The notes below the pieces were generated by a model, which saw only the letters and a list, made by a program, of their open reading frames with translations, had not been told where the DNA came from and made no database searches. Of a DNA stretch of 24,153 nucleotides, positions 1 to 24,153 are shown piece after piece. A program made the position numbers and the translations under genes. How positions within the stretch are numbered: position 1 is the first letter of the stretch; each line of letters opens with the position of its first letter. The DNA is taken from positions 1 through 24,153 of IMG/VR virus record IMGVR_UViG_3300037225_000071, one strand, 5' to 3'. Source of the stretch: a virus.

Positions 1-1328
1 GCATTAGCAGATTGAGCACCTAGAATTGTATTAGAAAATGTTGCCATTGATGTGGAATTGACAGTGATAAGCGAATTAGCTACTCCATTACCAAACACTC
101 TACTTTGAAGTGTTGAGAATGAGCCACTTACTGTTAGATTTCCATAGATTTCTGTATTTTGTAACGCACAGAATATCGCCTGTGAAGTATTAGATTGAAC
201 TAAATTACCAATTAATTTTAATCCGTAAATACTGAACTTATCTGATAGAGTAAGTGTTCCTGCTCCTGAACCCACTGTATAAGTTGAATTGTTTGCATGT
301 ATAACAACAGGATAAGCAATTGTTGCAACTGAGGCATCTGTATAAGTACCTGCTGCTATTTCTAAACTAAAAGGTACAGCAAGGACATTACCTGCTGTAA
401 CTGCTGCTGAAATTGTTTTATAGGGATATTGAACTGAACCATTAGCAATATATGTATCACCTCTATTTACATCAACATATAAGGTGGTGGTGGTTTTAAA
501 GTCTGTTATTTTTGCATATTTTGATGTATCGGATAAATTTGCTATTGTGTTTTGCTTTCTGGCTAATTGCGCTATTGTCAATGCCTTGGATTGTGTATAA
601 TTTAAAGTGTCTGAATTGTAGCTTGCAATTGATTTTTTGCCAGCAAACAAACTATTCGCCCTCAAACTATCCATTTTAGCATTCCATTTAACAGTATCTA
701 CTGCCGTGATTTTCTTTGCAACTGAACTATTCCATGTACGGGCGGCTGTTTTAATTAATGATGAATCTGTGGTGAATTTCGGATCAGTTTCAATAGCGTG
801 TTTTTTAATCCATGTCGAATCAACAACACCCTGTAAAAGGCTTGCATTGTCGGATGTGGCGTGTAGCTTCAGATACCTCAAGTCGCCTTTTGTCGGGGTT
901 AAGACTTTTGAGGCCGTGTCTGATGCGTCTAAAAAATAAAGTGTGTCGTTTTTTTTGACGTATAGGCGCAAAGAGTAGTTCGATGCCATTAAGGTCGAAT
1001 CGGTTGACCCTATTGATTTCCACGTCCCTTTTTGATGAAAGAAAATGGTATCATGTCTATTTGCAAATCCTGTTTCTAAATATGCTAATGAAGGCAATGA
1101 ATTACCGTGATTTATCACAAATAGCTTACTTAATGTTGAATCATTTAACCGTGCATATATAGTATTTTTAAATGTAACAAATTGCACTTTTTTGGATACC
1201 GTCCCTTGACTTGTTAAGTATATGTCTGAATTGTTTATAGAAATAGCTTCTGGCAATTCCGATATTTTAATCTGTCCAAATGATACTATTTCAATAAATA
1301 AGAATAATACGATAAATATATTTTTCAT
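1..1328 (-). CDS. Secreted tail fibre / beta-helix-type protein, partial (C-terminus beyond left edge)
   Basis: The minus-strand frame is open from the ATG at 1328 to the window edge, giving 442 codons without a stop. It begins with a Sec-type signal peptide (MKNIFIVLFLF...SFGQ, about residues 1-19). A Ser/Thr/Asp-rich stalk follows with repeated short motifs (DSTWIKKHA, ARTWNSSVAKK). From about residue 265 there is a YVDVNRGDTY...YPYKTISAAV segment, the usual entry of a right-handed pectin-lyase-like beta-helix, followed by short strand-like repeats. This suggests a receptor-binding or glycan-binding fibre. The ATG lies one base after the stop of the upstream 161-aa gene, at the end of the tail operon where fibres usually sit. 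A signal peptide is odd for a virion protein. The function is inferred from position and composition, with no enzyme motif seen. Confidence 0.8.
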   Translation of the reverse strand, partial: MKNIFIVLFLFIEIVSFGQIKISELPEAISINNSDIYLTSQGTVSKKVQFVTFKNTIYARLNDSTLSKLFVINHGNSLPSLAYLETGFANRHDTIFFHQKGTWKSIGSTDSTLMASNYSLRLYVKKNDTLYFLDASDTASKVLTPTKGDLRYLKLHATSDNASLLQGVVDSTWIKKHAIETDPKFTTDSSLIKTAARTWNSSVAKKITAVDTVKWNAKMDSLRANSLFAGKKSIASYNSDTLNYTQSKALTIAQLARKQNTIANLSDTSKYAKITDFKTTTTLYVDVNRGDTYIANGSVQYPYKTISAAVTAGNVLAVPFSLEIAAGTYTDASVATIAYPVVIHANNSTYTVGSGAGTLTLSDKFSIYGLKLIGNLVQSNTSQAIFCALQNTEIYGNLTVSGSFSTLQSRVFGNGVANSLITVNSTSMATFSNTILGAQSAN

Positions 1329-1329
1329 T

Positions 1330-1815
1330 TTAATGCACATTTAATATTTTTATGATAGAATCATTACTTCTAATTATTCTCAGTAAATATGGAGATATTA
1401 GACCGGGTTTTGATTGAATGACAGTATCTGCAATATTATGTAGACGATTATCTAAGTACCAATTTCGCACATATCCCGTTGATTTTGCGGTGCTATCGCT
1501 CGCATCTTTTTTTAATTTAAGTTTATTCGTTAAATCCCAATTGCGCTCATATCCAGTAGCTGCCGTTGTGTCATTTATGCTTTTTTTACTGCTAATATTC
1601 GTTGGGTTATTAGTAACATAATTAGCTACATAACGAGCTACATAATCAGTATTAGGGATTGTACCTGAATACATTGCAACTATGACGGAATCTTTAAATA
1701 CAATCCCCTCTGTATAATACTGATAATGAATCCATCTATAAATAGTTGGTTCTGGTATTTGTGCATTTACTAAAATAGTAAATGTTAATGCGATTAATGT
1801 AACTAACTTTTTCAT
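1330..1815 (-). CDS. Signal-peptide-bearing, fibre-associated hypothetical protein
   Basis: This 161-aa product has a clear signal peptide (MKKLVTLIALTFTILVNAQ; cleavage likely before or after Gln19). The mature part carries two similar modules, ATGYERNWDLTNKL at about 86-99 and STGYVRNWYLDNRL at about 112-125, each after a D-S/T-T/S-A segment. The same style of repeat (xxTW/NW with Asp, Ser and Thr) occurs in the large fibre immediately downstream, so the two may form one appendage. It sits between the LysM baseplate protein and the fibre, with 3 and 1 base gaps. No enzymatic motif is visible. It could be a fibre connector, a fibre chaperone or a periplasmic protein acting in the infected cell. 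Confidence 0.7.
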   Translation of the reverse strand: MKKLVTLIALTFTILVNAQIPEPTIYRWIHYQYYTEGIVFKDSVIVAMYSGTIPNTDYVARYVANYVTNNPTNISSKKSINDTTAATGYERNWDLTNKLKLKKDASDSTAKSTGYVRNWYLDNRLHNIADTVIQSKPGLISPYLLRIIRSNDSIIKILNVH

Positions 1816-1818
1816 TTT

Positions 1819-2322
1819 CTATATAATTATTGATTGTCCGTCTCCGGTTGTTATTATTATTTCATTCTCTGTTTCAAGAAATTGTGAACTATAAATATTG
1901 CTCGATCCATTGCAGAATATTAATCTATTCAAAATTACATATTTTTTAACAGTTTCATTACCTGTCTCAAAATTATTTATTATAACCTTTTGACCCGAAC
2001 CAATTTGATTACTTATGTTTAAACCGCTATCAGTTAGTAATTTAAAAATATATGAAATATTCCCGAAAAATTGACATGACAAATCGAATATATTTTGACC
2101 TGATTTAATGAGATATTCAGTGATATTCTGATAATTCTGAATTGTACTTATAATAAACTTTTCGATTATATTCTCAGTCGTAGGTATAGAAATAACTTGC
2201 CCTGAGATTAGCTGTGAATCAACATTTATTTTATTTTCAGATAGTATTTTAAATAAATTATTGATATTCCCAGTCTCAGAAATAGTCACATCAAATATAT
2301 TTTGTCCGCCCTTTACTATCAT
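1819..2322 (-). CDS. Double LysM-like baseplate protein (tail protein X / gp53-like role)
   Basis: The 167-aa protein contains two LysM-like modules: GQNIFDVTISETGNINNLFK...SGQVISIP (about 6-48) and GQNIFDLSCQFFGNISYIFK...SGQKVIIN (about 75-117). Both show the LysM pattern of an initial strand, a helix with a G-N-I-x-x-(L/I)-F-K core, and a closing G-Q-x-(V/I) strand. LysM modules are known in contractile-tail baseplates (tail protein X, T4 gp53), where they link wedges to the tail tube or contact peptidoglycan. The start overlaps the preceding wedge gene by 4 bases. The C-terminal 50 residues are unassigned. Which of the two roles applies cannot be decided from sequence alone. Confidence 0.7.
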   Translation of the reverse strand: MIVKGGQNIFDVTISETGNINNLFKILSENKINVDSQLISGQVISIPTTENIIEKFIISTIQNYQNITEYLIKSGQNIFDLSCQFFGNISYIFKLLTDSGLNISNQIGSGQKVIINNFETGNETVKKYVILNRLIFCNGSSNIYSSQFLETENEIIITTGDGQSIII

Positions 2323-2612
2323 TGACTTTTAAATTTAATATCAACTTGGTTATTATCTCCAACTTTATTTATGTCAATAGTGCTTACTTTGATCGAATCT
2401 TGTTCTAATGCTTGTTTTATATTTGATGTTTCGGTCAATTTATCGAAAGTCCCGTAAAGCTTTTTATTTACTCCATACCCAACAGTAGGGTATTGATAAA
2501 ATTGACCGGGATTAGCGGCAAGTATAAATTCAGCATTCTGAATATCTGAAATATCAATTAATACGTCACCGTTCATTATTTGCAAATCATCTGTTATAAT
2601 TAAATCTTTCAT
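2319..2612 (-). CDS. Baseplate wedge protein, gp25/gpW-like
   Basis: The 97-aa product begins MKDLIITDDLQIMNGDVLIDISDIQNAE. This fits small gp25/gpW or Mu gp46-like wedge proteins, which start with a strand-rich segment (...G D...) before a helix of the LxxxPGE/Q type; here ILAANPGQFYQYPTVGYG lies at about 30-47. Its place after hub and spike genes matches Mu gp46. It overlaps the LysM gene by four bases (2319-2322). The assignment uses length, motif style and gene order, so the family is probable rather than certain. Confidence 0.6.
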   Translation of the reverse strand: MKDLIITDDLQIMNGDVLIDISDIQNAEFILAANPGQFYQYPTVGYGVNKKLYGTFDKLTETSNIKQALEQDSIKVSTIDINKVGDNNQVDIKFKSQ

Positions 2613-2616
2613 AAAA

Positions 2617-2859
2617 TCAACTTAATGTTCCTGTTACTGTTCCTGCTGCTGTTGTTCCACCCGTTCCCGCTGGCAATATTACTGTTACGGGTATTGGCGT
2701 GGATGTTACACCTGTTACCGTTGCTGTTTTTACATAAGTATCTAGTGCTGTCGCTAAATCTGCACATAATGATGTTAATGATCCGGCTGTTTTATCTGCC
2801 TGAGCCTTTTGAAATGCAGCTAATATTGCCGCCTGCAATGTTGCTTTAACAAGTGCCAT
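2617..2859 (-). CDS. Small spike-adjacent tail protein, unknown function
   Basis: This 80-aa protein has an Ala-rich helical N-terminal half (residues 1-45, MALVKATLQAAILAAFQKAQ...) and a Thr/Val/Gly-rich C-terminal half (TPIPVTVILPAGTGGTTAAGTVTGTLS) that looks like short beta strands. It is encoded directly after the spike, sharing one base (2859), and just before the gp25-like wedge gene. A Gly/Thr-rich end at this position may cap or pack against the spike, but no PAAR motif is present. I do not recognise a named family. The ORF is confident from its tight packing, and the function is open. Confidence 0.6.
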   Translation of the reverse strand: MALVKATLQAAILAAFQKAQADKTAGSLTSLCADLATALDTYVKTATVTGVTSTPIPVTVILPAGTGGTTAAGTVTGTLS

Positions 2860-3317
2860 TATATTAAATAATTTGCTAAATCTGTTTTTATATCTGTAAA
2901 TGTTGCTGCGTTTATTGGTGTTCCGCTTGGTCCCGTTCCGGTCGGTACTGTCATTAAATTAATCGCATCTATCAAATCACTTAATGTTTTCTTTAACCCG
3001 GAACTGCCATTTTTAACCTCAAATATCGGCACATCACATATAACTTTTGATAATTCTGTAGTTTGGCTTATGAATGCAGTTTCTTTTGATGTAAATGTAA
3101 TTGTAACAACGGAATTAACTTTAGGAAACAAAACAAACCCAGTTGAAAATGTATTTACTGCCTGCAAAAGAATATTTGAATAAATAGTTTCATCAACTTT
3201 AACTTCACACGTTCTTTTGGTTTGATCTACTGAATTTACAACTCCCTGTAAAGAATATATTTGGAAACTTCTTATTTGCCTAAAAATCATTATATCTAAA
3301 ATTCCTTTAAGCGTCAT
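2859..3317 (-). CDS. Baseplate central spike, gpV/gp45-like OB-fold protein
   Basis: The 152-aa protein has an OB-fold-like stretch at about 18-75 (YSLQGVVNSVDQTKRTCEVKV...GFVLFPKVNSVVTITF), the typical barrel of contractile-tail spikes, followed by a short linker and a tail with ATFTDIKTDLANYL. Spike proteins pierce the outer membrane as the tail contracts. Gene order hub, spike, wedge is the Mu/P2 order (Mu gp44-gp45-gp46). It overlaps the hub gene by four bases (3314-3317). The C-terminal beta-helix expected of a long spike is short here, so the tip may need a separate protein, perhaps the next gene. Confidence 0.65.
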   Translation of the reverse strand: MTLKGILDIMIFRQIRSFQIYSLQGVVNSVDQTKRTCEVKVDETIYSNILLQAVNTFSTGFVLFPKVNSVVTITFTSKETAFISQTTELSKVICDVPIFEVKNGSSGLKKTLSDLIDAINLMTVPTGTGPSGTPINAATFTDIKTDLANYLI

Positions 3318-4432
3318 TGTCCGTAAATATTTAGATGTTGAAAATATCCTTTATTGCCAAATGTCGTCTTTACCGCTCTTATAAGTAGCTCTTTTGAATT
3401 TAATTCAGGGTAGCGTTGATTAATTATGCTAACCCTATCACCAAAATCCATAACAGGTTCACCAAATGTACTAAATTCTCCTTTATAACCTGTGTAAGTA
3501 ACTGTTTCTAATAATTGAGTAGCATTTTTTAATATGTCAAATTCAGTTAAATCATTTGTTGTAATATGTTCGATTTGGTTATATCCTTGTGGTGGTGTTG
3601 GCGACATCCTTATAGTTTTACTCACATCATAATAAATGTACCTTGTGGTTTTTTTATCTGCTTTTCCTGACATTGGCACTTGACAGGTGTATTTTATCAT
3701 AAGTTTAATATCATCTATATATTGCCATTCTAAAGAGCCTTTGTCAGTAATGTTTGCATCTGAGCCATTAAATGTAAATGTTTTTGTTATGTTATTTACA
3801 AACTGATTACCTTTAAGCATTATTAAAGTTCCTTTTTTGAAATAACAAAGTATTAAATATTTATTTCGTATAAAATCCAATACATCTGCAAACGTATTCC
3901 CCGGCGAAACTTGAATAATTCCCAAATCTGATGCATCTGCAATATTTGTATCAAAGGTGAATCCGGTTTTTGATTTTAAATAATCAATTAATTTTTTAAG
4001 TGTTATTGCTCCCGTTACTGTTGCTGACGAAGGGAATGCCATTCCTTGAAATACCGTCTGTTTTAACTTCCACATTTCATCTTCACATTCAAATGAGGCT
4101 AAATAACCGGGTTTTACTTTAGAAATATAACCAGTAAACCTTTCGACCTCTGGATTAATTGATCTTTTTATTTTATCTTCAAAATCATTGTAAAGAAATC
4201 GCAGAAAAATAGAAACCTTTGATCCTTTTTTTATCTTATCTGTGATTTTTATATTATCTGATCGTAATGAGTTTTCAATATTATTAACCCCATATGTATT
4301 GGGAATAGTAAACTTTGCTGTTTGTGTTAATTTTTCAAAATTACGCTCAATTTCTCCGTCAACACAATAATTGAAATTGTATTCAACGCCCTCAGTTGAG
4401 GTGATCAATATTCTTACCTTAGGAACTAACAC
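3314..4432 (-). CDS. Baseplate hub protein, Mu gp44 (gpP) / gpD-like
   Basis: The 372-aa protein is the right size for the trimeric baseplate hub that connects the tail tube to the spike. The N-terminal half carries a strand-rich region with FEKLTQTAKFTIPNTYG (about 33-49) and later RFTGYISKVKPG (about 102-113), as in the tube-like domain of hub proteins. The central part contains KTGFTFDTNIADASDLG and NTFADVLDFIRNKYLI, like the second gp27/gpD domain. The C-terminal part ends in DFGDRVSIINQRYPELN, a common hub C-terminal strand. It overlaps the preceding gene by 14 bases and the spike gene by four. No lysozyme domain is fused. Confidence 0.75.
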   Translation of the reverse strand: MLVPKVRILITSTEGVEYNFNYCVDGEIERNFEKLTQTAKFTIPNTYGVNNIENSLRSDNIKITDKIKKGSKVSIFLRFLYNDFEDKIKRSINPEVERFTGYISKVKPGYLASFECEDEMWKLKQTVFQGMAFPSSATVTGAITLKKLIDYLKSKTGFTFDTNIADASDLGIIQVSPGNTFADVLDFIRNKYLILCYFKKGTLIMLKGNQFVNNITKTFTFNGSDANITDKGSLEWQYIDDIKLMIKYTCQVPMSGKADKKTTRYIYYDVSKTIRMSPTPPQGYNQIEHITTNDLTEFDILKNATQLLETVTYTGYKGEFSTFGEPVMDFGDRVSIINQRYPELNSKELLIRAVKTTFGNKGYFQHLNIYGQ

Positions 4433-5090
4433 TTTGTAAATTTATTGGTAAATCAGAACTCATAGTAAACGAGATTTTTTGTTGATTGTAAAATCCTTCC
4501 TCCTGCGTCATTGTATGGTCATCAATAACAACCGAACTAATCCCTAATTGATTTAAAAGTAACGATTTTACAGGAATTGAATCCGGGATGTTAAAAATAT
4601 TATTAAGCGTGTCAATTAAAATTAAAGGATACGATTCGTCATCTGTCGCTATTATCGCGGTTACATCAATTTTATAGTCACCACTTGAAATGAACTGCTT
4701 AACTGTGCCATCTCGCCCCTCAAGAACTGTTTTAATTGTATTTTTCGGCCTACTGATAGTCATTACGCAACATTCAAGATTAACTGAATCCTGTGTCTGA
4801 ATATTTCCATCAATATCAGTATAGGTAAAAAATAAAGGTGAACTTCCAAGAACCAGATTAGACATTACAGGAGTACCATAAATACTCGATCTATTCGTCT
4901 GTAAACTTTGCTCATCAAATGCAGGTAAGCCAATTGATCCCGGTTTATTGTATAGTTTACTTTTTAAAAGTGCAACACTTTCTCCAGCGCCGTACGCAAA
5001 CTTTTTAATTACAGATACAGCCGCCCCTTTTGCGATAAAGGAAACGCCATAATATAATTCACTTCTCAGCCTTACTTCTTTATCGCTCAT
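4419..5090 (-). CDS. DUF6046-like tail/baseplate protein (Mu gp43 position)
   Basis: The 223-aa protein is encoded between the tape measure and hub genes, the position of Mu gp43 (gpN). Residues about 105-150 contain CCVMTISRPKNTIKTVLEGRDGTVKQFISSGDYKI. The G-R-D/N-G-T-V-K-x-F-I-S-x-G-D-Y pattern matches my recollection of the DUF6046 family of Bacteroidota phages. Those proteins resemble tail-tube-related domains that join the tape measure end to the hub. It shares four bases with the tape measure gene (5087-5090) and overlaps the hub gene by 14. The role is inferred from place and family resemblance. Confidence 0.6.
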   Translation of the reverse strand: MSDKEVRLRSELYYGVSFIAKGAAVSVIKKFAYGAGESVALLKSKLYNKPGSIGLPAFDEQSLQTNRSSIYGTPVMSNLVLGSSPLFFTYTDIDGNIQTQDSVNLECCVMTISRPKNTIKTVLEGRDGTVKQFISSGDYKIDVTAIIATDDESYPLILIDTLNNIFNIPDSIPVKSLLLNQLGISSVVIDDHTMTQEEGFYNQQKISFTMSSDLPINLQSVSS

Positions 5091-6817
5091 ATATTAGCTG
5101 TTATCTGTACATCATTCAAAGCATTAGCTAAAGCATCTACCATTAATTTTTCAACATCCGCCGCAGCCTCTTTTATTGTATTTGAAGTTACGTTAAATGA
5201 TTCTACCATTTTTGTTATGTTCACATTAAATACTTTTGGGGCTGCGCTTTCTATTTTAGTTAGACTTGTTGTATCTCCACCTATTCCGGCTGATGTTGCT
5301 AAATCTTTTACACCTTCTTTTTTTAATAGCATTATAGATTTACCTAAACCATCAATTAATCGTTTATATTTTGATACGATATATTGACTTGCGCCTAATT
5401 GCTTATTGCCTTCTGCTATTGTTTTTCTCATTTGATTTTCAGCAAAGTTGGAAAACTCACCTTTGTCTGATGCTTTTTGAAATTGAGCTAAAAACGAAAT
5501 ATTATGATCTTTTATTTGTCTTAATTTCTCCTGTTGCTGTTCATAAAGTCTTTGCGTTTCAGCAACCTGATTTTGCATATTTGTAAGCAACTCTGATTTT
5601 GCTGTACCGCTTAAATCCTTACGATGCAACATTTCAGATTGATATGTCGAGTATTTAGATTGCGCTTCTTTATATGTTTTGTTTATGTTTAAAAGCCCTG
5701 ATAACATATCCCTTGTATCAGCGGCCTCTTTTCTCATACTTATTAGTTTTGCTACAACTAATCCTAATCCAACAATTAACGCACCTATTCCAGTTGCTGC
5801 AATAGCGGAACCTAATCCGTAAAACTCAACTATCGTAGCCTTTAATCCAAATAATGCTGTAGCTTGTAATATTTCTTGAATTTTTAAAGCGGCACTATAA
5901 GCCTTTGTCCATAACACTACTGATTTTAGACCTATTGTATAAATTGTAAAAGCAGCCCCAATCCCTAATAATATTTTACCAAGTAAAATAAATGTTGGAA
6001 TATTCCTTTTTATAAATTCAATAAATTCACCAAATTTTGCCATTAACTGTTTAAACATAGGGATCAACGATAGCTTTATTTGTTCCACTGTTTTACCTAC
6101 TGATATTTTTATATCTGTCATTGCCTTTGATGCCATTATCAACTTACCTTCATCGGTCATTGCAAAGCCTTTGGCTTGTCCCCCAAATTCTCGATTCAAC
6201 TCTTTTAAAATAATTCCTTGGGCTTCCATTAACTTGCCTTGCTGTTGCAATTGCTTAACTGTTGCTTTTTGCTGATCAGTAAAAGCTACGCCCTGGCGTT
6301 GCAATCTCATCATACCTTGTGCCGGGTTGTTCATTGCTTTGCCAATTGCTAAAGCAGCACTTGACATGTCTGTTTTAAAAAAGGTGGCAAAATCAGCAAC
6401 GGCCTCAGTTGTTTTCTCAAACATTTTACCTTTAATCTCAGGAAATGAAAGTAACATACCCTGAGCGTCCAATATTTCTGCTCGACTTGCGGTAATAGAG
6501 CGACTTAATGATTTTGCTTGTTCTTCAATTGCCTCACCACTTAACCCGGCTGCATGACGTGTTGAAGCTAGTACAGTATTAACACGCATAACGGCAGCCT
6601 CTAACTTATCTTCTGCCTCTTCTGCTGAATGTAAAAACTCTATAAGCCCTCCCACGGCAAAAGCACCAACCATTAACCCGGCTACTGATTTGAGCGTATT
6701 TTTTAACCCACCAACCTGCTCATCAAATGCTTTAGTTTGCTTTTGAATCCCGGAAAGTTTACCAGAAAATTCATCGCGTAATTTTATGAGATAACTTATA
6801 TCGCCGCCTATTGTCAT
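5087..6817 (-). CDS. Tail tape measure protein
   Basis: This 576-aa protein has tape measure features: long amphipathic helices with Gln-rich heptads (QLQQQGKLMEAQ about 189-200, QRLYEQQQEKLRQ), and hydrophobic helices near 43-60, 274-297 and 333-359. It also has the prophage tape measure segment LASTRHAAGLSGEAIEEQAKSL followed by the FATFFKTDMSSAALAIGKAMNNPAQGMMRLQRQG region (about 144-176). The protein fixes tail length during tube polymerisation and is ejected at infection. At about 1.5 angstrom per residue, 576 residues predict a tail near 85 nm (a rule of thumb). The gene directly follows the frameshifted chaperone, as in lambda and Mu, with a hairpin between them. Confidence 0.9.
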   Translation of the reverse strand: MTIGGDISYLIKLRDEFSGKLSGIQKQTKAFDEQVGGLKNTLKSVAGLMVGAFAVGGLIEFLHSAEEAEDKLEAAVMRVNTVLASTRHAAGLSGEAIEEQAKSLSRSITASRAEILDAQGMLLSFPEIKGKMFEKTTEAVADFATFFKTDMSSAALAIGKAMNNPAQGMMRLQRQGVAFTDQQKATVKQLQQQGKLMEAQGIILKELNREFGGQAKGFAMTDEGKLIMASKAMTDIKISVGKTVEQIKLSLIPMFKQLMAKFGEFIEFIKRNIPTFILLGKILLGIGAAFTIYTIGLKSVVLWTKAYSAALKIQEILQATALFGLKATIVEFYGLGSAIAATGIGALIVGLGLVVAKLISMRKEAADTRDMLSGLLNINKTYKEAQSKYSTYQSEMLHRKDLSGTAKSELLTNMQNQVAETQRLYEQQQEKLRQIKDHNISFLAQFQKASDKGEFSNFAENQMRKTIAEGNKQLGASQYIVSKYKRLIDGLGKSIMLLKKEGVKDLATSAGIGGDTTSLTKIESAAPKVFNVNITKMVESFNVTSNTIKEAAADVEKLMVDALANALNDVQITANI

Positions 6818-6832
6818 AACTTATAATTAAAG

Positions 6833-6862
6833 AAGCCCGGCCTATTAAACCGGCACGGGCTT
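6833..6862. terminator. GC-rich hairpin between chaperone and tape measure genes
   Basis: The stem AAGCCCG-GCC pairs with GGC-A-CGGGCTT around a 9-base loop, with one bulged A. Ten base pairs, mostly G-C, stand out in this AT-rich DNA. On the plus strand it is followed by TTATTTTA. On the minus strand, the direction of the genes, it comes right after the frameshift ORF stop (6863-6865) and is followed by CTTTAATT. It could act as an intrinsic terminator or attenuator in the tail operon, or as an mRNA processing or stability element between the two genes. The weak U-tract in the gene direction argues for partial termination. Confidence 0.55.
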
Positions 6863-7470
6863 TTATTTTAGTAAAACATTGTCAAGCAATCCTATTTCTT
6901 TCCAAAAATTAAAGTCAACTTGAAACTTTGCAAACTCTTCAATAGTGTCAGGATCTCTTTTATAAAAGTAGCGGTGTAGGCTCATAAAATGTTTCATTTC
7001 TATCTGTTGGCCGTTACTTATTTTTAAAGAACCTATATCATCTATTTTTTTTTAATTTCTGCGCTCATTGGGATTACATAATCAGTAGCCAATTGAATAG
7101 CCAGCATAATCATTGCACGCCCATTTGTATCCAGCTCTGAATCATACTCAACACAGCATGTATCAAATATCACCTTCCCGGCTGTTGCTAAATCCATGTT
7201 TCCGTTAATAGACATTAAGGCACCTAACCCTAAAGCCAATTGTTTAAATTGCGGCTCTTGAATTACTGCTTTTAATGTTTTTTGTGGAACTGGTTCAGCG
7301 TTTATTTCTTCAATCGCGACCTCAAGTTCATCTTCAATTAACCCTTTTAACTTAATTTCTTCAATGGTTTCCAGTTTCTTGGCATTATACTCATCTGATG
7401 AAATTGCATCAAAAGTTATTTCGTAAACTTTACTTTTGAGATTTGGATTTGATATTGTTTTGAATGCCAT
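6863..7470 (-). CDS. Tail assembly chaperone frameshift fusion (gpGT-type, -1)
   Basis: The 142-aa chaperone ends ATT AAA AAA AAA TAG. A -1 slip on the A9 run continues reading for 60 codons (IDDIGSLKISNGQQIEMKHF...FNFWKEIGLLDNVLLK) to a TAA at 6863-6865, giving a product of about 202 aa. This is the arrangement known for lambda G/GT and Mu gp41/gp42-type genes. There the short and long proteins, in a fixed ratio, coat the tape measure protein before tube assembly. The extension fills the otherwise unexplained 180 bases before the tape measure gene and is followed at once by the hairpin. Alternatively, an ATG at 6997 could start an independent 44-aa protein in the same frame. The frame is visible in the sequence, while slippage itself is inferred. 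Confidence 0.75.
7042..7470 (-). CDS. Tail assembly chaperone, short form (gpG-like)
   Basis: The 142-aa product (MAFKTISNPNLKSKVYEITF...) lies between tail tube and tape measure genes, the fixed place of gpG/gp41-type chaperones. The middle part contains hydrophobic helical stretches (FKQLALGLGALMSINGNMDLATAGKVIFDTCCV, about 75-107) and the end is MLAIQLATDYVIPMSAEIKKK. It stops at TAG right after an A9 run. Its start codon shares base 7470 with the tube gene stop. Most ribosomes should terminate here, giving the short G form, with a minority shifting frame into the 60-residue extension. Confidence 0.75.
   Translation of the reverse strand: MAFKTISNPNLKSKVYEITFDAISSDEYNAKKLETIEEIKLKGLIEDELEVAIEEINAEPVPQKTLKAVIQEPQFKQLALGLGALMSINGNMDLATAGKVIFDTCCVEYDSELDTNGRAMIMLAIQLATDYVIPMSAEIKKK
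7045..7053 (-). promoter_or_regulatory. A9 slippery site for -1 ribosomal frameshifting
   Basis: Nine consecutive A residues on the coding strand form the last three in-frame Lys codons, directly before TAG. The in-frame grouping A-AAA-AAA is a canonical X-XXY-YYZ heptamer on which both P- and A-site tRNA-Lys can re-pair one base back. The stop codon next to it may add pausing. No strong stem-loop is obvious in the 10 bases after the site, so if a stimulator is needed it must be weak or distant. Confidence 0.65.
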
Positions 7471-7889
7471 TATCTGTAACGAATTTCAGGAGTTATAAAA
7501 GAAAACTTCATTTTCATATCAACATCTCCGGTCGCGCCACTCACACCGTCATTCGTAAACTTAATGTTTTTAATAATGTGTTTAATTAATTTCTGTGGGT
7601 TTCCGAAAATTACCACAATGTCAAATAAAGGAAGCTTAAGAAATGAGCCATTTGGCGCAATATCCCTGATTGCTTCGCTGTCATTCATTGCTATTTCGAT
7701 GTCGCCTTTGCCCTGAATTGTTCCACTTCCATAACTTACAGCTCTGTTGCCAGTCCCGAAGTTTAGCTTTGAATCTTGTTCCTCAGTATAACTTATCGAA
7801 CTAACAGAAGGAGTTGGAACGCCCAAGAGAGATACGATAATATCTGCATATTCATAAGCCTTGCCATTTATCAAAGGAATTGAATTCAT
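7470..7889 (-). CDS. Tail tube protein (Mu gpM-like)
   Basis: This 139-aa protein follows the sheath gene with two bases between them and precedes the chaperone, the standard sheath-tube-chaperone order of contractile tails. Its strand-rich sequence (YADIIVSLLGVPTPSVSSISYTEEQD, then GDIEIAMNDSEAIRDIAP, and VDMKMKFSFITPEIRYR at the C-terminus) fits the small beta-barrel tube fold. The segment SVSSISYTEEQDSKLNFGTG is typical of Mu-type tube proteins in Bacteroidota phages. It polymerises as hexameric rings around the tape measure. Assignment is by synteny, size and composition. Confidence 0.75.
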   Translation of the reverse strand: MNSIPLINGKAYEYADIIVSLLGVPTPSVSSISYTEEQDSKLNFGTGNRAVSYGSGTIQGKGDIEIAMNDSEAIRDIAPNGSFLKLPLFDIVVIFGNPQKLIKHIIKNIKFTNDGVSGATGDVDMKMKFSFITPEIRYR

Positions 7890-7891
7890 AG

Positions 7892-9541
7892 TTATTTAAT
7901 TTGTGTAGTGAAACCATCGTTAATTATAATATTCCGGGCAATGCCTGTAGGTATTTCCTGAATCGTAATCTGAATTTGTGATGTTGAAATCACATTCTGA
8001 TTATCCGGGATAGTAACCTTCATTGCTGAAAGTTCCTTTGCTGTTACCATTGCATCCAAAGGAATAGTACAAAGATTTTCCCAAATTGCAATTGTATCTA
8101 CTGTTAAAGTACCATCTGCATTTACATACAATGGACTTGCAAGCTTAGGAATAATAGCAGCATAAACGCCTCTTTCTGCTTTGTCCATTGTTCTGTTCTT
8201 TTCAATAAAACAAAAATCATTTGTTTTTGCTATTGCAGTCCAGGAATCATTGAAGAAAGATCCTGATAAACCAACGATCTTATGTAAAAAAATATAATGC
8301 TGATCGTTGATTGCTCCAAGCTGTGTATCTGTTACATTACGTAAAAGATCGCCTGTTACAAATCCAGGATTGTCGTAATCTGTTCCTATGCTCACATTAA
8401 ACTTTTCAGGCCATGCGATGCAGTCTGAAACTGATGCAATTGAAATAGCGCCTAAAAGATTACCTGCGCCTGATACTGAATAACCCATAATAACCTTTAG
8501 GTTAGGCTGAATCAAAGTCCAATATTGAGTATTCCAAACCGATTGACCTAAACTTGACTGGATAGCCTGATAACAACCAGCGCCCCATGTAACCTTATCG
8601 CCTGTTGAGTACCCTGCTGTTGCTGAATAGGCAGCTTCGTAATAGTTGCCCTCTGCATGTATTGCAACGCTTACGTTATTACAACTTAATGTTGCAAGGT
8701 CAGAAAGTGCAGCTAATGATCCAGCAGATAAATCTGCATCTACAATTATATTTGATACTGGTTTATGTGCAGCTTGCAATGTAGTAGCTACTGCTTGCGT
8801 GGCTGTTACCTGCGAACTTGCAAAAGCAACCCCGTCAAGTGAAACAATCATTTGACGAATTGTTCCCTGTGAGTAGTTTTGCATAGTTGTAATTTCTGCA
8901 CCTGAATAAGTTGGTACGGGAAAAACACCTACGTATAACTGACCATTGGGATTTATTTCAAAGAAATCACTTATTTTTTTATGCCAAACCGCAAATTGTG
9001 ATCCGGTTGCTGTTGTTAATTGGGTTACTGTTGCTGTTGCTGTTCCTGCGCCACCTATTGCAGCCACACTTGTAAATGTTATACTAACAGTTATTGCAGC
9101 CTTACCCCATCCTGTCGGTGGAACTATTGTGACATTATATGTTGAACCGGCAGAACTAAACCCATGATATTGAGTATTAGCATTAATCGCTGCCCTTAGA
9201 GCTACAGCCTCAGCAGTTGCATCTGCGTATGGTGTTGCCGGAACAGTTACCTGACCTAAAAGAACACCTGCGAAAAATATTGAATCAATATCTCCGGCTG
9301 CGCCTTTTAGAGTTATAGCAACATTTCCACCTGTAGCCTTTACCTCATCTGAATAGTCAGTATCAATACCCAAATTTTCAGCATCTGCAACAGAAAAGAC
9401 TTGTTTGATCTTATTGTTGACATTGAATCCAGATGGATAGGTATTTGAATAAAGAACCATTGCAGAAATAAAGTCTTGTCCTGGCAATGTTTGACCCAAT
9501 CCTGTCTTACTTCTGAAAAACGTTACATTATTTAAAGCCAT
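7892..9541 (-). CDS. Contractile tail sheath protein (Mu gpL / DUF2586-like)
   Basis: The 549-aa protein is the largest tail structural protein next to the tube gene, as expected for the sheath. Residues 1-63 form the N-terminal arm and first domain. The C-terminal region has KNRTMDKAERGVYAAIIPKL (about 448-467) and AKELSAMKVTIPDNQNVISTSQIQ with a final strand (about 501-549), matching the handshake domain of DUF2586-like sheaths. Two insertions are visible: residues about 70-180, rich in Ala/Thr/Val, and 303-345, which carries a CBM5/12-like motif (YSTGDKVTWGAGCYQAIQSS...YWTLI). These are likely surface-exposed. It overlaps the preceding small gene by 14 bases. Confidence 0.85.
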   Translation of the reverse strand: MALNNVTFFRSKTGLGQTLPGQDFISAMVLYSNTYPSGFNVNNKIKQVFSVADAENLGIDTDYSDEVKATGGNVAITLKGAAGDIDSIFFAGVLLGQVTVPATPYADATAEAVALRAAINANTQYHGFSSAGSTYNVTIVPPTGWGKAAITVSITFTSVAAIGGAGTATATVTQLTTATGSQFAVWHKKISDFFEINPNGQLYVGVFPVPTYSGAEITTMQNYSQGTIRQMIVSLDGVAFASSQVTATQAVATTLQAAHKPVSNIIVDADLSAGSLAALSDLATLSCNNVSVAIHAEGNYYEAAYSATAGYSTGDKVTWGAGCYQAIQSSLGQSVWNTQYWTLIQPNLKVIMGYSVSGAGNLLGAISIASVSDCIAWPEKFNVSIGTDYDNPGFVTGDLLRNVTDTQLGAINDQHYIFLHKIVGLSGSFFNDSWTAIAKTNDFCFIEKNRTMDKAERGVYAAIIPKLASPLYVNADGTLTVDTIAIWENLCTIPLDAMVTAKELSAMKVTIPDNQNVISTSQIQITIQEIPTGIARNIIINDGFTTQIK

Positions 9542-9818
9542 TTTCTTCCTCTGTTATTGGTTTACGGCCTCTTTTAGGCATTTCCTGTTCCCGTATTTCT
9601 TCAACTTCTTCATTCTCTTTAACGGGTTTTGATAAATTATCAAAATCTTCCTTTGTTAACTTATGTAAATGAGTTATTGAAGTTGAAGCGTGATTTTTAG
9701 CGTGATGTTTATGCTCATCATAAAAGAAGTTGCCATCTTCTGTTGCCCACATTACTTTTACACCTTGTGCAAAGTAATGAGCCGCTTTTGCAAGCAGCTC
9801 TTCCTTTGTGTATGTCAT
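9528..9818 (-). CDS. Small charged protein between capsid and sheath genes, unknown
   Basis: The 96-aa product starts MTYTKEELLAKAAHYFAQG and has a His-rich centre (DEHKHHAKNHASTSITHLHKL, about 34-54). Its acidic C-terminal region ends in PKRGRKPITEEENG, an AT-hook-like R-G-R-K-P motif. It is encoded between the major capsid and sheath genes, sharing the A of ATG with the capsid stop (9818) and overlapping the sheath by 14 bases. The His cluster could bind metal and the RGRKP segment could touch DNA, but both are inference. No named family is recognised. Confidence 0.6.
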   Translation of the reverse strand: MTYTKEELLAKAAHYFAQGVKVMWATEDGNFFYDEHKHHAKNHASTSITHLHKLTKEDFDNLSKPVKENEEVEEIREQEMPKRGRKPITEEENGFK

Positions 9819-10774
9819 TACGAATTAGCCAATGTTAATGCTGCGATTCCTTTTGCATCTTTACGAAGGGCTACATTATGGAACATTACAAGTGCTGAGT
9901 AATATGAACCATAATATGCTGGATCGTCTTCACGGGCAAAGAACTTAATTGCACCCTGGGCTTTTGCAACGCAATCCTGTTGCCATGCCAATGCTCCAAG
10001 TGTATCTGTAGCTGCACCTGCTGCGCCAACTGCTTTTAATGTTGGATTTGCTCCACCGACGAATACATTGACTGTCGGACGTTGGAAAATATTAAACCCA
10101 AATATTTTAGCAACTGCACCGTCTTTTACCATTTCATCATCTGGTAAATAAAGGCGGCTACCTAAAATGGTTATGTTAGTGTTGATCAAATCAGCCCACA
10201 TATCTGAAGGAAACAATATAAAACGACCATCTTGAGGTACATTGTCCCTATCCATTTTGTTTTTCAACTGCAAAATGTCAAGTAGTTGTGTAAGCCTGCG
10301 TGATCCAGTTGCACCATTCTGAAATAATGTCGGATAAATTGCGTTGCTCAATGCCGTTAATGTGCCGGTAGTTTGATAAACTCCATCTACTGTTGTCGGA
10401 ACATAAAGTCCAGCAGCCCAATTGTAAGCCGCATCATCACCTATTTGCTGATTAATCAACTGGATTTTGTTTTTCATTACTGACATTCTCTTATCATAAG
10501 ACAATTGAATCTTTTCAATATTTCTGATAAGGATTGGATCAGTGGTGTACTCATCCAAATTGTAAATAACCTGATCGTCATTTCTTTCAACAACAGTAGC
10601 AGGTAAAATTAAACGATTTTTTATGACGGTGACGTTATTTCCGGCTTGCGGTACGTGTACAGCGTAATCATCAACATACTGGTCGTGTGACACAGATTGT
10701 TTGACAAATTCTGCACCGCGATAAAGATTTTCTTGAATATCTTTTATAAACGCCTCAATTCTTACTTGTGCCAT
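9818..10774 (-). CDS. Major capsid protein
   Basis: The 318-aa protein follows the protease/scaffold gene and the candidate decoration gene, the standard position of the major head subunit. The N-terminal region is helical (MAQVRIEAFIKDIQENLYRGAEFVKQS). It then has an extended hydrophobic strand region (AVHVPQAGNNVTVIKNRLILPATVVERND) like an HK97-fold E-loop, and a spine-helix region around 100-160. Residues 186-250 (GRFILFPSDMWADLI...) resemble the A-domain of Mu T-like and related capsid proteins. The C-terminus ends FHNVALRKDAKGIAALTLANS, a typical A-domain closing strand. There is no sign of an N-terminal scaffold segment, in keeping with a separate scaffold encoded upstream. Confidence 0.85.
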   Translation of the reverse strand: MAQVRIEAFIKDIQENLYRGAEFVKQSVSHDQYVDDYAVHVPQAGNNVTVIKNRLILPATVVERNDDQVIYNLDEYTTDPILIRNIEKIQLSYDKRMSVMKNKIQLINQQIGDDAAYNWAAGLYVPTTVDGVYQTTGTLTALSNAIYPTLFQNGATGSRRLTQLLDILQLKNKMDRDNVPQDGRFILFPSDMWADLINTNITILGSRLYLPDDEMVKDGAVAKIFGFNIFQRPTVNVFVGGANPTLKAVGAAGAATDTLGALAWQQDCVAKAQGAIKFFAREDDPAYYGSYYSALVMFHNVALRKDAKGIAALTLANS

Positions 10775-10775
10775 T

Positions 10776-11204
10776 TTAATTTATATTATATTTGTTAATT
10801 ACTCTGTAAGCTGTGCCATTGTAAAGAAGTGAAATCACTTGCTTTTTGTTAGCTGTAAGCGTTGGTGCTAATCCAACACATCCTGTTGCAAATGTTATAG
10901 TAAAAGGACTTGCTTTAGTTCCTGTTTGAACCTCTACATAAAGGAGTGATCCAACTTTCAACCCGGCATCAATTGTTACATTAATAGTCATATTAGCCTT
11001 TACTGTATCAGCGGCTGTTTCCAGATTACTCTGAATAGCATAGATACATGTATTATGAGCCAAAATAACATTGATCCCAGTGTCTGCCAATACAACTCTT
11101 TCGGCTTTACCTGCCGGAAAGCTGATATATGAATCATAAGCTGTTACTTGTGCCTGAACCGCTACTATAGCGAATAAAAAGGCAATTATTAATAGTTTTC
11201 TCAT
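10776..11204 (-). CDS. Putative head decoration protein with signal-peptide-like leader
   Basis: The 142-aa protein lies between the protease/scaffold and major capsid genes, exactly where head decoration proteins (gpD-like) are normally encoded. Its body is strand-rich and small-residue-rich (VTAYDSYISFPAGKAERVVLADTG..., SPFTITFATGCVGLAPTLTANKKQVISLLYNGTAYRVI), which fits a beta-sandwich decoration protein. Yet it starts MRKLLIIAFLFAIVAVQAQ, a clear Bacteroidota-type signal peptide. Either the decoration protein passes through the inner membrane, which is hard to reconcile with cytoplasmic head assembly, or it is a secreted factor that only shares the position. The start overlaps the protease stop by four bases. 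Confidence 0.6.
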   Translation of the reverse strand: MRKLLIIAFLFAIVAVQAQVTAYDSYISFPAGKAERVVLADTGINVILAHNTCIYAIQSNLETAADTVKANMTINVTIDAGLKVGSLLYVEVQTGTKASPFTITFATGCVGLAPTLTANKKQVISLLYNGTAYRVINKYNIN

Positions 11205-11773
11205 GATGCGTATTCCTTTTTGTAAAGTTTTTCGTAAGCTGTTGGAAAATCAATTGCAAACTTTTCAGCCTTTGCAGGTGCGTTCTTTTCAAATTCGCGC
11301 AATGTCTTATATCCATCTGGCAAAGGCATCTCGTCTTTTGTTTTGTCAATCACTGAATTGATTGAATTGTGAGGCATTGGGATACTGTCTACAATCTTCT
11401 TCAATCCGTCTGGATTAAGTGCGTAATCAGTAAGGAAAGAATCCTTAGCGGTTTCCATAATCTTACCTTGTTCGATTGCCTTGTTCAGGATCGCTTCGGT
11501 AACTGCTTTTTTGTTTGCTTCACTTTCTGATTTCAGGCTTTGATTTTCCTTTGTTAAACCTGTTACCAGATTTGTTAAAGAAGTAACCTGATCTGAAAGT
11601 TTATCAAATGTTACTTTGTCTACCATCGTTTCTGTTTTTAATTCATTTTCATTTTTGGCAACCTTTTTGCCTTTTTCGTCCACTTTAGTTTTACAACCCG
11701 GACAAGTAGCTACGTCTTTGCCTTCTGGAAAGTCAAATTCTTCGCCACATTTTTCACATTTTACTTTTGCCAT
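11201..11773 (-). CDS. Possible nested scaffold protein from internal start (Met215)
   Basis: The in-frame ATG at 11773 lies in the linker between the ClpP-fold domain and the zinc ribbon, and it begins MAKVKCEKCGEEFDF, a natural protein start. The bases upstream (AACAATTTAAATAATAGTACA) are A/T-rich with no competing structure, as usual for Bacteroidota translation starts. The product would be 190 aa containing zinc ribbon and scaffold coil without protease. Mu gene Z inside gene I and lambda Nu3 inside gene C are established cases of the same plan. No ribosome-profiling evidence is available, so this is inference from architecture. Confidence 0.4.
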   Translation of the reverse strand: MAKVKCEKCGEEFDFPEGKDVATCPGCKTKVDEKGKKVAKNENELKTETMVDKVTFDKLSDQVTSLTNLVTGLTKENQSLKSESEANKKAVTEAILNKAIEQGKIMETAKDSFLTDYALNPDGLKKIVDSIPMPHNSINSVIDKTKDEMPLPDGYKTLREFEKNAPAKAEKFAIDFPTAYEKLYKKEYAS

Positions 11774-12415
11774 TGTACTATTATTTAAATTGTTATATGC
11801 TTTATTTACTAAAATCATTAATTCTTTTGGAGACTCATTATTGATTATTGAAAGTCCATTCATCACACACCCCTTTGTCACAAAGCCCATTGCCTCGCAT
11901 TGTTTAGCGTTTAGCCATGTTTCCTGTGTCATCATTTGATCTATTCTTTCGGATGTCATTCCGGTTGCTTCTGTCAGAATAGTTATTAACTGGTCTTTTG
12001 CTGATTGAAGTCTTTTCTTTACAATTTCATCTGTCGTAGTCGCAATAGTCTCCCCACTCATAGAAGGCTCGTGCATCATAAATTGAGAATATGACGAAGC
12101 GAATTTCTTTGAACCCGTTTGATGAATTATGCCAGCCATTGAAGCGGCTACACCTTCATTATATGTATAAACCTGAGAATTTACACAACCGAAATTAGCG
12201 GCAACAATCGAAAGACCGTTTGTTATTTCGCCACCGTCTGAATTAATATGCTCTTTAATTATTTTTATTCCTGAATCATCATAAGACCTGATGAGTTGAG
12301 CGACATAATCACCATCAATCTTGTTACCATTATCAAATGAACCAATAGAGCCATATAAATAAATATCTGCAATTCCGGCTTTTTGATTTACAATAACTTT
12401 TAATTGATTTGACAT
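11201..12415 (-). CDS. ClpP-fold prohead protease fused to zinc ribbon and scaffold
   Basis: The 404-aa protein has three parts. Residues 1-185 form a ClpP/SppA-like serine protease (MEROPS S14-type) with the nucleophile in GVAASMAG (Ser92) and His115 in MMHEPS. The region QETWLNAKQCEAMGF (164-178) matches the end of the fold. A four-Cys zinc ribbon follows (CEKC at 220-223 and CPGC at 238-241). Residues about 260-404 form a coiled coil (TFDKLSDQVTSLTNLVTGLTKENQSL) plus a helical tail typical of scaffolds. Such proteins template the procapsid, then degrade the scaffold and themselves. The start codon is engaged in a hairpin with upstream bases. Met215 could start a nested scaffold. Confidence 0.85.
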   Translation of the reverse strand: MSNQLKVIVNQKAGIADIYLYGSIGSFDNGNKIDGDYVAQLIRSYDDSGIKIIKEHINSDGGEITNGLSIVAANFGCVNSQVYTYNEGVAASMAGIIHQTGSKKFASSYSQFMMHEPSMSGETIATTTDEIVKKRLQSAKDQLITILTEATGMTSERIDQMMTQETWLNAKQCEAMGFVTKGCVMNGLSIINNESPKELMILVNKAYNNLNNSTMAKVKCEKCGEEFDFPEGKDVATCPGCKTKVDEKGKKVAKNENELKTETMVDKVTFDKLSDQVTSLTNLVTGLTKENQSLKSESEANKKAVTEAILNKAIEQGKIMETAKDSFLTDYALNPDGLKKIVDSIPMPHNSINSVIDKTKDEMPLPDGYKTLREFEKNAPAKAEKFAIDFPTAYEKLYKKEYAS

Positions 12416-12442
12416 ACTTTGCTATTAGTCGAAAGCAAAGTA
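12415..12442 (-). promoter_or_regulatory. Hairpin abutting the protease start codon
   Basis: A perfect 9-base inverted repeat, TACTTTGCT and AGCAAAGTA, flanks a 10-base loop. On the minus strand its last base is the A of the protease ATG. In RNA it would sequester the initiation region, or in DNA it could be an operator. Three G-C pairs of nine make it modest in strength. It lies in the only non-coding gap inside the morphogenesis cluster, just downstream of a small HTH gene, so regulation of the capsid genes here is plausible. Confidence 0.5.
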
Positions 12443-12495
12443 ATGTATAAAGATTGTTATTATTTATATGTAGTCTAAATTAACATTGTAACATG

Positions 12496-12503
12496 CAAAA
12501 TTA
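12496..12503 (-). promoter_or_regulatory. Candidate -7 promoter box for the capsid operon
   Basis: On the minus strand, TAATTTTG fits the Bacteroidota -7 consensus TAnnTTTG exactly and would start a transcript about 80 bases before the protease ATG. The nearest upstream TTG is 23 bases away, slightly more than the usual 19-21, so the -33 part is weak. The adjoining sequence TTTTGCATGTTACAA resembles TTTGCATGTTGCAAA at 20479-20493 in the other regulatory gap. Confidence 0.35.
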
Positions 12504-12683
12504 ATATCTGAACCCGTTTTTCTTTTCAATTCCACTCGCTTCCAAATCGCGGTAAATAGTGGATTCATCTAAAAATAACTCATTTGCAATTCGTTGTATT
12601 TCCCGACCGGGATGTTTAGCTGTAGATATTCGTGAAGCAATCATTTCACGTCTTTTGTTTATTGAGACTTGGTTTTTTGGCAT
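12501..12683 (-). CDS. Small helix-turn-helix protein
   Basis: The 60-aa protein is basic at the N-terminus (MPKNQVSINKRREMIASRIS) and contains IQRIANELFLDESTIYRDLEASGI at about 30-53, a good helix-turn-helix with an IA-E-L-x-x-D-x-STIYRDL recognition helix. It is encoded inside the structural cluster, sharing one base with the tail terminator-like gene upstream, and its stop overlaps the candidate -7 box. It may regulate the capsid operon just downstream, or play a packaging role like small DNA-binding head proteins. Target DNA cannot be told from sequence. Confidence 0.6.
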   Translation of the reverse strand: MPKNQVSINKRREMIASRISTAKHPGREIQRIANELFLDESTIYRDLEASGIEKKNGFRY

Positions 12684-13246
12684 TATACGATATTATCAGT
12701 TATATCAATTAAAGTAGTGTCAATATTTGGATCAATAGTAACCGTACCGCCAACAGTAGCGTCAATCTGCGTTCCGATTACTGCCATTTCCTGAACTAAT
12801 GTTGAGAATATCAATTGTGAATCAAAAACACTACCATGGTCTTTTTCAAAATCATCTGATATAAGCCTTAATTGACCGTAGTTTGTGCCTTTCATTCCTT
12901 TTATAGCATACTTAACTTGTTCCATTAATACATCTTTATCCTTCCATGATTTAGTCTCATCTGCTAAACTATGGGTAAAAACATGAAGTACAATATTTTC
13001 AATGTAGTTTTGCTCACCTGATCCGTATGCGTTTGGCGTTTGGAGTTTTGGCGGTAAATAATTAGAACGTTCAAACTCAATAAATACCTTTGGAAATTTA
13101 AATTGCTTGTGATCTTCTATGTTAGCCAGGTTAGCTTGTGAATTCCATATATCAACATGATGCAATGTACCTGAAGGAGCTAATACTAAAACTTTCGCTT
13201 CTAATTGTCTTTGAATATCATTATATAATGTTAGCCTTATGCTCAT
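12683..13246 (-). CDS. Tail terminator-like protein (Mu gp37 type)
   Basis: The 187-aa product starts MSIRLTLYNDIQRQLEAKV and has the layout of tail terminator/completion proteins: an N-terminal helix, a strand region (FKFPKVFIEFERSNYLPP, about 48-65), then IENIVLHVFTHSLADETKS and a helical segment near 105-120. The last part (QLIFSTLVQEMAVIG...) returns to strand. These form a ring that caps the tail tube so the head can join. It overlaps the upstream completion gene by four bases. Assignment is from size, predicted layout and synteny with the neighbouring completion gene. Confidence 0.55.
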   Translation of the reverse strand: MSIRLTLYNDIQRQLEAKVLVLAPSGTLHHVDIWNSQANLANIEDHKQFKFPKVFIEFERSNYLPPKLQTPNAYGSGEQNYIENIVLHVFTHSLADETKSWKDKDVLMEQVKYAIKGMKGTNYGQLRLISDDFEKDHGSVFDSQLIFSTLVQEMAVIGTQIDATVGGTVTIDPNIDTTLIDITDNIV

Positions 13247-13797
13247 TTCAGTATATTATCAATTCTTTTCTTTAGCAAATCTAATATTTTTCTATCTAAT
13301 TTAGCACTATGTCCAATATAATTACGTTGTGGCATTGTAAATGAATGACTTCCTATTGATGTTTTTTGTTGAAACTTAGCCTTTTTTGGTCTTACAAACC
13401 TATTTTTTTTACCTCCAAAACTTAATGTATGCTTATGTTCTGGTATTGTTACTTCGCCACCTTCGTTATGGATTTCAGCATATTTGATGCCACGTGTACC
13501 TATTACTATTCCATCAAACTTATAAGACAATAAAGAAACAGAACGTCTTAAATGACCTGATTTAACCAATATTGCCCGTATTTTATTTGGGTTACGTTTA
13601 TCACTTCGGTCTTTCGTTGATCTTTTCTCCCAACCACTTTCACTAGCATCTGTTTGATGTCCTCCTTTTACAAACCCTTCTATAAAATGGTTCTGCGCAA
13701 GCTTACCAATTAATAACGGAAGATCATTTCGCTTTTCAGTAGTAAATTTATTAATTATTTTCTGAAAATCCCAATTACCGAACTTTTCTATTTGCAT
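13243..13797 (-). CDS. Phage virion morphogenesis / tail completion protein (Mu gpG, P2 gpS type)
   Basis: This 184-aa basic protein carries the hallmarks of the tail completion (virion morphogenesis) family. These are an N-terminal helical region, a W-E-K-R segment (DASESGWEKRSTKDRSD, about 50-66) and LVKSGHLRRSVSLLS (about 77-91). Further along come GIKYAEIHNEGGEV (about 103-116) and a C-terminal MPQRNYIGHSAKLDRKI (about 154-170). Residues 117-145 are an Arg/Lys/His-rich insertion. The family joins tail to head. Its stop overlaps the tail terminator gene by four bases, and its ATG shares base 13797 with the MuF gene. Confidence 0.8.
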   Translation of the reverse strand: MQIEKFGNWDFQKIINKFTTEKRNDLPLLIGKLAQNHFIEGFVKGGHQTDASESGWEKRSTKDRSDKRNPNKIRAILVKSGHLRRSVSLLSYKFDGIVIGTRGIKYAEIHNEGGEVTIPEHKHTLSFGGKKNRFVRPKKAKFQQKTSIGSHSFTMPQRNYIGHSAKLDRKILDLLKKRIDNILK

Positions 13798-15815
13798 TAA
13801 TTCATGTGTGAAATTTCGTCTTTCCTAAACTTCTTTTGACCTGTAAAAACTATACACAAACTCACCGGATCTTTTTCACCATCATCATTTATCGCGTGCC
13901 AGCGCTCCTTTAATTCGCTAAAAGAAATAAAGCATCTGGTATAGCTTGAAGGGTCTTCAAATATTATTTTATCTTTTTCATACCCAATTGCTACAACGTA
14001 ATGACCGTCAGTATAATCAGTCGCCCATTCTTTAGGACTTTTTGAATCGCGCCACGCCTGTAAAAGTACAATGACTGGTTGATTATTCTTAATATAAGGG
14101 GTCAATTCTTTTGGTTCTAACCCACGCTTAACCTCAGCTTTTATATTTTCTTCACTTTCTGAAACCTTTACAATATCTTTAACATAAACGCCATTATCAA
14201 ATATATCAGTATTTTTTGCATTTAACTTTTTAAGCAATTCGTCTTCCCTGCGTTCATATCCGTAATAAGTTAATACTGATTGCAAGGCACTTGCGCCACA
14301 ATCATAATTATAAAGCTGTCTTAACTCTGGGAATTCGATCAAATGAATAATATTTGAGTGAATTGAATCTGTAATTGGTATATTAGCAATATTTTTTATT
14401 AATTTTTTAGGAAATTCCAATTTTGGTTTTTCTATCAATCCGAATGTCCTACCGTGCCTACTTTCAATAAATGAAAACCCATCTAAGTTATTTTCATGTA
14501 AAATCTTTTTTAATTTAATCCCATTTTCAAAATCGCTAGTTCTTTGACTATGTAATAAATATAATCTATCCGGTTCATATAAATATTTTTCTTTGTTATT
14601 TAATATTTCTTGATTTTTTTGTATTATTTTTTCATATTTATCAATATCTTTTTTTGATTTAGCGTATTTTAAATCAAATTCAGCATTTTCAATTTTTGCT
14701 CTTTCATTTGAAAATAAGTAATCTTCAAAGTCCTTCGCTATTAATTTTTGAGCATTTATATTACTTAAATCTAATATATTTCCATTTATTTTAGCTTCTG
14801 AGATAAAATCGCCGTATGTTTCAGCTAATTCTTTTGAGGGTGTCATAAAATAAATCTCTGCTGGATTCTTTGATATTTGACCCTTATTATAATTAGTTTC
14901 TATAAACTCACTAGGGTTTTTCTTTAATTCTATATAGTTTTCCTCCGTATCACCTCTATATACATAGCCTTTAAAATTAAATGCAGACTTATTATCAAGT
15001 AATTCCTTAACATCTTTTTCATATTGTGTTAATTTACTTTCTGGCAAGGGTAGATTAAAATTATTGTCTTTAAATTCCTGATATTTTTCAGGCACATCAA
15101 AATAAGGGTGTGCAGAAGAAAATGCAATATGCTCTTTGCCGGGATTAAATCTGAACTCGTCATTAATATCAACTTTATCCAGCCGCTCTTTTACTTCGCT
15201 TTGTGGAGTCGTATTATCTTCATCACCTGATATGACTATGCAACGGCAATTCCATTCTAAAGGCGGCGTATTTTCGTCCCAAAACGGATCGTCTACAGGT
15301 AAACAAATACCATCTAATGCCTGATGGTATTCTCTTACCCTATCATCACCAACTGTTCGTAATGTCAAATAAGGCAATGTTTCTTTTTGCGCTTCAAATT
15401 CCTGCCATTGTTCTGCACTTTGTGCTTGACTAAATGCTGTATTCATTTCTGTTTTTAGCCAGTCTTCATTAAATTCATTCCAAATAGTCTCAGCCTGTTC
15501 TTTGAATTCAGAAAATCCTATTTTAAAACCTTCGTCATCAAATACTTCTTGCTGTATCTCATAGACTTCTTGAAATGTCTTTGCAGCCGAAAAACGATAG
15601 ATGTTTTCTTCAAATGATTGTTTCATTTTAAAATCACCAACATCTTTAGTTGATATATCGTTTTTGAGGTTAGTTGATTTAAGTCCTTGCTTAACTGATT
15701 TTAATAATTCTTTTGATATAACGACATAAAGATTATCAGGTAATTTATTTAACGTGATATGTCCGTTATAAATACCTTCTAAAACATTATTTTTAATATT
15801 TGAAGAAATTATCAT
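13797..15815 (-). CDS. MuF head protein with ADP-ribosyltransferase-like and C39-like peptidase C-terminal domains
   Basis: The 672-aa protein is much longer than a plain MuF head protein. Residues about 75-192 form the Mu F/SPP1 gp7 domain, ending with RTVGDDRVREYHQALDG...PPLEWNCRC. Residues about 280-465 begin with YVYRGDT, continue with IYFMTPSKELAETYG and end NLDGFSFIESRHGRTFGLIE. This is the strand order and motif style of ADP-ribosyltransferase-like toxin domains fused to phage MuF. Residues about 490-660 form a papain-fold C39-like peptidase with Gln500, Cys506 in YDCGASAL, His605 in DGHYVVAIGY and Asp621 in FEDPSS. MuF-linked polymorphic toxins ride in the virion and may enter the next host. 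The central part is Lys/Asn/Ile-rich and more AT-rich than its neighbours, suggesting acquisition. The toxin call is inferred, and no immunity gene is seen next to it. Confidence 0.8.
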   Translation of the reverse strand: MIISSNIKNNVLEGIYNGHITLNKLPDNLYVVISKELLKSVKQGLKSTNLKNDISTKDVGDFKMKQSFEENIYRFSAAKTFQEVYEIQQEVFDDEGFKIGFSEFKEQAETIWNEFNEDWLKTEMNTAFSQAQSAEQWQEFEAQKETLPYLTLRTVGDDRVREYHQALDGICLPVDDPFWDENTPPLEWNCRCIVISGDEDNTTPQSEVKERLDKVDINDEFRFNPGKEHIAFSSAHPYFDVPEKYQEFKDNNFNLPLPESKLTQYEKDVKELLDNKSAFNFKGYVYRGDTEENYIELKKNPSEFIETNYNKGQISKNPAEIYFMTPSKELAETYGDFISEAKINGNILDLSNINAQKLIAKDFEDYLFSNERAKIENAEFDLKYAKSKKDIDKYEKIIQKNQEILNNKEKYLYEPDRLYLLHSQRTSDFENGIKLKKILHENNLDGFSFIESRHGRTFGLIEKPKLEFPKKLIKNIANIPITDSIHSNIIHLIEFPELRQLYNYDCGASALQSVLTYYGYERREDELLKKLNAKNTDIFDNGVYVKDIVKVSESEENIKAEVKRGLEPKELTPYIKNNQPVIVLLQAWRDSKSPKEWATDYTDGHYVVAIGYEKDKIIFEDPSSYTRCFISFSELKERWHAINDDGEKDPVSLCIVFTGQKKFRKDEISHMN

Positions 15816-15816
15816 A

Positions 15817-16665
15817 TTATGATATTTCTTTTATTAAAATCCACGACTCAACGTTACCATCATTAACAGCAGCTCTTAAACATGTCAATTTAACGTGCGT
15901 TGAGGCATGTGTCTCAGGTACTTCATAGCTTCCTATCAGTGTCCCACCCGCATCGTATAAGTTAAATATTATACCTCCTATCTCATAGATTGACCCTACG
16001 ATGCAATCAACTGCTATTATCCGCTGATACGTATATGCATGAAGGTTCACGGTATTATTGCCGGATACGATGATATTACGCGAGTAATATCCAACTCCAC
16101 TTAATCCTTCTACCTCACTATTGGTAAATGTTTTATCACCAAAAATGCGAGTACCTAGATAGATATTATTATCTGTATAAACCCCTCTGCTTTCGCTTGA
16201 TATTGTTGTGTGTAAATTGGGAATTGTCGTGCCGTTAATTAAATCTATTGCATCCTTTGATGTTTTATTAATTAAACTTAACAATGTTGCCCCATTGTAT
16301 GCTAATGTTCCAGTTGCACCTGTGGCAGTTGCTCTATTTATTTGATGAGTATTATGTGTTGAACCGTCTTTGAAAGTAGTTGAATATGCTGGCGAGTTAA
16401 CTAATTCATCATAAGTAGTTATTTTTGTGAAATATGTATTCGTTTTTGTATGCGAATCCACCTGCAATATTTCACCACTTAAAAAGACATACCCTACGCC
16501 TATAGTTGATGACACTAACTCACATCCCTGAATAATGCAATCTATCCCTCCGCAAAGGCCGGAAACAATACTCGTTATTGCAGCTCTATACGCCTCATCA
16601 TTCCAGCGAATATCGTCAAGATATATAGGCTCGCCACCGTTAAAATTAGTTATTAATTTGTTCAT
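15817..16665 (-). CDS. Tail fibre or baseplate-attached appendage protein
   Basis: The 282-aa protein starts MNKLITNFNGGEPIYLDDIRWNDEAYRAA, an N-terminal segment typical of baseplate-attached fibres in Bacteroidota phages. Next comes a collar-like region (VFLSGEILQVDSH, about 60-72), then STHNTHQINRATATGATGTL (about 101-120). A strand-rich C-terminal part (about 175-282) could be a carbohydrate-binding or trimer tip. It follows the gp48-like gene, matching Mu gp47-gp48-gp49 (tail fibre S). Its start lies inside a 54-bp tandem duplication: the downstream copy provides the ATG, while the upstream copy has ATA. The start at 16665 is therefore the only ATG of the pair. Confidence 0.7.
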   Translation of the reverse strand: MNKLITNFNGGEPIYLDDIRWNDEAYRAAITSIVSGLCGGIDCIIQGCELVSSTIGVGYVFLSGEILQVDSHTKTNTYFTKITTYDELVNSPAYSTTFKDGSTHNTHQINRATATGATGTLAYNGATLLSLINKTSKDAIDLINGTTIPNLHTTISSESRGVYTDNNIYLGTRIFGDKTFTNSEVEGLSGVGYYSRNIIVSGNNTVNLHAYTYQRIIAVDCIVGSIYEIGGIIFNLYDAGGTLIGSYEVPETHASTHVKLTCLRAAVNDGNVESWILIKEIS

Positions 16666-16733
16666 ATCGTTTGTATTTGTAGGCTCGCCACCGTTAAAAT
16701 TAGTTATTAATTTGTGTATATCGTTTGTATTTG
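16626..16733. repeat. 54-bp tandem direct duplication across a gene junction
   Basis: Two adjacent 54-base copies (16626-16679 and 16680-16733) differ only at two neighbouring bases (TC at 16662-16663, GT at 16716-16717). The copy near the fibre gene contains the sequence ATATGAAC on the minus strand, with ATG start and TGA stop overlapping as ATGA. In the other copy this is ATATACAC, so both the start and the stop are lost. The repeat keeps the fibre frame open (18 codons). Confidence 0.95.
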
Positions 16734-17177
16734 AAAGTTTTTGTCAGCCGGATTAAATAAATTAACTGTCTTTGTAATTTGGTTTGACTGACCCACTAAA
16801 TCTCTTGGTATCATAACTATATAACTTATTCCGTTATCACTGTATCCTTCATCTCTATTTTTAAAATATGTTTTATCTGCGGCCTCCGACCTATTGTATA
16901 GGTATGTTTTATCGGGATATGCCTCAGATTTATTATATAAATAAGTCAATGCCCCTGAATTTGTCACTAAATATATTCGTCTGTTTATTGGATCGTACAG
17001 ATCATTTATATATTTTGTAACATAAATAGTTTGATTTGTATATTTAATAAACTCCAAAATATTTGAATTGCAATATTCTAATCCATTCCCAATTGCATAA
17101 AGAAAATTTAAAAACGTTGATTTTCTTAAAAACGCAGGGATTAAATTATTTAATATTGTCCTGTTATTTATTGTCAT
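16707..17177 (-). CDS. Baseplate protein, Mu gp48 / tail protein I-like
   Basis: The 156-aa protein follows the J-like gene, overlapping by four bases, as Mu gp48 follows gp47. The N-terminus (LNNLIPAFLRKSTFLNFLYAIGNGLEYCNSNILEFI, about 9-44) is helical and resembles the first part of DUF2313-type wedge proteins. Residues about 83-115 hold three imperfect repeats (LYNKSEAYPDKT, LYNRSEAADKT, FKNRDEGYSDN). The C-terminal strand ends QIQTIYTN. The final three residues exist only because a 54-bp duplication destroyed the ancestral TGA. The wedge role is inferred from order and the helical start. Confidence 0.6.
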   Translation of the reverse strand: MTINNRTILNNLIPAFLRKSTFLNFLYAIGNGLEYCNSNILEFIKYTNQTIYVTKYINDLYDPINRRIYLVTNSGALTYLYNKSEAYPDKTYLYNRSEAADKTYFKNRDEGYSDNGISYIVMIPRDLVGQSNQITKTVNLFNPADKNFQIQTIYTN

Positions 17178-18070
17178 TGTTGTAAATAAATAATATTTTG
17201 ATTAATTAATGGATATGATGGGTCTATCGCTAGATATCCTGAATTAGTAATATATGATCTTGAGCTGGTCGCTAATATATTACTATACTCCAAATCACCG
17301 TATTTGGCTTTTACTTCTTCTGCTATAGCGTCAAATACTCCTGGGGTTAATCTAATTGCATTAGTCAAGTTTGACACATAAAAAGTTCCGTTAAAGCTTA
17401 ACGCATCCAAATACTGTATATAATTATTAATCGAATCAACAATTGGGAATACTGTATTATTTACAATTAATGAACCATTTAAGGCATCTGTTGGATCGCT
17501 TGTATTCAAATAAATTATTGTTGGATCAATATAAACAGTATAGATTATTTTCAATAAATCTGCACTATTATTGATAATCGAATAAACTGTACCTAAAGGT
17601 GCAATCAGCTTTATATATGCGTCAAGGGCTGATAATTGCGTGCATGTCAAAGGAGTTAATGTCTCTGTTCCTGTTGCTACTTTAATATATATAATCCCAT
17701 TTGCAGAATTAACTGCACACTGCGTAATAATTAAATGCGATGGAATAATAGTTTGATAAATATATTCGTCACCATTCCAGACTAGACTATCGCCGTATTG
17801 GAATGCTTTTACTACATTCACCCACCATGCTACTGTCGCTGATTTTGATGAACTAACCTCATTTTCAATCGTGTTTTCAAATATCCATATTGCGACTGAA
17901 ACAACGTAGAAAATAAGTCTCCAAATAGCTACTTTTGACGTACTCGTTAAATCAGTTAACAATGATTGAGCTGGATTTATCTGAGCGGTTGGGCTTAAAT
18001 TACTTAAATTACTGAAAGTTTCCTTTTCAGTAATCATTTGATTATATATTTGCGCAATATTCCGAGCCAT
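17174..18070 (-). CDS. Baseplate wedge protein, J-like (Mu gp47 role)
   Basis: The 298-aa protein begins MARNIAQIYNQMITEKETFS and has TSTSKVAIWRLIFYVVSVAIWIFE at about 42-65, a strongly hydrophobic helix characteristic of J-like wedge proteins in Bacteroidota prophages. The centre contains FQYGDSLVWNGDEYIYQT (about 90-107). The second half has NSADLLKIIYTVYIDPTIIYLN and a wedge-like INNYIQYLDALSFNGTFYVSNL stretch. J/gp47/T4 gp6-type proteins form the iris of the baseplate and trigger contraction. Its ATG shares base 18070 with the portal stop (TAATG). Placement directly after the portal rather than after the hub genes is unusual. Confidence 0.65.
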   Translation of the reverse strand: MARNIAQIYNQMITEKETFSNLSNLSPTAQINPAQSLLTDLTSTSKVAIWRLIFYVVSVAIWIFENTIENEVSSSKSATVAWWVNVVKAFQYGDSLVWNGDEYIYQTIIPSHLIITQCAVNSANGIIYIKVATGTETLTPLTCTQLSALDAYIKLIAPLGTVYSIINNSADLLKIIYTVYIDPTIIYLNTSDPTDALNGSLIVNNTVFPIVDSINNYIQYLDALSFNGTFYVSNLTNAIRLTPGVFDAIAEEVKAKYGDLEYSNILATSSRSYITNSGYLAIDPSYPLINQNIIYLQQ

Positions 18071-19470
18071 TATTTATGTTTTTTATACATATTTTTTAAT
18101 TGTTCCATTTTGCTTTTATCGCTTCGCATTTCGTCTATTTTTTGAAGATAGTTAAACCATGGCAGTTCAGCGATATTTTTTGATTCTTCAATCACTTGCT
18201 TTGGGTTTAATTGTTGCATTTGTTGGACAACTTCAATTTTACCTTTAGCCCCTAAATCTAAGTACTGATCAACAAAATTAGGATCAAATTTATATCCAAC
18301 CTGTCCAAGATCATGAACTAACTTAACTTTATTCTCAAATTTTACATCATCTTCATATTCGTACCTAAAATGCAACCCATCTAATCCTTTAATTCCTAAT
18401 TTAATCATTTTAGGAATTAAATCCGTATTGGTTAAATATCTGATCTTACGTAAAAATGAACTTAATATATCGTCAAATAAATCTTGGTGTACTTCGCCCT
18501 GCGAACGGCTTGACCCTGAATCAAACATCATTGTTTGGCCTGCAAGTAATTTTGAAACCTCTTTATTTGCTAATTCAATCGCTTCTTTATAAATATTATA
18601 GGCATCCGTCCGGCTTGTTTCAATGAAATCAATATTATCGTCAGTATCCATCACCGCCCAGCCTGCATTACCCATGTTTATCATCATATTCTCCATGTTC
18701 TTTCTTCGCAGGACATCGCGTATATCCGTTGTTCCTTTTCTTAATGGCGCACCAAATAATTCAGAATACTGCCACCAAAATAAATTAACATTTTTTTTCC
18801 CAATCATGTGCGGTACGCACTTATTCAGAAGTCCAATATCCTTATTGTCAATCATTATTAACCAAGGCTCGTACTTTTTATCTTCCCTGTAATTAGTGCC
18901 ACCGTCTCTCGCTGTTATATAAAGTGTATGCTTTACTAAATCCCACTCAGGAACTACATACTGACGTGCAATCTGCTCGACCGACACAAATGTATTATTT
19001 CTTATTGCGCCTAACTGAACAAGAGAAAACCCGTACCAAACACTTTCTATTACTGCATCAATCCAATCTAAAAACCATTGTTGCTCAAATATTTCATAAG
19101 CATTTTCATTTTCATTTCCCTTTTGATCAATTAATTGATATTCTTTAGATTTAATTTTATTTTTAATTGCATTCATTACACCAGATAAGTGAGCATCCAA
19201 GGTGATGTCTTTATAGACCTGCATCATTTCGGTACGATCTGGTAATAAGACACTTTCAGCTTGGTTAACGGCAGCAATCCAACGGTTAAGGTCAACGCGA
19301 ATCTGAAACATTTGAAGTTTCATGATTGTGTCTTCAATCCACATTGGATTACGTGCGCCTTTTTCTTGTTTATGCGGCTCGATAATACTTGAATCAGACT
19401 TAACTATATTTGAAACAGGTTCAATCTTTTTGCGTGGCCTTCCTACTGGCCTTTTAACATTTTCTGCCAT
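18070..19470 (-). CDS. Portal protein, Mu gp29-like (DUF935)
   Basis: The 466-aa protein is close to the usual DUF935 portal length. The N-terminus is basic and AT-hook-like (KRPVGRPRKK, 5-14). The body has AVNQAESVLLPDRTEMMQVYKDITLDAHLSGVMNAIKNKIKSKEY (about 67-111), the conserved DUF935 helical segment, then WYGFSLVQLGA (about 144-154). It also has the NLFWWQYSELFGAPLRKG motif (about 228-245) and the SKLLAGQTMMFDSGSSRSQGEVHQ region (about 307-330) expected at the crown/clip end. It forms the dodecameric channel through which TerL drives DNA. It shares base 19470 with the connector gene stop. Confidence 0.9.
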   Translation of the reverse strand: MAENVKRPVGRPRKKIEPVSNIVKSDSSIIEPHKQEKGARNPMWIEDTIMKLQMFQIRVDLNRWIAAVNQAESVLLPDRTEMMQVYKDITLDAHLSGVMNAIKNKIKSKEYQLIDQKGNENENAYEIFEQQWFLDWIDAVIESVWYGFSLVQLGAIRNNTFVSVEQIARQYVVPEWDLVKHTLYITARDGGTNYREDKKYEPWLIMIDNKDIGLLNKCVPHMIGKKNVNLFWWQYSELFGAPLRKGTTDIRDVLRRKNMENMMINMGNAGWAVMDTDDNIDFIETSRTDAYNIYKEAIELANKEVSKLLAGQTMMFDSGSSRSQGEVHQDLFDDILSSFLRKIRYLTNTDLIPKMIKLGIKGLDGLHFRYEYEDDVKFENKVKLVHDLGQVGYKFDPNFVDQYLDLGAKGKIEVVQQMQQLNPKQVIEESKNIAELPWFNYLQKIDEMRSDKSKMEQLKNMYKKHK

Positions 19471-20171
19471 TAGTAAGAATTATTTCTTTTCATATTTCCT
19501 CCCCATGTAATATTTTGCCCTTGCTGATCGTCTACATATATAGGTAATTCAAGCATAATGTCGCCGTTTTGAATACCCATCAAAGTACCAACCGCACTTC
19601 CATCCATTTTGCGAGGCTGCCCATCGCTATTAAAAAATATACGTCTTAATTCTGGGATGTTGTTTGGAACAATTTGTGAATGAATTCGATATAATACAAT
19701 ATTAATCATTATGCTAACTATCTCAGCGTTACGCGGGTCTGATTGAGTAAAATACGTTGTATTATCTGGTCTATTTCCTGTTGATATTACCTTACATGTA
19801 TAGACTAAGTTATCATTACATATAAGATTCCATTTAGTAATATCCCATGCGTGCGCTGTTGATATTGCAGCTTTGGCCGAATAAATAAAGCCACCGTAAG
19901 AAACACGATCCGAGGCGGAATAGGTTGCTGTTGCGCTGAAAACATTTTCTGTATATTTAAAATAATCGCCTATTGCGTAAGTAGTGCCAATAGCCCATGT
20001 CGCCCATGCTTTAAAAACTTTTACAACGTCATACCTTTGACGAATGTACATTGACACAAACTCCTGAGCGGTCACTTCTGTAAGCAGCCTCAACGAATCA
20101 TCATTATTGGTTACTTCGTTGTAATCTTCAGGTGTGATTAAAACATTATAATCATCTCTAAACAGAAACAT
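19470..20171 (-). CDS. Head-tail connector, Mu gp36-like (DUF1320), with inserted carbohydrate-binding-like module
   Basis: The 233-aa protein is longer than plain DUF1320 proteins (about 130-150 aa). Residues 10-52 (VLITPEDYNEVTNNDDSLRLL...AQEFVSMYIRQRYDVV) and 144-205 (SDPRNAEIVSIMINIVLYRIHSQI...ELRRIFF...GSAVGTLMGIQNGDIMLELP) make up the two halves of a gp36-type connector. Between them lies an inserted segment (about 55-143) with two half-modules: YAIGDYFKYTENVFSA and YSASDRVSYGGFIYSAKAA...WDITKWNLI. These resemble CBM5/12-like modules and the module inserted in the sheath. Location directly before the portal differs slightly from Mu, where gp36 follows the capsid gene. It overlaps the 92-aa gene by 14 bases. 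Confidence 0.65.
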   Translation of the reverse strand: MFLFRDDYNVLITPEDYNEVTNNDDSLRLLTEVTAQEFVSMYIRQRYDVVKVFKAWATWAIGTTYAIGDYFKYTENVFSATATYSASDRVSYGGFIYSAKAAISTAHAWDITKWNLICNDNLVYTCKVISTGNRPDNTTYFTQSDPRNAEIVSIMINIVLYRIHSQIVPNNIPELRRIFFNSDGQPRKMDGSAVGTLMGIQNGDIMLELPIYVDDQQGQNITWGGNMKRNNSY

Positions 20172-20436
20172 ACTTATTCATCATATAATTAGTAATCAAT
20201 GTGTTTTGTCCTGCAAGCATTAAATCATTGTCTTTTATTGCGTTCAACGCCCAATCAGCATCGTCACGCATTGGATTAATCCCGGTTAATGCCTTTATAC
20301 GAATACCCATATTTAATTCATTTTGATCGAATCCGTAAGTATCAGAAGTTGTGTAATTATTTGGGCTACCTGTCGTAGAGCTGACCTCAAATCCAACTGT
20401 AGGGAATAATGTGCCGGGGTATTGTGTATCTGCCAT
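20158..20436 (-). CDS. Small head-region hypothetical protein
   Basis: The 92-aa protein (MADTQYPGTLFPTVGFEVSS...) has a polar, Thr/Ser/Asn-rich first half and a helical second half (ADWALNAIKDNDLMLAGQNTLITNYMMNKYVSV, about 60-92). It starts the head gene block after the regulatory gap. Its stop overlaps the connector gene by 14 bases, so it is co-expressed with head genes. No family is recognised. A role in capsid or connector completion is possible from position only. Confidence 0.6.
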   Translation of the reverse strand: MADTQYPGTLFPTVGFEVSSTTGSPNNYTTSDTYGFDQNELNMGIRIKALTGINPMRDDADWALNAIKDNDLMLAGQNTLITNYMMNKYVSV

Positions 20437-20574
20437 ATCACAAAGTAAGTATAATGAATTGTGATTTTAATTATACTATTTGCATGTTGCAAAGTATTAT
20501 TTATTATATTTACTTATTAATTAATTATTAATTGATTTAATTATCATAAATATTAATAATCAAATACTTAAATT
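20437..20574. promoter_or_regulatory. Divergent regulatory gap between head operon and plus-strand island
   Basis: This 138-base, very AT-rich region separates the leftward head genes from the rightward island, so promoters for both directions are expected. It contains the hyphenated palindrome TTTGCA-TGT-TGCAAA at 20479-20493, a plausible operator. For the plus strand, TTG (20487-20489) and TATATTTA (20505-20512) loosely match the Bacteroidota promoter, but with 17-base spacing and one mismatch. For the minus strand, TTACTTTG (20441-20448) differs at one position from TAnnTTTG but lies almost on the ATG. None is convincing on its own. Confidence 0.4.
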
Positions 20575-20769
20575 ATGAAAGAAATATGGAAATCATTTGT
20601 AGTTGAAGTTGAAAAGCCTAAAAGATTACTAGGAAGTAAAACTGATACAAGAAAAATAATAGTCGTTGTTACTTTAGATGGTGAAATATTGACACCTGAA
20701 AGTTTAACAGAAAAACAATATAATGATTTGGATGCATATTATAAGAAATATTCAAAAATGAAAGTTTAA
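20575..20769 (+). CDS. Small plus-strand island protein 1, unknown
   Basis: The 64-aa protein (MKEIWKSFVVEVEKPKRLLG...) is basic and probably alpha/beta. It has a strand-like KIIVVVTLDGEILTPESL at about 27-44 followed by a helix (TEKQYNDLDAYYKKYSKM). It is one of only two genes on the plus strand in the window and lies between the terminase and head genes. It has its own AT-rich upstream gap and ends 62 bases before the second island gene. No family is recognised. An accessory or regulatory role is suggested only by its opposite orientation. Confidence 0.6.
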   Translation: MKEIWKSFVVEVEKPKRLLGSKTDTRKIIVVVTLDGEILTPESLTEKQYNDLDAYYKKYSKMKV

Positions 20770-20831
20770 CCCTCGTGCGTTTTGCATTTTTGAAAGTTAA
20801 ATCAATATTTTACTTATAAATTGAAACTATA

Positions 20832-21011
20832 ATGGATGGATCTAGAAGCATACAGAAAAAAATAATTATAAAACGGGCTGTCTTTTCAAAAGCGGATATG
20901 ATTAGCTTTGCAAAATATTACCATACTAAACATTGGTCTGTGAATGGATCGCGTAATTTCAATGCAGAAAACGTATTAAATGAATGGAAAGTATTTAATA
21001 AACCTGCCTAG
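20832..21011 (+). CDS. Small plus-strand island protein 2, unknown
   Basis: This 59-aa ORF is too short for a 60-aa cut-off but has a good ATG at 20832 and a TAG at 21009-21011. The product begins MDGSRSIQKKIIIKRAVFSKADMISFAKYYHTKHWS, is basic, and ends with VLNEWKVFNKPA. It resembles a small helical nucleic-acid-binding protein in composition, but no family is recognised. It is co-oriented with the 64-aa gene 62 bases upstream. Its 3' end overlaps the convergent terminase large subunit gene by 17 bases. Confidence 0.5.
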   Translation: MDGSRSIQKKIIIKRAVFSKADMISFAKYYHTKHWSVNGSRNFNAENVLNEWKVFNKPA

Positions 21012-22584
21012 GCTTATTTTGACCTACGATGTAATTGTCGTAATTCCTATCACCAATCTGGTAACGATTATATTCATTTTTAAAAGCTTCGCAGATAAAG
21101 TAATCTATTGTATCAGATAAATGGCCGTACTTTTCATAAGTAATGCCAGTGCTTATATCTTTAGCTTTTTCCTTTAGTTTTGCACCATCTGAGTTTTCTT
21201 TAATAAACTGTAAATCTTCAATTGATTTAACACAATTTGAGCTTATAAATATATTTAAACCATTAATATTGCCTTGGAATATAGAGTTAATGAAGTTTCC
21301 ACGCATTCTGACAGATGGGTGCGATTGAGCAACTCTTTTGTTAGGTTTGTAAAATTCGAGTTCACGCATTATTATACTGTAATCGTTAAACCCTTTCTCG
21401 CTGCGTGTGTCTTCATTTTTACCCGATGGATCGCCATAAATATAAAGACCGGATAAATGACCCGGATAAAGCCGCTTAAATTCATTACAAATCCCCTTAG
21501 TGTTATTTTGCGGTGACTTTGTAAATATCTCATTTATCTGATAAGCTGTATTATTTTCAATCTGCCATATAGTAGCGTGCATTCCGGGATTAACATTGAA
21601 ATCAAAACTTAAATGTAAAACCAAATCCGATCTATATTGGTAATCTTTTACATTTCGCCAAAATTTAAACTCTTTATAAAACTCTCCGCCGGTTTCTGTT
21701 GGCTGCGGATTCTGCTGGTATAAACTTTGAAATGTTCTTAAGTTAGATTTTTGAATCATTTTTAATTTACCCAAACTATGCCTATCTGGCCATAATGCCT
21801 CCCCAATTTGCCTAATATCATTTTCGTTGTCATTAGTCTCTTTAATTGCAGGGAGTGATAGAATTGTCCACTTTTCACCCCTACCCTCATTCATTGACTT
21901 GATTATAAGCCCTGATAGATCGTTTTCATTCCACCTTGTTTGAGTAATTAGTATTCCTGAGTTATTGTGGATACGGGTAAACAATACATCGTTATACCAG
22001 TTCCAATTTCTTAACTGATAAGTTGGTGACATAGCCTCCAAACTATCTTTAACTGGATCGTCAATAATTGCATAGTCTGCTGTCGTTCCGGTTAACGCAC
22101 CGCCAACGCCTACAGCTTTAAAAAACCCTGTATGGTTTACTACTTGAAATATATCTGAATTTCGCAACCATGAACTGCTAAGAGTAACGTAGTTACTCTT
22201 ATTCAAGATGGTTTCTGGAAATATCTTATTATATTTTTCGTTATCAATTATTCGTTGGCAATCTCTATTGAATGAACTAGATAACTCTGAACTATAAGAC
22301 GCAACTACTATTTTTGAATCAGGATTTTTGCCTAACATATAGGCTGGCAGAAACCTGCTAACCAATTGCGATTTGCCATGTTGCGGTGGCATGAAGATCA
22401 TTAACCTCTTTATTTCGCCTGATATAAACTTTTCTAAATAATCACATAATAAAGCATGAAACCAGACGACTTTATAGTCTGGTTTCATATATATTGCAAA
22501 ATCCAATAAATGCCTTTTAGCAAGTTCAATACGCGCCTTATTCGCGTCTACTTGCTTGAGCAATGGCTCGTAAGATGCTGTCAT
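20995..22584 (-). CDS. terL: Terminase large subunit
   Basis: The 529-aa protein is the packaging motor. The ATPase domain shows Walker A in MPPQHGKSQ (Lys71, Ser72), an adenine-motif-like FHALLCDYLEKFISG upstream, Walker B in YAIIDDP (171-177), and a coupling motif in ILITQTRWNE (about 211-220). The C-terminal RNase H-like nuclease shows Asp328 in LSFDFNVNPG and Asp385 in YIYGDPSGKN, with later acidic residues near HLSDTIDYF. It cuts concatemers and pumps DNA through the portal. The chosen start overlaps the small subunit gene by 47 bases but keeps the conserved KARIELAKRHLLDFAIYM opening. The 3' end collides with a plus-strand gene. Confidence 0.95.
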   Translation of the reverse strand: MTASYEPLLKQVDANKARIELAKRHLLDFAIYMKPDYKVVWFHALLCDYLEKFISGEIKRLMIFMPPQHGKSQLVSRFLPAYMLGKNPDSKIVVASYSSELSSSFNRDCQRIIDNEKYNKIFPETILNKSNYVTLSSSWLRNSDIFQVVNHTGFFKAVGVGGALTGTTADYAIIDDPVKDSLEAMSPTYQLRNWNWYNDVLFTRIHNNSGILITQTRWNENDLSGLIIKSMNEGRGEKWTILSLPAIKETNDNENDIRQIGEALWPDRHSLGKLKMIQKSNLRTFQSLYQQNPQPTETGGEFYKEFKFWRNVKDYQYRSDLVLHLSFDFNVNPGMHATIWQIENNTAYQINEIFTKSPQNNTKGICNEFKRLYPGHLSGLYIYGDPSGKNEDTRSEKGFNDYSIIMRELEFYKPNKRVAQSHPSVRMRGNFINSIFQGNINGLNIFISSNCVKSIEDLQFIKENSDGAKLKEKAKDISTGITYEKYGHLSDTIDYFICEAFKNEYNRYQIGDRNYDNYIVGQNKPRQVY

Positions 22585-23008
22585 CTAATTTTGAATAATC
22601 TATTGGCTCAAACTTATCGCCTTTATTTGAATGATCTATTTCTGATTTATCGTGCCAATCCATATTTTTTAGTGCAAATATTGACCCGGTGGCACTATTA
22701 AATTGAAGGTTTTGCTCGTATTTCATTTCAATTCTTAAACGCGCCTGCCTTATTATGTAAGAGTACTCTTTTCTTTTTTCGTAATCATAAAATGACTGCC
22801 TGCTCTCAAATCCTAAATGATATGCAAGCCCGCAAATCGTATAAACAGGGATTTTGGCAATACCTGCCTGAGTAACAATATCTTTTAAATCTGGACAATT
22901 ATCAAAATATTCAGATATTTTTAAAGATAATTCCAATGACGATTTAAATAATGAAGGTTGTCCTCCTTTATTCCCTAATGCGTATTTATTTCCTTTCTTT
23001 GCACCCAT
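22538..23008 (-). CDS. Terminase small subunit (gp3-like)
   Basis: The 156-aa protein begins MGAKKGNKYALGNKGGQPSLF, a basic, Gly-rich start typical of gp3-like small terminases. Residues about 28-42 (ISEYFDNCPDLKDIV) are followed by ICGLAYHLGFESRQSFYDYEKRKEYSYIIRQARLRIE (about 58-94). This is the DNA-binding helical region with the L-G-F-x-S-R-Q-S-F-Y-D-Y-E motif. The TGSIFALKNMDWHDKSE segment (about 106-122) mediates oligomerisation. It recognises the packaging site and stimulates TerL. The ATG comes directly after the stop of a 44-aa gene (TAAATG). Confidence 0.9.
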   Translation of the reverse strand: MGAKKGNKYALGNKGGQPSLFKSSLELSLKISEYFDNCPDLKDIVTQAGIAKIPVYTICGLAYHLGFESRQSFYDYEKRKEYSYIIRQARLRIEMKYEQNLQFNSATGSIFALKNMDWHDKSEIDHSNKGDKFEPIDYSKLDDSILRAIAQASRRE

Positions 23009-23143
23009 TTAATTAGAATAAAATTTATAAAAAACATGTTTTTGAATAACTTTCTTTTCGGGGTGTACAATCCTAACATGATTCTTTAAGTCTGAATCAT
23101 GTGGCTGGATAACCTCACGAATATAGAAAGTATTTTTCTGCAT
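23009..23143 (-). CDS. 44-aa leader gene of the packaging operon
   Basis: This ORF of 44 codons plus stop begins MQKNTFYIREVIQPHDSDLKN and ends KHVFYKFYSN. Its ATG lies about 17-18 bases after the predicted transcription start of the promoter at 23169-23199. The stop TAA is immediately followed by the terminase small subunit ATG, which suggests translational coupling. It is basic with no recognised domain. The tight packing supports it as a real gene. Confidence 0.55.
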   Translation of the reverse strand: MQKNTFYIREVIQPHDSDLKNHVRIVHPEKKVIQKHVFYKFYSN

Positions 23144-23168
23144 TAATCATAAATGTATTTCTTGACTG

Positions 23169-23199
23169 CAAATATATACTAATTAACTATTTAATGCAA
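23169..23199 (-). promoter_or_regulatory. Bacteroidota-type promoter for the packaging/head operon
   Basis: Reading leftward, TTG at 23199-23197 is followed by 20 bases and then TATATTTG at 23176-23169. This matches the Bacteroidota consensus of a -33 TTTG/TTG box and a -7 TAnnTTTG box at the usual spacing. Transcription should begin near 23162, just before the 44-aa gene and the terminase genes. The -33 box overlaps the last codons of the upstream 43-aa ORF. Confidence 0.75.
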
Positions 23200-23318
23200 T
23201 ATTTTTTATCAACTTGTCTTTTAATCTTACGTATCCAATTCAAATAACACTTTCCGAACTTAACGCCGTGAGTCTTCATTAACTGATAATTATCTAATAT
23301 ATTTTCCTCTGTACTCAT
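23187..23318 (-). CDS. 43-aa small phage protein, unknown
   Basis: This short ORF begins MSTEENILDNYQLMKTHGVK and ends IKRQVDKKYCIK. It is basic at the C-terminus, with a helix-like middle (FGKCYLNWIRKIKRQ). The start overlaps a 19-codon ORF upstream through ATGA, and its 3' end runs into the promoter of the packaging operon. No family is recognised. Being short, it is only supported by its position and the overlapping start. Confidence 0.4.
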   Translation of the reverse strand: MSTEENILDNYQLMKTHGVKFGKCYLNWIRKIKRQVDKKYCIK

Positions 23319-23426
23319 TTTTTTATCCTTAATCTATATACCTTAGTCCTTTTATATTTTAGATTACCAATCATTTAATATTAAAATGTCCTACTTTTTA
23401 AGCATATATACAATAGTTATACGCAA
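23319..23426. other. Short AT-rich gap with a possible 19-aa ORF and a GTATAAC motif
   Basis: The gap between the 157-aa gene and the 43-aa ORF contains a possible minus-strand ORF at 23315-23374 (MIGNLKYKRTKVYRLRIKK), whose TGA overlaps the next ATG. Just after the stop of the 157-aa gene lies GCGTATAAC on the minus strand (23424-23416), the same nine bases that begin the attC-like palindrome at 23931. No terminator is evident. Confidence 0.35.
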
Positions 23427-23900
23427 TTAAAATCCGTGCGTATCAATAATGGTTTCGTTTGAAATTGGGTTTATGAGCTTATATTTATCATAATAGCCTC
23501 CTAAATCGTAATATCTGTATGTATTTATCAGTTTTTCATTATCTAGTTCATCCAATAATGTTGTCATTGTTATTTTAGATTCAATGTATTTAATAGCATC
23601 ATTCTTGCTTTCAAAATATTTACCAGTTTTAACATCTCCCGCAAAACTTGAAATCCAAATTAAAAAGTATATTTCTTTTGTTTCTAACTTTTTTAATCTT
23701 TGAATTTCTTCTAATACTTGATGAATCGTTCCTCCTTGCCATCCTAATGCTTTATAAACCTCTGTAATAAATATATTAGAACCATTATTATTTAACTTAT
23801 ATTCAACCCATTTGGCAATAGCTACTATTTGGTCATCGTAGTTATAAATATCACGAACTACTTCACTTTTAATTGACTTATAAATTTCTTCTGATTTCAT
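23427..23900 (-). CDS. Unrecognised 157-aa accessory protein
   Basis: The 157-aa protein (MKSEEIYKSIKSEVVRDIYN...) appears mainly helical in its first half (IVAIAKWVEYKLNNNG, VYKALGWQGGTIHQVLEEIQRLK). It ends in a Tyr-rich strand region (YRYYDLGGYYDKYKLINPI, about 128-146). I recognise no family. It lies between an attC-like palindrome on its 5' side and a matching GTATAAC on its 3' side, separated from the phage operon. A gene-cassette or host origin is therefore as likely as a phage one. No signal peptide or membrane segment is seen. Confidence 0.6.
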   Translation of the reverse strand: MKSEEIYKSIKSEVVRDIYNYDDQIVAIAKWVEYKLNNNGSNIFITEVYKALGWQGGTIHQVLEEIQRLKKLETKEIYFLIWISSFAGDVKTGKYFESKNDAIKYIESKITMTTLLDELDNEKLINTYRYYDLGGYYDKYKLINPISNETIIDTHGF

Positions 23901-23930
23901 TATATTTCGATTTAAAAATTAATAATAAAA

Positions 23931-24068
23931 GCGTATAACAACGGCTCATAAAACATAGGCGGTTCAGTGCGTTGCCAACTGTATCGCTCGTTGCAAGTTT
24001 CGGTATCGGCTGATAATTTCGCAGCTTCGTAGTCGCCTACGTTTCATAGCCGCATACCGTTATAAGCC
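23931..24068. repeat. attC-like large imperfect palindrome
   Basis: About 138 bases begin GCGTATAACAACGGCTC and end AGCCGCATACCGTTATAAGCC. The two halves are inverted copies: CGGCTCATAAAACATAGGCG near the left pairs with CGGCTATGAAACGTAGGCG on the opposite strand at the right. The ends carry GTATAAC (23933-23939) and GTTATAA (24059-24065), close to the R'' and R' core sites of integron attC elements (RYYYAAC and GTTRRRY), each off by one or two bases. It directly follows the stop of the right-edge gene, as attC follows a cassette gene. GC is higher than in the surrounding DNA. Confidence 0.5.
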
Positions 24069-24071
24069 ATA

Positions 24072-24153
24072 TTAAGACGGCTTCGATTTAGATTTTTCTA
24101 CAAGTTTTTTAAGTTCGTCCTGAATAAAGTTTTTTAGGTCTTTATTCGATTTT
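24072..24153 (-). CDS. C-terminal end of an unknown gene, cut by the window edge
   Basis: A minus-strand frame enters from the right edge and ends at TAA (24072-24074). The visible 26 residues (KSNKDLKNFIQDELKKLVEK, then SKSKPS) form a highly charged amphipathic helix. The attC-like palindrome begins only about four bases after the stop. Too little is visible to name a function. Confidence 0.5.
   Translation of the reverse strand, partial: KSNKDLKNFIQDELKKLVEKSKSKPS

Follow-up and report, generated by a model that had tools for sequence, protein, structure and literature searches.

The window analyzed here (the whole stretch of 24,153 nucleotides, positions 1 to 24,153 of IMG/VR virus record IMGVR_UViG_3300037225_000071) very probably encodes a tail assembly chaperone pair of the lambda G/GT type, in which a -1 slip at the end of the chaperone gene G would join it to a second frame, T. 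The same arrangement of frames was found in a broad family of related phages and prophages, most of which keep both a slippery heptamer shortly before the G stop and an open -1 extension behind it.

The minus strand of the window is a contractile-tail module with a portal of Mu type (PF06074), MuF, a Clp-type protease, sheath, tube, chaperone and tape measure, as well as further tail genes. The order around the site is sheath-tube-G-T-tape measure, all on the minus strand: a tail sheath of 549 aa (DUF2586; 7892..9541; PF10758, E 2.4e-35; phrog_907), a tail tube protein of 139 aa (7470..7889; phrog_4579 tail protein, E 2.5e-16, with a match to phrog_9206 too), G of 142 aa (7042..7470), T (6863..7051) and a tape measure protein of 576 aa (5087..6817; phrog_27166, E 7.9e-30). 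The tube stop codon overlaps the start of G (TAATG). Elsewhere in the module, the MuF head protein domain (PF04233) and a C-terminal C39-like peptidase domain (PF13529) share a single 672-aa ORF (13797-15815, minus strand).

G ends in ...EIKKK, and its 3' end reads ATT AAA AAA AAA TAG, with the A9 run at 7045..7053 and TAG at 7044-7042. The zero-frame heptamer A_AAA_AAA (7051-7045) is followed immediately by the stop codon and represents a canonical X_XXY_YYZ site inside the overlap of the two frames; slippery sites are conserved at the equivalent place in relatives. The -1 frame is open for 62 codons (7051-6866) up to TAA at 6865-6863, that is, two re-read lysines and 60 new residues, and a GT fusion would have about 202 aa if made; the +1 frame meets an immediate stop. 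The original prediction of a slip on A9 into a 60-codon -1 extension, followed by a hairpin and then the tape measure gene, was thus borne out by the frames. No other A9 occurs on either strand of the window, whereas dinucleotide shuffles give 6.3. The same A9 is read in contig L003, which is otherwise identical to the window apart from a single mismatch over 4573 bases and ends 7 bases past the run.

When the window chaperone or tape measure served as a single query, the scans yielded an identical contig at most, and a tblastn search of phages with G gave no match; sheath alignment was the way in to relatives. With the window sheath as query, we found the nearest relative, L004 (sheath 65% identical), and, by sheath alignments, distant relatives among IMG/VR contigs, a Saprospiraceae MAG, Bacteroidota genomes and prophages, and cultured Flavobacterium and Winogradskyella phages. 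G was located in each locus mostly by script and the frames were then measured; clustering by shared tripeptides gave 53 clusters, with three set aside by eye (L088 among these). A heptamer (A or T at Y) within 30 nt of the G stop together with a -1 extension was present in 48 of the 53 clusters compared with 4 of the 357 other ORF ends in the loci (p 6e-52 by Fisher test, a value that ignores relatedness). A long -1 extension is unremarkable alone, since one of at least 45 codons follows 116 of the 357 other ORF ends in the family loci. Five clusters (L013, L018, L046, L157 and L158) and the set-aside L088 lack a canonical heptamer and keep the extension. In six further loci with tube paralogues the true G lies further on, and both A9 and T are present. 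As far as sequence can tell, this family-wide retention of the -1 frame arrangement settles the G/GT interpretation.

L004 keeps both the A-run and the -1 frame, which had been proposed as a check on the prediction: its chaperone ends ATA AAA AAA AAT TAA, and its T matches that of the window at 21 of 45 residues (47% identity; BLASTP 2e-14 in a single comparison). Across the relatives the heptamer is A_AAA_AAG, A_AAA_AAA, A_AAA_AAT, A_AAA_AAC, G_GGA_AAC, G_GGA_AAG or A_AAT_TTA, and the -1 shift persists. Most A-type sites lie 0-3 nt from the stop, and GGGAAAC sites lie 12 nt from it. The original prediction described the pure A9 site against a stop codon as a simple variant; closeness to the stop codon proved to be the norm in the family.

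Several related loci depart from the common order. Tube-like genes occur as a tandem pair in L106, L109, L110, L127, L129 and L132, which also have a small gene of 126-130 aa after the sheath. In four others (L012, L046, L048 and L157) T is retained although a long tape measure ORF is missing from the 550 nt or so that follow it, and the next long ORF resembles a baseplate-type gene. Five prophage-like loci (L038, L040, L041, L042 and L043) have sheath, tube and a G-like gene with neither a heptamer nor an adjoining tape measure gene; no -1 T extension was recognized in them, the long -1 frame in L042 being the next gene. The start of this next gene is conserved and its end varies, much as in a cargo carrier, and the five loci possibly represent a tail-derived injection system that lost T and the tape measure together.

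T behaves as a conserved protein. Its alignment of 41 sequences contains a common motif, roughly ALxRxxFKxDPxxLxDxExAxxxxELxW, and dN/dS in 14 unsaturated close pairs of relatives was 0.04-0.58, within the range of G, which indicates that T is under purifying selection in these pairs. The window and L004 are too diverged for such an estimate, their synonymous sites being saturated. A PHROGs search with T gave no match.

An alternative is that T is a small gene of its own, with termination-reinitiation at an internal ATG and no fusion product. GenBank does list T separately in pippi8-1 and fF4, and in the window an ATG at 6997 opens a 44-aa ORF (6863..6997, minus strand), whose independent translation had been named as a finding that would count against a frameshift. 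However, this ATG is not conserved in relatives and L004 has none at the corresponding position; 13 of 53 T frames contain no ATG whatsoever, and only 18 have one that leaves at least 38 codons. A separate gene is therefore not the general solution, and it would also leave the slippery heptamer and the -1 register unexplained. We consider this reading highly improbable, and the 44-aa ORF is probably not an independent gene. A homopolymer error, with a true A10 and one continuous ORF, would likewise dispense with a shift; the source is a metagenomic assembly, and L003 breaks 7 bases after the run. Yet L003 also reads A9, the frame break recurs at other heptamers in cultured isolates, and no relative with a fused single frame was noticed. 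Such a family-wide arrangement disfavors sequencing error, which seems extremely improbable.

G lies between the tube (major tail protein) gene and the tape measure gene, and it is this position that makes it a tail chaperone. Pfam, NCBIfam and PHROGs provided no chaperone name for it; phrog_19076, whose function is unassigned in PHROGs, covers 38 of 42 relatives, the window not among them. A profile of 30 G homologues matched PDB 3fgx (RBSTP2171) with E 4e-4. The AlphaFold model of G (mean pLDDT 74) had no significant Foldseek match in the PDB, and its sole VIA-align row was the HK97 tail assembly chaperone 2ob9, a weak hit (Z 2.8 over 79 residues). Judged from the profile and the model, the link of G to a known chaperone fold appears weak. 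At the equivalent place in a Meiothermus phage, the depositors annotated an XkdN-like gene.

According to the proposed mechanism, most ribosomes would terminate at TAG and release G, whereas a minority would move back by one base at A_AAA_AAA, where the lysine tRNAs in the P and A sites would re-pair with AAA AAA, and would continue for 60 codons to give GT. We infer from the frames and their conservation that the fusion is made, and the ribosome is likely to be the main slipping machine because the shift is also placed at sites without a long homopolymer (G_GGA_AAC, G_GGA_AAG and A_AAT_TTA). By analogy with lambda, G would coat the tape measure protein, and tube subunits would be recruited through the T part of GT. 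Given such a division of labour, the ratio of G to GT would matter for tail assembly.

The original prediction had noted no obvious downstream stimulator, and folding agreed with this in the window (z +0.7 for the 55 nt downstream of the slip site; z -1.9 for 105 nt). Over the family, the 55-nt downstream stretches were mildly more structured, with a mean z of -0.85 compared with 0.02 for random stretches of the same loci (p 2e-5). Low-level shifting would presumably need no strong stimulator. Upstream Shine-Dalgarno-like motifs are absent in the window and scattered in relatives. A terminator-like hairpin (6833..6862, minus strand; -17.7 kcal/mol, z -2.8) starts at the base after the TAA of T and sits between this stop and the start of the tape measure gene at 6817. 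Similar hairpins, often with a T-run, lie past the T stop in L004, L007, L075, L077, L079 and L084. Hairpins at this place may lower tape measure expression.

The relatives supported the frameshift reading, but one route to the same product was absent from the original prediction: RNA polymerase might slip on A9, as in dnaX of Thermus thermophilus, so that A10 transcripts would yield GT by normal translation. In living bacteria, a stretch of 9 A or T is enough for efficient slippage by RNA polymerase (PMC5009743), so in lineages with A9 the polymerase could do the slipping alone or alongside the ribosome. The distribution of run lengths is in keeping with this idea. Slip sites carry A6 in 18 clusters, A7 in 1, A8 in 4, A9 in 17 and A10 in 1, whereas A7, A8 and A9 runs elsewhere in the same loci number 141, 46 and 7, respectively; A9 is thus strongly over-represented at the sites (Fisher p 1.6e-16, uncorrected). 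In the window, a run of at least nine is present at the frame junction and no other A9 exists, and coding sequences in many bacteria often avoid nine-base A/T runs (PMC1088944). Parsimony on the G+T tree placed about seven changes in the presence of A9 or longer runs, at least three of them on well-supported (starred) branches, and therefore the A9 class does not go back to one inherited event.

On the other hand, homologues shift at A6G or GGGAAAC, sites at which the polymerase would not be expected to slip, and the codon phase at the A9 sites preserves an in-frame A_AAA_AAA. A second, tandem heptamer is present in 15 of the 17 A9 clusters, so the ribosome alone could explain the long run. 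Moreover, a run length conserved among all homologues has been used as the criterion for transcriptional slippage (PMC1088944), and here it varies, with A9 in 17 clusters and A6G, A7, A8, A10 or GGGAAA in the others. A9 would be favored either by a contribution of polymerase slippage or by the two tandem heptamers that it offers to the ribosome. Taken together, we regard polymerase slippage on A9 as a real possibility, albeit an unlikely one, and ribosomal slippage as the preferred mechanism. It is rather doubtful that this one phage family uses two machines, with the ribosome acting in the A_AAA_AAG and G_GGA_AAC lineages and largely RNA polymerase in the A9 lineages, including the window. 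Our searches of the open-access literature gave no paper describing a tail chaperone gene with transcriptional slippage. Among the few hosts whose lysine tRNAs were considered, one host of an A9 locus (G092) has a CTT tRNA-Lys, a sample too small to predict A9 versus A6G.

The known dnaX pair offers a parallel to these two routes. The E. coli dnaX heptamer is A_AAA_AAG. The homologous genes of T. thermophilus and E. coli use transcriptional slippage on A9 and ribosomal slippage, respectively (PMC5009743). The shift in dnaX shortens the product, whereas that between G and T extends it, and polymerase slippage in the window is a possibility only.

Frameshifting in G/GT genes has long been known, and the window pair is an addition to the known lambda G/GT family. 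The slippery site of lambda is G_GGA_AAG, and this lambda-type heptamer is also present in phage fF4. Among long-tailed phages the -1 frameshift is a widely conserved feature; in lambda, the tape measure protein is bound by G and the tube protein by the T part of GT (PMC5009743). For lambda G/GT and the conserved -1 frameshift, PMC5009743 and PMC2628397 cite Levin 1993 and Xu 2004; in the latter, which cites Xu 2004, Mu itself is reported to use a -2 frameshift. The window resembles lambda in the position between tube and tape measure, the short G with a -1 extension and the heptamer near the G end. It differs in that its G and T have no sequence match to a named chaperone family and that A-runs lying 0-3 nt from the stop make up most sites among its relatives.

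Winoviridae phages Peternella_1, pippi8-1, lotta8-1, FPSV-S1 and fF4 share with the window the gene order, a homologous sheath and conserved G and T; their heptamers are A_AAA_AAG or G_GGA_AAG, in contrast to A9 in the window. The core genes of Winoviridae include Clp protease, major capsid, sheath and others (PMC8776804). In our comparison, confined to the sheath and the Clp protease, sheath similarity to the window was at most 37% and a Clp protease was present in the window. The Winoviridae paper (PMC8776804) does not mention a frameshift. T is omitted from the Peternella_1 and FPSV-S1 records and appears as a separate hypothetical gene in those of pippi8-1 and fF4, and the fusion is missed in the annotation of these four cultured relatives examined.

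Our data extend the G/GT rule to a broad range of contractile-tailed phages of Bacteroidota, whose G and T both lack a match to a named chaperone family. Nature provides here a series of about 50 lineages that differ in the slippery site and share the product. With cultured Flavobacterium phages representing A6G and prophages representing A9, this series lets ribosomal and polymerase slippage at A9 be tested directly.

What the first reader, a model, noticed from the sequence alone, without database searches (positions are those of the whole stretch)
13797..15815. MuF head protein fused to an ADP-ribosyltransferase-like region and a C39-type peptidase: a candidate virion-delivered effector
The first ~190 residues are a normal MuF domain (R-x-x-x-H...NCRC). 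The remaining ~480 residues hold two putative catalytic modules. One (about 280-465) has YVYRG, IYFMTPSKELAETYG and a late SFIESRHGRTFG, in ADP-ribosyltransferase style. The other (490-660) is a papain-fold domain with Gln500, Cys506, His605 and Asp621. MuF-linked polymorphic toxins are established in temperate phages. Two enzymatic domains in tandem, with the C39-like peptidase last, suggest either self-release of the ART module from the head protein or two effectors delivered with DNA. The middle portion is unusually AT- and Lys/Asn-rich, suggesting domain swapping.
Basis: partly seen in the sequence, partly recalled or inferred. Interest (0 to 1): 0.82.

Follow-up and report, generated by a model that had tools for sequence, protein, structure and literature searches.

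The report
Phage head protein carrying a protease
A bacteriophage head protein carries an intact-looking cysteine-protease domain, with an unusual AT-rich module in front of it, that are probably delivered into the bacterium with the phage DNA; the protease is recognisable, while the claimed toxin-like identity of the extra module is unproven.

Summary
The 672-aa minus-strand ORF is real. It has three parts: a MuF head module (1-258), an insert (259-473) and a C39-type cysteine peptidase (474-672) with Gln500, Cys506, His605 and Asp621 as stated. The peptidase is firm by Pfam and by a predicted structure matching solved C39 peptidases. The ADP-ribosyltransferase (ART) label is not established: no ART profile match, poor structure confidence, one weak unannotated homologue. 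The insert is AT-richer (24.7% GC) than its flanks (33%), and a related phage has MuF-C39 without it (but with an intein in MuF). So MuF-C39 is probably the older unit, which weakens self-release of an ART as the purpose of C39. The same C39 family is fused to portal proteins, apparently twice independently, and stands alone in other, some very large, phages, sometimes behind a leader resembling T4 capsid-targeting sequences. Among the window's relatives, 17 of 26 MuF extensions carry HExxH. Best reading: a head-carried peptidase effector injected with DNA, with a later inserted second module. No immunity gene is adjacent, so I do not file it as a MuF polymorphic toxin. New variant of a known kind.

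The parts
15042..15815 (-). MuF head module, residues 1-258 (Phage_Mu_F at 117-195)
   Evidence: Pfam PF04233 E 1.9e-16; tblastn to Winoviridae Flavobacterium phages, up to 44% identity; relatives without an extension end at the same point
14397..15041 (-). AT-rich inserted module, residues 259-473; ART-like by motif only, fold not established
   Evidence: 24.7% GC against 33.2/33.5% of the flanks; absent from the sister MuF-C39 protein L015; AF2 low confidence; one weak homologue L207
13797..14396 (-). C39-type cysteine peptidase domain, residues 474-672, and stop codon
   Evidence: PF13529 E 1.1e-14 and PF03412 E 1.7e-9; AF2 pLDDT 80-98 per ten residues from about residue 489 on, and Foldseek hits to C39 peptidases 3erv, 6mpz, 3k8u
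14298..14300 (-). codon of catalytic Cys506
   Evidence: residue checked; invariant in 50 rows
14316..14318 (-). codon of Gln500 (oxyanion-hole position)
   Evidence: invariant in 50 rows
14001..14003 (-). codon of catalytic His605
   Evidence: invariant in 50 rows
13953..13955 (-). codon of Asp621
   Evidence: 90% or more in 50 rows
13243..13797 (-). next gene, 184 aa, neck/tail-completion; no ORF of 60 aa or more on this strand lies between it and the MuF gene
   Evidence: phrog_26 E 2.1e-11
18070..19470 (-). portal protein gene of the same head module
   Evidence: phrog_113 E 1.1e-42

Best explanation
The protein is a MuF head component used as a carrier for a C39-type cysteine peptidase. 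The MuF part places it at the portal vertex inside the head, it leaves with the DNA, and the peptidase acts in the infected bacterium on a host protein. The AT-rich middle module was inserted later between MuF and C39 and may be a second, ART-like effector. Shown here: the three-part anatomy, the C39 fold (predicted) and intact catalytic residues, existence of MuF-C39 without the insert, two C39-portal fusions whose C39 parts are not one clade, and the odd composition of the insert. Inferred: position in the virion, ejection, target, and any activity of the insert.
For: C39 domain by Pfam and predicted structure. Catalytic residues conserved across 50 rows. Sister phage L015 with a similar gene order has MuF-C39, 57% identical in C39. 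C39 also at the C-terminus of portal proteins in L169 (Phage_portal E 5.4e-19) and L189 (E 4.1e-32); one clade for the two is rejected (AU p 1.7e-6). Phage C39s not fused to a head protein carry an aromatic N-terminal leader in 9 of 30 against 21 of 334 neighbouring ORFs (Fisher p 0.0002, 0.002 after removing near-copies; the pattern was set after I had seen these N-termini, so p is descriptive). In one phage contig both C39 genes are among the 19 of 305 ORFs with a shared leader (also looked for after the fact). 17 of 26 MuF C-terminal extensions in relatives hold HExxH. Literature (passages read): other enzyme domains (PBECR, 2H, NudE, ART) are fused to MuF and portal and read as head-packaged and injected (PMC5512222; PMC9503650).
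Against: No virion, ejection or activity data. 21 of 30 unfused phage C39s lack the leader pattern, and many C39 relatives are in cellular genomes, some with signal-peptide-like N-termini by eye, so the family is not specific to heads. Only two MuF-C39 proteins were found (window and L015). 53 of 79 related MuF proteins have no extension over 80 aa, so the function is dispensable. HExxH was scored as a motif; Pfam names a peptidase-type domain in few of these.
Confidence: 0.57

Rival explanations
1. Assembly or self-processing peptidase: C39 cuts the MuF protein itself, or another head protein, during or after assembly or delivery, freeing the insert or trimming the head.
For: Peptidase-type extensions dominate this position in relatives: 17 of 26 HExxH, plus C39 in L015. 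Papain-like releasing peptidases are described in polymorphic toxins, and Tox-PL1, of which some versions are thought to be releasing peptidases, is fused to MuF (PMC3482391, passages).
Against: 53 of 79 relatives have no extension over 80 aa. Sister L015 has C39 without the insert. No Gly-Gly in the window protein. C39 is a short separate protein in 30 of 33 viral ORFs inspected. Related phages carry a separate Clp-type protease in the head module (annotation).
Confidence: 0.25
2. Classical MuF polymorphic toxin: the C-terminus is an antibacterial toxin used between lysogens and competitors, with an immunity protein.
For: MuF N-terminus with variable C-termini; MuF-ART toxin Bxa with immunity proteins is known in Bacteroides (PMC11699363).
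Against: The next gene is a 184-aa neck protein meeting the MuF stop, with no ORF between, whereas 89.4% of MuF toxin genes are followed by an ORF under 150 aa (PMC5576092). In sister L015 the next ORF is 153 aa and by eye the counterpart of the same neck gene.
Confidence: 0.12
3. The insert is a true ADP-ribosyltransferase of the R-S-E type (Arg of YVYRGD, Ser of MTPSKE, Glu of GFSFIE), so that the protein delivers two enzymes. (Compatible with the other readings.)
For: Motif order; the only candidate homologue, L207, keeps Y-R-x-D, F-x-T-x-S-K-E and G-[FY]-x-x-x-E; local score 109 against 40.5 with s.d. 6.8 for shuffles, 0 of 1000 as high.
Against: No ART family in Pfam, PDB or PHROGs searches of the window segment, of L207 or of their two-row profile; the best Pfam line for the segment is DUF3271 at E 0.0063, under its cut-off. 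Mean pLDDT 49 alone. hhalign against two motif-similar phage families gives 0.1% and 0.8% probability. L207's pairwise E of 2e-6 is about what a search of 395 genomes could give by chance, and its E in that search was 0.009 with two other places scoring better.
Confidence: 0.35

Closest known systems
MuF fused to Tox-PL1 papain-like peptidase (Zhang 2012, PMC3482391, passages read)
   Same: MuF head protein plus a papain-fold cysteine peptidase, in phage head gene neighbourhoods
   Different: Tox-PL1 is another clade of the papain fold; Zhang's table lists Tox-PLC39 with T2SS, T6SS and PVC delivery, not MuF
Bxa, MuF-ADP-ribosyltransferase of a Bacteroides prophage (PMC11699363, abstract and two sections read)
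   Same: Bacteroidota-type MuF protein with a C-terminal enzyme
   Different: Bxa is a demonstrated ART with two immunity proteins beside it; here ART identity is unproven, no immunity gene is adjacent, and a C39 domain follows
Effector domains fused to MuF or portal: PBECR, 2H, NudE, ART (PMC5512222, PMC9503650, passages read)
   Same: An enzyme domain recruited to both MuF and portal proteins
   Different: C39 is not named in the main text of either paper (0 occurrences of words beginning 'C39' or 'papain')
T4 internal proteins and Alt (PMC3012670 and PMC5512222, passages read)
   Same: Head-packaged proteins; short N-terminal capsid targeting sequence for the internal proteins, injection with DNA for Alt
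   Different: T4 proteins are separate polypeptides; in the window the enzyme is fused to MuF
C39 peptidases of ABC transporters (PCAT1, ComA)
   Same: Fold by predicted structure and Cys/His/Asp site
   Different: No transporter, no double-glycine substrate visible

Membership tests
MuF head protein (PF04233) | Phage_Mu_F profile over its cut-off, in a head gene module | tested here: met
   61.3 bits against cut-off 29.6; portal, terminase and neck genes in the window
C39 peptidase (PF13529/PF03412) | profile over cut-off | tested here: met
   55.6 against 24 and 38 against 22 bits
C39 peptidase (PF13529/PF03412) | papain fold with Gln, Cys, His, Asp | tested here: met
C39 peptidase (PF13529/PF03412) | proteolytic activity | not testable with these tools
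   needs a bench assay
ADP-ribosyltransferase | profile match to a known ART family | tested here: not met
ADP-ribosyltransferase | ART structural core | tested here: inconclusive
   model confidence too low
ADP-ribosyltransferase | catalytic triad in order (R-S-E or H-Y-D/E) | tested here: inconclusive
   letters fit R-S-E in the window and in one weak homologue only
MuF polymorphic toxin (Jamet 2017) | variable C-terminal domains on a common MuF domain | tested here: met
MuF polymorphic toxin (Jamet 2017) | small ORF under 150 aa directly downstream | tested here: not met
   next gene 184 aa, phrog_26
MuF polymorphic toxin (Jamet 2017) | carried by a temperate phage | not tested
   24,153-base virus record; no search for lysogeny genes made
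Head-packaged injected effector | present in virions and ejected with DNA | not testable with these tools
   only fusion and leader patterns

The most novel reading that the evidence does not exclude
C39-type cysteine peptidases are an overlooked class of phage head cargo, loaded by three routes (fusion to MuF, fusion to the portal, and a capsid-targeting leader, in one large phage contig beside other leader-bearing putative effectors including a zeta-toxin-like kinase), and injected to cut host defence or regulatory proteins at the moment of infection. In the window phage a second, previously undescribed enzyme module has recently been inserted into that carrier.
Probability: 0.35. Interest if true: 0.75.

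Novelty: new variant of a known kind. Interest (0 to 1): 0.5.

Why it matters
Enzymes on MuF proteins are known, but which enzymes phages place in their heads, and why peptidases are favoured in some lineages, is open. A C39 peptidase recruited to two different head proteins gives a testable case: it predicts a protease in virions and a host substrate cut soon after infection. The sister pair with and without the insert gives a natural comparison for the insert.

Tried and rejected
Scans of viral contigs with the whole protein, the insert, L207 and their alignment found no relative. The insert against the phage collection gave 5 records, best E 0.1 (a structural protein of Yersinia phages GN1 and YerA41, regions looked at, not taken as a homologue). 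Of 395 genomes of the class of G001 (a Chryseobacterium-titled MAG), 61 had a match at E up to 1. L207 was third by E there; the two better places (L205, L206) gave no alignment in a repeat tblastn, and of the aligned ones only L207 covers the motifs. L207 against 87 genomes of its order: itself and 3 genomes with weak hits (E 0.002-0.008), not followed. A two-row profile over 395 genomes of the phylum gave L207 and four weak hits; three of the four re-aligned and do not share the motifs by eye, the fourth gave no alignment. ART families PF18760 and PF03496 matched 1 of 149 genomes each at E up to 0.001, too few to build a comparison profile. The leader-bearing families of contig G009 looked ART-like by eye but do not match the window insert and are of unknown function in PHROGs. 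No fold search was run on the insert-only model because its confidence is too low. The C39 tree puts the window next to portal-fused L169 rather than MuF-fused L015 (support 100/97), which would mean the domain moved between head proteins, but one clade for the two MuF-fused rows is not rejected (p 0.09), so I do not claim it. Left out of the ORF inspection: 32 of 75 genome loci and 3 of 36 viral loci. The tree used 68 rows: four duplicates and ORFs over 260 aa without a head domain were dropped, L006 and L259 added. Papers: MuF with C39 as whole words occur together in one held paper; by word start in 277, of which the ten listed hold one on phages or toxins, the same paper. MuF with intein: none as whole words, 32 by word start, the ten listed not on phage heads by title. 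Portal protein with C39, phage and peptidase: four papers, of which only PMC3482391 was opened. An ejected phage cysteine protease with portal terms: none.

Full report
Observation. The finding gives no strand; the ORF is on the minus strand, 15815 to 13797, 672 aa. Pfam finds Phage_Mu_F at 117-195 and Peptidase_C39_2 at 494-622, both over their cut-offs, and no family over its cut-off in 259-480. The record is a 24,153-base virus contig with terminase, portal, MuF and neck genes by PHROGs. The best MuF relatives in annotated phages are Flavobacterium phages of the family Winoviridae, so the host is probably a member of the Bacteroidota (inference).

The MuF part ends at about residue 258. In Flavobacterium phage FPSV-S1 the whole MuF protein is 253 aa, and many relatives stop at the same point. 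A MuF scan of viral contigs kept the best 80 loci of at least 571 relatives. These 80 and nine annotated records give 89 MuF ORFs, 79 of them distinct: 53 have no extension over 80 aa and 26 have one; 17 of the 26 contain HExxH. The background figure, 21 of 447 ORFs of 200 aa or more, includes these. Five of the 26 run into a contig end (L010, L030, L051, L061, L085). A Pfam scan of 28 proteins (the 26, one identical copy and the window) names C39 in two members and PBECR2, Gln_amidase, CdiA_C, LPD3, an M78 peptidase and a few weak families in one each; 7 of 28 also hold the Mu-type portal domain in the same polypeptide.

The C39 domain. AlphaFold2 with 50 rows gives pLDDT 80-98 per ten residues over this domain from about residue 489, and Foldseek matches C39 peptidases (3erv E 8.9e-8, PCAT1-type peptidase 6mpz E 4.3e-7, ComA 3k8u E 2.2e-6). 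The finding's Gln500, Cys506, His605 and Asp621 are correct; Q, C and H are invariant over 50 rows and D is at 90% or more.

The sister protein. L015 (IMGVR_UViG_3300027896_000324) encodes an 805-aa MuF protein in a similar gene order, with an extra opposite-strand ORF upstream. Its C39 is 57% identical and its MuF 53%. It lacks the middle module: after 'NFNLPLP' a linker of about 25 residues leads to C39. It carries an intein of about 340 residues inside the NCRC motif (LAGLIDADG_3 E 1.1e-5; intein splicing domain E 5.9e-4, under its cut-off). The window's middle module has 24.7% GC against 33.2% (MuF) and 33.5% (C39), almost the lowest of any 645-bp stretch in the window. The simplest history is insertion of a foreign module into a MuF-C39 gene. 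Loss from L015 is possible but would not explain the composition.

The insert is not identified. The best Pfam line is DUF3271 at E 0.0063, 16.7 against a cut-off of 22.5 bits; the best PHROGs line is E 0.035; nothing in PADLOC or, by a two-row profile, in PDB. AlphaFold2 gives low confidence with and without the C39 rows except for a helical hairpin. None of 1000 shuffles reaches its score, but it came from a search of 395 genomes where its E was 0.009 for one genome and two other places scored better, so it is suggestive only. L207 lies 1.3 kb from a reverse transcriptase that matches PADLOC's RT and retron models. The motif pattern fits an R-S-E ADP-ribosyltransferase (recalled pattern; Zhang's table lists Tox-ART-RSE), but that is a lead, not a test.

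C39 in other phages. Scans with a five-row C39 alignment gave 75 genome loci and 36 viral loci; two others gave 3 and 8, partly the same. Of 33 viral loci whose ORFs I read, three are fused to head proteins: L170 (the same contig as L015) to MuF, L169 and L189 to portal proteins; L169's gene is followed by a 337-aa ORF that looks like a prohead protease by eye. In the tree L189 lies in another clade than L169, and one clade for the two is rejected (p 1.7e-6). The other 30 are ORFs of 189-323 aa; 7 of these 30 records carry both a T4-type portal over the cut-off and a T4-type prohead protease, and none of 18 records searched, other than L015's, has a MuF match. Nine of the 30 C39 proteins begin with a leader of the kind aromatic-x-x-aromatic-hydrophobic-(0-3)-Glu (for example MKNYSEFLLE) against 21 of 334 neighbouring ORFs; p 0.0002, or 0.002 after removing near-copies. 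I set the pattern after seeing the N-termini, so these p-values are descriptive. T4 internal proteins are packaged through a short conserved capsid targeting sequence (PMC3012670, passages); the resemblance of the leaders to it is from memory. In contig G009, 19 of 305 ORFs match a leader pattern, 16 of them beginning MRL, among them both C39 genes and a gene whose counterpart in L259 is zeta-toxin-like.

Mechanism. From these facts I infer that the MuF part carries C39 in the head and that it leaves with the DNA, as proposed for MuF- and portal-fused domains in print (PMC5512222, PMC9503650, PMC5576092; passages). Self-release of an ART is not needed to explain C39 and is weakened by L015, by separate and portal-fused C39s, and by the lack of Gly-Gly. 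Against me, PMC5512222 proposes that inbuilt peptidases separate the domains of polyvalent phage proteins, so a self-trimming role stays open at 0.25. The polymorphic-toxin reading fails its immunity-gene feature here: the next gene is a 184-aa neck protein.

Novelty. MuF with papain-like peptidases and MuF with ARTs are in print (PMC3482391, PMC11699363). MuF with C39, or portal with C39, I did not find in the passages and listings seen. I rate it a new variant of a known kind.

Noticed in passing
L015:3558-5975 (IMGVR_UViG_3300027896_000324): Intein with a LAGLIDADG domain inserted in the NCRC motif of a MuF head protein; no held paper has MuF and intein as whole words.
   Followed up: partly
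L259:5330-9697 and contig G009 at 104.5-108.9 kb: Run of adjacent phage genes sharing an MRLxx[FY][IL] leader: a C39, members of two families of unknown function that resemble each other (hhalign 82%), and a zeta-toxin-like kinase; 19 of 305 ORFs in G009 match the leader pattern.
   Followed up: partly
L270:6473-9595: The only homologue candidate of the window insert stands near a reverse transcriptase matching PADLOC RT and retron models, with a DnaB-like ATPase (by eye) between them.
   Followed up: partly
loci L094-L110, L116, L139: Short standalone C39 proteins, many of about 175 aa, turn up in contigs titled Patescibacteria-type bacteria and DPANN-type archaea.
   Followed up: no
L006:3953-4540 (LR756501, 735,411-base phage): A separate C39 relative in a very large phage genome, 38% identical to the window domain.
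   Followed up: partly
window 15817-18070: Three genes, by eye of tail or baseplate type, lie between the portal and MuF genes; [quoted passage not shown] L015 has three counterparts upstream of its MuF gene.
   Followed up: no
L005, L010, L030, L036, L052, L073, L084: Portal and MuF in one polypeptide in 7 of 28 scanned proteins (one search gives the number; the locus names are inferred from ORF lengths).
   Followed up: no
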